Positions 1 to 64,000 of a DNA stretch of 64,000 bases are shown one piece after another; position 1 is the first letter of the stretch, and each line of letters starts with the position of its first letter. A model generated the notes under the pieces. It saw nothing but the letters and a program-made list of their open reading frames with translations, was not told the DNA's origin and did not search any database. The position numbers and the translations under genes were made by a program. This DNA is from Candidatus Poribacteria bacterium (GTDB lineage: Bacteria; Poribacteria; WGA-4E; WGA-3G), in contig JAPPFM010000056.1 of the NCBI GenBank assembly GCA_028821605.1, positions 62,001 through 126,000 on the forward strand, given 5' to 3'.

Positions 1-108
1 CCCTAACGCAAGTAGGTCATGGCTTTTGAAGAGCGTCAGGCAGTCATCAAAGTCTAACCGTTCTCCTGCAACGGATTTTTCGAGGATAGGTTGGATATTT
101 GTATCCAT
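1..108 (-). CDS. mqnE: 5' end of a menaquinone-pathway radical SAM enzyme (MqnE/MqnC-like), partial
   Basis: Only the first 36 residues lie in the window; the gene continues past base 1. The start is an ATG at 108 on the minus strand. The visible part, ILEKSVAGERLDF followed by LFKSHDLLALG, matches the N-terminal helices that precede the radical SAM barrel in the aminofutalosine synthase / dehypoxanthine futalosine cyclase families of the futalosine menaquinone pathway. The CxxxCxxC cluster motif would lie outside the window. MqnE is slightly favoured over MqnC from the GERL...LL.LG pattern, but MqnC or a CofH-like protein cannot be excluded on so little sequence. It is divergent from rpoZ. 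Confidence 0.5.
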   Translation of the reverse strand, partial: MDTNIQPILEKSVAGERLDFDDCLTLFKSHDLLALG

Positions 109-213
109 TTACAAGTTTCCTTAAGGATTTTATCTGAAACAGGTATCAATTTGCTGTTCTAATTCTAACATGTTATAATTTCTTTGTCAACTTTTCTCTT
201 ATTTTTTTTTAAT

Positions 214-241
214 TTGACTTTCAGGGAAAATTAGGTATAAT
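214..241 (+). promoter_or_regulatory. sigma-70 type promoter for rpoZ
   Basis: TTGACT at 214-219 and TATAAT at 236-241 are separated by 16 bases, 47 bases before the rpoZ start, in an A/T-rich stretch. Position and fit to consensus are seen directly; use of the promoter is inferred. Confidence 0.6.
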
Positions 242-287
242 TATAATACTCTCAATCTGAACCTGTATTTTAATGAGGAGGAATAAA

Positions 288-632
288 ATGAGTGAAGTGA
301 TTTACAATGAGGACTTAGTGAAACAGGTATCAAATAAATACCTTGCAGTAAATGTTGCCGCGAAACGCGCGAGAGATATAAATGCAAGCGGTTTGCCTGT
401 CGCACCTGCGAACGCTTCGGACAAAAAGAAAAAACCTGTTGCCGTTGCGACACAAGAATTGATCGATGGTAAACTCCAATTTGAAAAAAGCGAAGCCAAA
501 GCACCTGTTCCAAATACACCGTCAATTTTTACCGACTCACAGGACTCAGATGACGGGAGTGATATATTCGATGAGGAACTCCTCGCACGTGAACAAGATA
601 CTGATGCAGAGGAGCGCGAAGAAGGACTTTAG
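288..632 (+). CDS. rpoZ: DNA-directed RNA polymerase omega subunit
   Basis: Small omega subunit (114 residues) that helps fold and assemble the beta' subunit. The N-terminal part carries the family signature, KYLAVNVAAKRARDIN near residues 18-33, equivalent to the VAAKRARQ motif of other omega proteins. The C-terminal half is acidic and low in complexity (a DSQDSDDGSDIFDEE-like tail), typical of omega extensions. The ATG at 288 is chosen because GAGGAGG lies 6-12 bases upstream; an in-frame ATG at 273 sits inside that ribosome site. It is transcribed toward the tRNA/ribosomal-protein operon but has its own promoter, and another strong promoter follows it. Confidence 0.85.
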   Translation: MSEVIYNEDLVKQVSNKYLAVNVAAKRARDINASGLPVAPANASDKKKKPVAVATQELIDGKLQFEKSEAKAPVPNTPSIFTDSQDSDDGSDIFDEELLAREQDTDAEEREEGL

Positions 633-706
633 ATCTCTCTAACGACGAAAATTGCTTCTCTCCGAACAACCTCTTGCCAAAAAATCGTCAAAAAAATTAA
701 AGGCAC

Positions 707-735
707 TTGACAATCTCCAATAAAGTGGGTATAAT
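707..735 (+). promoter_or_regulatory. Consensus sigma-70 promoter of the tRNA / ribosomal protein operon
   Basis: TTGACA at 707-712, a 17-base spacer, and TATAAT at 730-735: a perfect match in both hexamers. Transcription would start near 742, a few bases before tRNA-Thr at 747. This fits a stable-RNA promoter for the run tRNA-Thr through rplL. Confidence 0.85.
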
Positions 736-746
736 TAAAAAGTGCT

Positions 747-818
747 GCTGACGTGGCTCAATGGTAGAGCAAGTGATTTGTAATCACTAGGTTGGAGGTT
801 CGATTCCTCTCGTCAGCT
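747..818 (+). tRNA. tRNA-Thr (anticodon TGT)
   Basis: A complete cloverleaf. The acceptor stem is GCTGACG pairing with CGTCAGC, the anticodon stem is AGTGA/TCACT with loop TTTGTAA (anticodon TGT, reads ACA), and the T arm carries GGTTCGATTCC. No CCA is encoded. First gene of the operon, in the position of E. coli thrU. Confidence 0.95.
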
Positions 819-827
819 TTTAATCAT

Positions 828-909
828 GGGGGTATGCTAGAGCGGTCAAATAGGGCAGACTGTAAATCTGTTGGCTATGCCTACGGTGGTTCGAATCCAT
901 CTGCCCCCA
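828..909 (+). tRNA. tRNA-Tyr (anticodon GTA)
   Basis: Class II tRNA with a long variable arm. The acceptor stem is GGGGGTA with TGCCCCC, the anticodon stem is CAGA/TCTG with loop CTGTAAA (anticodon GTA), and the T loop is GGTTCGAATCC. Second gene of the cluster, as tyrU in E. coli. Confidence 0.95.
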
Positions 910-1030
910 TCAGTTTTTAGCCGAAAGTAACTTTTAGCGAGGTTTGGTCGGACGCTTGATCTGCGGCGCAGCTTGCAGATTTCCCTAAAGTGTTTTGCTG
1001 TAGATTTCAGGTCACCATCCTTGGTATTGT

Positions 1031-1103
1031 GCGGGAGTAGCTCAGCTGGTAGAGCATTGGCCTTCCAAGCCATGCGTCGCGGGTTCGAATCCCGTCTCCC
1101 GCT
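1031..1103 (+). tRNA. tRNA-Gly (anticodon TCC)
   Basis: Acceptor stem GCGGGAG / CTCCCGC, D arm with GCTCAGCTGGTAGAGC, anticodon loop CTTCCAA (anticodon TCC, reads GGA), and T arm CGGGTTCGAATCCCG. The first anticodon-stem pair appears mismatched. Third gene of the cluster, as glyT. Confidence 0.95.
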
Positions 1104-1121
1104 TGTGTGAGTTTGTGATTT

Positions 1122-1197
<76 letters not shown>

Positions 1198-1221
1198 CTT
1201 ATCGAAAGTAGAGTGTTTATT

Positions 1222-1374
1222 ATGCCTAGAGACATTGTAACATTAGCATGTGATGTATGCAGTCAACGGAATTATGTAACAACTCGGAACCGTCGGACAA
1301 ACCAATCTCGATATGAACGAAAGAAATACTGTCGGTTCTGTCGGAAGCATACCCCCCATAAGGAAACGCGATAG
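1222..1374 (+). CDS. rpmG: 50S ribosomal protein L33
   Basis: A 50-residue zinc-ribbon type L33. Two Cys pairs are visible: CDVC at residues 10-13 and CRFC at 37-40, with NYVTTRNRR and KKYC typical of the family. The Cys-containing form is the zinc-binding version. It lies 24 bases after tRNA-Thr(GGT) and 64 bases before tRNA-Trp, so it must be released from a tRNA-containing transcript. Only a weak ribosome site (TAGAGTG) precedes the ATG. Confidence 0.93.
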   Translation: MPRDIVTLACDVCSQRNYVTTRNRRTNQSRYERKKYCRFCRKHTPHKETR

Positions 1375-1438
1375 ATAACTTCGTGAATTAGGTGACGCAG
1401 GTAATGTAAGCACCTTGTCGTCCCTTAAAACATCTTGC

Positions 1439-1512
1439 AGGCCAGTAGCTCCAACGGCTAGAGCGTCGGTCTCCAAAACCGAATGTTGGGGGTTCGAATC
1501 CCTCCTGGCCTG
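1439..1512 (+). tRNA. tRNA-Trp (anticodon CCA)
   Basis: Acceptor stem AGGCCAG / CTGGCCT, anticodon stem TCGGT/ACCGA with loop CTCCAAA (anticodon CCA), and T arm GGGGTTCGAATCCCTC. No CCA is encoded. The rpmG-trpT-secE-nusG order is a widely conserved arrangement. Confidence 0.95.
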
Positions 1513-1524
1513 CCTTTTAATCTT

Positions 1525-1944
1525 ATGATAGCTCGTTTCAAAAACTATATTCAGGGAATTACTCAGGAATGGCAGCGGGTGTCTAAACCGGACGCGAAAG
1601 AGGTCCAAGGGAGTACGATTACCGTCATTGTTGCTTCCGCACTGTTAGGTCTTTTCATCGGGATAGTCGATGGTAACCCCGCTTTTCCAAGATGGGGGAA
1701 CCCCTTAGGTTGGGTTTTTCTGGTAATTCTCCCGATTGCTGTTTTTTTTATTGTAAGAAGTTGGGAAAACCAACCGCAAAGTAGAGGAAAAGAACTGACT
1801 GCCGATGGTCAGACGAATTGGAAAATATTAGCGACAGCAATAGCTTGTATTCCCATAATTGCCGTACTTGTAAGTCAGTACGTCTTGAATAATCCACTTG
1901 AAGGTTTCGGTATGGCTTTTCTGAGAGCTCTTTTTATACGTTAA
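1525..1944 (+). CDS. secE: Preprotein translocase subunit SecE, extended form
   Basis: Subunit of the SecYEG channel. Residues about 5-50 carry the SecE core: an amphipathic helix with a QEWQRVSKPDAKEV segment (the E..KV.WP..KEV motif, with WP replaced by SK) followed by a hydrophobic segment TVIVASALLGLFIGIVD. At 139 residues it is about twice minimal SecE. After the core come two further hydrophobic stretches (GWVFLVILPIAVFFIV and ILATAIACIPIIAVLVSQYVL), giving three predicted membrane spans. The ATG lies only 12 bases after tRNA-Trp and has no recognisable Shine-Dalgarno sequence. nusG follows, as usual. Confidence 0.85.
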   Translation: MIARFKNYIQGITQEWQRVSKPDAKEVQGSTITVIVASALLGLFIGIVDGNPAFPRWGNPLGWVFLVILPIAVFFIVRSWENQPQSRGKELTADGQTNWKILATAIACIPIIAVLVSQYVLNNPLEGFGMAFLRALFIR

Positions 1945-1962
1945 TGGCAATGTGACACACTG

Positions 1963-2541
1963 GTGAATCAGAATATGGATGGATACTGGTACGTTGTTCA
2001 GATATACACCGGACATGAGAAGAAGGTTAAACTTAACCTCGACAACATGATTGCGAGGGAAGAGTTACAGGACGAAATTTTGCAGGTTAATGTCCCAGAA
2101 ACCGAAGTGGTGGAGGTTAAAGATAGCCAGCGAAAAGTTAGCGTTCGACCCTCTTACCCGGGCTACGTTCTTGTCAATACCACCCACGAACTCGGTCCAC
2201 ATGTTGATAGTCCGATTGGACAGAGAAGTTGGTCGCTCATACAGGAAACACCGGGAGTCATGAACTTCTTGGGTCCCACTTCACATCCATCACCTCTGAG
2301 TCCTGCTGATGTTGAAGCAATGCTCCAGATGTCGACTGAGGAAGAGGAAGCTCCACCGGTACCGGCAATGGAATACGAGATCGGTGACAAAGTCAAGGTG
2401 ATAAACGGTCCGTTTAGCGGATTCCCTGGCGAAATTGAGGAAATTGACATGGAACACCAACGATTACGCCTCAGTATTTCGCTTTTTGGGCGCTCTACCT
2501 CTGTTGATTTGGGCTTACTTGAAGTCGAGGAGATCAACTAA
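1963..2541 (+). CDS. nusG: Transcription termination/antitermination protein NusG
   Basis: RNA polymerase elongation factor. The NGN domain begins YWYVVQIYTGHEKKVK (residues 7-22) and contains RPSYPGYVLV near 67; the KOW domain, DKVKVINGPFSGFPGEI..., spans about residues 142-192. The 192-residue length is slightly above usual because of an acidic insert (STEEEEAPPVPAMEYE) in the linker. The GTG at 1963 opens the frame; an ATG at 1975 is an equally plausible start giving 188 residues and would use GGTGA at 1962-1966 as ribosome site. It sits between secE and rplK, the standard order. Confidence 0.92.
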   Translation: MNQNMDGYWYVVQIYTGHEKKVKLNLDNMIAREELQDEILQVNVPETEVVEVKDSQRKVSVRPSYPGYVLVNTTHELGPHVDSPIGQRSWSLIQETPGVMNFLGPTSHPSPLSPADVEAMLQMSTEEEEAPPVPAMEYEIGDKVKVINGPFSGFPGEIEEIDMEHQRLRLSISLFGRSTSVDLGLLEVEEIN

Positions 2542-2612
2542 ATTTAGACGGCGTTAATTTACCTTAAAAACACAAACTTTGAAATACTCATAACCCAGAA
2601 TAGAGAAAAACA

Positions 2613-3038
2613 ATGGCAAAAAAAGTAGCAGGTGAAGTTAAACTCCAGTTGGTATCCGGACAGGCAACCCCGCAACCGCCTGTCGGTCCGAGTCTCGCGC
2701 CTTATATGATTAATCTACAGGAGTTTATCAAATCGTTTAATGCCCAGACGCAACACCAAACCGGAATGGTAGTGACAACTATTGTCACTTGTTATAGCGA
2801 TCGGTCGTTTACCTTTGCCGTAAAATCACCACCCGCTGCGATCTTACTCAAATCAGCGGCAAAGATTGCCAAGGGTTCCGGCGAACCTAACCGAAACAAG
2901 GTTGCCACCGTCACAATGGATCAGATTCGCGAGATCGCGCAGACGAAATTACCTGACTTAAATACGACAGACTTAGAAGCAGCAGTGCGGATGGTGGAAG
3001 GGACTGCTCGCAGTATGGGGTTGACAATTAATAATTAA
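2613..3038 (+). CDS. rplK: 50S ribosomal protein L11
   Basis: Full-length 141-residue L11, which binds the GTPase-associated centre of 23S rRNA. The N-terminal domain has the proline-rich segment [24 protein letters not shown] (residues 20-43). The C-terminal RNA-binding domain ends with the conserved [18 protein letters not shown]. In most bacteria the segment reads ANPAPPVGPALG; here AP replaces LG. First of four ribosomal stalk/L1 genes. Confidence 0.96.
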
Positions 3039-3132
3039 TGAGATTCACTTGTCCGATGAAGAAGCATAGCATCGTCGGCATAAGGATACTCACTTTGAAA
3101 CGGGGCTGTAGCAACGCCCTATGGAGAATAAG

Positions 3133-3831
3133 ATGGCGAAAAGAGGAAAGCGATATCGTGACATTAGAGAGCAGGTAGATAGGCTCCAACTTTATACAAT
3201 AGATGAGGCTGTCTCACTCGTCAAGAATACGGGCGGTGCTAAGTTTGATGAGACTGTGGATTTGGCATCACGTCTCGGTATAGATGCTCGACAGGCAGAT
3301 CAGAATATCCGAGGCACTGTTGCACTACCACACGGAACAGGGAAGTCTGCCCGTGTTGTTGTCTTCGCCCAGGGTGACCTAGCGCGACAAGCTGAAGAAG
3401 CCGGGGCAGATTTCGTTGGAACAGACGATCTTGTCGATAAAATCGCTGATGGTTGGCTTGAATTTGACGCGACAATCGCAACACCGGATCTAATGCGCAG
3501 TATCATGCCGAAACTCGGACGGGTTCTTGGCCCACGCGGTTTAATGCCGAATGCCAAGGCAGGCACGGTCACAACAGACATTTCCGAAACCGTTCAGAGT
3601 ATCAAAGCTGGGCAAATCGAATACCGAGTGGAACGCTCTTCCGGTATCGTTCATGTCCCGATCGGCAAAGTCTCGTTTGAGGAAGAAAACCTTAAACAGA
3701 ACCTCGATGCAGTGATGAGTGCACTCGTTGCCGCCCGTCCGTCCTCGGTGAAGGGCAGATATATTCGGAGCGTTGCTATTTCAGCAACAATGGGAGTCAG
3801 CGTTCGTATAGATCCGCAGCAATTTTTATAA
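3133..3831 (+). CDS. rplA: 50S ribosomal protein L1
   Basis: L1 of 232 residues, forming the E-site stalk and usually repressing its own rplK-rplA mRNA. Family motifs are RGKRYR at the N-terminus, FDETVDLASRLGIDARQADQNIRGTV..PHGTGK (about 36-71), and PKLGRVLGPRGLMPNAKAGTVT (about 119-140). The ATG at 3133 is preferred to the in-frame ATG at 3121 because the GGAG between them serves as ribosome site. Confidence 0.96.
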   Translation: MAKRGKRYRDIREQVDRLQLYTIDEAVSLVKNTGGAKFDETVDLASRLGIDARQADQNIRGTVALPHGTGKSARVVVFAQGDLARQAEEAGADFVGTDDLVDKIADGWLEFDATIATPDLMRSIMPKLGRVLGPRGLMPNAKAGTVTTDISETVQSIKAGQIEYRVERSSGIVHVPIGKVSFEEENLKQNLDAVMSALVAARPSSVKGRYIRSVAISATMGVSVRIDPQQFL

Positions 3832-3870
3832 TCTACACGGAATACGATATAGAAATAGCCTTTACAGTTG

Positions 3871-4025
3871 AATAGAGTCGTAGAATGTAGGTGCTATGGG
3901 CTTAATTTTGCCTACCGAGGCTTGAATGGATAGAAACAAATGGGTGCGGTGGAGCGTACGCAAGGTCTTGCCGCATGTTGTTCACTCCTCTTTGATGTGA
4001 GCCTCCAGGTGCCTGGGGGCTTTTT
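3871..4025 (+). promoter_or_regulatory. Ribosomal protein L10 leader with transcription attenuator
   Basis: The 287-base gap between rplA and rplJ carries the hallmarks of the L10 leader family: GTAGGTGCTATGGGCTTAA at 3886-3904 followed by CCTACCGAGG near 3911-3920, in which GTAGG can pair with CCTAC. An intrinsic terminator follows at 4001. In characterised bacteria, L10 or the L10(L12)4 complex binds this leader and controls rplJ-rplL expression; the same role is inferred here. Confidence 0.7.
4001..4025 (+). terminator. Attenuator terminator before rplJ
   Basis: GCCTCCAGG pairs with CCTGGGGGC (one G-T pair) around a TG loop and is followed directly by TTTTT. It lies inside the L10 leader, about 95 bases before rplJ, so it should act as a regulated attenuator rather than an operon end. 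Confidence 0.8.
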
Positions 4026-4118
4026 GCATGGAATCGTATACCCAATTAACGGGTTTACTGGGAAACCGAGGCAATGTGCCGCGGTTAACATACAACCTAC
4101 CCAGAAAGGAACTGGAAC

Positions 4119-4685
4119 ATGCCGAATGAGGCGAATGTTCATCAGACAGAGCAAATTCGTGAGATTTTTGACAGTGCTGATGTCGTTCTGCTAACAGACT
4201 TTCAGGGACTTACCGTCGCGGAAATTAGCGAGCTGCGCAATCAGCTCCGAGCAGCGGGTGTCCGCTATAAAGTCTGTAAGAACACATTAGTAAACGTCGT
4301 TGCACAAGAGAGAGGCATTGAAGGGTTAGCACCTTATCTCAAAGGAAATACAGCACTTGCTACTGGCACAGACCCGGCGACATCCTCAAAAATCTTGCTT
4401 GAATTTGGCGAAGAGCACGAAAATTTTAAGATCAAAGGCGGGATTCTTGGAACACAGGTGATCGACCCAGCAGGTGTTGAGTCACTCCAAGATATGCCCT
4501 CACGGGAAGTCCTGATTGGCAAGACCGTCGGTCTCATCAGTGCCCCGCTTACCGGACTTGTCCGGACTCTCGATCAAGGTTCACCTATTACAGGTATGGT
4601 GAACGTACTCAGTGGAACGATACGTCAGGTAACCTCTGTACTCACACAGGTTACTGACCAAAAGAAAGAGGCGGAGAACGCCTAA
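4119..4685 (+). CDS. rplJ: 50S ribosomal protein L10
   Basis: L10 (188 residues) anchors L7/L12 dimers to the stalk. The N-terminal domain shows VVLLTDFQGLTVAEISELRNQLR (about 23-45) and YKVCKNTLVNVVAQE (50-64), the usual rRNA-binding segment. The C-terminal helix (VRTLDQ...VTSVLTQVTDQKKEAENA) is the L7/L12 docking helix. The ATG at 4119 is supported by AAAGGA 8-13 bases upstream. It is expressed downstream of the L10 leader. Confidence 0.95.
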   Translation: MPNEANVHQTEQIREIFDSADVVLLTDFQGLTVAEISELRNQLRAAGVRYKVCKNTLVNVVAQERGIEGLAPYLKGNTALATGTDPATSSKILLEFGEEHENFKIKGGILGTQVIDPAGVESLQDMPSREVLIGKTVGLISAPLTGLVRTLDQGSPITGMVNVLSGTIRQVTSVLTQVTDQKKEAENA

Positions 4686-4805
4686 ATCAAGGCGCGTATT
4701 GCGCATATGCTAAATAGTGTGGGGAAATGACTTAACCCTGCATTGCTTGATCAGAAGACTTCTAATCAAGTTAATTTGGTACTACTTATCAGAAAGGATA
4801 AAAAC

Positions 4806-5204
4806 ATGTCCGCAGATTTAGAGAAAATGATTGACGAGATTAGCAATATGACCGTTCTGGAACTTTCCGAATTGGTCAAAGCGTTAGAGGATAAATTTGG
4901 CGTAAGCGCATCAGCCGCGCCGGCTGTCGCTGTGGCAGGGGTAGCAGCACCCGCCGCTGACGCTGAAGAAGAAGCCGCTCCAGCAGAAGAGAAAACGGAG
5001 TTTGACGTTCAACTCAAGGACTTCGGTTCCAAGAAGATTCCGGTCATCAAAGAGGTTCGTGCTATTACTGGACTCGGTCTGAAGGAAGCGAAAGAGAAAG
5101 TCGAATCCGCGCCTGTCATCATTCAAGAAGGTATTTCTAAAGAAGAAGCCGAGAAGACAAAAGAGCAGCTTGAAGCCCTCGATGCTGAAGTTGAAATCGT
5201 ATAG
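4806..5204 (+). CDS. rplL: 50S ribosomal protein L7/L12
   Basis: 132-residue stalk protein. The N-terminal dimerisation helix ([31 protein letters not shown]) is followed by an Ala/Glu hinge (residues about 39-62) and the C-terminal factor-binding domain [35 protein letters not shown]. The ATG at 4806 has AAAGGA upstream. rpoB normally follows; here a strong terminator and an unrelated gene follow instead. Confidence 0.97.
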
Positions 5205-5258
5205 GTGGAAGTACACCGCCTTGTAACATAGACCGCGCGCTTAAACCGCGCGGTAGGT

Positions 5259-5335
5259 AAACCCATTATGGTCTTGATCATAGCGATGCCCGAACTCATC
5301 GCTCTACAGCGGACTATAATGGGTTTTCGTTTTTT
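5259..5335 (+). terminator. Two-stem terminator after rplL
   Basis: AACCCATTATGGTC at 5259-5273 pairs with GACTATAATGGGTT at 5312-5325 (one mismatch). The loop contains a second hairpin, AGCGATG / CATCGCT, and the structure is followed by TTCGTTTTTT. A separate GC hairpin, ACCGCGCG / CGCGCGGT, sits just upstream at 5232-5254. Together they close the ribosomal protein operon. Confidence 0.75.
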
Positions 5336-5368
5336 GTAGAAAAGAAATCTCCAAGGGTGCAGATATAT

Positions 5369-5484
5369 TATAGTAAAACCCGTAATTACTTATACCAACA
5401 CAAGGGCGAGGATGCAATCCTCGCCAGCGACGGTGGGATGTTTGTTCCCTGATGAACTGTAACATATTTTTGGATTTTACTATG
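5369..5484. repeat. Short inverted-repeat element with a 9-3-9 palindrome
   Basis: Between the rplL terminator and the gene at 5534. ATAGTAAAACC (5370-5380) is mirrored by GGATTTTACTAT (5472-5483). Inside lies a palindrome at 5405-5425 whose arms are GGCGAGGAT and ATCCTCGCC around GCA. The arm layout resembles the palindromes at 54496 and 54830. No gene is seen in this 329-base gap. Confidence 0.5.
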
Positions 5485-5533
5485 AACCTATTGGAGATTC
5501 CACTCAATTGCTGGAAAATACCAAGTATTACCG

Positions 5534-6376
5534 ATGTTCAGTATTGTTGATGTCTTTTATCTTGTTTTCAGTCAACTCGCTGTTGGTGGGTTTATTCTGC
5601 TTCTCGTAGTCCCGAAAGGATTGGTAGGTGCCAATTTCTATCGCTTGATGGGGAGTATCTATTTGCTTGTAGGTGGCTTATCGCGTTGTGCAAACCTTGC
5701 TCTCTATCAGCAACCTGTTACATTTCGCAACTTTTTCGGATTTTGGCAGAACCCAGAGTCCATTTCTGTTATCTGCTTTTTTCTCATCGTCCTTTTTTAC
5801 ACATTGAGTTGGTGGTTCAAAGCACCACTGGTCACCCGACTCCTTTTCTTTAGTGGGATAATTTGCGGCGTAGTATGGATTGTCTTGAGCGCACAGCGTT
5901 ATTTTCAAGTTGTTCAACTCCCCGCTGCAATGTTTCTATTACCGCTTCAGTTCTTAACAGCGTCCGTGTTACTGGGTGCCGTCCACAGCGGAATGTGGTT
6001 TGGACACTGGTATCTGGTGGTGCCCGATTTGCCAGTGACATATCTGAAACGGTTTAATACTGTATTACTCTATACCCTTTCGGGTATGACCCTGCTTCTC
6101 TGCCTGAACCTTTTTTTCAGACAGCAATCCACAGATGTCGTTCCTTTTAACCTTTTCTATCAAATCATTTTCAGCATGCGGATGCTGATAGGGATTGGTG
6201 GAACACTGTTTCTCTATTTTATTACATGGGATTGCTTACGCCCTAAATCGGTTGCCCGCGATGTTCTTGGTGCGACGCGCGCTGCAACGGGTTTCCTTTT
6301 TATTGCTATTATTACAGTGTTTCTGGGCGAGTTTTGCAGTCGATTGCTGCTTCTGGAAATGCGGTTCATCTTCTGA
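5534..6376 (+). CDS. Multi-spanning membrane protein of unknown function
   Basis: 280 residues with about seven to eight hydrophobic segments spread evenly along the chain (for example LAVGGFILLLVVPKGLVG, VICFFLIVLFYTLSWWF, LLFFSGIICGVVWIVL, AMFLLPLQFLTASVLLGAV and a C-terminal GFLFIAIITVFLGEF). I do not recognise a family. A few His/Trp residues occur in loops (AVHSGMWFGHWYLVVPD) but no haem-binding or transport signature is clear. No good ribosome site precedes the ATG at 5534. It is 102 bases upstream of the FG-GAP protein gene and could be co-transcribed with it. Confidence 0.6.
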   Translation: MFSIVDVFYLVFSQLAVGGFILLLVVPKGLVGANFYRLMGSIYLLVGGLSRCANLALYQQPVTFRNFFGFWQNPESISVICFFLIVLFYTLSWWFKAPLVTRLLFFSGIICGVVWIVLSAQRYFQVVQLPAAMFLLPLQFLTASVLLGAVHSGMWFGHWYLVVPDLPVTYLKRFNTVLLYTLSGMTLLLCLNLFFRQQSTDVVPFNLFYQIIFSMRMLIGIGGTLFLYFITWDCLRPKSVARDVLGATRAATGFLFIAIITVFLGEFCSRLLLLEMRFIF

Positions 6377-6478
6377 AAACAAACTTATTGCGGGATTTTG
6401 GGAATACGCGTCCCGCTGTGCCCGCGAACCGGTTTCTAATCCGTTTGTGTATCCATATAACATATAATTGGAGGAAAA

Positions 6479-8629
6479 ATGCGAATTTTAATACCCTTGT
6501 TCATTTTCTGTTTTTTGTCTTTCACATGGGGTGACATTCAATTTGAAGAAGTGTCACAGCACGCAGGGATTACACGAGTCGGTGAAAGTTGGGGGAATGC
6601 TTGGGGCGATTTTAATGGCGATGGGTACCTTGATTTATGGGCTACCAATCACCGACACAAGCCGAGTCTCTATCGGAATAATGGCGACGGTACGTTCACA
6701 GATATTATTGAAGAGGTTTGGGATGCGAATCCTTCTGCGGATACACATGGGGCAGCTTGGGCAGATTTCGATAACGATGGGGACCAAGACCTCATTGTCT
6801 TATCGGGTGGCGGAGGCGGCTTGAGTAACCAGACGCGTACGAACCACGCTAACCATCTTTATGTGAATGAACATGGAAGGCTAATAGAACGCGCCGCAGC
6901 ACTTGGCGTGGATTACCCCCTTTTGCGAGGCAGGACCCCTCTCTGGTTGGATTGGAATCGCGACGGGCTGCTTGATGTCCTTCTCACAGGGGAATCAAGA
7001 AAGGATAGGACCGGTGAATTGTTTACACCTGCGCTATTTTCTCAAACTATAAGTGGTTTCGAGAATGTGAATCCTGCTGTCGGTTTCTCTTTTCAAAAAG
7101 ATACCGCGTTAGCGCAAATTGCCAGTGTAACAGCAACCGGTAATATGGCTCTTGTTATCAACTACCACCTCTATCCGCTTGCTATATATGATACATCTAA
7201 TATCCCCTTTACAGAACTTCTGCAGATGATTAACATTCCATTTGGGGATTATATTGGCGTAGCAGATGCAGCAATTGCAGATTTCGATGGGGATCTGCTT
7301 TCAGATATCTTCCTTACTCGTGGATATGAACAATACCATGTTGAACAGGTGAATTCGCACCAGCTTAAACTCTACATAAAAAATGTGTACCTTCTCTCGA
7401 TAGAATCAGGAATCAGTTTTAAAACCGATGGTGATGTCTTTTTTCAAATCTATTCAGAATGGGGACCGCAACTGCCTTTGGTTAGAATCGGTGCTGATGG
7501 ACACAACGTCACAGAATTTGAAGACGGCGAATTTAAAGGCGTGACACCTAACCTTAGGTCTGCTTCCTTTAAAGTTAATCTCTCACCTAATGATCCAAGG
7601 GTTGCTGGGCTCAAGCCTCGTCCTGAAGACGAGAAATTTGGGATTTACATCGGCTATGAACCGGAAACAACAGTATGGACACTCATCTGTCATAAACTTC
7701 CTGCCTCCGCTGCGATTAAAACTTCACGGCCTATATCGGAATTAAAAACGATTAATTTTTTACCCGACATTCGTGACCTACTTTCATCAGTCCTTTTAAT
7801 AAACGGGGAAAACGGATTTCAAATTTCATCAAAGACTAACGGATTTAACTTGCTTGTAGATGGACACTCCGTCGTAGCAGGAGACTTTGATAACGATATG
7901 GACATGGACCTCTATGTTGTGCGTTCAAATACCGCTGAAAACGTTCCAAATCATCTATATGAAAATCTTGGTGACGGATCCTTCATTGAAAGTGCGGATG
8001 CTGGTGGCGCAGCAGGAAGCACGCAGGGTAGAGGGCAGAGTGCTACAATGGCAGACTACGACCGAGATGGTTACCTAGATATCTTCGTCACAAACGGTAG
8101 AGGGGAGTATCCGCTTACCGATGGACCCGACCAACTCTTCCGAAACCTCGGTAGCGGCAATAATTGGCTCCAAATTGATTTAGAAGGAACTATCTCTAAT
8201 CGTGATGGTATTGGCGCGAAGCTTTTTGCAACCACGCCTGACGGTAAGACACAACTGCGGGAAAATGGCGGTGGTATCCACTGGGCACAGCAAGACCAGA
8301 AACGCATCCATTTTGGACTTGCACAGAATGAAAAGGTCATTGAATTAGTGATCCACTGGCCGAGCGGCATTGTTCAAAAATTGAAGGATGTGTCGGTAAA
8401 CCAAGTGTTGCAAATCGTTGAAACGGATATGCCAGAATCTCTCCATGGTGATGTCAATTCGGATGGAATGGTGAATATTCTCGATCTCCTTGTTGTGGTG
8501 TCGTACTTCAGTGAAAGTCCATCTACAAATGTGAAAGTTGACGTTAACAAAGATGGCGTAGTCAATATTTTAGATCTCGTTGCTATTTCAAATTTACTGA
8601 ACAAAACTGAAGAGGCACCTGAAAATTGA
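6479..8629 (+). CDS. Secreted FG-GAP/VCBS repeat protein with ASPIC/UnbV and dockerin domains
   Basis: 716 residues. A signal peptide (MRILIPLFIFCFLSFTWG) is followed by VCBS/FG-GAP repeats with calcium-binding D-rich loops such as DFNGDGYLDLW, DFDNDGDQDLIV, DFDGDLLSDIF, DFDNDMDMDLYV and DYDRDGYLDIFV. The ASPIC/UnbV domain occupies about residues 560-655 (LQIDLEGTISNRDGIGAKL ... VIELVIHWPSGIVQ). The last ~55 residues are a type I dockerin with two calcium loops, DVNSDGMVNILDL and DVNKDGVVNILDL. This predicts an exported, calcium-stabilised beta-propeller that can be tethered through a cohesin partner; no cohesin is in this window. The ATG at 6479 follows GGAGG. Confidence 0.85.
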   Translation: MRILIPLFIFCFLSFTWGDIQFEEVSQHAGITRVGESWGNAWGDFNGDGYLDLWATNHRHKPSLYRNNGDGTFTDIIEEVWDANPSADTHGAAWADFDNDGDQDLIVLSGGGGGLSNQTRTNHANHLYVNEHGRLIERAAALGVDYPLLRGRTPLWLDWNRDGLLDVLLTGESRKDRTGELFTPALFSQTISGFENVNPAVGFSFQKDTALAQIASVTATGNMALVINYHLYPLAIYDTSNIPFTELLQMINIPFGDYIGVADAAIADFDGDLLSDIFLTRGYEQYHVEQVNSHQLKLYIKNVYLLSIESGISFKTDGDVFFQIYSEWGPQLPLVRIGADGHNVTEFEDGEFKGVTPNLRSASFKVNLSPNDPRVAGLKPRPEDEKFGIYIGYEPETTVWTLICHKLPASAAIKTSRPISELKTINFLPDIRDLLSSVLLINGENGFQISSKTNGFNLLVDGHSVVAGDFDNDMDMDLYVVRSNTAENVPNHLYENLGDGSFIESADAGGAAGSTQGRGQSATMADYDRDGYLDIFVTNGRGEYPLTDGPDQLFRNLGSGNNWLQIDLEGTISNRDGIGAKLFATTPDGKTQLRENGGGIHWAQQDQKRIHFGLAQNEKVIELVIHWPSGIVQKLKDVSVNQVLQIVETDMPESLHGDVNSDGMVNILDLLVVVSYFSESPSTNVKVDVNKDGVVNILDLVAISNLLNKTEEAPEN

Positions 8630-8746
8630 TTGTTGTCCACTTGAAGTGAAGCATCGTGGATTGGCTCTTTATTCATAGGGAAAGTCAATGCTTGGGATAT
8701 CGAGGCTGCTGAAAGGTTAAGTGTCCTTGGCTTTATTTAAATTTCA

Positions 8747-8775
8747 TTGTAATTTAAAAGCGAATATGCTAAAAT
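8747..8775 (+). promoter_or_regulatory. Candidate promoter for the alcohol dehydrogenase / haem cluster
   Basis: TTGTAA at 8747-8752, 17-base spacer, TAAAAT at 8770-8775. It lies 35 bases before the ATG at 8810 and heads a series of eight co-directional genes with short gaps. Confidence 0.5.
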
Positions 8776-8809
8776 AATGGCATTCATTAAAGACTTGAGG
8801 AGGCATATA

Positions 8810-9880
8810 ATGAAATCCCAAATTTTCTATGAACCCGAATCAATGAGCCTTGAAGACCGGCCCGTACCGGCAGCTGGGGACAACGACTTGTTAGTCCAAG
8901 TGCGTTCGGTAGGTATCTGTGGTTCGGATGTCGCATACTATTTCGGTAATAGTTCACTCGAAACAGATGATGGGAAGGGACCTCTTATTCTTGGACACGA
9001 ATTCACTGGTGAAGTCGTCGAAGTTGGTAGTGAAGCAGGATCAACAGGTGGATTTAAGGTGGGTGATCGGGTTGTTGTCAACCCCGTCCAATCAAATCCG
9101 AATTCTTTCTGGAGCAAGAAGGGATTGTCCAACTTGTGTCCAGAAAAACGTGTCTTAGGTGTTGGTGTTAACGGTGGTTTTGCGGAATACGCAGTTTCTG
9201 ATTATCGCTGGACGGTCAAACTCCCTGATAACGTAACTTATGACCAAGGAGCACTAACAGAACCTCTGGCATGCGGACTTTATGCTGTCAATAATCTCAA
9301 CGCTGAAGAAGGACAAACTGCCGTTGTCTTCGGACCGGGACCTATCGGTCTAATGATGGTACAAGTACTAAAGAGCCGCGGTTTGAAAAATGTCCTGCTT
9401 GTCGGAACCCGCGACTACCGCTTGGATTGCGGTAAGGAACTCGGCGCAGATGTCGTCGTCAATGTCAGCGATACCAGTTCCCCACACTATGTTGAAGACC
9501 TTGGCGCTGCAATTCAGGAACTCAATAATGGTGAATTGGCAGACCGCGCAATTACGGCTACCAGTTCACTTGACGCAATTCACACGGCATTGAAAGTTAC
9601 AGGCAGACACGCGACTGTCGTTATCTTCGGGCTTCCTGGGGATACAGATGTGATGCAGGTTCCTATCCTTGACACTATTCTCGATGATAAAACCATCAGG
9701 TTCTCTTGGCTTGCTCCCGATACATGGGAAGAGGCTGTTCAACTGATTTCGAGTGGTGATGTCAATATGGACAAAATCATCAGCCACGAGTTTTCACTTG
9801 AATCACTCGTTGAAGGGATAACCAAGGTTCGCAACCGCGAAGACGGTTGTACCAAGGGCTTGATAAAAGTCTCCGCCTAA
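8810..9880 (+). CDS. Zinc-type alcohol dehydrogenase (MDR family, sorbitol/threonine dehydrogenase-like)
   Basis: 356 residues from the ATG at 8810, preceded by GAGGAGG. The catalytic zinc site is intact: C in GICGSD (near 37), H-E in GHEFTGEV (near 64-65), and the E in TEPLACG. The NAD(P)-binding motif is VVFGPGPIGLMMVQ near 170. The structural zinc lobe is degenerate: where relatives have four Cys, only the last (NLCPEK) is present. Substrate cannot be told from sequence; polyol or sugar derivatives are usual for this branch. First gene of the haem cluster. Confidence 0.85.
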   Translation: MKSQIFYEPESMSLEDRPVPAAGDNDLLVQVRSVGICGSDVAYYFGNSSLETDDGKGPLILGHEFTGEVVEVGSEAGSTGGFKVGDRVVVNPVQSNPNSFWSKKGLSNLCPEKRVLGVGVNGGFAEYAVSDYRWTVKLPDNVTYDQGALTEPLACGLYAVNNLNAEEGQTAVVFGPGPIGLMMVQVLKSRGLKNVLLVGTRDYRLDCGKELGADVVVNVSDTSSPHYVEDLGAAIQELNNGELADRAITATSSLDAIHTALKVTGRHATVVIFGLPGDTDVMQVPILDTILDDKTIRFSWLAPDTWEEAVQLISSGDVNMDKIISHEFSLESLVEGITKVRNREDGCTKGLIKVSA

Positions 9881-9892
9881 TCGGTAAATAAC

Positions 9893-10237
9893 ATGGGCAT
9901 CCCATTTTTTATCCTTTTTGCCCTTTCAATCGCTTTTCTATCACTTGGGATAACTGGGTGGGGTGGCTTCGTCTCGGTGGAATGGCCTCAACAGGATTCA
10001 CCCGACGCAAACAGCGATAACACCCTGGCTGTCACCCCTTACCTAAGTTTTCAACCCAATTATTGGGCGATCGCACAGTGTTTCACAGGGTTTCTATTGT
10101 TTTTAGCGAGTCTCTATTTTATGGGCTTTTTCCTCTATCTTGAGGAGCGAGAAAGCGGTAGGATAATGAAGAACGTTAAAAGTTTCGCAAAACTGCGACA
10201 GTTTCTCGAACGGTATCAAAAGGGAGGTACTTCATAA
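9893..10237 (+). CDS. Small two-TM membrane protein, unknown function
   Basis: 114 residues with an N-terminal hydrophobic segment (PFFILFALSIAFLSLGITGWGGF), a short polar loop rich in D, N and Q, and a second span (CFTGFLLFLASLYFMGFFLYLEE) followed by a basic tail. No family is recognised. It starts 12 bases after the dehydrogenase and its TAA overlaps the next ATG by one base (TAATG), so it is probably translationally coupled to the LamG gene. Confidence 0.6.
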   Translation: MGIPFFILFALSIAFLSLGITGWGGFVSVEWPQQDSPDANSDNTLAVTPYLSFQPNYWAIAQCFTGFLLFLASLYFMGFFLYLEERESGRIMKNVKSFAKLRQFLERYQKGGTS

Positions 10238-11085
10238 TGACTTCTCTCATAAGATTTCTCGTTAGGAAACCGGAACACCACCGGATACTGATTGGCATTG
10301 GGTTTGTATTTGTCACAATGTGGTGTTCTGCGATAGTCGATGCCAAAATTGATCCCGAAGCAGTTGTTGGCATCTGGCTTTTCGATGAAGGGGCTGGGAA
10401 AACCGCTGCGGATTTATCCGGCAATGGGAACGATGGTGAACTCAAAGAGGGCGCGAAATGGGAAGATGGACAATTCGGGCAGGCAGTCATATTTGATGGC
10501 AAAGACGATTACGTTGAAATTGCTCCTTCACCGCTGTTCAATCCGGAGGAGTTCACTGTCACCTTCTGGATGCATCCGACGGCTGTTGGAGGCAACAACC
10601 CGGCAGGTAAAGGCTCAGCCACCCTCGTTATCGCAAACGGTAATCCGGGGGATGGCGGGGGAGCAAATTGGTGGTTCGAGTTCTGGAATGGCGGCAACTT
10701 TGAATTCAAAAGTTGTCAAGCGGGTTGTGCTGCTGCGACCACACCGGTAAACAAACCGAATGAATGGTATTTTATCGCTGGTATCTACAACGGCACTGAG
10801 TATGAGCTCTACATCGATGCTACATTTAAGGCGAAAGGACCGAACAAGGTCGGCGCACCAGAAAAAGGACTCCTTATCGGCAGTGGATTGTGTCCGGCAG
10901 GGCACGGGTGTGACGGTGGCTATTTCAAAGGCATCATTGACGACGTGGCAATGTTTAGCGGTATCTTGAGTGAAGCGGATCTGAAAACGCTCATGGACGA
11001 AGGTGTGGGAAAAGTACTCGGTGTTGCGCCAGTAGAACCCATAAGCAAATTGGCAACGACGTGGGGCAATTTGAAAAGGCGTTAA
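10237..11085 (+). CDS. LamG/concanavalin-like domain protein, exported
   Basis: 282 residues. A hydrophobic N-terminal segment around residues 11-33 (HHRILIGIGFVFVTMWCSAIVDA) suggests export or anchoring. The rest is one LamG/laminin-G jelly-roll: GIWLFDEGAGKTAADLSGNGNDG, then AVIFDGKDDYVEI, FTVTFWMHP, WYFIAGIYNGTEYELYID, and a closing FKGIIDDVAMFSGILSEADLKTLMDEG. Such domains bind carbohydrate or protein and are abundant in Poribacteria-like genomes. It ends one base before hemE, suggesting coupling. Confidence 0.8.
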   Translation: MTSLIRFLVRKPEHHRILIGIGFVFVTMWCSAIVDAKIDPEAVVGIWLFDEGAGKTAADLSGNGNDGELKEGAKWEDGQFGQAVIFDGKDDYVEIAPSPLFNPEEFTVTFWMHPTAVGGNNPAGKGSATLVIANGNPGDGGGANWWFEFWNGGNFEFKSCQAGCAAATTPVNKPNEWYFIAGIYNGTEYELYIDATFKAKGPNKVGAPEKGLLIGSGLCPAGHGCDGGYFKGIIDDVAMFSGILSEADLKTLMDEGVGKVLGVAPVEPISKLATTWGNLKRR

Positions 11086-11086
11086 A

Positions 11087-12184
11087 GTGACAAACCCTGT
11101 CAACATGGAACGACGATTGAAAAACGATTTACTTCTTCGCGCATCAAGATGTCTACCGGTAGAACGTGTGCCCGTGTGGATGATGCGACAGGCAGGTAGG
11201 TCAGATCCCCTTTATCGGCAGATTCGACGTGAGCTTAACCTTCCGTTGGAACGACTCTTTCGGACGTGTCCTGGACCGATGTTGCAGACCGATGTTGAAT
11301 CAGCAGTCAAAATTTCACTGCTGCCTAAACGCATCGGTGTTGATGCCATCATTGTCTACAAAGATATTCTCACCCCACTCGCCCCTATGGGGGCGTATTT
11401 CCGGTTTAATCCCGGTCCTATTTTAAGTTCACCCATCCGGACGCGAGCCCAAGTCAACGCCTTTCAATCCGTTGATGATCCACCCACACAATTAGCGTTT
11501 ACGGGAAACGTCATTCGCCAGTTACGTGAAACCTTGAATGAGGAACTACCCCTGATCGGTTTTGCTGGGGCACCTTTAACACTCGCCTTCTTCCTCATTG
11601 TGGGGGAGAGTCCCATGAGGCATGGCGGAGGAATGTCGGAAAAGGCAACTCCTGTCTTCCAAATGATAGAAGAGGTACCGGAACTCCTACATCTCCTGTT
11701 AGAAAAATTAACGGAGATGACAATTAACTACTTGAACTATCAAATCAGTGAAGGGGTTCAGATCGTACAACTCTTTGAATCTATTGCGGACATCTTACCC
11801 AGGCGGATTTATGAAGAATTCGCATTTCCTTACCATCAACGGATTTTCACCGAACTCAATTCAGAGGCACCCAGCATTCTTTTCGCAAAGGAGTGCAATT
11901 ATCTGGATTTAATGCATCAGAGCGGTGCAGATGTTCTAAGTGTGGGAAAGTGTGTAGACCTCGGCAAAGCCAAAGCCCAAATAAATGACACCGTTGCTTT
12001 CCAAGGGAATGTTGATAACGATATCCTCCGGGATGGAACCCCTGATGACATCACGGCAGCAGTCAAGGTCTGCTTAAAACAGGGTGGGAAAACCGGGCAT
12101 ATTTTGAATTTGAGTCACGGATTGCATAGAGACACTCCTTTTGAAAACGTCAAACATTTCGTAAATATCGCAAAAAGACTATAG
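11087..12184 (+). CDS. hemE: Uroporphyrinogen decarboxylase
   Basis: 365 residues. Converts uroporphyrinogen III to coproporphyrinogen III in the cytoplasm. Motifs: PVWMMRQAGRSDPLYRQIR (about 28-46, the substrate-binding MRQAGR), DAIIVYKDILTPLAPMG (catalytic Asp in the KDI segment), GFAGAPLTLAFFLI (about 159-172), and LNLSHGLHRDTPFENV near the C-terminus. The GTG start at 11087 has AAGG at suitable distance; the ATG at 11105 has no ribosome site. Followed 8 bases later by the MBL-TPR gene, with hemH and hemY beyond. Confidence 0.93.
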   Translation: MTNPVNMERRLKNDLLLRASRCLPVERVPVWMMRQAGRSDPLYRQIRRELNLPLERLFRTCPGPMLQTDVESAVKISLLPKRIGVDAIIVYKDILTPLAPMGAYFRFNPGPILSSPIRTRAQVNAFQSVDDPPTQLAFTGNVIRQLRETLNEELPLIGFAGAPLTLAFFLIVGESPMRHGGGMSEKATPVFQMIEEVPELLHLLLEKLTEMTINYLNYQISEGVQIVQLFESIADILPRRIYEEFAFPYHQRIFTELNSEAPSILFAKECNYLDLMHQSGADVLSVGKCVDLGKAKAQINDTVAFQGNVDNDILRDGTPDDITAAVKVCLKQGGKTGHILNLSHGLHRDTPFENVKHFVNIAKRL

Positions 12185-12192
12185 GAAAATTA

Positions 12193-13650
12193 ATGAGAAA
12201 CATTCCGGAAAACCCCTTTGCGCCACGACAATACGGACAACTCGTTAAAGTAACGGAGCGGGTATATCTCTTTCGTAATATCGTCAACTCTTCTATTATT
12301 ATTGGGGATAAAGGCGTTGCGGTAATTGATACGCAGGTGAACCAAATGATGGCACGACGATTGCGCAACGCGATCCGAACCATCACAGATAAACCGATCT
12401 TATACGCAATTAACACCCACTATCATTGGGACCATACCAACGGAAACGTTATTTTTCATGAAGCTGGTGCAACCGTCGTTGCACGCGAAATGACAAAAGA
12501 CTTTATGGTGAACAGATCGCCGCGTCAAGAAGCGTTCCTTCGTTCCCGGGGTTTTACGCTCGGGGATCCGCCCTTCCTTCCACAGCAGACTTTCACCCAC
12601 GAGACCGAATTGGATTTGGGCAATCAACCTTTGCACCTCGTTCACTTAGGAAAGGCGGAAACAGATGATGCTACTGCCATCAGGATTCCGGCGGAAGACT
12701 GCATCGTCTCTGGCGACACCGTCATGACTGGAAGTTTTCCGATCTTCGGTCAACCTGTGATGAATGAAGGTCTCATGGCAAATCATGATTGGATTAATAC
12801 AATTAAGGAGCTCCGAACTTATGCGCCGAAATCCGTTCTGCCGGGCCACGGTCCCTTGGCATACGATGCCGAAATCGATTTGTTACTTGAGATTGAGACC
12901 TATTTTTTAACGGAGGTACGAAAACGTGTTGCACAAGGGATGTCCTTAGCCACACTGCTTGCTGAGATGGAAACTAATCTACCTGACTGGATTCGAGATA
13001 TTTCTGAAGTCTGGGGAACCCCTCGTTATGCGATTTTGAGGGTATATCGCGGGTTAATCGACGATCCGGAGCCGGGCTGGCAACACTTGAAGCCTTCAGC
13101 TATTCCAACTGCGGATGCCGAAATTATTCGCCAACGGACACGCGAACTCAAAGGTTTTGAAGCGTACCGGGAAACTGCTGAAGAGGTCGCAGAAGGCAAC
13201 GATTTCGGCTTGGCTATTGCTGTTTTGAAAACTGCAACACAGAAATATCCGAATTTGCCCGACGCTTGGACAGCATATGCAAATTTGCTTACACAAGCAT
13301 CTCGTGTCGTATCAAGTGTCCTTGAGAAGGGAGATTTCTTCGTTGAGGCAAAAAAAGCAATTGACACGGCTCTCGAATTGGACCCAGATTATGCGCCTGC
13401 GCACCTTTTGCGAGGGTATAACTACATACTCTCTGCCTACCGCAACGGTGATGACACGAAGGCAGGATTGGAGTCTGTTTACAAAGCCCTCGTCATCGGA
13501 ATTCAGGGTACGCAACTTGCACAAGCGTATTTTGGCATTGGACTTGCACATCGCGCAAACGGGGACGAGACCTTGGCACGTGAAGCCTTTGCGAAGGCGA
13601 TCGCTGCTGACGCAAGGTATATGCCGGCACAGTTAGCGAATATGGCGTAG
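12193..13650 (+). CDS. MBL-fold metallo-hydrolase with C-terminal TPR-like region
   Basis: 485 residues. The N-terminal metallo-beta-lactamase fold carries THYHWDHTNGN (about 75-85, the HxHxDH metal motif), a further metal ligand in IVSGDT, and VLPGHGP near 220. Residues about 310-485 form helical repeats with TPR character (YPNLPDAWTAYANLL; LELDPDYAPAHLLRGYNYI; GIGLAHRANGDETLAREAFAKAIAAD). No signal peptide is evident. The architecture recalls MBL enzymes of the quinoprotein-relay or alkylsulfatase type, but substrate is unknown. Its place between hemE and hemH suggests a linked role; that is inference only. Confidence 0.8.
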   Translation: MRNIPENPFAPRQYGQLVKVTERVYLFRNIVNSSIIIGDKGVAVIDTQVNQMMARRLRNAIRTITDKPILYAINTHYHWDHTNGNVIFHEAGATVVAREMTKDFMVNRSPRQEAFLRSRGFTLGDPPFLPQQTFTHETELDLGNQPLHLVHLGKAETDDATAIRIPAEDCIVSGDTVMTGSFPIFGQPVMNEGLMANHDWINTIKELRTYAPKSVLPGHGPLAYDAEIDLLLEIETYFLTEVRKRVAQGMSLATLLAEMETNLPDWIRDISEVWGTPRYAILRVYRGLIDDPEPGWQHLKPSAIPTADAEIIRQRTRELKGFEAYRETAEEVAEGNDFGLAIAVLKTATQKYPNLPDAWTAYANLLTQASRVVSSVLEKGDFFVEAKKAIDTALELDPDYAPAHLLRGYNYILSAYRNGDDTKAGLESVYKALVIGIQGTQLAQAYFGIGLAHRANGDETLAREAFAKAIAADARYMPAQLANMA

Positions 13651-13664
13651 GAGGAAAATAAAAA

Positions 13665-14615
13665 ATGAAATACGATAGCGTTTTACTGGTTGCTTTTGGC
13701 GGGCCGACACCGGGCTGCTGTCAAAAATATGATAACAATACCTGTCCGGGTGAAGCCTACTGCTTTGTTGAAGGAATTGCCGGGGAGGCAGAATCTCAAA
13801 GAGAACGCGTAAAAGACATCTCAGCACATTACATAAGATTAGGTGGGTTTTCGCCCTTCAACGAATTGACCTTCAAACAAGCCTCTGCATTAGAAGATGC
13901 ATTGCGTGCGCGTGATGTGCCGCTTCCTGTCTATGCCGGATTTAGACATTGGACCCCCTACTTAAAGGAAGTCATCGCAGAAATGACACAGAAGGGACAC
14001 CGTAAAATACTGGGTATTATCATGGCACCACACCAATCCAAAGTCAGTTGGGAATGGTATCAGCAAACGGTCCAAGAAGGAATTGATGCCCTGGAGGGTG
14101 AGAAACCTACTGTTGGTTATCTTGAACCGTGGTACACACACAAAGGTTATGTCGGTGCCATCGCTGAAATTATTAAAGCCGCGTGTGGGGACAAGTTCGC
14201 GCATGCTGAGCTTGTTTTTACAGCGCATGCAATTCCACAGGCCTCCGCGGACACCTCACCCTACACGCAACAGTTCGCAAAAACAGGTGAGGCAGTCGCT
14301 CAAGAGATCGGAAAAACTCGGTTCGGTTTGGCATATCAAAGCGAAGTGGAAAACAGCCCTATATCGTGGACGCAGCCGGATATCAACGACTGGCTTAAAG
14401 CTCGAAAAGCGGAAGGTGTTGGCACTGTTGTCGCCTCACCAATCGGTTTCCTTTGTGACCATGTTGAAGTACTCTATGATTTAGACATAGAAGCAACTGA
14501 GACAGCGGAGGCGTGCGGCATTGATTTTATTCGGGCGGGAACGGTCGGTGCCCATCCTAGATTTATCGGCATGTTAGCAGACTTTGTGTGTGAAAAATCT
14601 GTGGAACGAGAGTAA
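13665..14615 (+). CDS. hemH: Ferrochelatase (coproporphyrin or protoporphyrin)
   Basis: 316 residues. Inserts iron into the porphyrin. Family marks: VLLVAFGGPT at the N-terminus, HYIRLGGFSPFNELT (about 54-68), VFTAHAIPQASADTSPYTQQ (about 184-203, with the catalytic His of the usual SAHGLP motif) and YQSEVENSPISWTQPDINDWL. The C-terminal SPIGFLCDHVEVLYDLDIEA carries the acidic substrate residues. Unusual: residues 17-35 form a Cys-rich segment (C18, C19, C27, C33) where most ferrochelatases have a DV..FL..V stretch. The ATG follows GGAGG. Next gene is hemY. Confidence 0.9.
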   Translation: MKYDSVLLVAFGGPTPGCCQKYDNNTCPGEAYCFVEGIAGEAESQRERVKDISAHYIRLGGFSPFNELTFKQASALEDALRARDVPLPVYAGFRHWTPYLKEVIAEMTQKGHRKILGIIMAPHQSKVSWEWYQQTVQEGIDALEGEKPTVGYLEPWYTHKGYVGAIAEIIKAACGDKFAHAELVFTAHAIPQASADTSPYTQQFAKTGEAVAQEIGKTRFGLAYQSEVENSPISWTQPDINDWLKARKAEGVGTVVASPIGFLCDHVEVLYDLDIEATETAEACGIDFIRAGTVGAHPRFIGMLADFVCEKSVERE

Positions 14616-14715
14616 AGGTTGAAGCAACTCGTGTGATCGTAATGTTCTTATTCTCACTCGTGTAAGATACAGGTAAAAAACTGTAAGTGACCAATCTGGA
14701 TTGAGGGTTTGTATT

Positions 14716-16131
14716 TTGGAAAACGCGGTTAGAAAGCGTGCCATTGTTATTGGGGGCGGTATCACAGGGTTGGCCGCGTGCTATCGCTTGCAACGCGAGG
14801 CATCACAACGCGATATTCCGCTTGACCTTATACTCCTTGAAGCAAGTGAGCGTGTCGGCGGCGTTATTCAAACTGAACATCGCGATGGTTTTCTTATTGA
14901 GCACGGGCCCGATGCGTTTATTTCAACGAAACCGTCGGCGAAGGCTTTATGTGAAGAACTCGGTATCGTAGATCAACTCATCGGTACTAACCCAAAGGTC
15001 CGGCGGAGTTTTGTAATCCGCAAGGGAACGTTGCATCCTGTCCCGGAGGGCTTTTATATGATGGCCCCTGGTTCCTTCATGCCGTTTCTAAAAACCCCGC
15101 TCTTTAGTTGGCACGGCAAACTGCGCATGGCACTGGATCTCTTTATTCCACGTCGGGGAAGAGATACGGATGAAGCCGTGGCACATTTCGTCAGGCGCCG
15201 CCTCGGCACCGAAGCCTTCACACGGATGGCACAGCCTATGATAGGCGGCATCTACACCTCGGATGCTGAAAATTTAAGTCTCAAGGCGACCTTTCCAAGA
15301 TTTTTAGAAATGGAGGAAACACACGGGAGCATCATCAAGGCACTGCGCGCGCAAAAAAAGCAGGCAGCCGAAACCAGTCGAGATACAAGTGGACCGCGCT
15401 ATAGCCTCTTTCTCTCATTTAAATCTGGAATGCAAACCTTGGTTGACAAACTTGCTGAAACCGTATCCGGTAGTATTAGGTTGAATGCTAAGGTGGAACA
15501 TATTCAACCAGCACCTGATGATAACAGATGGATCGTTTCGCTTGCGAATGGGGAAAGACTCAATTCGGAACTCCTCTGCATTGCCCTTCCAGCACCACAA
15601 ACAAGTGTACTTGTCCAACATGTATCAAAGCTTCTCACTACAAAACTCGACGCTATTCCCTATGCTTCCTCGGCAACGGTCAATTTCGCATTTCATCGCT
15701 CAGATGTCACCCATCCATTGGATGGTATGGGATTCGTCGTTCCTGCTACGGAAAACCTGTCTCTCATTGGGTGTTCCTTTAGTAGCGTTAAATTTGAAAA
15801 CCGTGCTCCAGAGGAACATGTCTTGCTGCGTGCCTTTGTTGGCGAACCCACGTCTAAAAAAAGCGAAACAGAACTTATTGAATTGTGTCAAGCGGACTTA
15901 ACGCCGCTCCTCGGATTCAAAAACGCTCCACAGTTCGCTATCGTTAGCAAGCATTCACAAGCGATGGCACAGTATCAGGTGGGACACCAAGATGTTGTTA
16001 GTGATATAGAGCGGTTTACGAATGGATTGCGAGGATTCACACTTGCAGGAAATGGCTATGACGGTGTTGGTATTCCAGACTGTATTCGGAGTGGAGAGGC
16101 AGCAGCACTTTCGCTCTTAGACACACTGTGA
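14716..16131 (+). CDS. hemY: Protoporphyrinogen/coproporphyrinogen oxidase, HemY type
   Basis: About 471 residues. FAD-dependent oxidase acting next to ferrochelatase. The N-terminal dinucleotide fold is AIVIGGGITGLAACYRLQ, followed by DLILLEASERVGGVIQTEHRDGFLIEHGPDAF, a characteristic HemY segment. The C-terminus has GFTLAGNGYDGVGIPDCIRSGEAAA, the second FAD-contact motif. The start is taken as TTG at 14716 because GAGGG lies 9-13 bases upstream; an in-frame TTG at 14701 would add five residues. The oxygen-dependent HemY family can act on coproporphyrinogen (transitional pathway) or protoporphyrinogen; sequence alone does not decide. Confidence 0.88.
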   Translation: MENAVRKRAIVIGGGITGLAACYRLQREASQRDIPLDLILLEASERVGGVIQTEHRDGFLIEHGPDAFISTKPSAKALCEELGIVDQLIGTNPKVRRSFVIRKGTLHPVPEGFYMMAPGSFMPFLKTPLFSWHGKLRMALDLFIPRRGRDTDEAVAHFVRRRLGTEAFTRMAQPMIGGIYTSDAENLSLKATFPRFLEMEETHGSIIKALRAQKKQAAETSRDTSGPRYSLFLSFKSGMQTLVDKLAETVSGSIRLNAKVEHIQPAPDDNRWIVSLANGERLNSELLCIALPAPQTSVLVQHVSKLLTTKLDAIPYASSATVNFAFHRSDVTHPLDGMGFVVPATENLSLIGCSFSSVKFENRAPEEHVLLRAFVGEPTSKKSETELIELCQADLTPLLGFKNAPQFAIVSKHSQAMAQYQVGHQDVVSDIERFTNGLRGFTLAGNGYDGVGIPDCIRSGEAAALSLLDTL

Positions 16132-16138
16132 GGGCGTG

Positions 16139-17158
16139 ATGGATTTTACGATGGCGCGCCGAGGCATAGTCGTTGTATGTTTGGGACTGTTCGGATATGT
16201 GTTGGTGACATTAAGTGGGAAACTTGCGCCCCGCGCTGAAAACGCTAAAGATCGCGTGGCGGAAGCGTATCAGGGATTTCAGGAAGGAAAGTGTAAAAGC
16301 TGCCATCCTGCAATCTGGCGAGAATGGGAAGGTTCGATGCACGCGAAGGCGTGGATTGATGAAATCTATCAGGAGATGGCGAGTCAAGTCTCGGACAGAG
16401 AGGCAAAATGTGACCGGTGCCATGCTCCCCAACCAATACTCATCACAGGTATAGGAAAGATGCCGGAGCTCAGAAATGAACACCGAGAAGCAGGCGTTTC
16501 ATGTCTCGTCTGCCATCTCGATGCTAAAGGTGCGATGCACGGACCGCCAGCAAGCGCGGAGACCTATTTCCACGCTAACATAACCGATCCCATCTATACA
16601 AAACCAACAACGCTCTGTGGTACCTGTCATGGTCAGCCAACCGTCCCTGAGCATGACCAAGTTTCCAGTTTTCTAAATAGTAAATTCGCTGAAGATGATA
16701 AAAGTTGCGCGACGTGTCACATGCCGATTGTGAATCGGCTACAAAGCACAGCCAGTTACGAGAGCATTAAAGGCAGGAAACACACGTGGCGCGGAAGTCG
16801 TAGTGTTGCACAACTCAGACGTGCTGCGGCACTTCAACTTGAGATCACGCCTGAAAAGGTAAATGTGGAACTTCAGAGCAAGACAGGACACATTTTACCA
16901 GGTGGAACATTGCGCACCATTATCCTTGAAATGGTACACCTCACTTCAGAAGGAGGTATACCTCGGAAGAAGCGAGTCTCCATTTCTGCTGAAGAGGAAA
17001 ATCGGCTTCTTCCAGATGAAGACAGGATTTATGTTTTCGACACGTCATCCAGCGCGACTGGTGATACAATCAGGATCCGCTTAATGTATCAATTGACACC
17101 GAAAACACCGGAATCCGAGTGGGTGTTGATGGCGGAAAAAAGTCACATTGTGCCTTAA
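16139..17158 (+). CDS. Membrane-anchored five-haem cytochrome c
   Basis: 339 residues. An N-terminal hydrophobic segment (GIVVVCLGLFGYVLVTLSG) is an uncleaved anchor or signal. Five CxxCH haem sites follow: CKSCH (52), CDRCH (91), CLVCH (122), CGTCH (160) and CATCH (190). The spacing and motifs such as CHPAIWREWEGSMHAKAW are typical of the cytochrome c554 / multihaem cytochrome family, in which the protein transfers electrons in the periplasm. The last ~130 residues lack haem sites and look beta-rich. It starts five bases after hemY, so its own cofactor pathway is co-transcribed. The ATG at 16139 is used; a GTG lies one codon upstream. Confidence 0.85.
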   Translation: MDFTMARRGIVVVCLGLFGYVLVTLSGKLAPRAENAKDRVAEAYQGFQEGKCKSCHPAIWREWEGSMHAKAWIDEIYQEMASQVSDREAKCDRCHAPQPILITGIGKMPELRNEHREAGVSCLVCHLDAKGAMHGPPASAETYFHANITDPIYTKPTTLCGTCHGQPTVPEHDQVSSFLNSKFAEDDKSCATCHMPIVNRLQSTASYESIKGRKHTWRGSRSVAQLRRAAALQLEITPEKVNVELQSKTGHILPGGTLRTIILEMVHLTSEGGIPRKKRVSISAEEENRLLPDEDRIYVFDTSSSATGDTIRIRLMYQLTPKTPESEWVLMAEKSHIVP

Positions 17159-17162
17159 GATG

Positions 17163-17909
17163 CTAAGTGTTCATGTTGGGTAGTGATTCGAGACCGAGCA
17201 ACCGTTTTAGGGTCGGTGTCGCGCGGGATACAACTGCCTCTGATACCAATTCAAGATGTGCTTGCTGCGGTTTCAGGATGGAGCGACAAAAAAAACCGAG
17301 TAACCCAACACGCGTTTCATTCGTTCTATTTTCTGAGGATCCGTGCCATATTGCCCCGTTGACAATTAAAACGGAACCCCGTGGTCCACAAATCTGCAGC
17401 TCGTCGGCATATTCCACACCCGGTTCGGGTAATGCCTTGAGCCGCCGATGGCTCCCCGGGACACAACTGGTTGCTCCATTTTCAATTGTAAAATCATCCA
17501 AAAACCATACGCTGTTGGCAACCATAGGGAAGTTTGGACGCGGTGTCGGAAGTCCAGATAATGGATAATCGATATGGAGACCGGCATCAGGTGCGCCGGG
17601 GTAAAGCACATTTACGGTAAAGGAGCTCAGTGTGCAATCCACGCCGAGTAAATACTCCATAGCGGCAAGCATTTTTGGATGTTGAATGGTTTCTTCAAAC
17701 ATCTCGCCTTTGTCAATGAGATTCCAGACGCGTTGCGCACTGTCATTCGCGAGATATGTGTGCCCCTTGCCGGCTTTTCGCTCTGTCTCAGCAAGTGCTA
17801 AAGCGCGTTCTCGAAGCTGCGCCGTTGTATCTGGAGGTATCAAACTTTCGAGAAGAAGAAAACCGTGCTGATCCAGTTGATTCTTTTCAGATTCAGTCAA
17901 GATAGTCAT
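17163..17909 (-). CDS. Phytanoyl-CoA dioxygenase (PhyH) family protein
   Basis: 248 residues. Fe(II)/2-oxoglutarate-dependent oxygenase fold. The iron triad is visible: HxD in GLHIDYP (about 120) and the distal His in AIWHGSSENRTNETRVGL, whose Arg would bind 2-oxoglutarate. It starts DQHGFLLLESLIPPDT, the usual PhyH opening. Substrate is unknown; family members hydroxylate lipids, ectoine, small acids and natural products. It is convergent with the cytochrome gene (4 bases between stops). One of four PhyH genes in the window. Confidence 0.85.
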   Translation of the reverse strand: MTILTESEKNQLDQHGFLLLESLIPPDTTAQLRERALALAETERKAGKGHTYLANDSAQRVWNLIDKGEMFEETIQHPKMLAAMEYLLGVDCTLSSFTVNVLYPGAPDAGLHIDYPLSGLPTPRPNFPMVANSVWFLDDFTIENGATSCVPGSHRRLKALPEPGVEYADELQICGPRGSVLIVNGAIWHGSSENRTNETRVGLLGFFCRSILKPQQAHLELVSEAVVSRATPTLKRLLGLESLPNMNT

Positions 17910-18495
17910 GTTTTTCTCCGATGCTATTTTTCTTGACAGTTTAAGCGTTTTTTAGTAATATGTCAAATAGATTGCAAATTTCTGATTAAAGCGTCGGAAA
18001 TTTTCAGCCAAAATTCCAATTTTGATTTGACATATTTTGTAAATTGTGGTATTATTATAAGCGGACTGCAATTTAATCTGATGATATACCGATGCGGCGG
18101 GAACAAATTTTTACCGATTGCATAAAACATCACGTAACTGCAGGACGATTTTGTTACCGGTTTGTCCGTGTAACACGCATGTCTCTAACACGTAATGATT
18201 AAATGCTTGCTTAATTTTGCCACTTTTTGATAAAATAAATAATAGAAAAATTCCCGCAAGGTCGAATATGGAAGTTAGATGTCCCTTTTCACTTATTTTT
18301 GACCTGTGCCATAGGCTACACGAACCCTATCCTACGGCTACATCGGTATCGGGAAATTTTAATGCTCGTTGGTAGGATGTTAATTGGATGGGCAGACATC
18401 TACCCCAGTCGTCTTTGTTTTACTCTCGCTTGCCCATCTAAGAAACTCAGTACTTAGTCTTGCGAGCGCGCAGACTTAACGAGGAGGATGAGTTA
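17910..18495 (+). other. Promoter-bearing 586-base intergenic region with long leader
   Basis: Gene-free. It holds the promoter at 18027-18055 and about 430 bases of leader before the giant protein gene. Within the leader, GATGGGCA (18388-18395) can pair with TGCCCATC (18431-18438), and there is a G/C-richer block around 18310-18360 (CCTATCCTACGGCTACATCGG). I could not match it to a named riboswitch. GAGGAGGATG directly before the ATG at 18496 is the ribosome site. Confidence 0.45.
18027..18055 (+). promoter_or_regulatory. Sigma-70 promoter for the giant surface protein operon
   Basis: TTGACA at 18027-18032, 17-base spacer, TATTAT at 18050-18055. It points toward 18496 and would give a leader of roughly 435 bases. 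Confidence 0.7.
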
Positions 18496-21400
18496 ATGAA
18501 AAAACGAACACTCGTTTGTTTTTTGATTTTTACACTGTGTGTTTTTTACACTTCAATTCCGAATGCTGTTTTCGGGCAAGAAGACCCTACGGATCTTCCG
18601 CAAACGGTTTTTGACAGATACGAAAAGACGCTACAGGATCCGGAAGTTCAAGTAGTGCTTCCACAAGTACTTGAAGCACTGAGCGATCCTGCGACCTTAC
18701 AAAATCCCACTATTGTAGCACTCGGTTTTGACGCTGCTATAGATCAGCTTCTTGCTAATCCAAGTCTCATAAGACTGGTTGTGCCGACAGCAACTGACGC
18801 GCAAATAGCACTTATCGGGACAGAACCTATCCAAAAAATGCTCAGCGATCCTGATGTTCGGACTCTGTTGCAAGATGCAGAGGCTGTTAAAGAGTTTGCA
18901 GTATTGCTGGCAGAATCATCGGACGATGGCACCACTGATGATGGGACTACCGACGATGGCACCACTGACGATGGCACCACTGATGATGGGACTACCGACG
19001 ATGGCACCACTGACGATGGCACCACTGATGATGGCACCACTGATGACGGGACTATCGACGATGGCACCACTGATGATAGAATCGCAGATCCGTTTCCCCC
19101 GATAATGCCAACAAATGTCAAATCACAGTTGGGTGGACTCTCACTAAACCCCTTTAATTCAAGGAAATTTGTAGAGGATCTTATCGCTGAACTGGCACCC
19201 CCCGGATTAACGCTTGAAGCAGAGGTCGTAGTGGATGCAATCCTTGAGCCGGCAAAAGGGTATATTCCCATAAAGCAGATTCGGCAGATTTTACTATCAA
19301 AGCGTCTCACGCCTTTCGCCCAGGACGCACCTCAATTAGATTCCGAGAACTTTGGAAACGCTATAACGCCGAACTTCGCTGATTTTGCCTATAGGGAACT
19401 AAGCAGCAAATACCTAACAAGCAACAGTTTACACGTTTATACACGTGTGCCAACAAAGGTTGACCGTGTTGAATTTAGTCTCTCAAATGGCAAAACGTAC
19501 CCAGGCACAGAGATTACACTGGATGAATTCCAAGCCGATACCATTCCTTATACTTTCCGCTTGGAAGAGACACTTGCCGCTACCAACTTACCGGCATGGC
19601 CAGGTCTAGATAACGCACAATTGTTCTCAGACGTTAGAATCCGGTATTCATTTAAAGATCCGATGCCTGAGGGAGGTTACGCCTCTGATACAATGATTGC
19701 GAAAGATACGGGCAATGGTGTCGTTTGGGAAAAACCGTTAGGGATACCTGCCAGTGGTACCGTCTATTACTATTTTGAAGTAGTGCTTGCTGAGCCGTTG
19801 CTGTTCACCGCACTGGACCGGGAGGCTATTGTATCCCTGGACCCGACCACCGTTACGTTAGGCGATATCTTTGCCCAAGAGAATCTACATAAAATTAGGA
19901 TTGACAGTTGGGCAATGCCGGATCCGCGTAACCTCCAATTAACTGACCGCGGTATTGTTAAGGAGTTATTCACACCTGACTTAGCAACTGAATTTTACAA
20001 CATATTGACTTCACCTCAAGTCCTTGATATAGCCGCAAAAGTCTACGCGGGTCAGCAAGTCAATATAAATGAGATTCTGAATGTTGCTACACCAAAGCAA
20101 CTGCGCAGAATTCAGAATATATTGCTCCGGAACACGTACGCACTGACAACTCAATTTCAGTTGAACAGAGACCCACTGTTGGCTTCTTATTTCACCGTCC
20201 CGCGCGTCGATCTGGAAACACAGTCACTTTGGGTTGCACACATTTCTGACATTGCTGATGGCAACCACCAATTTAAAGCGGATGTGATCAATGCTGATGG
20301 AACCGTTATTGATCGGATTCAAGAAAATATCACTGTTGACACGAGTGCACCGGAAGCAGGTATTGGCATTAGTCCAAGTGATAAAAATGCTATCGGTTAT
20401 TTGAACGATGATGACATCTTCGTCGCCACGGCACCTACTGCCGGGACTGCTGCAATGCTCAATATTATGGGCATGCCGAAGGCGGGTGACCTAGGTCCAG
20501 GTGTAGGTTACCTGTTCTATCAAATGATTGGATTGAATGAAGATGGGACACCGTACCAAGGTGAGCCGCTTCTTGAACGTCCGAATACATGGATGCCATT
20601 GACTGTTGACTCCACTATGTTGGTATCCAACATTTGGGCAGCAGTTCAAAAGGCGGTCGCGGAAGGACGATTGGACGCGCCTTCCGATCCAATCCTTCAG
20701 GCAGCCTTAGCGTTATCCTTAGATGATATATTGGGTACTGATGAGACCTCGGGTCTTTTAACTCCTGGTACGATAAAGCAATTCGCAGACCCGTTCCTCA
20801 AAGGCTTAGAGCCTTTTATAGGGTTCAGTGAGTTAAACATTAACCAATATCAATTGATAGTTGAGACGTTGGGTGCTACAGTGGACATCATTGATCATCT
20901 TGTGCCTGTTACCTTTAGTCCATCTGATCATGTGGTAATGCCTATCCAAGGTGTGCAAATGCCGCTCATGGTCGGAGACTATGGTATTCGCGCCTTGGGA
21001 ATTGATACGCTCTTCAATGTAAATTCTCATACTGCGCCAGTGCAGCATCTCAGAATCGTTATGCCAGAGCATGATAAAGCGGTTGTCACGGGTGTTAGTA
21101 TTGGTGACCGCAACGGGGATGGTATTGTCGGTAATCGATGGTGGGAAAGCGGACACATTTTCGCGAATACTACGGAAGGTGTGATGTTAACCATTGAAGT
21201 GCCTGAACCGACTGATCATCTTATTGATCACCCGAACGCCAGCATTCTTGTACAATATAAGGACGCAAATGGAAACTGGCAAGATATAGGTAACGCGAAT
21301 CTGAGGGGTCTTGATGGTTCAAACAGCCCCTGGAAAGTTGAAGTAGAATGGGATGTTGCTGACTTTGGTGCCTTGGTGGCAGCCGGTAACACTGTTGTTG

Positions 21401-24400
21401 AGGTGCAAGCCATAGCAACCAACGCTCTGACAATCGAAGATCAGAATCCGATGCCATTCAAGATAACATTGGATCCTGGCGTTCACCCGGTTGATCCCGA
21501 AGTGTTGGCACTTGCTGTTGATGAAACTACGATTACGCAAACCAATCCAGATAGCGGCGCGCCACAAGGCACGTTCACCATTGACGCTTATACACCACAA
21601 CGGACATCTATAGAGAGTTTAGCGATGGATCCGATGTCTGAGGCAATCGCCTCCCTTCGCTTAGAAATCAAAGGTGGGGAATATGCGGATTGGACAGAGC
21701 TTGGTGTTTCACCTGCTAAGGGTGAATTAGTCAGTGATGCCAAAGCCAATAGCCTCGTTGAAGCCGGTATGCAGGAGAAGGTACCATCAGATACCTATCA
21801 AGCCTGGTCCTTCATGGTGGATACAACACAATTGGCTGATACCATCACCAAGGATACCTTGGAAGCGGCACATGCTTTGGCTACAGGAGCCACAGATGAG
21901 AATATGTATTCTGTGCGTGCCATCGCAGTGCTATCTGATGGCAGCGATGATACGGAAGATCCAGCTGAACAACCTATGGATTCGTTCTCCGTTGACAACG
22001 TTGACGATGTTGGTCCACTCGGTCCAACAAACCTTGTCGCCACAAGCATTAATGCAGTCGATGCAGTGTTTGTAGACAACGGTGATGGAACTTACACGGT
22101 TGGCGGGCTTGTGGATATATACGATGAAGCCGTTAACCCACCAACAGTTACCTTTACCATTACTCCGACAGCTAAGCGGATAACTTACAACACCGTGGAA
22201 TTGAGAGTAGATGAAGCAGCAATTGCCGATGGTGTTAAAATTCTATCTGTAACGGAAACTGCTGCCGGTGAGTTCACGGTAACCGTTGAGGTTGAAATAC
22301 CTAAAGACACGGATGAGCTTGAAGCAACAAGCGGTCCGTATACGTTCCATGCCTTGGCGATAGACGCGGTTCCGAATGTGCAAACCCATAACCTTGAAGA
22401 TGGTGCCCTCATTGACACCAATGGGATGCCAAGCATCGACGTAACAGTCATGAACTCTTATCGGCCAAATCCGGGTATCTTGGCGATTACTGTGGATGAT
22501 GCCGAAGTAACCAATCCGGATAGTGGGGCACCGCAGGGCACAGTAGTCCTGAACGGATACACGCACGAAATCACCTCACCGCCTACCGAAATGGTTCGGT
22601 TCGAGGTTAGCAACGACGGTGGTTCGGAATGGATAGATGTTGGCACTGCTACTGCTGATAATGTTATGATGCTCACCGAAGAGGAGTTGCCCGCTTTGAT
22701 TGCGGACCTTATCAAAGCAGCGGTCAACGGTAATTCGGATACGCCGATTGTCTCCCAGAAATGGTCGCTTGAAGTGGATACTGCTGCGCTGTTGGATACT
22801 ATCAGTGCCCAGGAAGACTTAGACCAAGCCCACGGTTTAAAACCGGATGATAATCCGTATATGGTGCGTGCTATTGCTATCACACCAAAACGACCCGATA
22901 ATGATGAAACCGTATCAGAGGATGACGTTAATACAGCTTCGTTCTCTGTTGACAACATTGACGATGTCGGTCCTCTCGGTCCTACGCACATCACTACGGT
23001 TGCTGATGTCGCAGGTGAGATTGTTGTGAACGAAGATGGCAGCTACACTGTTGGTGGTATTGTCGCAGTTGCGGATGAGCCAAGCACGCTTCAGGACAAC
23101 ATCGCTATCTTTACCATTGATCCGTCTGCCCGTCCAATCACTTATGCCGGCGGTAAGGCAAAATTGGTACGCATGAATCCAGACGGCACTATGACCGAAG
23201 ATGAGAGTATGACCACATTTGTCGGCGATGCCGAAGATGAGGTTGTGACGATAACCATCAATGTTGACGACCTCGCCAACGGAACTTATACGTTCCATGC
23301 CTTGGCGATAGACGCGGTTCCGAATGTGCAAACCCATAACCTTGAAGATGGTGCCCTCGTTGACACCGATGGGATGCCAAGCATCACTGTTCATGTCGTA
23401 AACTTCCGAGTTTCTGACATCAGTGAGTTGGCAGTCATCGCTGTTGATGGCACAGACGTGGAAACGCCACCTATGGAACCGATTCCGCTCAGGGAATCCT
23501 TAAAGGTTAGCTTTAACGTTACCGCTTCCAAAGCGGATGATCCCAATCGCATGTACACCTTGAATGTGGAGGAGTTAAGTGGTGCAAGCGATGATGTTCT
23601 GAGAGAAGTACCGAGTGAAGCATCCGCAGATCTAGAGAAAACCTTCTCGCTTATGGTGACCCTCAATCAACTTTCTGATGGTCTTTACACCCCACACGGT
23701 GTTGTAACCAAACGAAACGGTTGGGTAGGTTTCCCGTTAGCGAATATTCTTCTGGATAACACGCCACCAGCCATTATGATTAAAGCCCCCATTGAAGGGC
23801 ATACAATCAGTAATTTGCCGACGCTACGTGCGACTTATGACGATGGTGATGGAAGTGGTGTGGAATTCGGTGCCAATTATTATCCATGGGCGATGGCAGT
23901 TTCACCAGACGCACCAAACATGTTTGTCTCACTCGCGCGTCTCAAACCGACTGCCGGTGAAAATGATGTCGTGCAAGACGAGGTTGACACAGCAGTTGAC
24001 ACGCTCGTTTACACGCGTAAAGAAGAGTTACCCGGCGGGGCATACCAGTTTGATGTCACGGTTGTGGACAGACTTGGAAACGCTGCTACAGAATCGGTAG
24101 CGGTTGCTGTTGACGGTGCCGCCCCGATGGTCCATATTCATGACCCAGCTTCTGGGCAAACCTTCGACTATAGGCGACCGACTGTCAGTGGTTTCTTCGC
24201 TGGCGTGGGCATTGGCATCACAAAATTTACCTTTGATGGTAATGATGTCGCGCCAACTGTAGAAGGGAAGCAATTCTCTTATACACATCCAGAGGCTTTA
24301 ACCGATGGTGAGCATACCCTTAAAGTTGAAGTCATGGATGGTGATGGTAGAACTGCTGAAACATCCGTAACCTTTGATGTCGCCGGGACAGCCCCTGTCA

Positions 24401-27183
24401 TCTCTGAAGTTGCACCGACAGGGAATGTTGCGGGAATGTCAGAGAACAATCCTGTAATGCTCTCAGCAGTTGTGACAGATGACCAATCTGCTATTACGAG
24501 TGTGATGTTCAGCGTTGACGATGGTGAACCTATCTCGGTGTCTGCGGATCAACTCAGCGATGGTCGTGTAGAAGTTGATGCTGGTGTTTTCGCAGCTGGT
24601 ATGCATACGGTGAAACTGGTTGCGGAAAGTGAAGGTGGAACGACCGAACATCAATGGATGTTTGAAATCACGCGCGATGAAACCCCACCAGTCATCTCTG
24701 AAGTGTCCCCGACAGGGAATGTTGCGGGAATGTTGGAAAGCAATCCTGTAAGGCTCTCAGCAGTTGTGATAGATGATCAATCTGCTATTACGAGTGTGAT
24801 GTTCAGCGTTGACGATGGTGAACCTATCTCGGTGTCTGCGGATCAACTCAGCGATGGTCGTGTAGAAGTTGATGCTGGTGTTTTCGCAGCTGGTATGCAT
24901 ACGGTGAAACTGGTTGCGGAAAGTGAAGGTGGAACGACCGAACATCAATGGATGTTTGAAATTGTTCCAGATACCTCACCGCCTGTCATCTCTGAAGTGG
25001 CACCCATAGGTCTTGTGAAGGGAACCAAGGATGATAAAATGGTGACGCTCTCTGCAGTTGTAACAGATGAGCAATCCGCTATTGAAAGCATCCAGTTCAT
25101 GCTTGACGGGGTCCTGGTGGATCCTGGAGTCAGCGATACGGAGTTGATCGGAAATTTGAATGAGGCTGTTGCTGACGATGGGACTTCTCTCGTTCAACGC
25201 TTGAATATCGCGCTAATTAAGAGGGATCCTGTGAAACGCAATATCACAGTCGAAGTTGACGAACCTCGCAGTTATACTGTCGAAGTCATTGCAACGAGCG
25301 AAGGTGGCACCACGAAACATAGTTGGACGTTTACTTTTGCTCGCGACACGACTCCTCCTGTCGTCTCTGCAGCGTCACCGACTGGAAAGATCGCAGGTAC
25401 CGAGGGCGACAATTCAGTTACGCTGTCCACTGTTGTAACGGATGATGAATCTGCTATCACTAGTGTGACAATCAGCGTTGACGATGTTGAACTTGAGACT
25501 GTTACGGATCCTGTGAAGTTGAGTGCTGGTCGTATTGAAGTTGCTGGTGTTTTCCAAGTTGGTGTGCATACGGTGAAACTGGTTGCGGAAAGTGAAGGTG
25601 GAACGACCGAACATCAATGGATGTTTGAAATTGTTCCAGATACCACACCGCCTGTCATCTCTACAGTGGCTCCGGTTGGCACTGTCCAAGGTTCCGCGGG
25701 CAGTAATTCGGTGCCTCTCTCTGCAGTTGTAACAGATGAGCAATCTGCTATTGCGAGCGTAGAGTTCCATGTAGATGGTGGTGCTCCTATCGCTGTGCCT
25801 GCTGAGCAAATTGCTTCAGGAAGCATTAAAGTAGAAGTTGATAACCTTAAAGCTGGTACGCATACTGTGAGAGTCGTTGCAACCAGTGAAGGTGGAACGA
25901 CGGAGCATACTTGGACCTTTACTTTCCTCCGTGATACAACGCCGCCGGTTATCTCTGCAGTGGCTCCGTCTGGTGTCATCACGGGTGATAGTTGGGTAAC
26001 GCTCTCAGCGGTTGTTACCGATGAGCAATCGAGCGTCGTAAGTGTGAAGTTCGGTATAAATGACAAACCGCTTCGCTCAGTCCCACTTGCACAAATCGCT
26101 GAAGGACGAGTTGAAGTTGCTGATAGTTTCACAGCTGGAACGCACACCGTAAGGGTTGTTGGGATCAGCGAAGGTGGGACAACCGAACATTCATGGACGT
26201 TCACATTGGTCGTTGATAACGCTGCACCTGCAATCACCTCAATCACGCCGTCTGGAACTATCCGTGGCGGACTCCCGGTCATCTCGGCGAGTGCCAGCGA
26301 TGAATCAGGTGTTGATGAAATGACTATCACCTTGTGGGATAGCGATGGTAAAGAGGTGAAAGGTGACACCGAAGATGATGGCGAAAACGATGTCGAAGGT
26401 ATCACCCGTTTGGATTTCAATCCGGAAGCTCCGCTTGATGAGGGGACTTACACGATTGAGGTCCGCGCAACGGATACGATCGGCAACTCCGCCACAGCGA
26501 AGGGGAATTTCTCAGTCGACTTCGATACTGCTGCCCCTGTCATCACGATGGCATCGCCACAGAATGAGGCACGCATGACTGAACGTCGACCGCAGATTTC
26601 GATAACCTACGCGGATGCTGAATCTGGTGTAGATGTCGATTCTATCCGCTTCGTTTTCGACGATAAACTGATTAACCTCGCACCGAACCAGAAATCGGCA
26701 TCACAGGTTCTATATACCCCACCTGCCGATCTCGCTTTCGGGCAACATACGGTTAAACTTGAAGTATCCGACATGGCGCATAAAGAGGGCAACGTTTCTG
26801 AAAAGAACAGTGGTGCCCGTAAAGCAAACATGGCGGTTCACGAGTTTACATTCTTTGTTGAGAGTGAGGAAGGCCCAGTATTGGCATCGCGTCCGATTAA
26901 CGCACCCAATCCGTTCAAGGATAATACCCGTATTTCCTTCACACTGACCCGGCAGTCCACGGTGAGTATTGTCATTTATGACATGACTTTCCGTCCGGTT
27001 CGAGTCCTTGTAGATAACGAAGTTTGGGATGCAGGCGAGTACGTTGGCAAAGGCGCAATCGGTTGGGATGGAACTACCACCGCTGGCGAAGATTTAGCTC
27101 GAGGCGTTTATTACTGTCAAATTATAGTGGCAGATGGTTTCGAGCCAGAGTATGCCATTCTCAAACTCGCACTGACGCGCTAA
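18496..27183 (+). CDS. Giant secreted Ig-repeat surface protein with C-terminal FlgD/T9SS-like domain
   Basis: 2,895 residues. A signal peptide (MKKRTLVCFLIFTLCVFYTSIPNAVFG) is followed by a helical region, a DDGTT pentapeptide run (residues about 143-192), and a beta-rich body. Two ~310-residue repeats (about 998-1310 and 1325-1635) share VDN.DDVGPLGPT, GTYTV/GSYTVGG and FHALAIDAVPNVQTHNLEDGAL. About eight Ig-like units of 90-120 residues (1966-2790) each start PPVIS.V.P.G and end EGGTTEH.W.F. The last ~100 residues (APNPFKDNTRISF ... VSIVIYDM ... WDGTTTAGEDLARGVYYCQI) resemble a FlgD-Ig / type IX C-terminal signal. The ATG at 18496 follows GAGGAGG. A PorV-like gene follows. Confidence 0.8.
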   Translation: MKKRTLVCFLIFTLCVFYTSIPNAVFGQEDPTDLPQTVFDRYEKTLQDPEVQVVLPQVLEALSDPATLQNPTIVALGFDAAIDQLLANPSLIRLVVPTATDAQIALIGTEPIQKMLSDPDVRTLLQDAEAVKEFAVLLAESSDDGTTDDGTTDDGTTDDGTTDDGTTDDGTTDDGTTDDGTTDDGTIDDGTTDDRIADPFPPIMPTNVKSQLGGLSLNPFNSRKFVEDLIAELAPPGLTLEAEVVVDAILEPAKGYIPIKQIRQILLSKRLTPFAQDAPQLDSENFGNAITPNFADFAYRELSSKYLTSNSLHVYTRVPTKVDRVEFSLSNGKTYPGTEITLDEFQADTIPYTFRLEETLAATNLPAWPGLDNAQLFSDVRIRYSFKDPMPEGGYASDTMIAKDTGNGVVWEKPLGIPASGTVYYYFEVVLAEPLLFTALDREAIVSLDPTTVTLGDIFAQENLHKIRIDSWAMPDPRNLQLTDRGIVKELFTPDLATEFYNILTSPQVLDIAAKVYAGQQVNINEILNVATPKQLRRIQNILLRNTYALTTQFQLNRDPLLASYFTVPRVDLETQSLWVAHISDIADGNHQFKADVINADGTVIDRIQENITVDTSAPEAGIGISPSDKNAIGYLNDDDIFVATAPTAGTAAMLNIMGMPKAGDLGPGVGYLFYQMIGLNEDGTPYQGEPLLERPNTWMPLTVDSTMLVSNIWAAVQKAVAEGRLDAPSDPILQAALALSLDDILGTDETSGLLTPGTIKQFADPFLKGLEPFIGFSELNINQYQLIVETLGATVDIIDHLVPVTFSPSDHVVMPIQGVQMPLMVGDYGIRALGIDTLFNVNSHTAPVQHLRIVMPEHDKAVVTGVSIGDRNGDGIVGNRWWESGHIFANTTEGVMLTIEVPEPTDHLIDHPNASILVQYKDANGNWQDIGNANLRGLDGSNSPWKVEVEWDVADFGALVAAGNTVVEVQAIATNALTIEDQNPMPFKITLDPGVHPVDPEVLALAVDETTITQTNPDSGAPQGTFTIDAYTPQRTSIESLAMDPMSEAIASLRLEIKGGEYADWTELGVSPAKGELVSDAKANSLVEAGMQEKVPSDTYQAWSFMVDTTQLADTITKDTLEAAHALATGATDENMYSVRAIAVLSDGSDDTEDPAEQPMDSFSVDNVDDVGPLGPTNLVATSINAVDAVFVDNGDGTYTVGGLVDIYDEAVNPPTVTFTITPTAKRITYNTVELRVDEAAIADGVKILSVTETAAGEFTVTVEVEIPKDTDELEATSGPYTFHALAIDAVPNVQTHNLEDGALIDTNGMPSIDVTVMNSYRPNPGILAITVDDAEVTNPDSGAPQGTVVLNGYTHEITSPPTEMVRFEVSNDGGSEWIDVGTATADNVMMLTEEELPALIADLIKAAVNGNSDTPIVSQKWSLEVDTAALLDTISAQEDLDQAHGLKPDDNPYMVRAIAITPKRPDNDETVSEDDVNTASFSVDNIDDVGPLGPTHITTVADVAGEIVVNEDGSYTVGGIVAVADEPSTLQDNIAIFTIDPSARPITYAGGKAKLVRMNPDGTMTEDESMTTFVGDAEDEVVTITINVDDLANGTYTFHALAIDAVPNVQTHNLEDGALVDTDGMPSITVHVVNFRVSDISELAVIAVDGTDVETPPMEPIPLRESLKVSFNVTASKADDPNRMYTLNVEELSGASDDVLREVPSEASADLEKTFSLMVTLNQLSDGLYTPHGVVTKRNGWVGFPLANILLDNTPPAIMIKAPIEGHTISNLPTLRATYDDGDGSGVEFGANYYPWAMAVSPDAPNMFVSLARLKPTAGENDVVQDEVDTAVDTLVYTRKEELPGGAYQFDVTVVDRLGNAATESVAVAVDGAAPMVHIHDPASGQTFDYRRPTVSGFFAGVGIGITKFTFDGNDVAPTVEGKQFSYTHPEALTDGEHTLKVEVMDGDGRTAETSVTFDVAGTAPVISEVAPTGNVAGMSENNPVMLSAVVTDDQSAITSVMFSVDDGEPISVSADQLSDGRVEVDAGVFAAGMHTVKLVAESEGGTTEHQWMFEITRDETPPVISEVSPTGNVAGMLESNPVRLSAVVIDDQSAITSVMFSVDDGEPISVSADQLSDGRVEVDAGVFAAGMHTVKLVAESEGGTTEHQWMFEIVPDTSPPVISEVAPIGLVKGTKDDKMVTLSAVVTDEQSAIESIQFMLDGVLVDPGVSDTELIGNLNEAVADDGTSLVQRLNIALIKRDPVKRNITVEVDEPRSYTVEVIATSEGGTTKHSWTFTFARDTTPPVVSAASPTGKIAGTEGDNSVTLSTVVTDDESAITSVTISVDDVELETVTDPVKLSAGRIEVAGVFQVGVHTVKLVAESEGGTTEHQWMFEIVPDTTPPVISTVAPVGTVQGSAGSNSVPLSAVVTDEQSAIASVEFHVDGGAPIAVPAEQIASGSIKVEVDNLKAGTHTVRVVATSEGGTTEHTWTFTFLRDTTPPVISAVAPSGVITGDSWVTLSAVVTDEQSSVVSVKFGINDKPLRSVPLAQIAEGRVEVADSFTAGTHTVRVVGISEGGTTEHSWTFTLVVDNAAPAITSITPSGTIRGGLPVISASASDESGVDEMTITLWDSDGKEVKGDTEDDGENDVEGITRLDFNPEAPLDEGTYTIEVRATDTIGNSATAKGNFSVDFDTAAPVITMASPQNEARMTERRPQISITYADAESGVDVDSIRFVFDDKLINLAPNQKSASQVLYTPPADLAFGQHTVKLEVSDMAHKEGNVSEKNSGARKANMAVHEFTFFVESEEGPVLASRPINAPNPFKDNTRISFTLTRQSTVSIVIYDMTFRPVRVLVDNEVWDAGEYVGKGAIGWDGTTTAGEDLARGVYYCQIIVADGFEPEYAILKLALTR
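18922..19071 (+). repeat. 15-bp tandem microrepeat encoding DDGTT units
   Basis: Ten consecutive 15-base units (GAYGATGGCACCACT and variants) encode an acidic Asp/Gly/Thr linker (one unit reads DDGTI). Alternating GGC ACC ACT and GGG ACT ACC forms show a higher-order ~45-base period. The linker probably separates the N-terminal helical region from the beta-rich body; such tracts change length by slippage. Confidence 0.85.
24391..24966 (+). repeat. Near-identical tandem Ig-domain repeat within the giant gene
   Basis: Two adjacent units of about 294 bases are nearly identical over roughly 200 bases, from GATCAATCTGCTATTACGAG-like sequence through ATGTTTGAAAT (about 24480-24665 and 24774-24960). 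The other units of the array differ far more, so this pair results from a recent duplication or conversion. Confidence 0.85.
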
Positions 27184-27255
27184 GTAAATGGCAGTTTGCA
27201 TATCGGGAATTGGACATCCGTCCAGTTCCCGATGTGGACACTGAAGGAGGATATA

Positions 27256-28248
27256 ATGTTACTGACAAAGCAAATTGCTAAATGGGCTTCCAAACAGGGC
27301 CCGAAATTGCTATGTGGTTTAATACCCCTTTTCTTTCTTATCCTAGCGGTGTCACCGGTCAGTTTTGCTGGCGTGGATGCCATGCCACATCTACGGCTTG
27401 GTGCCGGCGCACGCTCCATCGGTTTAGGTGGTGCTTTCACGGCAATCGCCGATGATGCCACGGCAACCGTTTGGAACCCGGCAGGACTCGGCTCCGCAGC
27501 GGATTTAAGTTTCAATATTTCAACACAGCAGCTTGATCTGGATAGAAGCCATAACTTCCTTGCATTGACAAAGGCTCTTGGTTCAGCCGGGTCTATCGGG
27601 CTTGCTGTTACAAATGCAGGTGTGAGTGGTATTGAACAGTATGATGCCAATGAACGCTATGGTGGCATGTTCGATTACAGTACAAATGCTTACTCCCTCT
27701 CTTACGGCATCGGCTTTGGAAACTTCGGTATCGGTTTAACAGGTCGTATGTTGATGGATAGTTTCGGCGCAGACGACAGCCAGAGTGGTTTTGGTGGTGT
27801 AGATGTCGGACTTATGGGACATGCCCTGCACATAGATATGGGTGAGGAGCAGGTTCCAACCTTCCATTACGGCATCGTTGCTAAATACCTCGGCGCAGCT
27901 CTCGGTGATGATACCGTGCCAATGGTGGTCAACGTTGGTTTAGCTTATGATCTCTATATGGGCAACGTTGTTACGTTCGCAGCGGATATTGAGCAGGAGT
28001 TCGTCAATCTCGACCAGAGCGCGACAAGCCTAAAGCTCGGTGCTGAATATACTATTCTCACTTACAAATCTACAGGTTTTTCCATTCGAGGCGGGGTCAG
28101 AGCATCCCGCGATGTCCAAAACCTTTTCGGCGGATTTGGTGTGAACATCGGTGGACTGCAGATTGATTATGCTATCCAAGATGGCATGGCGAGTGAACTA
28201 AACGGCGTTGGATCAACTCACTTTGCGTCCCTCTCTTATAGCTTTTAA
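27256..28248 (+). CDS. PorV/PorQ-like (UPF0164) outer membrane beta-barrel protein
   Basis: 330 residues. An N-terminal signal segment (LLCGLIPLFFLILAVSPVSFA) precedes the family signature MPHLRLGAGARSIGLGGAFTAIADDATATVWNPAGLG, the conserved N-terminal strand-loop of PorV/UPF0164 proteins. The remainder alternates short beta strands with Gly-rich turns and ends in aromatic SLSYSF, as expected for an outer membrane barrel. In Bacteroidetes PorV shuttles type IX cargo to the attachment complex. The gene lies 72 bases downstream of a giant protein with a T9SS-like tail, which suggests that it serves that protein. The ATG at 27256 follows AAGGAGG. Confidence 0.75.
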   Translation: MLLTKQIAKWASKQGPKLLCGLIPLFFLILAVSPVSFAGVDAMPHLRLGAGARSIGLGGAFTAIADDATATVWNPAGLGSAADLSFNISTQQLDLDRSHNFLALTKALGSAGSIGLAVTNAGVSGIEQYDANERYGGMFDYSTNAYSLSYGIGFGNFGIGLTGRMLMDSFGADDSQSGFGGVDVGLMGHALHIDMGEEQVPTFHYGIVAKYLGAALGDDTVPMVVNVGLAYDLYMGNVVTFAADIEQEFVNLDQSATSLKLGAEYTILTYKSTGFSIRGGVRASRDVQNLFGGFGVNIGGLQIDYAIQDGMASELNGVGSTHFASLSYSF

Positions 28249-28260
28249 AGGAGATAACTA

Positions 28261-29121
28261 ATGAAAATAATAAGAGACACACTAAAGTTGACACTGGTTC
28301 TGTACATTTGCGCAGCACTCAGTGGTGTTTACGTGTTATCTGCATCCGCGAAAATCACACCGCACGAGGGTGATGATGATACCATGCTCATCACTATTGT
28401 GAAAGGTGATACCCTCTGGGATCTCTGCCAAGAGCATCTCAAGGACCCGCTCCGGTGGCGCGAACTGAGCAAGTATAATGACTTCACCAATCCGCACCTC
28501 ATCTACCCCGGCGAAAGTTTACGTATCCCTCTCGCTATGGCGAAAGATGTCGTTGCAATTGCTGAAGATGAGGTTGTCGCGCAGCAAGAGGAACTTGAAA
28601 GGCTAAAGGTGGAATTGGCCGAATCCGAGGCAACGCGGGATAAGCTTGAAGCAGAAATTAAAGGGCTCAACGCGAGTATGGACGAACTCAAGGCACAAAT
28701 CAAGGCTCTTGAGGCCAGTCTAAAATCACAGGAAAAGTTAATGGCTGCTGTAAGCCAATCTAGTGATGCGGTTTCCGCTAGTGTTAAAGAAGCCCTTGCA
28801 GCGAACAAAGCAGCTATCCTTGACCAGATTAGCCACCTTGACGAGCATCTCGCAGCGTTGGATAAAATGATCAAAGAGCACAAAATGGCAGAGGAAGCAA
28901 CAGCGGCACTCATTAAATCTATCCAAGGGGACGTGAAAATGTTCCTGGCAAGCGTTGAAGCCAACCAAAAGGCGATCAACGAAGTCAAGATGATGCTTGA
29001 GGATGCCAAGGGTGTACACGAGGAACTGTCCACATCCAAACGTGCTTTGGTGTTCCTGACGACTGTCGCAGCAGGTATCGGATGGTTTGCTATTAACGCC
29101 ATTGGTGGACGCAGTGAATAA
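28261..29121 (+). CDS. LysM-domain, coiled-coil, tail-anchored envelope protein
   Basis: 286 residues. An N-terminal signal-like segment (LTLVLYICAALSGVYVLSASA) is followed by a LysM domain at about 41-90 (ITIVKGDTLWDLCQEHLKDPLRWRELSKYN ... PHLIYPGESLRIP), which would bind peptidoglycan. Residues about 97-160 are a heptad coiled coil (EELERLKVELAESEATRDKLEAEIKGL...), and further helices run to ~260. A C-terminal hydrophobic segment (RALVFLTTVAAGIGWFAINAIGG) looks like a membrane anchor. This arrangement could bridge membrane and peptidoglycan. It is 12 bases after the PorV-like gene and ends the operon at a strong terminator. Confidence 0.8.
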   Translation: MKIIRDTLKLTLVLYICAALSGVYVLSASAKITPHEGDDDTMLITIVKGDTLWDLCQEHLKDPLRWRELSKYNDFTNPHLIYPGESLRIPLAMAKDVVAIAEDEVVAQQEELERLKVELAESEATRDKLEAEIKGLNASMDELKAQIKALEASLKSQEKLMAAVSQSSDAVSASVKEALAANKAAILDQISHLDEHLAALDKMIKEHKMAEEATAALIKSIQGDVKMFLASVEANQKAINEVKMMLEDAKGVHEELSTSKRALVFLTTVAAGIGWFAINAIGGRSE

Positions 29122-29140
29122 GTAGAACCCATCACCTTTT

Positions 29141-29179
29141 AGGCAGGGAAGGTGTTTCAAACACCTCCCTGCCTTTTTT
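29141..29179 (+). terminator. Intrinsic terminator of the giant-protein/PorV/LysM operon
   Basis: AGGCAGGG-A-AGGTGT pairs with ACACCT-CCCTGCCT around a TTCAA loop, followed by TTTTT. A 14-bp stem with one bulge, 20 bases after the LysM stop codon. Confidence 0.9.
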
Positions 29180-29214
29180 ATAGAATTTAACACTAGTTTA
29201 GAGATACCGGGGAT

Positions 29215-29856
29215 ATGTCAGCAAACACCTCTAAATACCCTCAGCCTCCCTTCACTCACGCAATTATGCTCTATGGTGATAGAGCGGGAAGTAAAGGGAC
29301 ATTTAGATTCGCCGGCTTCGCGTGGATACAGAACACAAAGGTCATCTTCGTGCAAGGCGATGCCCAGAGTCTAAACAGTACAGCGGAGTGGCGGTGTTTT
29401 CTACGCTTAACCGCACTCGCGCATCGACTCAAAAAGCCTATCGTTTTGTGGAACCTACCAGTTGTGCACCTCGCTATAACACAACGCCAGACTTCATTAG
29501 ACTTCGCACAAGCAATTCAGAACGCTGAATTGGAACTTCTAAAACTGCCCCACCCTATCATCACAGTTTTTGATGAAACTTATAATGTTACTTACGCACC
29601 TCCAGAACTAATATGGAACGATGGTGTTGTCCTTGTCGCACCATCGGATACCCAACTTTCTGGACAGGAAAAAGTGGAAGTCGTGCAACATCCGATGGAA
29701 ATTGCCCCAGCAATTTTGGAACTTCTTCGTCAGACGGAAGCGATTCCTACCGCAGAGTTAGTCAAAAACCGGCAAGAATCCTTGCGATTTCTCGTAGAAG
29801 GCAGAACGGAGTTCTCCTCAAATCCGAATTACAATGAGGAGACATCGCATGTTTGA
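29215..29856 (+). CDS. Divergent carboxyltransferase-like (AccA/crotonase-fold) protein, probably inactive
   Basis: 213 residues, no signal peptide. The middle resembles the acetyl-CoA carboxylase alpha subunit: LRLTALAHRLKKPIVLW (as in ALRLM.LAE.F.LPI.T), then AQAIQNAELELLKLPHPIITVFDE (as in ..AI..NL..ML.L.VPII..V.GE). Where AccA has the glycine-rich oxyanion segment GEGGSGGAL, this protein has DETYNVTYAP, so the catalytic backbone is lost. Length is two-thirds of AccA. The resemblance is read by eye and should be treated as tentative. It starts after a strong terminator and overlaps the next gene by 8 bases. Confidence 0.4.
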   Translation: MSANTSKYPQPPFTHAIMLYGDRAGSKGTFRFAGFAWIQNTKVIFVQGDAQSLNSTAEWRCFLRLTALAHRLKKPIVLWNLPVVHLAITQRQTSLDFAQAIQNAELELLKLPHPIITVFDETYNVTYAPPELIWNDGVVLVAPSDTQLSGQEKVEVVQHPMEIAPAILELLRQTEAIPTAELVKNRQESLRFLVEGRTEFSSNPNYNEETSHV

Positions 29857-30472
29857 AGCCAAATTAAAACCACACCTTGAGGCGTTCCTGTCTGTTCTTG
29901 CAAACAAAATGGTTGCAATCGGTATTACAGCAAATATGGTGACGCTCTTCGGGTTGATCATAAACCTCATCGCAACCTTCTATTTCGCAACGGGTCGTCT
30001 TATCACTGGCGGGATTCTGATTCTGTTTGGGGGAAGTTTTGATATGATAGATGGCGCGGTCGCCCGCGCACAAAGAGATCTCCGGGCATCAGGGGCACTC
30101 TTGGACTCCGTTATTGATCGCTATTCAGAAGGTTTTCTCTTCCTCGGAGCCCTCATCTATTTCTACAGTTTGGAAAGTTTGTTAGGAATAATTCTCGCGT
30201 TCGGTGCCTGGTTCGGTTCAATACTTGTCAGTTATGTGAGAGCAAGAGCTGAGGGACTCCAAGTAACCTGTAAGGTGGGACTCATGCAGCGTCCAGAACG
30301 TATCATCTTATTGGGTGCTGGCACACTGTTCCAAGGGTTGCTCTGGTACAAATTTTCAATTGTTCAAAGTACGGGAATGATTCTGCTCTGCACACTCGGT
30401 ATCCTCACCCTTACCTCACACATTACTGCTATTCACCGTCTTATTTTTTCGTACCAAGAATTGGATCGCTAA
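29849..30472 (+). CDS. CDP-alcohol phosphatidyltransferase family membrane enzyme
   Basis: 207 residues. The full catalytic motif D(x)2DG(x)2AR(x)8G(x)3D(x)3D is present in DMIDGAVARAQ-RDLRASGALLDSVIDR (about residues 59-85). About six hydrophobic segments surround it. These enzymes swap the CMP of a CDP-alcohol for another alcohol, making phospholipids such as phosphatidylglycerol phosphate, phosphatidylinositol phosphate or archaetidyl analogues. The particular acceptor cannot be read from sequence. The ATG at 29849 has GAGGAG 8-13 bases upstream; an upstream in-frame ATG at 29834 overlaps that site. Coupled to the preceding gene by an 8-base overlap. Confidence 0.88.
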   Translation: MFEAKLKPHLEAFLSVLANKMVAIGITANMVTLFGLIINLIATFYFATGRLITGGILILFGGSFDMIDGAVARAQRDLRASGALLDSVIDRYSEGFLFLGALIYFYSLESLLGIILAFGAWFGSILVSYVRARAEGLQVTCKVGLMQRPERIILLGAGTLFQGLLWYKFSIVQSTGMILLCTLGILTLTSHITAIHRLIFSYQELDR

Positions 30473-31239
30473 CCTCCGCTGAGGCTCTGCCAAACGAGCC
30501 GAGCAGCAAAAGCCAACACAGCGACAATCAGCATTACTTTAATCCATCTCTCTCCCTTTGAGACCGCCCAATGGCTTCCCAGCCATGCGCCACATGCGTT
30601 ACCAACTGCCAAGGTCGGACCTAAATACCAGTTGACTTTTCCATTCACGATAAAGATGCCGAGCGCAACCACGGTATAAAAGAAGATAACAAAAACTTTA
30701 ATCGCATTCGTCCGAATCAGGTCCATACCGGTAAGGAGACGCAAAGCGGTGATAATAAGTAAGCCGACCCCTGCCTGAATGAATCCGCCGTAAATTCCGA
30801 TGAAAAAGAAAGCAATCATTGTGATGATTTTGGAACGCATCTGCCCGCTCTCAATTTTATCCTTCATCCGCTCGGTTGGGTTGAGTAGTGTTAAAACTAG
30901 CATAACAATCATCACAGCAGCAAGTATTAGATTGAATGTCGCGTCTTTGATGTCAACTGCGATTATAGCGCCTATCACTGCACCGATAACTGCTGGTACG
31001 GCGAGTAAGATGCTGTAACTAAAATCAGAAACTCCTTTACGGCGGAATCCCATGATGGCACTGAAATTTTGGCAGAAAATAGCGACCCTATTGGTGCCGT
31101 TTGCTACTGCAGCCTCAAGTCCAAGAAAAATAAGCACAGGCAGTGCCAGCAGCGAACCACCGAAGGCAACCGTGTTCAAGAAACCCGCGCAAATACCTGT
31201 ACCAAAGAGCAAGACGATGTGCAAAATGCTGAATTCCAC
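30469..31239 (-). CDS. TauE/SafE family sulfite/organosulfur exporter-like permease
   Basis: 256 residues with about eight hydrophobic segments. The N-terminal half has the family look GTGICAGFLNTVAFGGSLLALPVLIFLGLEAAVANGTNRVAIFCQNFSA, and the second half repeats it (FIGIYGGFIQAGVGLLIITALRLLTGMDLIRTNAIKVFV). These proteins export sulfite, sulfoacetate or related anions. With sulfatases nearby, a link to sulfur release is possible but unproven. Its TAG overlaps the TAA of the convergent phosphatidyltransferase by two bases. Confidence 0.85.
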   Translation of the reverse strand: MEFSILHIVLLFGTGICAGFLNTVAFGGSLLALPVLIFLGLEAAVANGTNRVAIFCQNFSAIMGFRRKGVSDFSYSILLAVPAVIGAVIGAIIAVDIKDATFNLILAAVMIVMLVLTLLNPTERMKDKIESGQMRSKIITMIAFFFIGIYGGFIQAGVGLLIITALRLLTGMDLIRTNAIKVFVIFFYTVVALGIFIVNGKVNWYLGPTLAVGNACGAWLGSHWAVSKGERWIKVMLIVAVLAFAARLVWQSLSGG

Positions 31240-31251
31240 TTTATTCCTCTG

Positions 31252-31530
31252 TTATTTCCTTTTTCTTGATGAATCCGATAACATCTGGCGATATTTCGCC
31301 AAACCGATGAGAACAAGGGCAACAAGGTTACCGAAGATAACGGCACTTCCGAACCCTGAAATTATCAAAAAACCGCCGATCCGAAGAATTCCATCTCCAA
31401 ATGGACAGTGCCAATGTAAAATGAAAATAGCCACAGCAGGAATCAGTATGCCAAGTATGAATCCTATCCCCGCAGCGGCACCAGCAACATTCTGAAGCTT
31501 TTTTAGCATCGGTAGTTGAACTTCAAACAT
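31252..31530 (-). CDS. Small two-TM membrane protein, unknown function
   Basis: 92 residues. It begins MFEVQLPMLKKLQNVAGAAAG and has two hydrophobic segments (GFILGILIPAVAIFILHWHCPFG and IGGFLIISGFGSAVIFGNLVALVLIGL) with a basic C-terminus (KYRQMLSDSSRKRK). No family recognised. It lies 12 bases upstream of the TauE-like gene on the same strand and is probably co-transcribed. Confidence 0.6.
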   Translation of the reverse strand: MFEVQLPMLKKLQNVAGAAAGIGFILGILIPAVAIFILHWHCPFGDGILRIGGFLIISGFGSAVIFGNLVALVLIGLAKYRQMLSDSSRKRK

Positions 31531-31561
31531 CTGTATTCTCTATTGTCGGCTCCGATTTTCA

Positions 31562-32581
31562 TTATGCGAGACCTAAGTATTTATCCCTGCCTTGCACAAG
31601 TGCTTCTATCTTTCGGTCAACCACCGAACGTTGGAGCATCCAAAAGCCGCAGTCCGGATGCACCCAACCAATACGTCCTGCCCCCAACGTCTTTTCTGCT
31701 GTTTCTATGCTGGCTGCCACATCATCGGCAGTTTCAACCGGATTGACTTTCACATCAATCACACCGATACCGAGGACGATATCTGACGTGACCGCCTTGA
31801 GTGCCTCAAGATCTGTCTCAGGACGGTGTTTCAACTCTAAAACCAAGTGATCACACCGGAGCGTATTCAAGAAGTCGATGAGAGCGCTCCAGGTCCCTTT
31901 TTGAATAACCTGACCCCCGTAGTTGCCAAAGCAGAAGTGAACCGCTTTTTCTCCGTTAAACGCATCAAGGACGATATTCATCGCCTCGGCGGCGCGGGGT
32001 GCATCTTGTGGGTTCCCCGGTATGTTTGCCTCATCAATTTGGAGGCAGGCACAATCCAATTCTTGCACCTGTGCCGCTAAGACTTCTGCCAAAGCGGTGA
32101 GTAATCTATCAAAGTCGCCGTAGTATTTATCCAGCAGCGTTCGTGCGAGCATGTAAGGACTCGTCACCGTAAATTTGATATCCTTACCGGCAACACCTAT
32201 AGCGCGTTCGCAATCGGACACGAGGTTTAACGTACCTTCGCTCAACGCGTCTTCAACGACTCCCGCCGGTTTCGCTCGGAACGACATCGTTTGCATCTGC
32301 CTAAATTCATGCCATTCCTGTCTGCCCACCTCTGCTCTTACACCAGAGAGCGGACGGATGAAATAGTCAATCATTCCGTTGGTATCGGGATGGTTCGGAT
32401 CAAAACGATAGAGTTCACCATCCGTCGGCAGGTCAATGCCTCGTTGTCGCTGAATGTCGACAACAACCCGTGTTGCATCGAGCAGCGTCTGCTCCGTTGG
32501 TGTGGACAGAAGCCACGCTGGGATCGGATAAGACCCGACAGTTGTGGTTAAAATTTCTGGTTTTTTTGTTGTATCTTTCAC
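31562..32581 (-). CDS. MetE C-terminal-domain-like (cobalamin-independent methionine synthase family) protein
   Basis: 339 residues, equal to the catalytic C-terminal barrel of MetE without the N-terminal half. It opens TTTVGSYPIPAWL, has LQIDEANIPG (the usual IQIDEPA segment), and all four zinc ligands of MetE are recognisable: H and C in HFCFGN, E in VLELKHR, and C in WVHPDCGFWML. Such half-length forms transfer methyl groups from small donors such as methylcobalamin or methylated compounds rather than polyglutamyl-folate in some lineages; the donor here is unknown. Followed 30 bases downstream by the small membrane protein gene. Confidence 0.85.
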   Translation of the reverse strand: MKDTTKKPEILTTTVGSYPIPAWLLSTPTEQTLLDATRVVVDIQRQRGIDLPTDGELYRFDPNHPDTNGMIDYFIRPLSGVRAEVGRQEWHEFRQMQTMSFRAKPAGVVEDALSEGTLNLVSDCERAIGVAGKDIKFTVTSPYMLARTLLDKYYGDFDRLLTALAEVLAAQVQELDCACLQIDEANIPGNPQDAPRAAEAMNIVLDAFNGEKAVHFCFGNYGGQVIQKGTWSALIDFLNTLRCDHLVLELKHRPETDLEALKAVTSDIVLGIGVIDVKVNPVETADDVAASIETAEKTLGAGRIGWVHPDCGFWMLQRSVVDRKIEALVQGRDKYLGLA

Positions 32582-32585
32582 AGTT

Positions 32586-33596
32586 TTAATTTCGGACTAA
32601 CTCAAAGGATTCAAGTTCAAAAACGGTATCAATTGTCTCATCACCGCGGGTTTGCGACTGCGTAAATTTGATGATACCTACGTCCGGCGCGACCCACTTT
32701 TTCACGACAGTGATGTCAAGTGGAATGTCCTGATTTTCAATGTCGAAACCCCAACGGAATGACTCTTGAACTTGGAAGACATGTTTGAAAGTTCCAGCTG
32801 GCACGGACACTGTTTCTTCCGATATTACCTCAAATTCGTCGAGTCCACCACCAAGCGGAAAAAGTTCAGGAACCAATTGTGCTTGGAAGTTGACCTCCCA
32901 TTTGTCCCCCGGTATGAGCGGGAATTGGTATAGCGGCAGATACGGCACAAACAGAATCGTATCCCCTGTGCCGGATGTAGTATTCTGCGCGTGCTGTATA
33001 ATTGCTGAAACCTCACCTTTTTCATCAAGGCGCGTTCCGAGGTAAGAATAGTTGACAATATTTTCCAAACCTTCACCACTGCTGGACTTCTGGAGGACAA
33101 AACTCTCGATAGTTTCTCCGCCTGCTCGTTGAATCTGGATGGTATCTACGATCTCGAACGTGATCTTGGTACCGTTTGCGTCGCTGTAGTGCCACGTATT
33201 TCCTACCGCCAACGGATAATAGTTTCCCGGTCGGGTACGCCACACTTGGATGTCAAGTGTACTTGTTGTAGTGTTTTCGCCATCGCTTACTGTAACCGCA
33301 ATCTGATATTTTCTTTCGGTTTGCGGGGCTTGCCAGAGTGCACCGGATGCGTTTTCCGTTAGTTCACCGCCCGTGGCTGACCATGTGTATGATAAAACGT
33401 GCCCTTCAAGATCTGCGGCTTCCAGACGGATTGCCACCTTTTCCCCCGGTGAAACTATATCTGATTCTGCTTCAAAGGCTAAAATCCTCGGTGCGAAGTC
33501 TGTGTCATGGGGGTCGGAACTCCCACAGCCTAACCCAATACCAATAAGCAGAAACCAGAGGATTTTCCAAGTATATGTTATGTTTTTGATTTTCAT
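32586..33596 (-). CDS. Lipoprotein with Ig/PKD-like domain
   Basis: 336 residues from the ATG at 33596, which has GGGGAGAAA upstream. A lipoprotein signal (KILWFLLIGIGLGCGSS) places the lipidated Cys near residue 24. Residues about 34-120 form a PKD/cadherin-like beta sandwich (PRILAFEAESDIVSPGEKVAIRLEAADLEGHVLSYTWSATGG ... YQIAVTVSDGE). The rest is beta-rich with no recognised domain (YYPLAVGNTWHYSDANGTKITFEIVDT ... TVSVPAGTFKHVFQVQ), resembling extracytoplasmic proteins often found in these phyla. It is 4 bases upstream of the MetE-like gene start, probably one transcription unit. Confidence 0.75.
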   Translation of the reverse strand: MKIKNITYTWKILWFLLIGIGLGCGSSDPHDTDFAPRILAFEAESDIVSPGEKVAIRLEAADLEGHVLSYTWSATGGELTENASGALWQAPQTERKYQIAVTVSDGENTTTSTLDIQVWRTRPGNYYPLAVGNTWHYSDANGTKITFEIVDTIQIQRAGGETIESFVLQKSSSGEGLENIVNYSYLGTRLDEKGEVSAIIQHAQNTTSGTGDTILFVPYLPLYQFPLIPGDKWEVNFQAQLVPELFPLGGGLDEFEVISEETVSVPAGTFKHVFQVQESFRWGFDIENQDIPLDITVVKKWVAPDVGIIKFTQSQTRGDETIDTVFELESFELVRN

Positions 33597-33696
33597 GATA
33601 TTTCTCCCCAGATATAACCTTTTCACACAGTATCCGTAAATTTCGGTGGCAGGTTCGCTGGGAAGCATCTTCCGTCAGACAATACACTCACTTTTT

Positions 33697-34437
33697 TCAC
33701 GCGTTAAGGGGTTTCCCACGCAAAACTTCACGAGATTGCGTTTCTCCGTTCCCAGTCACATTGTAAGCGAAGGTGTTCATCAACCGATCATTCGATGAAT
33801 TATTCGGTGCTGAACCGTGGATAATCAGAGCATTAAAGAAAACACCGTCTCCGGGTTCCATTTCAACAGCGACTGCATCTTCCCGCTCTTGATAATGTCC
33901 GGGTAGGAAAACGCCAAACGTCTGATGTTTCCGTTCGTGTTCCTGCAAACCCCAATTATGGCTGCCGGGGACAAACTGAATGCACCCGTTCTCAAGGTTT
34001 GCCTCGTTGATAGCCAACTGACAATTAATCATGACGGGTTTGTTGTTCTCATTTTTCCAATAAGCGTAATCCTGATGCCACGGGATAGATGTCCCATCTC
34101 CACCTGCCTTCGGCAGCAATTTGCTGTGGTAGAGCGAGATGTTTTCACCCATCAAAACTTCCAGTATATCCAGCACATCGTCAGAACGAAGCAAGCGGTT
34201 GAGCGTCGGGCTTACCAACTCGCTGTGCATTAACTGTTTGATACGCGGTGGATGATCGTCCGAATCGTAAACTTCCCAAGAAATTCCAATTCCATCAGTA
34301 GGTTCTTCTGCCATACGGTTGTGTATATCTATGATTTCTTCCTGAATTAGTGCGATGTCTTCTGCAGAGACAAGCCCTTTTTTCAAGAAATAACCGTTTG
34401 TTTCATAAAACTGTTGTTCTTTATTTGTAAGTCCCAT
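33697..34437 (-). CDS. Phytanoyl-CoA dioxygenase (PhyH) family protein
   Basis: 246 residues from the ATG at 34437, supported by AAAGGAG upstream. Iron-binding HxD is in IPWHQDYAYWKN and the distal His in ALIIHGSAPNNSSNDR, with the Arg for 2-oxoglutarate. GCIQFVPGSHNWG is the usual central PhyH strand. The sequence QDYAYW is typical of the ectoine-hydroxylase-like subgroup, but substrate assignment is not possible. A minus-strand promoter lies at 34521-34549. Confidence 0.88.
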   Translation of the reverse strand: MGLTNKEQQFYETNGYFLKKGLVSAEDIALIQEEIIDIHNRMAEEPTDGIGISWEVYDSDDHPPRIKQLMHSELVSPTLNRLLRSDDVLDILEVLMGENISLYHSKLLPKAGGDGTSIPWHQDYAYWKNENNKPVMINCQLAINEANLENGCIQFVPGSHNWGLQEHERKHQTFGVFLPGHYQEREDAVAVEMEPGDGVFFNALIIHGSAPNNSSNDRLMNTFAYNVTGNGETQSREVLRGKPLNA

Positions 34438-34520
34438 CCGATTTCTCCTTTGCCCACCGAGCGTAATCGCTGAATGGTAAAGATCCACTTCCTAAATAGG
34501 CTGTGCATTTATAAATATAA

Positions 34521-34549
34521 AGTATACAACACACTACGAGAAAAATCAA
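34521..34549 (-). promoter_or_regulatory. Sigma-70 promoter for the PhyH gene at 34437
   Basis: On the minus strand TTGATT (34549-34544) and TATACT (34526-34521) are 17 bases apart. The 305-base divergent gap also holds the promoter of the MazG-like gene. Confidence 0.6.
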
Positions 34550-34598
34550 GAGATTTACATTTAAATTATGCACTTCAACGGGAACTGAGAGAAAAAAG

Positions 34599-34627
34599 TT
34601 TACTTTCGTCGCGAACCTTGCTAAAAT
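34599..34627 (+). promoter_or_regulatory. Sigma-70 promoter for the MazG-like gene
   Basis: TTTACT at 34599-34604, 17-base spacer, TAAAAT at 34622-34627. Divergent from the PhyH promoter. Confidence 0.6.
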
Positions 34628-34742
34628 ATATAGAGATTGATTACGCGTCATCACTTTGTAAGGATTACCACGCTTGCAAAGCGGGTTGTTACGCGCATTG
34701 TTAAGTCTTAGACATGCACTATCAAACGGAGTGAAGATTGGT

Positions 34743-35081
34743 ATGGAGTATACACTCGAAAATTGTCAGAAACTCGTAGATGACTGGGTCCGCACCTTTG
34801 GGGTCCGTTATTTTTCGGAGTTAACCAATACCACCATTCTCATGGAAGAAGTAGGAGAATTGGCTCGGATTATGGCGCGCCAATATGGGGAGCAGAGTTT
34901 CAAGGAAAATGAGAAGGACTTGGACCTTGGTGAGGAGATGGCTGATATTCTCTTTGTACTCATCTGTCTCGCAAATCAAACTGGGATCAAACTTGAGGAT
35001 GCATTCAAAAAGTCAATGGAGAAAAAGACACGGCGAGATAAGGAACGGCACAGCAAAAACCCAAAACTTTTAGAAAACTGA
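34743..35081 (+). CDS. MazG-like nucleotide pyrophosphohydrolase
   Basis: 112 residues, a single all-alpha NTP-PPase domain. The metal-binding motif is visible as EEVGE (LMEEVGELARI, about residue 39) and EEMAD (LGEEMADILFVLICLANQTG, about 67-86), the EExxE...ExxD pattern that binds magnesium and triphosphate. Small MazG-like enzymes of this size hydrolyse dCTP, dUTP or altered nucleotides. The ATG at 34743 has GGAGTGA upstream. The next gene starts 34 bases after its stop. Confidence 0.88.
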   Translation: MEYTLENCQKLVDDWVRTFGVRYFSELTNTTILMEEVGELARIMARQYGEQSFKENEKDLDLGEEMADILFVLICLANQTGIKLEDAFKKSMEKKTRRDKERHSKNPKLLEN

Positions 35082-35115
35082 GTGCCGGACACCGAACCGC
35101 CAAAGGAGATAGACA

Positions 35116-37845
35116 ATGACGCTCCGTAAAATCCACATATTTTTAATTCTTATCCTGCTTTTTGTCATCGGTGGATGCGCGATTTTTCCGAAAAGTCAGC
35201 CTGCTCCGCCAATAGTTGATCCGCTGGTCGAGCGGAACCGTGAGTGGAGAGAGCAGGTTGAGACTGGTAACAACGAGCTACAACAGGGAAATCTACGAGG
35301 AGCACTTACCGCTTATAAAGTTGCTGTTGCAATTCGTCCGGATTCCAGTGAAGTACAACACAAAATTGCAGAGATATATTTCCAACTTGAAGAGTACGAA
35401 AACGCACGGAACGCATTCATAACATTTTTGGTATTGGAACCGAACAATATTACGGCTCTGAACTATGCTGGATACATCTCTGAAAAATTAGGAGACTACG
35501 CAGCAGCCGCTGAATACTACGAGCGAGTCCTTGGTGTTTCAGTAGATAACCTCTACGCTTTGAATCATCTCGGTTTAGTTTACAAGCAGCTACAACGTTT
35601 TGATCAGGCACTTGAGGTGCTCCAAAGAGCTCTGTCACTTGATCCGAGATGTGAACGCCCTGAAAGCGAAAATTTACACAATTATTTGGGATTAATCTAC
35701 TTGGAGCGCGGTGAGATTGGGGAGGCTATTGCAGAGTTCCGAGAATCAATTCGATTATTTCCAACCGATGTTTGGGCGAGAGAACAACTCGCTGCAATCT
35801 ATGAAGACCAACGGCGTTACTTTGAGGCGCAGCTTCAATACAAACAACTTTTAGACATTGCTCCGGACAATCTGCTCGCCTTGACACGGCTTCAAACACT
35901 CGTCCAACAGGATTTTAGTTCAACACAGATTGTTGATGTCCAGCCTGTTCCTCTCCTGAATCCAGACGTTGAGCATATCATCGCGAACGCGCCGGACGCA
36001 AGCGATTATCCTGGCGCTGATACCCTTGTTCTATTTAACCATTTCAGTCACGATATTTTGCCGACGGGGCAGTCGCGCTATACGACACATCAAGTCGTTA
36101 AGATTCTTACCGAAAGAGGCATCCAAAAATATGGGGATATTGCCATCCCTTACCAACCTGCTTCGCAAAATATTGGCGTTAACGTAGCGAGAACAATTAC
36201 AGCAGACGGTACAGTGCTGCAACCACCCGAAGAGGCGTTTAACGATGTAACGCCGCCTGGATTGTTGTCACAAAACCTCTATTCCGACGCAATGTGGAAA
36301 GTTATCTCTATGGTCGGTCTTGCCCCGGGTGTTTGTGTTGAATATCAGGTAACGCTTGAAGATAAAGTGCCTGGCGGCGAGACGTGGATCACGGGTGGAT
36401 ACAATTTTCAGACAACAGAGACAACCCTTGAAACGAGTTATGCCCTTCAGATGCCTAAAACGTGGCACCTCCAGTGGAAAACTACCAACGATATGTCAGG
36501 CACAAATCCACAAAAACCTGAAATATCTTATACAGAAAATGATACCATTGTATATATTTGGAGGTATGGCGAAACACCTGCTCTGACACTGGAAGCGGGT
36601 ATGCCGCATATCAACGATGTCGTCCCACGCCTGCGTTATTCATCGATTGCAGACTGGAACAACGTTTACGCTTGGTATAAAGAGCTCGCGAAGGGGAGAT
36701 ACACACCGGATACTTACATTGAGGAAAAAGTCCAGCAGCTAACCAAAAATCTAACAACGGAAGCCGCGAAAATACGCGCCATCTACCATTTTGTTGCCGC
36801 AAAAATTCGTTACGTAGGTATTGAACTCGGTCAAAGTGCTTACCAACCCTCACCTGCCATCGAAGTTTTTCAGATGCAATACGGCGACTGTAAAGACAAG
36901 ACAACGCTTCTGATTTCAATGCTGGATCTCGTCGGCATCAAAGCCTATCCTGTTTTGATTAGCGTCGCACCATACGAACGCGTTGATACGGAACTCCCAT
37001 CACTCAATCAGTTTAATCATATGGTTGCTGCAATCCCGACAGCGGACAACACCTATATCTGGTTAGATCCCACCTCGTCGACTTGTAGTTACGGTGACCT
37101 GCCTTATAATGTGCAAGGACGCACAGGATTTCTCATCACTGATACACATGGTGAGTTTGTGGAGACACCTATTTTCCCATCTGAATCCAATAGACTTGTG
37201 AGTTCTACGGATTTGACGTTGAACAACCAAGGCACCGTAGAGGGGACACTCCATATTCAAACGAGTGGGCAATATAACCTAAACACCCGCTGGGCATATC
37301 AACAGATACAATCCAGTGCTTTGAAAGGGACTTTGGCGGCTGAACTTAGCGGACAATTTCCGGGGATCGAGATAGGGTGGTGTGACATGTCTGACCTCAA
37401 CGAGCTGAACGAACCGGTAGAAATCAGACTCGGTTTTCGTGTTGAGGATTACGCAACACCTTTGAAAAACAATATGTTATTGCCCTTACCAATTGATGAG
37501 TTCGGAGAGTATGCTGAAGCGTTTGCTAGGGAGCAACGTGTATATTCGTTGGATTTCGGTTATCCAACGCAGATTGAAAAGACGGTTCGCATCCGCATTC
37601 CAGACGGATGGAAGGCTGCCGTGCCGGAAGATAGCCATCATACGATAGAAAGTGCGGAATTCACTCGGCAATACAGGCAGATTGATAACATCCTCACTTA
37701 CCAGCTAATATTTACTCTTAAAAACAGGACCCTCCCAGCTGCTGCTTACGCTGAGGCGAAACCGTTTTTTACTGCGCTTGCGAGTGAGGATGGGAGCCAC
37801 TTGCTGCTAAATACAAGTGGTTATAGTTCTATGTCACGAAAATAA
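35116..37845 (+). CDS. Lipoprotein with TPR, DUF3857 and transglutaminase domains
   Basis: 909 residues. A lipoprotein signal (MTLRKIHIFLILILLFVIGGC) gives Cys21. TPR units cover about residues 50-250 (NELQQGNLRGALTAYKVAVAIRPDSSEVQHKIAEIYFQLEEYENA and four to five more). A DUF3857 region (about 290-480) is followed by a transglutaminase-like core: QMQYGDCKDKTTLLISML (catalytic Cys near residue 594), then FNHMVAAIPT (His) and WLDPTSS (Asp), so the Cys-His-Asp triad is complete. The C-terminal ~200 residues are DUF-type beta structure. Likely anchored on the periplasmic side; substrate unknown. Confidence 0.85.
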   Translation: MTLRKIHIFLILILLFVIGGCAIFPKSQPAPPIVDPLVERNREWREQVETGNNELQQGNLRGALTAYKVAVAIRPDSSEVQHKIAEIYFQLEEYENARNAFITFLVLEPNNITALNYAGYISEKLGDYAAAAEYYERVLGVSVDNLYALNHLGLVYKQLQRFDQALEVLQRALSLDPRCERPESENLHNYLGLIYLERGEIGEAIAEFRESIRLFPTDVWAREQLAAIYEDQRRYFEAQLQYKQLLDIAPDNLLALTRLQTLVQQDFSSTQIVDVQPVPLLNPDVEHIIANAPDASDYPGADTLVLFNHFSHDILPTGQSRYTTHQVVKILTERGIQKYGDIAIPYQPASQNIGVNVARTITADGTVLQPPEEAFNDVTPPGLLSQNLYSDAMWKVISMVGLAPGVCVEYQVTLEDKVPGGETWITGGYNFQTTETTLETSYALQMPKTWHLQWKTTNDMSGTNPQKPEISYTENDTIVYIWRYGETPALTLEAGMPHINDVVPRLRYSSIADWNNVYAWYKELAKGRYTPDTYIEEKVQQLTKNLTTEAAKIRAIYHFVAAKIRYVGIELGQSAYQPSPAIEVFQMQYGDCKDKTTLLISMLDLVGIKAYPVLISVAPYERVDTELPSLNQFNHMVAAIPTADNTYIWLDPTSSTCSYGDLPYNVQGRTGFLITDTHGEFVETPIFPSESNRLVSSTDLTLNNQGTVEGTLHIQTSGQYNLNTRWAYQQIQSSALKGTLAAELSGQFPGIEIGWCDMSDLNELNEPVEIRLGFRVEDYATPLKNNMLLPLPIDEFGEYAEAFAREQRVYSLDFGYPTQIEKTVRIRIPDGWKAAVPEDSHHTIESAEFTRQYRQIDNILTYQLIFTLKNRTLPAAAYAEAKPFFTALASEDGSHLLLNTSGYSSMSRK

Positions 37846-37880
37846 GGGCTGCTCAGTTTTCCGTATGCCAAAGGATGGTG

Positions 37881-38483
37881 CTAACCTTTGACGTACTTCC
37901 AACCATCGACTATGACAGGAAGCCCGCGAATTAGACACATAGCAACAGTTATAGCAGATAGGATTACGCCCGCCAATTCCAATCCGACAACTAATTCCGG
38001 ATAGACACCGGAATTTTTGAAGGCAATAACGCCACCGAGATAGATAAAAGCAATGGTTTTCGTGATGCCGTAGACACTTCGGCTCAGTCTCGAACTAGTG
38101 AGTGCGCGCGTCCATCTGGAGGTCATCATCGTGTTTTCACCGAAGGCGGTTTTGCCTTGTGCAAAAGCCGCACTCCGCAAGCCATCTGTAAAGAAGCCAC
38201 GTGCAATCACGACGGCTGGTATCCAGAACGGTATCAACCCAACAACGGCGAAATAAACCCAGAAAATGCATTCGACAATTCGGTCGCCAACGATGTCAAA
38301 TAGGGCACCAAAATCGGATGTTTGGTTCAGTTTACGGGCAACATAGCCGTCAACTGCATCGAGAAACAGAATTAAGCCGATCAGCGCGACGAGTAAAATA
38401 TCTAAATAAAGGTGATAGTCAAAAAGGGAAATCACAACGAAGACCAGAATCAGGCGGAAGAGTGTAATCAAATTCGCAATCAT
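37881..38483 (-). CDS. CDP-alcohol phosphatidyltransferase family membrane enzyme (second copy)
   Basis: 200 residues. Catalytic motif D(x)2DG(x)2AR(x)8G(x)3D(x)3D is read in DAVDGYVARKLNQTSDFG-ALFDIVGDRIVE (about residues 42-72). Five to six hydrophobic segments; it begins MIANLITLFRLILVF, the usual N-terminal helix of this family. It is not closely similar to the enzyme at 29849, so the two probably use different acceptors (PgsA-like is one option). It is convergent with the TPR lipoprotein gene. Confidence 0.87.
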   Translation of the reverse strand: MIANLITLFRLILVFVVISLFDYHLYLDILLVALIGLILFLDAVDGYVARKLNQTSDFGALFDIVGDRIVECIFWVYFAVVGLIPFWIPAVVIARGFFTDGLRSAAFAQGKTAFGENTMMTSRWTRALTSSRLSRSVYGITKTIAFIYLGGVIAFKNSGVYPELVVGLELAGVILSAITVAMCLIRGLPVIVDGWKYVKG

Positions 38484-38628
38484 GATTTTACCTCCAGGGA
38501 TGTGTGAGGCATTTTATTGACTTTCATAAAGGCTGTATATTTTTAGGTTAAGCATCACTCTTTTAATGGTAACATACTAAATCTTCAAAAACAACATCAA
38601 TTTTGCAAACGAAAGGGGTATTTATTTG

Positions 38629-40245
38629 ATGAACGAAAATAGAAAACCTAACATCGTCCTTATCTTGAACGACGATATGGGTTTTTCCGACTTAGGCTGC
38701 TACGGTGGCGAAGTCCAAACGCCACATCTGGATCGGCTTGCAGCGGGTGGACTTCGGTTTACACAGTTCTACAATACGGCTCGCTGCTGTCCGTCCCGTG
38801 CGTCCATGCTTACTGGGCTACACCCACACCAAACGGGGGTGGGACACATGATGGGCGACGATGGACTTGAAGGGTATCGCGGCGACCTTAATGACCGTTG
38901 TATCACGATTGCCGATGCCGTCCGTTCAGAAGACTACGGCACCTACATGAGCGGTAAATGGCATATCTCTCGACATACCGGTGCTGATGGTCCTAAACAT
39001 AGTTGGCCCTGTCAGCGTGGGTTTGATGAGTACTATGGGATTATCACCGGTGCCGCGAATTTCTGGAAACCGAACACCCTGACGCGAAATAATACCCGCA
39101 TCCAACACGATGAACTCCCCGAAGATTACTTCCTCACGGACGCTATCAGTGATGAAGCAGCGACATTTATCCGTAATCATACTGAGAAAACACCTGATCG
39201 CCCATTCTTTACATACGTTGCTTACACGGCACCCCATTGGCCCCTGCACGCGCATGAAGAGGACATTGCACTCTACAATGGACGTTTTGCTGCTGGATGG
39301 GATGAACTTCGGGAAGAGAGACTCTCACGGATGCGAGAAATGAAGATTTTAGATGAGGCGTGGCAGCTTACCGCGCGTGATCCCTCGCAGCCCTCGTGGA
39401 GCGAGGCGCAATACAAAGCGTGGAATCAACGCCGCATGGAGGTTTACGCTGCACAGATCACCCGTATGGATGCAGGCATTGGACGAATTATTGACACATT
39501 GGAAGAGACAGGTAAACTTGACAACACGCTTATCCTGTTTTTAGCCGATAACGGTGGTTGTGCTGAGGAGCTCGGTGGTCCTCCAGCGAGGCGCGACGCG
39601 GGTTCACTCATTAGTACCGAGACAACCTCCGATGGACAACCTGTCTATCGTGGGAACGACCCAAGTATTATGCCTGGTCCCGAAAACACCTATCAGAGTT
39701 ATGGTGTTCCGTGGGCGAACCTTTCCAATACACCGTTCCGTGAATACAAGCATTGGGTGCACGAAGGCGGTATCGCTACACCGCTCATCGCGCATTGGCC
39801 GGATGCTATAAAGTCTGAAGGCGAACTACGCCATCAGCCCGGTCAACTGCCGGATATCATGGCGACATGCCTTGAAGTCTCAGGGGCAACTTACCCTGAA
39901 GAACACAACGGACTGTTTAACACGAGGGCAATTCTGCCGTTAGAAGGGACAAGTTTAGTGCCGGTTTTCGATGATAAAGACAACGGTAAAGAAGTGCTTT
40001 ATTGGGAGCATGAAGGCAACTGCGCTGTTCGTCAAGGAAAATGGAAATTGGTCTGCAAGTTCCCCGGTGATTGGGAGCTCTATGATGTAGAAGCAGAGCG
40101 GACGGAGATTAACAACCTCGCCGACAAACATCCGCAGAAAGTAAAGGAACTTGCGGGGCTTTACCAAGACTGGGCAGATCGCTGTTTTATCTATCCGTGG
40201 GATAAACTCCAGGAACAACGGAGACAACAACGCCAGCAGCGATAA
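38629..40245 (+). CDS. Sulfatase (arylsulfatase A-like)
   Basis: 538 residues. It opens PNIVLILNDDMGFSDLGCYGGEVQTPHLDRLA (the metal-binding DD pair). The formylglycine motif is CCPSRASMLTG (about residues 50-60; C-x-P-S-R). Other metal and active-site segments are GKWH, YTAPHWPLHA and LADNGGC. No signal peptide is evident, so a cytoplasmic location, or export by another route, is possible. The ATG at 38629 is used; a TTG precedes it directly. These enzymes remove sulfate from glycans and need a formylglycine-generating enzyme, which is not in the window. Confidence 0.93.
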   Translation: MNENRKPNIVLILNDDMGFSDLGCYGGEVQTPHLDRLAAGGLRFTQFYNTARCCPSRASMLTGLHPHQTGVGHMMGDDGLEGYRGDLNDRCITIADAVRSEDYGTYMSGKWHISRHTGADGPKHSWPCQRGFDEYYGIITGAANFWKPNTLTRNNTRIQHDELPEDYFLTDAISDEAATFIRNHTEKTPDRPFFTYVAYTAPHWPLHAHEEDIALYNGRFAAGWDELREERLSRMREMKILDEAWQLTARDPSQPSWSEAQYKAWNQRRMEVYAAQITRMDAGIGRIIDTLEETGKLDNTLILFLADNGGCAEELGGPPARRDAGSLISTETTSDGQPVYRGNDPSIMPGPENTYQSYGVPWANLSNTPFREYKHWVHEGGIATPLIAHWPDAIKSEGELRHQPGQLPDIMATCLEVSGATYPEEHNGLFNTRAILPLEGTSLVPVFDDKDNGKEVLYWEHEGNCAVRQGKWKLVCKFPGDWELYDVEAERTEINNLADKHPQKVKELAGLYQDWADRCFIYPWDKLQEQRRQQRQQR

Positions 40246-40259
40246 ATGTTTAGACAGGG

Positions 40260-40289
40260 CACCGTGCCTGTTATCGTTTAGGCACGGTG
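40260..40289. terminator. Hairpin between convergent genes
   Basis: CACCGTGCCT at 40260-40269 and AGGCACGGTG at 40280-40289 form a perfect 10-bp stem between the convergent sulfatase and lactonase genes. No T-run follows on either strand, so a termination role is a guess. Confidence 0.45.
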
Positions 40290-40309
40290 ACCACCTCCTG
40301 CAAAGCGAC

Positions 40310-41404
40310 TTAACTACACGCCAACATCTTCAAACAGACCGGTGTTGGCACTTCTGCTACGTCTCCTGTCGCATTCAATTCACCAGTTTCAGTATCAATC
40401 GCGAAGGTAACGACTGTATCTGTCTGCTGGTTGGCAGCAAAGAGAAAGGTGCCTTCCGGATTCAGCCCGAAGTTCCGCGGTGCCTGTCCTTGCGTTGACT
40501 CATAGCCGATGGAACTAAGCATCCCCGTTTCTTCATCAATCGCGCAGATAGCAATACTATCATGCCCACGGTTTGAACCATACAAGAACTTCCCAGAAGG
40601 ATGGACATGAATATCAGCGCAATGGCTGGTGCCATCAAAATCATCGGGGAGGGTGGGGATTGTCTGGAATTCAGTGAGTGTTCCCGCACTTGCATCATAC
40701 CGGAAGGCGGTGAAGGTAGAATCTATCTCGTTAATCACATACGCGTACTGCTTATTCGGATGAAAATCGAAGTGACGTGGTCCTGCACCGGGCTGCACGC
40801 GTACCCACGGCTGCGTATTGGGCGTGAGTTTCCCATTTTTGGGATCTAACTGGTAGATGAGAACCTTATCAAGCCCCAGATCGGGTGAGAAGGCGTAACG
40901 ATTGCCCGGATCGATCATAATTGCGTGGGCGTGAGGTTCCATCTGTCGCTGTGGATTAACACTGGATCCCTGATGTTGTACAAAGTCAGAGGCTTCGCTG
41001 AGCCTACCATCTGTCCCTATCAGGAAAGCAGTAACACTTCCACCGCCATAATTCGCCACGAGTAAACATTTACCAGTAGCATCTATACTCAGATGACACG
41101 GGGCACCACCGCCGGTTGCTTGCTGGTTGAGATAACTAAGTTCGCCTGTTTCTTTGTGAATATAAAACGCCGTGACCGCGCCACTATCTTTGCCTTCAAA
41201 CTCACCAAGTTCATTGACAGCAAAGAGATACTGCCCACTCGGGTGTATCTCCAAAAAAGATGGATTTTCAACACCTGTTATCTTGCTGCTGTATTCCAAG
41301 CCGCCAGTTGCTCCATCCAAGCGGTAGACATAAATCCCTTCGCTGTTTCCATGCGTGTAGGTACCAACATAAACGAAATAGTCCTGGCTGTTCTGTTGCG
41401 CCAT
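40310..41404 (-). CDS. Lactonase-family seven-bladed beta-propeller (6-phosphogluconolactonase-like)
   Basis: 364 residues. The repeated propeller blades are visible: FVYVGTYTHGNSEGIYVYRLD at the N-terminus, then PSFLEIHPSGQYLFAVNEL, PCHLSIDATGKCLLVANYGGGSVTAF, PHAHAIMIDPGNRYAFSPDLGLDKVLIYQLD, PRHFDFHPNKQYAYVINE, and PRNFGLNPEGTFLFAANQQ. This is the Pgl/YbhE lactonase family, which hydrolyses 6-phosphogluconolactone or other sugar lactones. The ATG at 41404 has GGAG upstream on the minus strand; a TTG lies two codons further upstream. It lies 14 bases downstream of the sulfatase at 41419 on the same strand. Confidence 0.88.
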   Translation of the reverse strand: MAQQNSQDYFVYVGTYTHGNSEGIYVYRLDGATGGLEYSSKITGVENPSFLEIHPSGQYLFAVNELGEFEGKDSGAVTAFYIHKETGELSYLNQQATGGGAPCHLSIDATGKCLLVANYGGGSVTAFLIGTDGRLSEASDFVQHQGSSVNPQRQMEPHAHAIMIDPGNRYAFSPDLGLDKVLIYQLDPKNGKLTPNTQPWVRVQPGAGPRHFDFHPNKQYAYVINEIDSTFTAFRYDASAGTLTEFQTIPTLPDDFDGTSHCADIHVHPSGKFLYGSNRGHDSIAICAIDEETGMLSSIGYESTQGQAPRNFGLNPEGTFLFAANQQTDTVVTFAIDTETGELNATGDVAEVPTPVCLKMLACS

Positions 41405-41418
41405 TATCAATAGTCTCC

Positions 41419-43029
41419 TTATGAAATTTTGAGATGAATCGTTCTCTCTTCACTTTCACGATAACCAATGCGAATCGCTTTCGCTCTTATGCTTGTTTCG
41501 CCCTTTGGTAGACGTAGTGGATCGGTATACAGCTGCCAATGGGCATCCTCTCCTTGCTCCGTCGTGTAGGCAATAGATGCCCCTTGCGTGGAGCAGTGAA
41601 GTTGTAAAACAAACGGAGCTGCCCATTCACCCACCCTATGCGCTACCTCTGTGCCGGGATGTTCGGCGTTAATTGGAATAAAAATCGGAGCCGCCGTTTG
41701 TGGCTGTGTACCGTCAGGGTACCACGTTGCAACCATCTGTTCTTCGGGTATATTCCCCATATCCCCAAATTCGGACTGCCACTCCGCTAACGCCCCACGC
41801 ATCCGTTCCAGTAAATCTTGATGTTCAGGGTCCGCTGCCAAATTGTTGAGTTCATATCGGTCGTTTTCAGTATCATAGAGTTCTTCAGCGGGGCGTGGGG
41901 AACGGAACATCACTGCTTGATCACCTTCCAATTCGCCTGCTGCATATAATCGCCACATCTCCTGCATGACTGGGTGCCGATTGCGATAGGGGATCCAGAG
42001 GAGATACGGTTTTTCGGGATAATAATTTTTGAGGTATTTATACCGTTTATCACGAACAGCGCGGACCATATCGTAGGATTCATCGTAGCGGTCGCGCGTC
42101 GCGAAAATATAGTCGCGTTCGATCTTCTGCGGACCGAGGAAAGGCTGTCCCTGCAGATGTTCCGGTGCCTGCACGCCACAGAGCGAAAGCACCGTTGGTC
42201 CGAGGTCAATCAAACTTACCAGTTGTTCTGTGGCACTGCCGGAACTCAGCGTGCCGGGCCAGCGGACAATCAAAGGTATACGGATGCCAGCGTCATAAGG
42301 CCACCGTTTTCCACGCGGGAGCCCTTCACCGTGATCGCTCCAGAGGAAGACGATGGTATTCTCTGCAAGCCCGTCCTCCTCCAACTGATCCAACAGTTCA
42401 CCGACGCGTGCATCGGCAGTCGCAAGATTATCGTATTGGCGCGCTAACGCCTGCCTCGCTTTCGGTGTATCGGGCAGATAAGGGGGTAACTGCACATCAT
42501 CTGGATTCGTGGTTGTGGTCAACGGACGATCCTCGCGTTCCCACATGCCGCTTTCATGCGTAACACCCGGATTGAAAACGGAGAAGAAAGGCTGTCCCGT
42601 TTCACGATTTCGCCAATGTGCAGTGTTGTTAGACGCATCCCACGCTGTGATCGGCGGTGTGAACTGGTAATCGGTTTTGCTATTGTTCGTACAGTAATAG
42701 CCCGCGCCTCTGAGATATTCGGTGAATGTTTTGACGTAAGGCGGCGGCACAGCGGAATACGGTGTCGGCATATCAGGCGTGTTTTGGTTCGTATGCGTCG
42801 TCCGCATGTGGTGTGTACCGATAGAGGTCTGGTACATGCCGGTGATGATTGCGGAACGGCTGGGTGCGCAGACACCGGCTGTTGAAAAGGCATTTGGAAA
42901 CCGACATCCGCCTGCAGCAAGCCGATCAATATTCGGCGTGCGCGCAAGCGTGTCGCCATAACAGCCGAAACGTGGGGTCGTATCCTCTAACGAAATCCAA
43001 AGAATGTTCGGGCGATCTGGTGTGTTCAT
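41419..43029 (-). CDS. Sulfatase, tandem duplicate A
   Basis: 536 residues, the same length as its neighbour at 43111. It opens PNILWISLEDTTPRFGCYGD, and the formylglycine motif is CAPSRSAIITGMYQTSIGTHH (about residues 53-73; C-x-P-S-R). Later segments FLWSDHGEGLPRGKRWPYDAGIRIPLIVRWPG and CSTQGASIAYTTEQGEDAHWQLY are shared with the paralogue. The C-terminal ~90 residues form an extra beta domain. The layout suggests heparan-N-sulfatase/iduronate-sulfatase-like enzymes. No signal peptide. Co-directional with the lactonase downstream and the paralogue upstream. Confidence 0.92.
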   Translation of the reverse strand: MNTPDRPNILWISLEDTTPRFGCYGDTLARTPNIDRLAAGGCRFPNAFSTAGVCAPSRSAIITGMYQTSIGTHHMRTTHTNQNTPDMPTPYSAVPPPYVKTFTEYLRGAGYYCTNNSKTDYQFTPPITAWDASNNTAHWRNRETGQPFFSVFNPGVTHESGMWEREDRPLTTTTNPDDVQLPPYLPDTPKARQALARQYDNLATADARVGELLDQLEEDGLAENTIVFLWSDHGEGLPRGKRWPYDAGIRIPLIVRWPGTLSSGSATEQLVSLIDLGPTVLSLCGVQAPEHLQGQPFLGPQKIERDYIFATRDRYDESYDMVRAVRDKRYKYLKNYYPEKPYLLWIPYRNRHPVMQEMWRLYAAGELEGDQAVMFRSPRPAEELYDTENDRYELNNLAADPEHQDLLERMRGALAEWQSEFGDMGNIPEEQMVATWYPDGTQPQTAAPIFIPINAEHPGTEVAHRVGEWAAPFVLQLHCSTQGASIAYTTEQGEDAHWQLYTDPLRLPKGETSIRAKAIRIGYRESEERTIHLKIS

Positions 43030-43110
43030 TACAACTCCCTGTTTTTAGCAAAGATTGTACCCTAAACAGCGGTTTAAGTCAATAGGGTCGTCTAAGCATT
43101 TCAGGGTCAT

Positions 43111-44721
43111 TTAGTTGTCTAAAACTGTGAATTTTAGAGATTTTTCATCGCTCTCTTTGTAACCGATCCGAATTGCTTTTGCTCTTATAACGGTTTCGCC
43201 TTTCGGTAAACGCAAAGGTTCTGTATACAACTGCCATCGGACATCTTCACCTTGTTCGGTTGTATACGCAATTGAGGCACCTTGTGTTGAACAGTGGAGT
43301 TGCAGGAGCAGCGGTGCGTCCCATTCTCCATCTTCATGAGCAGGCTCCACGCCGGAGTTAGACGCGTTAATCGGAATGAAAAGTGGTGATGCCGTTTGTG
43401 GTTGTGTGCCATTAGGATACCACTTCGCCACCATTTCTTCTTCAGATATATTCCCCATATCCCCGAATTCCGATTGCCATGCTGTCAACGTTTCTCGCAT
43501 CCGTTTAAGCACATTTGCGTATGCTGCATTCTCTGCTAAGTTGTTGAGTTCATACGTGTCATTTTCCACATCGTAGAGTTCCTCAGCGGGGCACGGTGAT
43601 TGGAACATGACCAATTGATCTCCCTCTAATTTGCCTTCGGCATGAAGTCGCCACATCTCCTGCATCACGGGATGTGTATTGCGGTAAGGATCCCAGTGGA
43701 GATACGATTTTTCGGGATAATAATTTCGGATGTATTTATACTTTTTATCGCGTACAGCACGCAACATGTGATACGATAAATCAAGGCGGTCGCGCGTCGC
43801 AAAAATATATTCACGTTCTACTTTTTGTGATCCAAGGAAGGGTTGTCCTTGTAGGTGCTGCGGTGCTTGAATACCACATAACGAAAGCACAGTGGGACCG
43901 AGGTCAATCAAACTCACCAATTGATCCCTTTCACTCCCTGGATTAAGTTCTTCGTGCCAACGCACAATCAACGGAATTCGGATCCCCGCATCATAGGGCC
44001 AACGTTTACCGCGGGGGAGTCCTTCACCGTGATCGCTCCAGAGAAAAACAATAGTATTCTCTGTGAGACCATCTTCTTCGAGTTGATCTAACAATTCTCC
44101 GACACGTGCATCAGCAGTGGCGAGGTTATCGTACTGTCGAGCCAATGCGGCACGGGCTTTAGGTGTATCTGGTAAATAAGGAGGTAATTCCACGTCATCT
44201 GGATTCGTGGTCAGTGGACGATCTTCCTTTTCCCACATACCGCTTTCGTGTGTAACGATTGGGTTAAAAACGGAAAAGAAGGGTTGCCCTTCCGCACGAT
44301 TTCGCCAGTGCCCTTGATTGCTATTGTCATCCCACGCGGTGATAGGCGGTGTAAACTGATAGTCTGTTTTACTATTGTTGGTGCAATAATAGCCTGCCCC
44401 TCTCAGGTATTCGGTGAAGGTTTTCACATAAGGTGGCGGAACAACAGAATACGGCGTAGGTAGGTTAGGTGTACTTTCATGTGTATGCGTTGTCCGGTGG
44501 TGATGTGTGCCGATGGAAGTCTGATACATACCCGTGATAATAGCGGAACGACTTGGGGCACAGACTCCGGCTGTTGAAAAGGCATTTGGGAACCGACATC
44601 CGTCTGCAGCGAGGCGGTCAATATTTGGGGTACGGGCGATTAGGTCGCCATAGCAACCGAAACGCGGCGTTGTATCCTCTAAAGATATCCAGAGGATATT
44701 CGGACGATCTGGTGTGCTCAT
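43111..44721 (-). CDS. Sulfatase, tandem duplicate B
   Basis: 536 residues, aligned almost without gaps to the neighbour at 41419. By eye most positions are identical at protein level, with many synonymous changes. The formylglycine motif CAPSRSAIITGMYQTSIGTHH is kept, as are SDHGEGLPRGKRWPYDAGIRIPLIVRW and the C-terminal beta domain. Differences cluster around residues 70-80, 135-160 and 290-310, which may alter substrate preference. The two genes are 81 bases apart. Confidence 0.92.
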   Translation of the reverse strand: MSTPDRPNILWISLEDTTPRFGCYGDLIARTPNIDRLAADGCRFPNAFSTAGVCAPSRSAIITGMYQTSIGTHHHRTTHTHESTPNLPTPYSVVPPPYVKTFTEYLRGAGYYCTNNSKTDYQFTPPITAWDDNSNQGHWRNRAEGQPFFSVFNPIVTHESGMWEKEDRPLTTNPDDVELPPYLPDTPKARAALARQYDNLATADARVGELLDQLEEDGLTENTIVFLWSDHGEGLPRGKRWPYDAGIRIPLIVRWHEELNPGSERDQLVSLIDLGPTVLSLCGIQAPQHLQGQPFLGSQKVEREYIFATRDRLDLSYHMLRAVRDKKYKYIRNYYPEKSYLHWDPYRNTHPVMQEMWRLHAEGKLEGDQLVMFQSPCPAEELYDVENDTYELNNLAENAAYANVLKRMRETLTAWQSEFGDMGNISEEEMVAKWYPNGTQPQTASPLFIPINASNSGVEPAHEDGEWDAPLLLQLHCSTQGASIAYTTEQGEDVRWQLYTEPLRLPKGETVIRAKAIRIGYKESDEKSLKFTVLDN

Positions 44722-44751
44722 TCTTACTCTCTTTTGCAGTGATTTGATGTT

Positions 44752-45582
44752 TTAGTGCCAACATCCCTCTGTATACGCTTCACGATCAAATAACTTCTGG
44801 CGGAACGGTGTTGCTTGCGCCATCCATTCTTCAGGGATCTCCTGCGTGTAGCGATGTGGCGGTCCTGCCTCTTTAAAGATATCTATGGCGAAGATGCGAT
44901 ACAGCTGAGCGGAATCCACAGGTTTCGCCTCCACCGCGTGGAAAATACGGGCATTAATATAAACCATGCTACCCGGTGGCAAGTCAAGCCGTTTCTCTTC
45001 AAGTTTGCGTCCAGCTTCTTCGTCGAAATCACCTGCAAGCATCCGTTCTGGTGTTGCCTCTTTCGTCGGTGCGACTTTGTGGCTGCCGGGGATAACTTTG
45101 AGATTCCGATCGCCGCGTGTGAAACCGTTCGGATAGTACAGGATCTGGATGTAGTAATTATCGCGCTCTGCGAGGTTAATGGGGTTCTCATGCTTCCAAT
45201 GGTGATGGTCCTGATGGAATCCAAGTGGACCGATCCCTTGGGGTGCGATGTTGAGTGCGGAGTGACAAAAGTGGTACGCATCGCCGATGGTTGCGCATAT
45301 CAGTGCTGTAATGAACGGGTCGTCAATAAGCCGATCGCTGTATTCACCGCGATCGTTCCATGGGCGAATAAAGTAAGAGCGTTCTTGTGCGTCGCCGTTG
45401 TTCAGTGCCTCAATATACTGACGCGTCGGTTCAAAATGCTGTGTGATTTCCTCGATCAGACCTTCTCTGCCATCGTCCGTCAGTACATCCGGATAAGCGA
45501 TATAGCCGTCGTTGTGGAAAGAATCGATGTCCGTTTGCGATGGACCTGATAATCGAAAAAGTGAATCAAATCGGGGTGCCAT
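44752..45582 (-). CDS. Phytanoyl-CoA dioxygenase (PhyH) family protein
   Basis: 276 residues from the ATG at 45582, supported by AAAGGAG upstream. It starts FHNDGYIAYPDVLTDDG. Iron HxD is in LGFHQDHHHWKHE and the distal His in ARIFHAVEAKP; LKVIPGSHKVAPT is the central strand. It lies 30 bases upstream of the sulfatase start on the same strand (44721), so a PhyH-sulfatase-sulfatase-lactonase transcription unit is likely, which suggests a joint role in degrading or modifying a sulfated substrate. Confidence 0.87.
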   Translation of the reverse strand: MAPRFDSLFRLSGPSQTDIDSFHNDGYIAYPDVLTDDGREGLIEEITQHFEPTRQYIEALNNGDAQERSYFIRPWNDRGEYSDRLIDDPFITALICATIGDAYHFCHSALNIAPQGIGPLGFHQDHHHWKHENPINLAERDNYYIQILYYPNGFTRGDRNLKVIPGSHKVAPTKEATPERMLAGDFDEEAGRKLEEKRLDLPPGSMVYINARIFHAVEAKPVDSAQLYRIFAIDIFKEAGPPHRYTQEIPEEWMAQATPFRQKLFDREAYTEGCWH

Positions 45583-45619
45583 AAGTGTTTCTCCTTTTGT
45601 CATTAGGATACGCGATTGA

Positions 45620-45780
45620 AAAGGGATGATGATTGTTGGTTTAGTTGCCATTGGCACTTCCAATGCTGAGATTCTGGATGCCTATCCTTATTTGGAAGAA
45701 GAGGATATCCGTCAAGCCCTTTCTTATGCTGCCTGGCGAGTTCAAGAAATTGAAGGACTAATAGTGCTGAACATGGAATT
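45620..45780 (+). pseudogene. DUF433 antitoxin-like remnant
   Basis: From 45626 a reading frame encodes VGLVAIGTSNAEILDAYPYLEEEDIRQALSYAAWRVQE, which matches the C-terminal half of DUF433 (SxEEILxxYPxLTxEDIRAALxYAA). The N-terminal half, with its GKPxIxGTRI motif, is missing: an in-frame TGA lies a few codons upstream, and the frame would run into the PhyH gene start. The rest of the open frame (to 46042) is antisense to the gene at 45897. Treated as a truncated toxin-antitoxin relic. Confidence 0.55.
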
Positions 45781-45837
45781 AAGAAGGCATCAAGGCAAGT
45801 CCAAAATTACTTATTGCGAAATTGTTTATCTATCTGT

Positions 45838-45886
45838 GTTATCACTTACCGTTCGCGGATTTGGTACTGGAACGGTAAGTGATAAC
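45838..45886. repeat. Perfect 17-bp inverted repeat
   Basis: GTTATCACTTACCGTTC at 45838-45854 and its exact complement GAACGGTAAGTGATAAC at 45870-45886 flank a 15-base loop. It lies just downstream of the double-PhyH stop codon (45897, minus strand) and after the DUF433 remnant. No T-run follows on either strand. Confidence 0.7.
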
Positions 45887-45896
45887 GTCTCCCTTA

Positions 45897-47639
45897 TTAC
45901 TCGCGTTTTTCACCGGGTTTTCGTCGATGCTTTGAAGCATAACTATCCCCTGCTGGATCATACGAAACGGACACCTGTCCATCTTCTACAACCAATCGCG
46001 GTACAGTTCGGTGACGACCGTCCCGTTCAGGACCCCGCATGACAGCGAATTGTTCCTCGGTCATATCTTCAACCATATCGCCCCACCGGTCTTGCGGATC
46101 AATCACACCACCACCCCAATTGACATTTTTCGACTGGTACTTAATCAGTACTCCGCGTCTGGGGATCGGATTCTTCCACGCTAAGGCACCGTGTGTGCAA
46201 CCACCATCCATAAAGAAGAGCACGTCGCCTGCCTTCATAACGGGTTGTACAACCAACCCCATCGTATCATCACACGTCTGAATCCCGCTTGGCATGGCGT
46301 ACTGCGTCTTGTGGGAACCGGGTACACATGCGAAACCGCCCAGTCCTGGCTCAACATCGCGTAATTGCCATGTAATGGTGACGGTTTCAGCATAACTGCG
46401 TCCGTTTTTAAAAGCATAACCGCGTGATGGGGTCATCGGTTCATTGCCATCGTGTAGCGAGTGCCCCGAGGTCCCTTGAACGGCACAGAATACGGTCGCG
46501 CCACCCATGCGATAGCCGCTACCGCCCATCCAATTGAGTCGCTGTACCACGGCAGGATGCGCAATCATGCGGCGGAAAGGTTCGTTATAAGGGTCGGGTA
46601 AGTCTAACAGACCCGGTAGGAGTGGTCGTCCTGTGCCAGCCTGACTTATTGATCCGCGAGCTAATTCCTCGCCTACGACGATCCGATCTTGGAATTTATC
46701 CACCGCCTCATTCGCTTCTGCCAGCCACTGCTCATCCATCACGCCGGGCACGACTACATACCCGTTCAAATCCCAAAAGTAGAACTCTTTTTCATCAATA
46801 CCCGAATCTGGGTCGCGGGTATAAATTGATGGATGAACGACAGACGAGTCTTCCTCTACCCATGTCTCTTCGCCATCTGTATTTATCACTGGCGGTGGAC
46901 TCGAACCCTTATACCCGGGGACATACATAACCGCCTTTTGCGCAGGTGTCGCCTCGTCTGCCCATCCCGGCAAAGATTCCGTTTCCGAGTAAGGTCCAAC
47001 TGGATTGGACTGAACCGCGGCACGAGCGGCATACCAATATGCCAACAACCTTTTCGGCTCGTCTTTCCACGGACGAACGCCTTGGAGCGTCGGTACCGCG
47101 ACCAAGAATAGATCGCCTGCCTTGAGTTCGGGTTGCACCACCAATCCCATATCATCAACGCCAGTTGCCAAATCGTCGGGTGTTTCGACATTGCTCTTGT
47201 GGCTTGCCTGAACGACAACCAATCCACCGTCCCCTTCTGCGACATCTTCCAATGCCCAAACAGCTTTCACACCTTGACAACGCCGCTGACTGTTTTGTTG
47301 GCGATATGCCAAGGACGGGTTTCTCGGTTCATCACCACCGACGAGTGTTGTGCCGACTTCACCCTCTCGATTCCCCAACAATTGAGGCGCCTGATCAAGT
47401 CGGAAACCGTGTCCCACAATCTGGTTCAAATACCGCACTAATTTGGGGTGTACCAATAGGTCGCGGAACAATTCGCGGTGTGGACTGGATCCGCCTAACA
47501 GCATCTCACTATCTTCAACTGCATCTAATGCCGCGTTGAGTGCCGCCACCTCTTCTTGGCTGAGAACACTCGGAATGTGTAGGTAGCCTGCTACATCAAA
47601 AGCGTAGTTCTCTTCGTTGCTCATGACTTCGTTATCCAT
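45897..47639 (-). CDS. Double-domain PhyH protein, N-terminal domain without iron ligands
   Basis: 580 residues, about twice the usual PhyH length. Two copies of the fold are visible. In the C-terminal copy (about 285-550) the iron site looks present: SGHSLHDGNEP and, later, GGCTHGALAWKN. At the matching places the N-terminal copy (about 10-245) has GTTLVGGDEPR and VPTLQGVRPWK, so both His ligands are gone. Shared landmarks are VAGYLHIPSVLSQEEV / LNGYVVVPGVMDEQW and MGLVVQPELKAGDLFLV / MGLVVQPVMKAGDVLFF. The ATG at 47639 has GGAGAGAC upstream. A helper or binding role is inferred for the N-terminal copy. Confidence 0.85.
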   Translation of the reverse strand: MDNEVMSNEENYAFDVAGYLHIPSVLSQEEVAALNAALDAVEDSEMLLGGSSPHRELFRDLLVHPKLVRYLNQIVGHGFRLDQAPQLLGNREGEVGTTLVGGDEPRNPSLAYRQQNSQRRCQGVKAVWALEDVAEGDGGLVVVQASHKSNVETPDDLATGVDDMGLVVQPELKAGDLFLVAVPTLQGVRPWKDEPKRLLAYWYAARAAVQSNPVGPYSETESLPGWADEATPAQKAVMYVPGYKGSSPPPVINTDGEETWVEEDSSVVHPSIYTRDPDSGIDEKEFYFWDLNGYVVVPGVMDEQWLAEANEAVDKFQDRIVVGEELARGSISQAGTGRPLLPGLLDLPDPYNEPFRRMIAHPAVVQRLNWMGGSGYRMGGATVFCAVQGTSGHSLHDGNEPMTPSRGYAFKNGRSYAETVTITWQLRDVEPGLGGFACVPGSHKTQYAMPSGIQTCDDTMGLVVQPVMKAGDVLFFMDGGCTHGALAWKNPIPRRGVLIKYQSKNVNWGGGVIDPQDRWGDMVEDMTEEQFAVMRGPERDGRHRTVPRLVVEDGQVSVSYDPAGDSYASKHRRKPGEKRE

Positions 47640-47905
47640 TTGTCTCTCCTATTATCAGTGGATGGTCAATACCGATTTGGAGTTTGGAATGCCATTTATA
47701 CGCCTGACTCAGTAGCAGTATTATCACACGCCTTTCCTGCTTTGTCAATAACCAATTTTCTCCTCAATCTCAGAAGACACCTATCAGGTCTGATAGAGTG
47801 GAGCGCGTTTTCATGGAAAGGTCAAGAAGATACAACCTCCTGAACACGAAAAAGGGCATGTCCCCAAGACGCACGAGATGCTTCGGTAGTGAAGATACCT
47901 CGGTA

Positions 47906-47934
47906 TTGCGTTTTTCTGTGCTTTACCCTATAAT
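47906..47934 (+). promoter_or_regulatory. Sigma-70 promoter for the DUF6785-like membrane protein
   Basis: TTGCGT at 47906-47911, 17-base spacer, TATAAT at 47929-47934, about 105 bases before the ATG at 48040. The 400-base divergent gap (47640-48039) otherwise shows no gene. Confidence 0.55.
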
Positions 47935-48039
47935 GCAACTCGGTATAACAACATAATCCTACGAAACTTCTACAATGCAAAAACGGAAAGGCACTTCATT
48001 CATCAAACCGACTTGACCGAACCACAAGGTAAAATTAAA

Positions 48040-49962
48040 ATGACAAAAAGGGCGTTGGTTATCGGACTCGCCTTAGCTATTTTGGAATGTTTGATCGCGC
48101 CCTACAACGATTTTGTCATTCGTAACACCTTTCTGGCGGGTGGTCATTTTCCGCTTGCCCCATTTTTTCTCCTTACCGTCTTGGCATTGGTTGTTAATTC
48201 CGTCTTAAGGTCCCTGCATCCGAAACTCGCGCTCTCCGCCCAAGAACTCATCGTTATCTGGTGCATCATGATCGCCGTCGCTGGTATCCCCTCATCGGGA
48301 ATGATGCGGGATGCGTTGTCCGCCTTCGCGGCTTACAACTATTTTGCCACACCAGAGAACGAGTGGAGATCGCTTTTCTTTCAATATATCCCCGAATGGC
48401 GTGTCGTGCGAAATGAAGTAGCGATTACGTCTTTCTATGAAGGCTTATCCGTTGGTGATCGAATCCGTTGGGTCGCATGGCTGAAACCGCTTTCAATGTG
48501 GGCGTTATATGTTTTAACTGCCTATTTCGTCATGATCTGCCTCGCTGTAGTTCTCCGAAAACAGTGGGTCGAATATGAGAAATGCACCTTTCCACTCGTT
48601 CAACTCCCTGTAGAAATCTCCGTTCATCGGTCAGGTGTGGTCAATTCATTCTTCAAAAATAGAAAGATGTGGATCGGCTTCGCTATACCAGCGTTCATTC
48701 ACACCCTGAATGGACTTCATGCGTATTTCCCTGCCCTACCAAATATCCCCATCCGATTTTGGCTCGACCCATTTCTCGTCGGCAGACCGCTCAACGCCTT
48801 AAAACCCTTCCAGATTGTCGTGTTGATGTCCATGGTTGGATTTAGCTACCTCCTCACACTTGAGGTCGCCTTCAGCCTCTGGTTTTTCTTTCTGTTTTTC
48901 AAGTTACAATGTCTCATTGGGAGTATGCTCGGTTTTCTAATAACGAAGGGTCCAGGTGTAAAATGGACAGCATATTCGTTCAGTGCTGCACAGGAAGCGG
49001 GTGCCTGTTTGACTTTAGCAGGCTTTGCCCTCTTTAAGGCGAGAGGACACATCAAGCAGTTATTTCTAAGCGGTTTTAGAGACAGATCCGCGCAATCTGA
49101 TGTCCAGAACGAACCGATGCCCGCTTGGCTGACAGTCTTTGGAGTGATCGGAGGTGTATCCCTCTTGATATACCTGAGCCACCTAATGGGAATGTCACTC
49201 GGATTTGCGGTACTCTTTGTGATCTTTTCGGTTGGTGTGTTTATCGCCTTAACATGGCAGATTATCAACGGAGGTATCCCTTTTATCAATCCCTCATTTT
49301 CACCGCAAAGTTTCTTCCTCACAACACTTGGAACGGCACACATGACACCCTCAACGATAACGTGGCTGTTCATGCAACCTACCGGTTTAACATCGCACCT
49401 GAGAGAGTTTATGATGCCGAATGTGATGAACGGGCTGAAGGCGGCAGACTCGGTTAGAGCCAATCAGCGCAAGCTTCTCATAGCGATGGGTTTGGCAATG
49501 GTACTGGGGTTGTTTGTCTCATATTATTCCGTGCTGAAAGTGAGTTATCAACACGGCGCGTTACACGTGCATACGGGAGGTAGCGGCGGGGTGCGCTGGT
49601 TGAGTGCCGTCCTTACCAGTCCTTCAGAGGGAACGAACTGGACGAATACCGGTTTCACACTTTTCGGTAGTGCGTTTACGATCGGATTGATGTGGATGCG
49701 AAAGGTTTTCGTGTGGTGGCCCATTCATCCGATCGGATACACAATGCTAAGTTCTTGGGCATCGTTTAAGTTATGGTTTTCTATCATGATCGGCTATTTC
49801 CTGAAATATAGCGTCGTGAAATATGGAGGCATCAGAGCGTATAGAGAGGCACGCCCTCTGTTTCTTGGATTGATCCTCGGTGAGATGACATGTGCTGGAC
49901 TCTGGTCGATTGTTGGGATGATAACGGGCGTTCAAACTGGCTATCGCATCCTCCTGGATTGA
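48040..49962 (+). CDS. Large polytopic membrane protein, DUF6785/DUF6784 type
   Basis: 640 residues with about 12-14 hydrophobic segments. The opening ALVIGLALAILECLIAPYNDFVIRNTFLAGGHFPLAPFF and IWCIMIAVAGIPSSGMMR fit the DUF6785 family of Planctomycetes-, Verrucomicrobia- and Poribacteria-type genomes, and the end (FTIGLMWMRKVFVWWPIHPIGYTML) the DUF6784 part. The overall layout recalls oligopeptide-transporter-like proteins, but no function is established that I can cite. The ATG at 48040 has AAGGT upstream; a TTG at 48013 would extend it by nine residues. Confidence 0.7.
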   Translation: MTKRALVIGLALAILECLIAPYNDFVIRNTFLAGGHFPLAPFFLLTVLALVVNSVLRSLHPKLALSAQELIVIWCIMIAVAGIPSSGMMRDALSAFAAYNYFATPENEWRSLFFQYIPEWRVVRNEVAITSFYEGLSVGDRIRWVAWLKPLSMWALYVLTAYFVMICLAVVLRKQWVEYEKCTFPLVQLPVEISVHRSGVVNSFFKNRKMWIGFAIPAFIHTLNGLHAYFPALPNIPIRFWLDPFLVGRPLNALKPFQIVVLMSMVGFSYLLTLEVAFSLWFFFLFFKLQCLIGSMLGFLITKGPGVKWTAYSFSAAQEAGACLTLAGFALFKARGHIKQLFLSGFRDRSAQSDVQNEPMPAWLTVFGVIGGVSLLIYLSHLMGMSLGFAVLFVIFSVGVFIALTWQIINGGIPFINPSFSPQSFFLTTLGTAHMTPSTITWLFMQPTGLTSHLREFMMPNVMNGLKAADSVRANQRKLLIAMGLAMVLGLFVSYYSVLKVSYQHGALHVHTGGSGGVRWLSAVLTSPSEGTNWTNTGFTLFGSAFTIGLMWMRKVFVWWPIHPIGYTMLSSWASFKLWFSIMIGYFLKYSVVKYGGIRAYREARPLFLGLILGEMTCAGLWSIVGMITGVQTGYRILLD

Positions 49963-50052
49963 GATCAGAAATATCATCAAATGGGAGATGGAGGCAACGA
50001 ATCCTTGGTAGATTGTGGCTACAAACACTACGCAGAGACGCTTGTTGTCATC

Positions 50053-50814
50053 TCATGCGGGTTTAACTGCCGCCACCTTAACGCTCGCGACCTCTACCTG
50101 CCGCATTTTCGCATAGGCTGATTTACTGAGAACCCGAACGTCCTCAAACCCAGCTTGGCGAATCGAATCTAAATACTGGTCCTCAGGTAACGCCCCTGAA
50201 ATACAACTCACCCATACGCTTACCGCGGCTCTCGCCCACCCGGGCATATTGTTGGCAACCATATCGGACACCACTAACTTACCACCGGGTTTGAGGACGC
50301 GGTACGCCTCTTCAAAAACCTTATGCTTATCCGGCGACAGACAGATCACGCAATTGGAAATGATCCAATTCACACTTTCATCTTCAATCGGCATTGATTC
50401 GATCTCCCCCAAACGGAAATCGACATTCTTCGCTCCAGCGTCCTTGGCATTCCGTCGCGCCTTCTCGATCATCTCAGGCGTCATATCAATACCGATCGCT
50501 CTGCCGCTTTCACCGACCAATTGCGATGCGAGTAACACATCAATCCCGGCACCGGATCCGAGATCGATCACAACGTCGCCCTCCTGAACATCCGCATATT
50601 CCAGTGGATTCCCGCAACCAAAGGAATGTTCAGTAGCATCGGTGGGAATGCTGGAGATCTGGGCATCGGTGTAGCCATTCTTTTCTGCAGGATTATTTGT
50701 TTTAGTGTCTGGACAACAGGTAAGCGATGAACAGCAGGATTCATCAGTTTTTATTTTATCGGCATAATGTTTACGAACAGATGCTTTGATCTGTTTTACA
50801 TCTTGGGATTCCAT
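50053..50814 (-). CDS. arsM: Arsenite S-adenosylmethionine methyltransferase
   Basis: 253 residues. Methylates As(III) using SAM. The Rossmann motif is VVIDLGSGAGIDVLLAS (about 79-95). Cys residues diagnostic for ArsM are present: NCVICLSPDK (about 154-163) and SCISGALPEDQY (about 205-216); a further CCSSLTCC group sits near residues 27-34. GYTDAQISSIPTDATEHSFGCGNP is the typical N-terminal segment. The ATG at 50814 has GGAGGAA upstream. No arsR or other ars gene is adjacent. Confidence 0.9.
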   Translation of the reverse strand: MESQDVKQIKASVRKHYADKIKTDESCCSSLTCCPDTKTNNPAEKNGYTDAQISSIPTDATEHSFGCGNPLEYADVQEGDVVIDLGSGAGIDVLLASQLVGESGRAIGIDMTPEMIEKARRNAKDAGAKNVDFRLGEIESMPIEDESVNWIISNCVICLSPDKHKVFEEAYRVLKPGGKLVVSDMVANNMPGWARAAVSVWVSCISGALPEDQYLDSIRQAGFEDVRVLSKSAYAKMRQVEVASVKVAAVKPA

Positions 50815-50861
50815 AATTTCCTCCAAGGTGAGGTGTTGTTCTTTTCTTCAATGCAACCAAT

Positions 50862-53800
50862 CTAAAGTTCTGGAAGCCTATACACGCCCCGTCGCACCTT
50901 TACAATTTCACCGATCTCCACAAGGCGCGTGAGTTCTGTATTGATTGCTTTTGGATGCCCTTGAATCGCCTCCACGAATTCCGGTGTTTTTTTCTCTCCA
51001 TCAGCGAGAAGTGCGAGAATTTGCTGGCGGAAAGGAACACGTGCAATTTTTCCACCCCTCAGCCTTTGCAACACTCGGTTCGCCTGCCCTGGGGAACATC
51101 CGAGAACCCGCTCTACCTCTTTTCTGCTGGATTCAGCCGTCAGATTGTCGCGTTCGGTCTCAAATCGTTGACGTATCGCTATCACCTCAGCGAGTTTGTC
51201 CAACCCACCGGCGACATCGAAATCCTTCCAGTCAAAAAGGAGCGTTTCAGGTCTGTCAGTAATCTCAGGAATTCGGAATCCCGTAATCAACATAACTTTC
51301 TTGTTTGCTGAACGGTTCAGCTGAACCAACTCCATAATCTCTGTGAATATACGGATGGCCACTTTTTCATGAACGCTCTGGACACGCGCGTCTTTGTAAC
51401 GGTAGGACTCAGGTTCCATTTCATAAGAGAGGGGTTCCTCGTCGTTTCCGAAGTAGACCTGAGTGAACTCCAACATGGTGGCAGGTCCTATTTCCGGCAT
51501 ACCAACAATCCAGCTGACCTGCGCTTCTTGAAAAGCGGTTTCCAATCCTTCCAGCCTTCGAAAGTCCGTCAAGAAACAGACGTTCTCATTTTTCGCGATA
51601 TTCCTCAATTGTGCCAGTGAGTAAACATGGGTTATAATCCCATGCTTAATATCTGGATCCTTTTCAATTTCAGCTTGGATCCTCCAAAAAATGTCCTGCC
51701 CCGTTTCAGACATCCCGATAACGTCCCAAGTACTGCTGAAGTCTAAAATTGTCTCTCGTGGATAGATACCGGTCCGAATCTGAAAAACACGATTTCCAGG
51801 AACCCATGCCATCGGTTGGGTGTGAAGGATCTCGGTGTCCGCGTCCAGGAACGCCCGATGTAAATGTTCACCGTAGAGAATCGGTGCATTGACCAAAAGG
51901 TGTTTGACGCTGGGATGGAGGACCGGCGGCACCCAGAATTGTAGTGCCTCGTCCTCCCATCGCATCGGTGCACCAACGTTCCGCGTGTAATGTGTAAAGA
52001 AACGCTTGAGTTGATGCCAAAACGTCCAGCTTGGATCCGCACAAACCGCTGGAAACTCCTGAATGTTTTCAACAGTCGCGGCGTCCAAGATACCCAACCC
52101 GACAGCGTCCGCTATTGACATCAGGATTTTCATGTCTTCGTTCGGCATAAACGTACGGAGTTGAAAAAAGGGCAACCCTTCCGCTGCCAGTCTATCCGCA
52201 GCCGCAGCATCCACAGGAATATAAGCAGAGATTCCTCGCGCAAACTCGATGGTAAAGCGTGCTAATTCCGCACCGGTCTCCGCATCAATAGCACCGCGTG
52301 CGACCACTCTCCCCTGTATATTGATGTGGCACATCTGTTGGACAATTTCTTCTTCCAGCCATTCAAACGTCTGGACCACTGTTCGGAGGCGTTTGGTAAA
52401 ACTACCGTGGGATCTGTCTCTGATTTCTACCACATTCAGTAGAGCCATCGCAAAGTTGCCTAAGGCACTGCCTTGCCAGTTGATAACCCACTCCTCCAAT
52501 GTGGTTCTCGGGAGTTTGCATCTAAGAAATAGGGCATTCTCTCTCTTGACATTGATGATACAGAGGGGGTGTGTTCCCTCGCGTGCTTCGAGAAGTTGTT
52601 CCATTCCTTTGGCATACTGTGGGTCCAAAAACAGTCGAAAATTCCCTAATATTTGTGCGTTAGTCGTTTGAAATGTAGAAAATTGCGATAGATAACCACG
52701 CTCGCGGCATGCTGTATAGACGGGGCATTGTGGACAGATAATTTCGCTCGGATCCCCACCCTTTTGCTCAATCGCTTCGCACCGTTGAGGATCCTCGCAG
52801 ACATTTCCACGCTGAAAGGGGGTTGCCATGCGCACGTCAACCGGGATATTTTTCACCTGATCCCAGAGATACATCCGATCCCGCCACTGTGCCATCGATC
52901 CGACCTTTGGGTCTTGAAGAAATCGCTCAGTTGCTGCCCCAAGTTCAACACTTGGCACTCTTAAACAGATTGCCTTATGCAGAAAGGGTTCCACTTCACG
53001 GTTTTTCTCTACGTCTGTCTCGGGAATACATCCCAAGACGCGCACGTTTCTATCAAAAGCACGTTGCACCTGAACACTCATTGCTTCTGGCGTTTCATCA
53101 ATCTTTTCCGTAGGTTTCGACTTGTGTAACACCGGCCGTGGACGTTTGAGTGATAGTGGACTGAGGTTTCCTTCCCGAACGGCAAGCACCTTATCGTCTA
53201 TCGGGAGCCCCGTCTCGGGAATCGGCGGTAAGATACCCGTATCCTTCCAAACATCTGTTATGAGTGTTGCCTCCATAGGTAACTCTGTATCAGATGTAGA
53301 TGCACACACCCATACACCCTCTTCATTCTCCCACAAGGTTACCTCTGTGTTGCCACTCTCATCACCGCGTCGGTGCCAATAGTGAAATCCATCCGCTTGT
53401 CTGCTATAAGAAAATCCATGCTTGAAAAGCGCCTCTTTGGCGAGGTCAAGTTTACGCGATCCCAGAGAGTATGGCACCTCGGGAATGCTCTCCGTGTGCT
53501 GTAAAATTTGAAAAACCGGTTCGTGAAGTTTCGCACGAAGCGCATCGAGAGGGGCAAAGAGTACCTCTTTAGGAATCACAGGCGGATCTAACAGATTTCC
53601 AAGCAGGATTTCATAACGCCCATCCCAGCAATTGTGTCCTTTCTTGCCCAAAATTTCAAGATACGCATCGTGGTGGTACGGATTCTCTTGTGATGGGTTC
53701 CCTTTATAGACATACACCCGTGCCTGCTTGGTGTTCGGGTGCAGGTACCCCGGTATCCTGCAAGAAAAGCGCAACCCACCAGATTTTGACAATGTCAACA

Positions 53801-54248
53801 ACGGGTTCGCAGCAGTGTTAACAAGTGCTTGAACGCAAGCAAGAACGGCATCAGGCGCAGCACAGATGGCTTCATACTTAAAGTCGATGTCGTGCCAGGG
53901 CGCGCCATCGCGCGCCGAGGGAATACCTGTATATATTTGAATTCCCCACGACTTATGCCATTGGGTGATATCCCAGTCTGTCGCCTGTTGGCGTTTCAAG
54001 AACCGTTCATCCCTAAAAGACCGCGGGGGACGGTCGGTTCCAGGGGCACGCCCTATCGGCATAAAGGAAATGTCCGCCGCTTCCAAGTCTTGCAACATCA
54101 CAGGGTAGTTGTGCGCACAATAGACTGTTAAATAGTAAGGAAGCCCTTTATAAAGCATAGGTGTTACGGTCGTCTTCCTTTGCTCAAGGGGCTTTTCGTG
54201 CCGTTCGTGGCAGCGGGCAATTATATCTTGCAAGACATCGAGTGTCAT
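50862..54248 (-). CDS. Large primase/helicase-like protein with Cys cluster and C-terminal winged helices
   Basis: 1,128 residues from the ATG at 54248 (GGAGC upstream). Around residue 120 APWHDIDFKYEAI gives a D-x-D pair, and 34 residues on SKSGGLRFSCR recalls motif II of archaeo-eukaryotic primases, with Arg for His. Residues about 480-515 hold a Cys cluster (CEDPQRC ... CPQCPVYTAC) like the Fe-S clusters of some helicases and primases. About 870-1015 looks like a helicase C-terminal lobe (FLTDFRRLEGL ... GFRIPEITDRPETLLFDWKDFDVAGGL). Two winged-helix units end the protein. I see no Walker A or DExH motif, so it may be a non-ATPase derivative. Such genes usually belong to mobile elements. 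Confidence 0.5.
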   Translation of the reverse strand: MTLDVLQDIIARCHERHEKPLEQRKTTVTPMLYKGLPYYLTVYCAHNYPVMLQDLEAADISFMPIGRAPGTDRPPRSFRDERFLKRQQATDWDITQWHKSWGIQIYTGIPSARDGAPWHDIDFKYEAICAAPDAVLACVQALVNTAANPLLTLSKSGGLRFSCRIPGYLHPNTKQARVYVYKGNPSQENPYHHDAYLEILGKKGHNCWDGRYEILLGNLLDPPVIPKEVLFAPLDALRAKLHEPVFQILQHTESIPEVPYSLGSRKLDLAKEALFKHGFSYSRQADGFHYWHRRGDESGNTEVTLWENEEGVWVCASTSDTELPMEATLITDVWKDTGILPPIPETGLPIDDKVLAVREGNLSPLSLKRPRPVLHKSKPTEKIDETPEAMSVQVQRAFDRNVRVLGCIPETDVEKNREVEPFLHKAICLRVPSVELGAATERFLQDPKVGSMAQWRDRMYLWDQVKNIPVDVRMATPFQRGNVCEDPQRCEAIEQKGGDPSEIICPQCPVYTACRERGYLSQFSTFQTTNAQILGNFRLFLDPQYAKGMEQLLEAREGTHPLCIINVKRENALFLRCKLPRTTLEEWVINWQGSALGNFAMALLNVVEIRDRSHGSFTKRLRTVVQTFEWLEEEIVQQMCHINIQGRVVARGAIDAETGAELARFTIEFARGISAYIPVDAAAADRLAAEGLPFFQLRTFMPNEDMKILMSIADAVGLGILDAATVENIQEFPAVCADPSWTFWHQLKRFFTHYTRNVGAPMRWEDEALQFWVPPVLHPSVKHLLVNAPILYGEHLHRAFLDADTEILHTQPMAWVPGNRVFQIRTGIYPRETILDFSSTWDVIGMSETGQDIFWRIQAEIEKDPDIKHGIITHVYSLAQLRNIAKNENVCFLTDFRRLEGLETAFQEAQVSWIVGMPEIGPATMLEFTQVYFGNDEEPLSYEMEPESYRYKDARVQSVHEKVAIRIFTEIMELVQLNRSANKKVMLITGFRIPEITDRPETLLFDWKDFDVAGGLDKLAEVIAIRQRFETERDNLTAESSRKEVERVLGCSPGQANRVLQRLRGGKIARVPFRQQILALLADGEKKTPEFVEAIQGHPKAINTELTRLVEIGEIVKVRRGVYRLPEL

Positions 54249-54365
54249 GGATAGCTCCATATTTTCACATAAGTTAATGACATATTTTATTAGAAATCTC
54301 ATCCTAGGTCAAGTTTTAAATTGATAAGCAAGTTTAATGAGACTTACGCAGAAAACGAATATTCG

Positions 54366-54456
54366 GATGGAAGGATGGAAGACAGGGAAGACTGGAAGAC
54401 CTGCCATGTTTGCTATCTTCCGCCCTTCCGTTCTTCCAATCTTCCAAACTTCCAAG
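54366..54456. repeat. GGAAG-rich imperfect inverted repeat
   Basis: The left arm repeats GGAAG four to five times (GGATGGAAGGATGGAAGAC..., GGGAAGACTGGAAGACC). The right arm is its complement in CTTCC units (ATCTTCCGCCCTTCC, GTTCTTCCAATCTTCC). The arms can fold into a long imperfect hairpin. Confidence 0.6.
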
Positions 54457-54487
54457 GAATGCCTCTTTAGTAATCCCTATTCCCCAG

Positions 54488-54854
54488 GTCCGGTAGGTGC
54501 GGTTGCAAACCGCACCATAGGTGTCAATTTAGGGTTTCCGTGCTCTTGTAGGTTGGGTTGAACGGAACTGAAAAAGGAGATGTGGATCTTCCAAATACCC
54601 TTGAAATCCGATCTGCCATTATATCCACTCAAGAACATAGTGAAACCCAACTTCATACCTCAGAGTCCCGGAAACTTCACAACAAAAGCGTTGGGTTTCA
54701 CTCGGTCTCTGGTTGATGCGGCGTGTCTGGAAAAAAGTTTGTTTTTCTATGATTTTTTCAGTTTTGGTGGCATCCGTTCAACCCAACCTACGATGCCATA
54801 ACACAGTTTTTTCTAAAATTGACAGTTATGGTGCGGTTGCAAACCGCACCGGAC
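54488..54854. mobile_element. Outer MITE-like element bounded by long inverted repeats
   Basis: The left end (54488-54531) reads GTCCGGTAGGTGCGG... with a palindrome GGTGCGGTT-GCA-AACCGCACC at 54496-54516 and then ATAGGTGTCAATTT. The right end (about 54815-54854) is the inverted counterpart with the same palindrome (54830-54850) and ACCGGAC. The centre is occupied by another element (54544-54793). No coding capacity. Confidence 0.55.
54544..54793. mobile_element. MITE-like element, copy 1 (nested inverted repeats)
   Basis: Outer ends: GTAGGTTGGGTTGAACGG at 54548-54565, and its complement near 54774-54791. An inner inverted pair, GTGAAACCCAAC and GTTGGGTTTCAC, brackets the middle. The same architecture occurs at 59151-59390, although the internal sequence differs. 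It encodes nothing and lies inside the larger inverted repeat. Confidence 0.65.
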
Positions 54855-54884
54855 TTCCACAAGAAATTACCGAATTAATATTTT

Positions 54885-55115
54885 ACTAAACTTTGGACAG
54901 TTTCTATTCAGATCAGGTGCTGTTTCCACCGCATTTTGCGTATTTTCTCTGATTTTTCTCAACGTTTCTCATGCCAACCCAACTCAGAAAAAATATACTT
55001 GGATGCACCAAAACGCAGCCCCGTAGGGGCGAAATGTCTATAGAAACCATACCCCAAGGCCCAAGCCCCAGCGGGGCGAAATGTGTATTGCCTTTAAAAT
55101 TGTCCGAAGTTTAGT
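54885..55115. mobile_element. 231-bp MITE-like element with 19-bp terminal inverted repeats
   Basis: The left end ACTAAACTTTGGACAGTTT (54885-54903) and the right end AAATTGTCCGAAGTTTAGT (55097-55115) are inverted repeats matching at 17 of 19 positions. Inside are two short hairpin repeats, CCCCGTAGGGGCGAAATG (about 55019) and CCCCAGCGGGGCGAAATG (about 55065). No clear target-site duplication. Confidence 0.6.
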
Positions 55116-55139
55116 TTAATTATCAAACTCACGTTTAGT

Positions 55140-55340
55140 ATAGTTACATTAAATCTTTATTATTTTTTAAATTGAATAATTATAAAAATTGTTTTATTGT
55201 AACTATATAAGGACGGAGCATAAACCGTCACAACCGCAAAGCGGATTCTCCATAGCGGCAAGCAAGCATCTTTTGTAGCAGCATCTGTTAGATGATCCTC
55301 CTAAGCACACGAACTCACAATGGGTGCTATGGAAATCCCG
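55140..55340 (+). repeat. 200-bp direct repeat, copy 1 (candidate structured RNA)
   Basis: It begins with TAGTTACATTAAA, mirrored by TTGTAACTA about 60 bases on, and continues into a segment with hairpins GACGG/CCGTC (55212-55229), CCGC/GCGG (55234-55244) and a closing helix CCATAGC/GCTATGG (55250-55256 with 55326-55332). Copy 2 lies 302 bases downstream. Function unknown. Confidence 0.6.
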
Positions 55341-55410
55341 TAAAAATCGGATAGAATTCTAAAATATTATCCACTTTTCAAGGAAAAGGAACAATTTTTG
55401 TGGACCTAAT

Positions 55411-55439
55411 TTGCTTTTCCCTGAAAAATAGTGTATAAT
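55411..55439 (+). promoter_or_regulatory. Sigma-70 promoter reading into repeat copy 2 and the LRR gene
   Basis: TTGCTT at 55411-55416, 17-base spacer, TATAAT at 55434-55439. Transcription would start about 55446, at the beginning of repeat copy 2, which would then form the 5' leader of the secreted-protein genes. Confidence 0.65.
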
Positions 55440-55441
55440 TT

Positions 55442-55642
55442 TTAGTTACATTAAATCTTTATTATTTTTCAATTTAAAAATAATAAAAAATTGTTTTATT
55501 GTAACTATATGAAGACGGAGTATAAGCCGTTACAACCGCAAAGCGGATTCTCCATAGGGGCAAGCGCGCGTCTTTTATAGCAGAATCTGTTGGATGATCC
55601 CTCTAAGCACGTCAACTCACAATGGACGCTATGGAAATCGCG
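55442..55642 (+). repeat. 200-bp direct repeat, copy 2 (candidate structured RNA leader)
   Basis: Most bases match copy 1. The hairpins are kept, with a pairing-compatible change: GACGG pairs with CCGTT (G-U) at 55514-55531, and ATCT/GGAT replaces ATCT/AGAT. The closing helix TCCATAG/CTATGGA is retained. It lies 150 bases before the LRR gene start and just downstream of a consensus promoter. Confidence 0.6.
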
Positions 55643-55791
55643 TGAATAATGAACCCCCTCAACTATATAGCACTTCAACTACACCGGTTATGCGCAGTGC
55701 GGCGTGCTGCGGGCATTTTTTGTTCCAAATAACTAACCTGATAAAGTTATAGTCAAGGCGGTGCGTCCACCCGTCAAGAAAGGATTGTTTT

Positions 55792-57750
55792 ATGAAAGTT
55801 TTTGTATACTTTGGAATTATGATAGTGATGTTAGGGATTTGGGTTGAGGTTGGCACTGCACAAACCATAACTGAGACGGATATGCCGGATCCGGGCTTAC
55901 GGAACGCAGTGCTGCAAGAACTCAAAGGCTTTGGGGTGATAGGGTCAGGTGATACGACCTTTACACGAGAGAATATGGCGGACACAAGATTCACCCGTTT
56001 GCATGCGACGGGAAGCGGAAGGTATACATCGGACCTCACCGGGGTGAAATATGCAACCAGCCTAACAGGTTTGACTGTCTCTAATAGTGATCTATCTTCA
56101 ACTGATAGCGTTAGTGATATCTCTGAGCTGATGCATCTAACGAGCCTAACAACGTTGAATCTCAACGGTAATAGCATTAGTGATATCTCAGTGCTGTCAG
56201 GTCTGACCTCCCTAACGGCGTTGTATCTCGTCAGGAATATGATTAGCGATATCTCAGTGCTGTCAGGTCTGACCTCCCTGGAAGTGTTGTCTCTCAACGA
56301 GAATATGATTAGCAATATCTCAGTGCTGTCAGGTCTGACCTCCCTGGAACGGTTGTATCTTGACAAGAATATGATTAGCACTATCTCAGTGCTGTCAGGT
56401 CTGACCTCCCTAACGGAGTTGTCTCTCAACGAGAATATGATTAGCACTATCTCAGCGTTGTCAGGTCTGACCTCCCTGGAACGGTTGTATCTTGACAAGA
56501 ATAGGATTAGTAATACCGATGCGCTAGTGGGGCTGACTACCTTAAAACGTTTGTGGCTTTATAGTAATCGAATTACGGCTATTGCTGAGTTCCAAAAACT
56601 GCAACCCTTAACCAATAACCTGCTCGTTGATTTGTATCTCAACCCGGGCGATGCATTCGATGATAATCGTTTAGCTGTCCGAAACAACATTGTGGCTACG
56701 TTGCAAGGCTTCCTCTGGACGCGACCGGGCGATATCCCTGCCGATGAAGCGGTGCGCTCCAGAGGCTACTCGGGAGATCCGCCCACCACGGTTTTTCGCT
56801 TTCCCATCACATTCGCTGAACGCGTCACCGGTTTTCACAGGGACGATATCACTGTAGAGACAGAACTTGAGACCGGCACCGGTGCCGCCGCTTTGGAGGC
56901 GTTGAGTCCTACCCTTTCTGCAGGGCAATACGCACAGAGTTATACCGCAACCATTGGACTGCCCGCCAATGCCATCGGAACCGTGATAATCACCTTGCAC
57001 GCAAGGGCGGCAGAGACCGATGGAGGGGCGATAACTCCCGCTGAAGATATAGTCTATGACCCGATTGCGTTTACAACGATTCCACCCCCACCCCCAGCCC
57101 CAGTGACAGAACCACCGAAGCGGAAGATTATATTTCAATGTCCTGTCGGCTGGCAGAGAACCGACGGGTTTGCGCGACCCAACCGACGAGTCCTCCTCTA
57201 TGAAGTTAACTTGGAAATGGATTTAGAGAATCCTCGCTCTATCTATAAACCTGTCTCGGTCGCTATCTATGTCCACCCAGACGAAGGACTTGAGAGCTTG
57301 GACGGATGGAAACTCCAAGTCGCCATTCCCTATAATCACCATAGAGAGTATCTACTCACAGCAGAGAACGCCGTTGTTGTTGACGCAACACTTGAAGGCG
57401 TATCAGGGGGTTTTGCGTATATAGAAAACCCAGAAGAAAATCCGTTCCCGATGGTAGGGATGGGATTTACGGGAGCGACTGTCCCCGGCTTTGATTATCG
57501 TCTCTATGATGAGACGGGTCGCAAGGTAGACTTTGGGATCTCCTGCTACAAGCGCGGTGATATTTTCCAGGTTCTCAAGGATATGGAAGACCCCAGGGTT
57601 TTAAGAAAAGTGCTGCTTGAGACGTTGGACTGGGATGTGCTCTACATAAGAAGCGAGTGGACGGTTCCGGTTCCCGTCAATGTGCCGGGAGCACCCTCCT
57701 TACAAGGAGTCAATTTAGTTGGCAAGTGGGCGGCTCTGAAAAAACAATAA
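55792..57750 (+). CDS. Secreted leucine-rich-repeat protein with shared C-terminal domain
   Basis: 652 residues. Signal peptide MKVFVYFGIMIVMLGIWVEVGTAQ. Residues about 80-290 are 22-residue LRRs of the internalin/SDS22 type (TSLTALYLVRNMISDISVLSGL and six more). A beta-rich linker with a Pro run (PPPPPAPVTEPPK) leads to the ~205-residue C-terminal domain from about 448 (CPVGWQRTDGFARPNRRVLLYEVNLEMD ... SCYKRGD ... LVGKWAALKKQ), which two downstream proteins share. Two conserved Cys (CPVGW and SCYKR) may form a disulfide. The ATG follows GAAAGGA. The domain is not one I recognise. Confidence 0.85.
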   Translation: MKVFVYFGIMIVMLGIWVEVGTAQTITETDMPDPGLRNAVLQELKGFGVIGSGDTTFTRENMADTRFTRLHATGSGRYTSDLTGVKYATSLTGLTVSNSDLSSTDSVSDISELMHLTSLTTLNLNGNSISDISVLSGLTSLTALYLVRNMISDISVLSGLTSLEVLSLNENMISNISVLSGLTSLERLYLDKNMISTISVLSGLTSLTELSLNENMISTISALSGLTSLERLYLDKNRISNTDALVGLTTLKRLWLYSNRITAIAEFQKLQPLTNNLLVDLYLNPGDAFDDNRLAVRNNIVATLQGFLWTRPGDIPADEAVRSRGYSGDPPTTVFRFPITFAERVTGFHRDDITVETELETGTGAAALEALSPTLSAGQYAQSYTATIGLPANAIGTVIITLHARAAETDGGAITPAEDIVYDPIAFTTIPPPPPAPVTEPPKRKIIFQCPVGWQRTDGFARPNRRVLLYEVNLEMDLENPRSIYKPVSVAIYVHPDEGLESLDGWKLQVAIPYNHHREYLLTAENAVVVDATLEGVSGGFAYIENPEENPFPMVGMGFTGATVPGFDYRLYDETGRKVDFGISCYKRGDIFQVLKDMEDPRVLRKVLLETLDWDVLYIRSEWTVPVPVNVPGAPSLQGVNLVGKWAALKKQ

Positions 57751-57758
57751 CTTGAACA

Positions 57759-59114
57759 ATGAAATTATTTATATCTTTACTCATACTCATGAGTCTCTTG
57801 ATAACTGAAGCCGTCGCTCAAGGTGTCCCTGGAAAACCTACAGGGGTTACAGCAACACCCGGTGATCGCACAGTTACGCTGAACTGGGAGCTTCCAAGCA
57901 ATATAGCCCGTGACGATATTAACGGGTTTGGGATTGAGATGACTGGTCCCGATGGCGTTACACAAAGTTTCACTTTTGCGGAGCTTAATCCTCCTGATAG
58001 AACTACGTCTGCCCTAATCACAGCACTTCCAAATGGAGGTATATATACGTTTAGAGTTAGAAGTCGAAGTTCTAACGGGTTCGGAGAATGGTCCGCATCC
58101 GTAGAAGGAATGCCCATGATACCTGCCCCTGATACGTTCACAGCAACCGCTGGAGATGGTGAAGTTACGCTGAGCTGGACCCCTCCATCATCTGTATTCA
58201 CACCTATCACCAGTTACGAATACAGTCAAAGTCAAAATGGTGGAAATTGGGAAACTGCAGGTGATGGCAATAGCAGGAGCAAGTCTATTAGATCGGCAAA
58301 TGGCATTCCAGGTACTTTCAGGGTCAGGGCTGCACGTGGTTCTGACAAAGGAACAGCTTCTCAGCCAGTAACAGTAACACCTTTGAGAGACGCACCAAGG
58401 ACTCCAGTGAGAGACGCACCAAGAACTCCAGGAGCTCTTAACGTCCAAAGAGTGGCGGATACCGCACCGAAACCGAAGGGGCGGATTAGAATACAGGAAT
58501 GTCCTGTCGGCTGGGTAAGATCCGACGGGTTTGCGCGACCCAACCGGCGAGTCCTCCTCTATGAAGTCAACTTGGAAATGGATTTAGAGAATCCTCGCTC
58601 TATCTATAAACCCGTCTCGGTCGCTATCTATGTCCATCCCGACGAGGCACTTGAGAACCTACACGGATGGAAACTCCACGTCGCCATTCCTTATAATCAC
58701 CATAGAGCGTATCTACTCACAGCGGAGAACGCCGTTGTTGTTGACGCAAAAATTGAAAGGGTAGAAGGTGGCTTTGCGTTCATAGAAAGCCCAGAAGAAA
58801 ATCCTTTCCCCATGGTCGGAGTGGGATTTGCGGGATCATCTGTTCCAGGCTTTGATTACCGTCTGTATGATGAAAGGGGGAAAAGAGTAGACTTTGGGAT
58901 CTCCTGCTATAAGCGATCTGACGTTTTCCAAGCACTTAGGGATATGGAAAATCCGCGAGTCTTACGGAAGGTGCTGCTTGAAACGCTGGATTGGGATGCG
59001 CACTACATAAGAACGGAGTGGACAGTTCCCGTTCCCGTCAATGGGTTTCCGGGAGCACCCGCCTTACACGGAGTCAATTTAGTTGGCAAGTGGGCGGCTC
59101 TGAAAAAACAATAA
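57759..59114 (+). CDS. Secreted fibronectin type III protein with the same C-terminal domain
   Basis: 451 residues, starting 8 bases after the preceding stop. Signal peptide MKLFISLLILMSLLITEAVA. Two fibronectin III domains: about 22-118 (PGKPTGVTATPGDRTVTLNWELPS ... TFRVRSRSSNGFGEWS) and about 122-208 (DTFTATAGDGEVTLSWTPPS ... FRVRAARGSDKGTAS). A short duplicated linker, RDAPRTPVRDAPRTPG, precedes the C-terminal domain from about 246 (CPVGWVRSDGFARPNRRVLLYEVNLEMD ... LVGKWAALKKQ). At DNA level that domain is nearly identical to the previous gene's, far more than the N-terminal halves. Confidence 0.85.
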   Translation: MKLFISLLILMSLLITEAVAQGVPGKPTGVTATPGDRTVTLNWELPSNIARDDINGFGIEMTGPDGVTQSFTFAELNPPDRTTSALITALPNGGIYTFRVRSRSSNGFGEWSASVEGMPMIPAPDTFTATAGDGEVTLSWTPPSSVFTPITSYEYSQSQNGGNWETAGDGNSRSKSIRSANGIPGTFRVRAARGSDKGTASQPVTVTPLRDAPRTPVRDAPRTPGALNVQRVADTAPKPKGRIRIQECPVGWVRSDGFARPNRRVLLYEVNLEMDLENPRSIYKPVSVAIYVHPDEALENLHGWKLHVAIPYNHHRAYLLTAENAVVVDAKIERVEGGFAFIESPEENPFPMVGVGFAGSSVPGFDYRLYDERGKRVDFGISCYKRSDVFQALRDMENPRVLRKVLLETLDWDAHYIRTEWTVPVPVNGFPGAPALHGVNLVGKWAALKKQ

Positions 59115-59150
59115 CTTGAACAGCGAAAAAAAGGAGAACAGAATGTTTAG

Positions 59151-59390
59151 TCTTGTAGGTTGGGTTGAACGGGAACCTACTAAAAATCGCGCACAGCACA
59201 GAGTTTTCAAGGGAACAGAGAAACATGAAATCCCGAAAAACCGAGTGAAACCCAAGGCCCTATGATACGGACCCCGTTTCGGACGTTGGGTTTCGCTACA
59301 CCTCTATCTACCGGAACGGTTCATTGAAGAATGGAGTGCCGTGTATAGCGAAAATGTGTTTGTGGTTTTACCGCTCAACCCAACCTACAT
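59151..59390. mobile_element. MITE-like element, copy 2
   Basis: Ends GTAGGTTGGGTTGAACGG (59155-59172) and CGCTCAACCCAACCTACA (59372-59389), with inner GTGAAACCCAA and TTGGGTTTCGC. The layout is the same as the element at 54544. It lies in the 345-base gap (59115-59459), directly after the spacer AACAGCGAAAAAAAGGAGAA and an ATGTTTAG that matches the start of the gene at 60793. Confidence 0.65.
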
Positions 59391-59459
59391 CCTATGTGGG
59401 TTCAGGTCCCATCGGTTGAAACGAAAGTATAATAAACTATCAAAAGGAGAAAAAAGTTA

Positions 59460-60764
59460 ATGTTTAATAGAAAAAATCTATTCGGGCAGGAGCGGACATG
59501 TTCCCATGCTGGCTCCCGTCTGAGAATAACTATCTTAGTGGCAATTTTAGCAGTTTCTTGTTTACACATGCAAGTTCCCGTATTTGCGAATGGAGGTATT
59601 TCCGAGAACTCCCCTATTTTCACAGAGGGTGCTACGACTACACGCTCTATTGAAGAAAATACACCAGCCGGCAGAAACATCGGTGATCCTGTTAGGGCTA
59701 CAGATGCGGATGGAGATGCGCTTCTCTATGAAATATGCGAAGATTGGGATTGGAAATCTTTTAGTATAGACAGCGCATCGGGACAGATACGAACGAAAGC
59801 AGCTCTTGACTTTGAAACCAAAAACACCTATGAGCTTTTCATTTTTGTCAGTGATTCGGCGAGTGGACCCAGTCGGAATGCTGAGATAATAGTCACGATT
59901 AATGTTATAGATGTAGATGAAACACTTATTCCTGTTAGTGGTGAAGGTGAAAGGTCTACTAACAACGCCCTTACCAATCCTATTACTGATGTAACTGGGA
60001 GAGTTAGGCAGCAACCGCAGAGCATCTCTCCCGCTGTGGAAGAATCGCTTTTAGATGTAGAAAACTCGGATGGAACGCCTCCTGAAGCCACACCGCCGTT
60101 TGTGGGACCCAATCCAGTGCCAAAGCGCGGGATTATACAGGAATGTCCTGTTGGCTGGCAGCGATCCGACAGGTTTGCGGGAAGAACCCGGCGTGTGCTT
60201 CTCTATGAAGTTAACTTGGAAATGGATTTACAGAACCGTGTCTCTATCTATAAACCCATCGCGGTGGCCGTCTATGTCCATCCAGACGAAGCACTTGAGA
60301 ACCTCGAAGGCTGGAAATTACAAGTCGCACTCCCCTATAATCACCATAGAGACTATCTACTCACAGCAGAGAACGCCGTTGTTGTTGACGCAAAAATTGA
60401 AGGCGTAGAAGGTGGCTTCGCGTTCATAGCAAACCCAGAAGAGACACCTTTCCCGATGACAGCGATAGAATTTATGGGCTCGCCTGTGCCAGTGCCAGGC
60501 TTTGATTATCGTCTGTATGATGAGACGGGGAGGCGGGTAGACTTTGGGATCTCCTGCTATAAGCGTCGTGATATTTTCCAAGCACTTAAGGAGATGGAGG
60601 ATCCGAAAGTTTTACGGAAGGTGGAGCTTGAGAGTTTCGACTGGGATTCGCCCTACATTAGAAGTGAGTGGACAGTTCCCGTTCCCGTCAATGGGTTTCC
60701 GGGAGCACCCTCCTTACGGCGAGGTAGCTTAGTTGGCAAGTGGGCGGCTCTGAAGAAACAATAA
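59460..60764 (+). CDS. Secreted cadherin-domain protein with the same C-terminal domain
   Basis: 434 residues. A long N-terminal signal region (about residues 18-42, RLRITILVAILAVSCLHMQVPVFA). One cadherin repeat occupies about 48-158: FTEGATTTRSIEENTPAGRNIGDPVRATDADGDALLYEI ... SASGQIRTKAALDFETKNTYELFIFVSD ... VTINVIDVDE, with the calcium motifs DADGD, LDFE and DVDE. A linker of about 70 residues follows, then the shared domain from about 227 (CPVGWQRSDRFAGRTRRVLLYEVNLEMD ... LVGKWAALKKQ). AAAAGGAG precedes the ATG at 59460. Confidence 0.85.
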   Translation: MFNRKNLFGQERTCSHAGSRLRITILVAILAVSCLHMQVPVFANGGISENSPIFTEGATTTRSIEENTPAGRNIGDPVRATDADGDALLYEICEDWDWKSFSIDSASGQIRTKAALDFETKNTYELFIFVSDSASGPSRNAEIIVTINVIDVDETLIPVSGEGERSTNNALTNPITDVTGRVRQQPQSISPAVEESLLDVENSDGTPPEATPPFVGPNPVPKRGIIQECPVGWQRSDRFAGRTRRVLLYEVNLEMDLQNRVSIYKPIAVAVYVHPDEALENLEGWKLQVALPYNHHRDYLLTAENAVVVDAKIEGVEGGFAFIANPEETPFPMTAIEFMGSPVPVPGFDYRLYDETGRRVDFGISCYKRRDIFQALKEMEDPKVLRKVELESFDWDSPYIRSEWTVPVPVNGFPGAPSLRRGSLVGKWAALKKQ

Positions 60765-60792
60765 CTTGAACAGCGAAAAAAAGGAGAACGGA

Positions 60793-63700
60793 ATGTTTAG
60801 GAAAACCGTGAAATCCTTTTTTATACTGATGCTGATTTTACTTACCTGCAAGATTTCTAAGGTAGATGCTCAAGAGGTATTTATACCGGATATTGTACTT
60901 AAGGCTGTAATCCGCAGTCACTTACTGTTTGATGCTGATGAGCCCATCACTCGCGAAGCGATGCAGGAGTTAGCATCTATAGAACACAATCACGGGGCAA
61001 TAATAAGGGATCTCACTGGATTAGAACATGCCACAAACATGGAGGGGTTATATCTGCCGGGGCATCAGATAAGGGACCTAAGCCCCCTTGCAGGGTTGAC
61101 TAATTTACAATGGATAGATCTGAAGCGGAATCAGATAAGCGATTTGAGACCGCTGGCTGGGTTAACAAAACTATGGGGACTAGAGCTGCAAGAGAATCAG
61201 ATAAGCGACGTTACGCCCTTGGCAGGGTTGCTAAACCTACGGACGCTCTACCTCGCAGGGAATCCGCTGGGAGATACCTCATCCTTAGCCAACTTGTACA
61301 CGGAGCTGATTGAAAAAGATTTTGAGATAACATTTGATAGAGTATGGATCCCGGATCCTGCGCTTGAGCGGGCGATTCGCAGCGCATTGGGGTTGCCCAC
61401 GGTTGTGAATATTGGTGCTGCCGTTTCGGATGATAATGTCATCACCCGCGCAACGATGCAAAGGTTAGTAGAACTGGACGCACCTCAGAGCGGCATAAGA
61501 GACCTGACCGGCATAGAATACGCCATAAACTTACAAGAGTTGTACCTGGAAAACAATCAAATAAACAATTTCGCGCCGGTTCTGCAGTTGCCAAATCTAC
61601 AGTGGCTAGATCTGTCTAACAATAATATAAGCAATGTGAACCGACTGTCGGAATTGACTGGCCTGCTCGGTTTAGGTCTAGGCGGGAACGGGATAAGCGA
61701 TATTACACCCTTAGCACGATTGGTGAACTTGCAGGTACTGGATCTGTCTAACAATAATATAAGCAACGTGAGCCAACTATCGGGCTTGACCCGCCTCCTC
61801 GCCTTAGGTCTAAATGAGAACAGGATAAGCGATATTACACCGTTAGCGCAATTGACGAACTTGCAGACATTGGTTCTGAGTTTCAATGTTATACGGAATA
61901 CGACACCCCTGGCGGGATTGATACGCCTGCGAGGGTTAGATATGCAGCACAACCAGATAAGCGACGTTACGCCCTTAGCGGGTTTGGTGAATCTGGAGAC
62001 GCTCTATCTTTCAGGGAATCCGCTGGGAGATACCTCCTCTTTGGAAACACTGAAGAGACTGGTTAACAAAGATTTCGAGATAACGAGCGGTGCGATAGAT
62101 ATCCCGGATGCTACGCTTGCAAACGCCATCCGCAGCACACTCGGCTTGTCTGCAGATGCCGACATCACCGCTAAAGCGATGGAAACTTTAACAAGGCTGG
62201 AAGTCCAGCAGACCCAGATCGTCGACCTCACCGGCATAGAATATGCGACAAATCTCCAATATCTATCTCTGAACGACACGCAGATCAGTGATATTACACG
62301 CCTCGGGACCTTGAAAAAACTGCAAGTGCTAAACCTACGGGCAAACCAAATTGGCGATCTGAGCCCCCTTATCGGACTCCCAAACCTGCTGGTGCTGCAT
62401 CTCGCTGAGAATCAGATACATGATATTAGACCGTTGGCACGATTGACGAACTTGCAGGAACTGGATTTGGGCTTTAATGATATGTGGGATACGACCCCCT
62501 TGGCGAGATTGATAGGTTTGCAAGTGCTAAGTCTGAGGGGCAATCGGATAAGCGACGTTACGCCCTTGGCTGGGTTGCTAAACCTACACACACTCTACCT
62601 TGCGAGGAACCCACTCGAAGATACCACTGCCTTGGCCGACTTGCATAAGCAGCTGACTGATAAAGATTTCGAGATCATAGGCGGCGCGATAGAGATCCCC
62701 GATGCTGCACTTGCAAACGCCATCCGCACGGCATTGCGCTTGACTGCAAGAGCCGACATCACCGCCAAAGCGATGGAAACTTTAACAAGACTGGAGGTTC
62801 ATCGGACCCAGATCGTCAACCTCACCGGCATAGAATATGCGATAAATCTCCAACATCTATCTCTGAACGACACCCAAATACGTAATATTACACGCCTCGA
62901 GGCGTTGAAAAACCTACGGGTGCTAAATCTACGGGCGAATCAAATAAGCGATGTACGTCCACTTATAGGGATCCCAAATCTGCAGGTGCTAGATCTGTCC
63001 GAGAATCAGATAAGCGATATTACACCGCTAACGCGCTTGAACCGCCTACAAGAACTGGCTCTGGCGAATATGCAGATACGCAATATTACACCCTTAGCAA
63101 AATTGCGCCGCTTGCAGGTATTAAACCTTGCTAACAATCAGATAAGCGACCTTACACCCTTAGCGCAGTTGAACCTTCTGGTGCGGCTATACTTGGTGAA
63201 CAATCAGATACGTGATGTAAGACCCCTCACGCAATTGGTGAACTTAGAGACGCTCCACCTCCGGGAGAATCCACTTCGGAATACATCTCCGTTAGCCGGC
63301 CTACAGAAACTGAAGGATGTGGATATCGAAATAACGCGCGGCAAGATAGAAATCCCGGACACTGCACTCGCCAACGCCATACGCACGTCACTCGGTTTGC
63401 ACACCCACGATGACATTACTGTCGAAGCTATACTCAGACTCACGAAGTTAGATGCTCATGACAATGAGATAAGCGATCTTACAGGGATAGAATATGCCAT
63501 AAATCTCAAGGAACTTCGTCTGCATAAGAATCAGATAAGCGACCTTATACCCCTATCGGGATTGCTTGACCTACAACGACTGGGTCTGCATAGCAATCAA
63601 ATCAGCGATCTGCGCCCTCTCACGGGATTGTCCAATCTACAGGTGCTAAATCTGTCTAACAATCAAGTCAGTGATCTGCGCCCACTGATCGGATTGAAAA

Positions 63701-64000
63701 ACTTAGTGTACCTTTATCTGTCGTGGAATCAGATAAGCGATGTAAGCCCTCTCACAGAATTGGCGAACCTAAAAACGCTCCATCTCAAAGAAAATCCGTT
63801 GAGGAACACGGCTCCCTTGGTGCACCTGAAGAAGCTAAAGGACTTAGATGTTGAGATAACACGCGGTGAGATAACGATTCCAGATGCTGCACTTGCAAAC
63901 GCTATCCGCAACGCACTCGGCTTGCGTACCGGTGATGACATTACCGCTGAAATCATACTCAAACTCACGAAGTTAGATGCTCATGACAGTGGGATAAGTG
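60793..64000 (+). CDS. Very large secreted LRR protein, 3' end outside the window
   Basis: 1,069 residues are visible and the frame stays open to the last base. Signal peptide MFRKTVKSFFILMLILLTCKISKVDA. Six modules each start with a helical cap, IPDxxLxxAIRxxLG (residues about 27, 184, 434, 632, 851, 1026), followed by DLTGIEYAxNLxxL and a run of 21-23-residue LRRs (NQISDITPLAxLxxLxxLxL), and end LxTLYLxxNPLxDTSxLxxL. The ATG at 60793 follows AAGGAG, and the 5' spacer copies the sequence found after the gene at 57759. Possible presence of the shared C-terminal domain lies beyond the window. Confidence 0.85.
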   Translation, partial: MFRKTVKSFFILMLILLTCKISKVDAQEVFIPDIVLKAVIRSHLLFDADEPITREAMQELASIEHNHGAIIRDLTGLEHATNMEGLYLPGHQIRDLSPLAGLTNLQWIDLKRNQISDLRPLAGLTKLWGLELQENQISDVTPLAGLLNLRTLYLAGNPLGDTSSLANLYTELIEKDFEITFDRVWIPDPALERAIRSALGLPTVVNIGAAVSDDNVITRATMQRLVELDAPQSGIRDLTGIEYAINLQELYLENNQINNFAPVLQLPNLQWLDLSNNNISNVNRLSELTGLLGLGLGGNGISDITPLARLVNLQVLDLSNNNISNVSQLSGLTRLLALGLNENRISDITPLAQLTNLQTLVLSFNVIRNTTPLAGLIRLRGLDMQHNQISDVTPLAGLVNLETLYLSGNPLGDTSSLETLKRLVNKDFEITSGAIDIPDATLANAIRSTLGLSADADITAKAMETLTRLEVQQTQIVDLTGIEYATNLQYLSLNDTQISDITRLGTLKKLQVLNLRANQIGDLSPLIGLPNLLVLHLAENQIHDIRPLARLTNLQELDLGFNDMWDTTPLARLIGLQVLSLRGNRISDVTPLAGLLNLHTLYLARNPLEDTTALADLHKQLTDKDFEIIGGAIEIPDAALANAIRTALRLTARADITAKAMETLTRLEVHRTQIVNLTGIEYAINLQHLSLNDTQIRNITRLEALKNLRVLNLRANQISDVRPLIGIPNLQVLDLSENQISDITPLTRLNRLQELALANMQIRNITPLAKLRRLQVLNLANNQISDLTPLAQLNLLVRLYLVNNQIRDVRPLTQLVNLETLHLRENPLRNTSPLAGLQKLKDVDIEITRGKIEIPDTALANAIRTSLGLHTHDDITVEAILRLTKLDAHDNEISDLTGIEYAINLKELRLHKNQISDLIPLSGLLDLQRLGLHSNQISDLRPLTGLSNLQVLNLSNNQVSDLRPLIGLKNLVYLYLSWNQISDVSPLTELANLKTLHLKENPLRNTAPLVHLKKLKDLDVEITRGEITIPDAALANAIRNALGLRTGDDITAEIILKLTKLDAHDSGIS

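What the first reader, a model, noticed from the sequence alone, without database searches (positions are those of the whole stretch)
55140..55642. Two direct copies of a ~200-bp unit that folds into the same RNA hairpins, in front of the surface-protein genes
Copies at 55140-55340 and 55442-55642 keep an AT-rich inverted pair (TAGTTACA ... TGTAACTA) and then three helices: GACGG/CCGTC, CCGC/GCGG and CCATAG/CTATGG. Two differences between the copies preserve pairing (C to U opposite G; A to G opposite U), which suggests selection on RNA structure. A consensus promoter at 55411-55439 would begin transcription right at copy 2, so it can be the leader of the LRR/FN3/cadherin genes. It does not match a riboswitch that I recognise. 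A tandem regulatory RNA or a repeat element with RNA structure are both possible.
Basis: partly seen in the sequence, partly recalled or inferred. Interest (0 to 1): 0.62.

Follow-up and report, generated by a model that had tools for sequence, protein, structure and literature searches.

The report
Promoter repeat carrying a tiny transposon
The two "RNA-like" copies are a tandem repeat of a dispersed promoter with a small dead transposon stuck to its end, not a riboswitch; the promoter itself is the more interesting part, because it recurs in front of surface-protein genes across the genus.

Summary
The repeat is real: 55141-55344 and 55443-55646 are about 85-87% identical with a 302-bp period. 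It is best explained as two DNA elements joined together.

(1) The AT-rich "inverted pair" is part of a roughly 112-bp promoter module: P1 TTGCTT-N17-TATAAT at 55411-55439, and P2 TTGAAT-N17-TATTGT inside the inverted repeat. It occurs about 21 times in this genome and in 30 of 38 genomes of the genus. It almost always points at a gene that starts downstream, enriched for signal-peptide or membrane proteins (24/30 against 31% background).

(2) The three-helix part is a 152-bp MITE-like element (55510-55661). It belongs to a genus-wide family with terminal inverted repeats TGAGGGTGGTTCATAA. Copy 2 has a 6-bp target-site duplication (ACTATA). A 1.1-kb IS (IS982-like DDE transposase) with nearly the same ends occurs in two relatives. 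Copy 1 lacks the MITE's 3' end, as expected of a later tandem duplication.

Covariation does not support a selected RNA structure: no compensatory pair in the named helices across five copies, one helix broken in two. The MITE lies where the LRR gene's leader would be, so its hairpins are probably transcribed; regulation by them is unproven. A new member of a known kind.

The parts
55139..55207 (+). AT-rich inverted-repeat core of the promoter module, copy 1; holds P2 (TTGAAT 55172-55177, N17, TATTGT 55195-55200)
   Evidence: spacer of 17 gives the best -35 score over 78 modules
55208..55344 (+). MITE-like element, copy 1, 3'-truncated (no 3' terminal repeat); 5' end TAAGGACGGAGCATAA
55345..55410 (+). 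upstream flank of the promoter module (AAAATCGGATAGAATTC...), also found upstream of the module at other loci; the tandem-duplication junction is at about 55340-55350
55411..55439 (+). promoter P1: TTGCTT-N17-TATAAT
   Evidence: recurs in genus-wide modules
55441..55509 (+). AT-rich inverted-repeat core of the promoter module, copy 2; holds P2 (TTAAAA 55474-55479, N17, TATTGT 55497-55502)
55504..55509 (+). left target-site duplication ACTATA
55510..55661 (+).
55576..55595 (+). internal palindrome core TRTAGCAGAATCTGTTRGAT (copy 1: 55274-55293); 25 matches in the genome against 0 for the control pattern
55662..55667 (+). right target-site duplication ACTATA
55693..55711 (+). intrinsic-terminator-like hairpin followed by TTTTTT, between the repeats and the gene
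55792..57750 (+). first downstream gene: secreted leucine-rich-repeat protein, 652 aa

Best explanation
The unit is a composite of two mobile or dispersed DNA elements, duplicated in tandem. A genus-wide promoter module (P1 plus an AT-rich inverted-repeat core containing P2) sits upstream of a surface-protein gene. A small non-autonomous transposon (MITE), derived from an IS of about 1.1 kb, inserted at the 3' edge of the module, at the start point expected for P2, and duplicated ACTATA. A later unequal exchange duplicated module plus MITE with a 302-bp period; the first MITE lost its 3' end. The cassette was also copied to two other loci in front of secreted-protein genes. Transcription from P1/P2 would place the MITE in the 5' leader, so the hairpins would be transcribed as passengers. 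Shown: repeat, terminal repeats, target-site duplications, IS relatives, module distribution and orientation, lack of covariation in the named helices. Inferred: promoter activity, the transposition event, the order of events, transcription of the hairpins, lack of a regulatory role.
For: MITE: full-length relatives in G034, G023, G021, G015 and others end in TGAGGGTGGTTCATAA...CACCCTCA. Exact 6-7 bp flanking duplications at 9 of 15 checked short elements outside this genome (TTTATA, ATTAAC, TATAAG, GTTAAA, GTAAAC, ATAATT and others), and ACTATA at window copy 2. Elements of 1110 and 1113 bp with nearly the same ends carry a DDE transposase gene (IS982 model E=2e-13). A remnant of that transposase, 78% identical, lies next to the C20 cassette. 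The copy-1 3' end is replaced by the module's upstream flank, as a tandem duplication predicts. Module: about 21 places in the genome; present in 30 of 38 genus genomes at E<=1e-5. Same-strand gene downstream in 39 of 40 relatives, against 98 of 174 for control gaps, p=5e-8. Hydrophobic N-terminus in 24 of 30 non-redundant genes against 88 of 285 background genes, p=2e-7. Orthologous genes keep it: aquaporin in five genomes, a lipoprotein in three. Best -35 score at a spacer of 17 for both P1 and P2. Against an RNA function.
Against: The window copies have diverged terminal repeats (10-12 of 16 matches to the consensus at the 5' end; one base missing at the 3' end) and internal deletions. Of the three cassette loci only the window has a target-site duplication; C16 copy b has none and C36 shows none by eye. 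No transcript data. The IS982 model match is far below its curated cut-off (50.5 against 130). On the module arms one covariation measure exceeds all 500 shuffles, mostly from the outermost pair, which relatedness alone can give. No precise empty site was found: the LRR orthologues in G023 and G008 have diverged upstream regions.
Confidence: 0.87

Rival explanations
1. A structured cis-regulatory leader (riboswitch- or attenuator-like) present in tandem, controlling the LRR/FN3/cadherin operon, with the terminator-like hairpin at 55693-55711 as the expression platform.
For: Lies in the expected 5' leader; a terminator-like hairpin with a T run follows, and similar hairpins recur in the leaders of a few other secreted genes; CCATAGC and TTTTRTAGC could compete for GCTATGGAAA (read from the sequence; copy 2 folds the second way).
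Against: No full-length relative in the leaders of orthologous genes; relatives are MITEs at unrelated sites, one in front of dnaK. No compensatory changes in the named helices; folding no better than shuffles; no Rfam family reaches its gathering score there.
Confidence: 0.06
2. Two tandem genes for a standalone small RNA, each with its own promoter, ended by the terminator at 55693-55711.
For: Each copy has a P2 promoter directly before it; a terminator-like hairpin follows copy 2.
Against: No terminator after copy 1; the body is a MITE; elsewhere the same module leads directly into genes.
Confidence: 0.04
3. The AT-rich inverted pair is an operator for a DNA-binding regulator besides holding promoter P2; the cassette spreads membership of a regulon. 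(Compatible with the best explanation; concerns the role of the arms only.)
For: The two arms are conserved on their own (AGTTA..TATAG.C / TTGaCTTATTATAACT) over 78 modules; the left arm sits at the start expected for P1.
Against: The right arm is accounted for by the P2 -10 element; no regulator identified.
Confidence: 0.35

Closest known systems
[quoted passage not shown]
   Same: Small MITE of 100-200 bp with terminal inverted repeats, often directly upstream of genes, carrying or completing promoters and folding in the transcript (PMC10969869, PMC2649163).
   Different: Different ends and duplication length (6 bp here); here the promoter belongs to a separate module next to the MITE and not to the MITE itself; host phylum different.
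IS982-family insertion sequences
   Same: About 1.1 kb, one DDE transposase, terminal inverted repeats; the transposase of the parent IS matches the IS982 model (E=2e-13).
   Different: Score far below the curated cut-off; ends TGAGGG..., target duplications mostly 6 bp; membership unproven.
REP / BIME / REPIN palindromic repeats
   Same: The MITE contains dispersed palindromes (TGTAGCANAATCTGTTAGAT, CCGCAAACTAACAGTTTGCGG) that also occur alone.
   Different: No RAYT transposase was looked for; here the palindromes sit inside an element with its own terminal repeats.
Putative mobile promoters (from general knowledge)
   Same: A promoter-bearing repeat dispersed at non-orthologous sites in front of genes.
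   Different: The module is also kept at orthologous genes over the genus, as a functional promoter would be.

Membership tests
MITE | Terminal inverted repeats | tested here: met
   Family consensus TGAGGGTGGTTCATAA at both ends; diverged in the window copy
MITE | Target-site duplication | tested here: met
   ACTATA at 55504-55509 and 55662-55667; 6-7 bp at 9 of 15 other short elements; absent at C16 copy b
MITE | Short, no transposase, many copies | tested here: met
   133-202 bp apart from one interrupted copy; matches in all 38 genomes of the genus, most of them to the internal palindromes
MITE | Autonomous IS with the same ends | tested here: met
   1110- and 1113-bp elements in G029 and G027, ends TGAGGGTGTTTCATAA, one mismatch to the MITE end
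MITE | Can be moved by a transposase | not testable with these tools
   Only a transposase remnant in this genome
IS982 family (parent IS) | Transposase above the family cut-off | tested here: not met
   50.5 bits against 130
Riboswitch / structured leader RNA | Match to a known family | tested here: not met
   No Rfam family at its gathering score there; nothing credible below it
Riboswitch / structured leader RNA | Covarying helices | tested here: not met
   0 two-sided changes in 15 pairs over 5 copies, one helix broken in 2 of 5; few copies, so limited power
Sigma-70-type promoter | -35/-10 hexamers with a 17-nt spacer | tested here: met
   Best mean -35 score at spacer 17 for P1 and P2; the simple scanner did not list P1 because its -35 has only 3 of 6 matches
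Sigma-70-type promoter | Transcription start mapped | not testable with these tools
   No RNA data

The most novel reading that the evidence does not exclude
The promoter module marks a genus-wide regulon of secreted and membrane proteins (WD40, LRR, VWA, metalloprotease, aquaporin), read by a dedicated regulator that binds its inverted repeat and spread by copying the module to new genes; the MITE insertion then tunes one branch of it.
Probability: 0.3. Interest if true: 0.65.

Novelty: new member of a known kind. Interest (0 to 1): 0.4.

Why it matters
It turns an apparent unknown RNA into a readable series of events: module, MITE insertion, tandem duplication, dispersal. It also gives a sequence handle (model R1) on how uncultured, probably poribacterial, genomes may coordinate the eukaryote-like surface proteins that have been postulated to mediate contact with sponge hosts (PMC3909097).

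Tried and rejected
Rfam search: nothing credible. The covariance model of the unit (R2) found only this genome's copies plus one true MITE homologue and one palindrome-only match. A genome-contig scan with the cadherin protein gave only distant hits and no near relative. RNA hairpin reading of the AT-rich arms rejected. Shared C-domain rule rejected. A search for the empty site gave LRR orthologues with diverged upstream regions. One structure string had the wrong length and was redone. No paper on a MITE or such a promoter in Poribacteria was found in the held library.

Full report
Observation. The two copies are real and far beyond chance (E=1.8e-64). The window is part of a 6.0-Mb genome in 60 contigs. 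The same tandem pair lies on contig C16. A single copy spans the ends of C20 and C36, whose ends share about 55 identical bases, so they probably form one locus. All three loci point toward a secreted-protein gene 150-350 bp on: LRR in the window, CARDB on C16, LRR/LDL-receptor-repeat with a FlgD/Por-tail C-domain on C36.

RNA structure. Both copies fold about as well as shuffled sequence. With five copies the RNAalifold consensus gets almost no covariation (-0.28 kcal/mol). Five near-identical copies have little power, so this is absence of support rather than disproof.

The AT-rich half is a promoter module. BLAST and a sequence-only profile (R1) found it alone, without the hairpin part, about 21 times in this genome and up to 25 times per genome in the genus; it is rare in a sister genus and was not found in the other families searched. 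The conserved features are TTGCTT-N17-TATAAT (P1) and TTGAAW-N17-TATTRT (P2, inside the inverted repeat); the -35 score peaks at a spacer of 17 for both. A gene starts downstream on the same strand in 39 of 40 cases taken from relatives (control gaps 98 of 174, p=5e-8), and 24 of 30 non-redundant genes have a hydrophobic N-terminus against 31% of background genes (p=2e-7; simple home-made gene calling and hydrophobicity rule). Five of 39 are WD40 proteins and five aquaporins; no family reached more than 2 of 50 in the background. Orthologous genes in different species keep the module. Over 78 modules the arms pair no more than expected from independent columns (60.0% against 59.2%), so they act, if at all, as DNA.

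The hairpin half is a MITE. The covariance model of the unit (R2) hit a diverged full-length homologue in G034 in front of dnaK, with no promoter module. Its relatives share terminal inverted repeats TGAGGGTGGTTCATAA...ATTATGAACCACCCTCA and exact 6-7 bp flanking duplications at 9 of 15 checked short elements. Window copy 2 fits: ACTATA | TGAAGACGG...CCCCCTCA | ACTATA, 152 bp, 55510-55661. Relative to the 200-bp form it lacks two internal stretches. The same ends, with one base changed, bound 1.1-kb elements with a DDE transposase gene; this genome keeps only a transposase remnant, directly upstream of the C20 cassette. Inside the MITE are dispersed palindromes that also occur alone (25 places against 0 for the control pattern); these give part of the hairpins.

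Order of events (inferred). Module in front of the LRR gene; MITE insertion at its 3' edge with ACTATA duplicated; tandem duplication, whose junction joins the MITE (CCGT) to the module's upstream flank (AAAATCGGATAG), which explains why copy 1 lacks the 3' terminal repeat; copying of the cassette to C16 and C20/C36, where no target-site duplication flanks it. The window is therefore probably the original insertion site.

Mechanism. P2's expected start is at or next to the first base of the MITE, P1's start is about 65 bases earlier. The leader of the LRR gene would then hold the MITE hairpins and, after them, a terminator-like hairpin at 55693-55711. Whether this lowers, raises or leaves expression unchanged cannot be told from sequence. 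CREEs show that such insertions can matter through promoters, IHF sites and RNase III processing (PMC10969869, PMC2649163).

Host. No taxon name is given for the genome. LRR_4, cadherin, fn3 and tandem LDL-receptor class B repeats and a Por-type tail, with WD40 proteins elsewhere, are the set reported for Poribacteria (PMC3909097); this is an inference.

Noticed in passing
55693-55711; also L038, L061, L140, L257-L260: A terminator-like hairpin ending GCGGGC(A/T)(T/G)TTTTT recurs between promoter and start codon of several secreted-protein genes (4 of 57 module leaders of 450 nt, about 0.3 expected); a possible leader attenuator.
   Followed up: partly
L061, L064, L037 downstream of the module: A second leader family (GTGTGTCAATTGCCTCGTGATGGATCGCGATGACCTGT...) follows the module at two loci of this genome and one of G006; a third (TTCTTAATGAGGGCAAATGCCT...) follows it at L073, L074, L076.
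   Followed up: no
L071 (G000:C41:95567-95668): One promoter module lies directly in front of a Cas6-like gene (by eye), others in front of response-regulator, cold-shock and OGG1-like genes: not all targets are surface proteins.
   Followed up: no
55792-60764: Three successive genes (LRR, FN3, cadherin) share a C-terminal domain of about 210-250 aa (69-82% identical) ending KWAALKKQ, behind unrelated N-terminal parts.
   Followed up: partly
G027 (L251-L253): A compact 142-144-bp MITE with the same ends is in many copies in G027, and many contigs of that assembly end at the terminal repeat.
   Followed up: partly
50862-54302 (-): 1146-aa protein on the opposite strand with only an AbiEi_4 fragment match at its C-terminus.
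   Followed up: no
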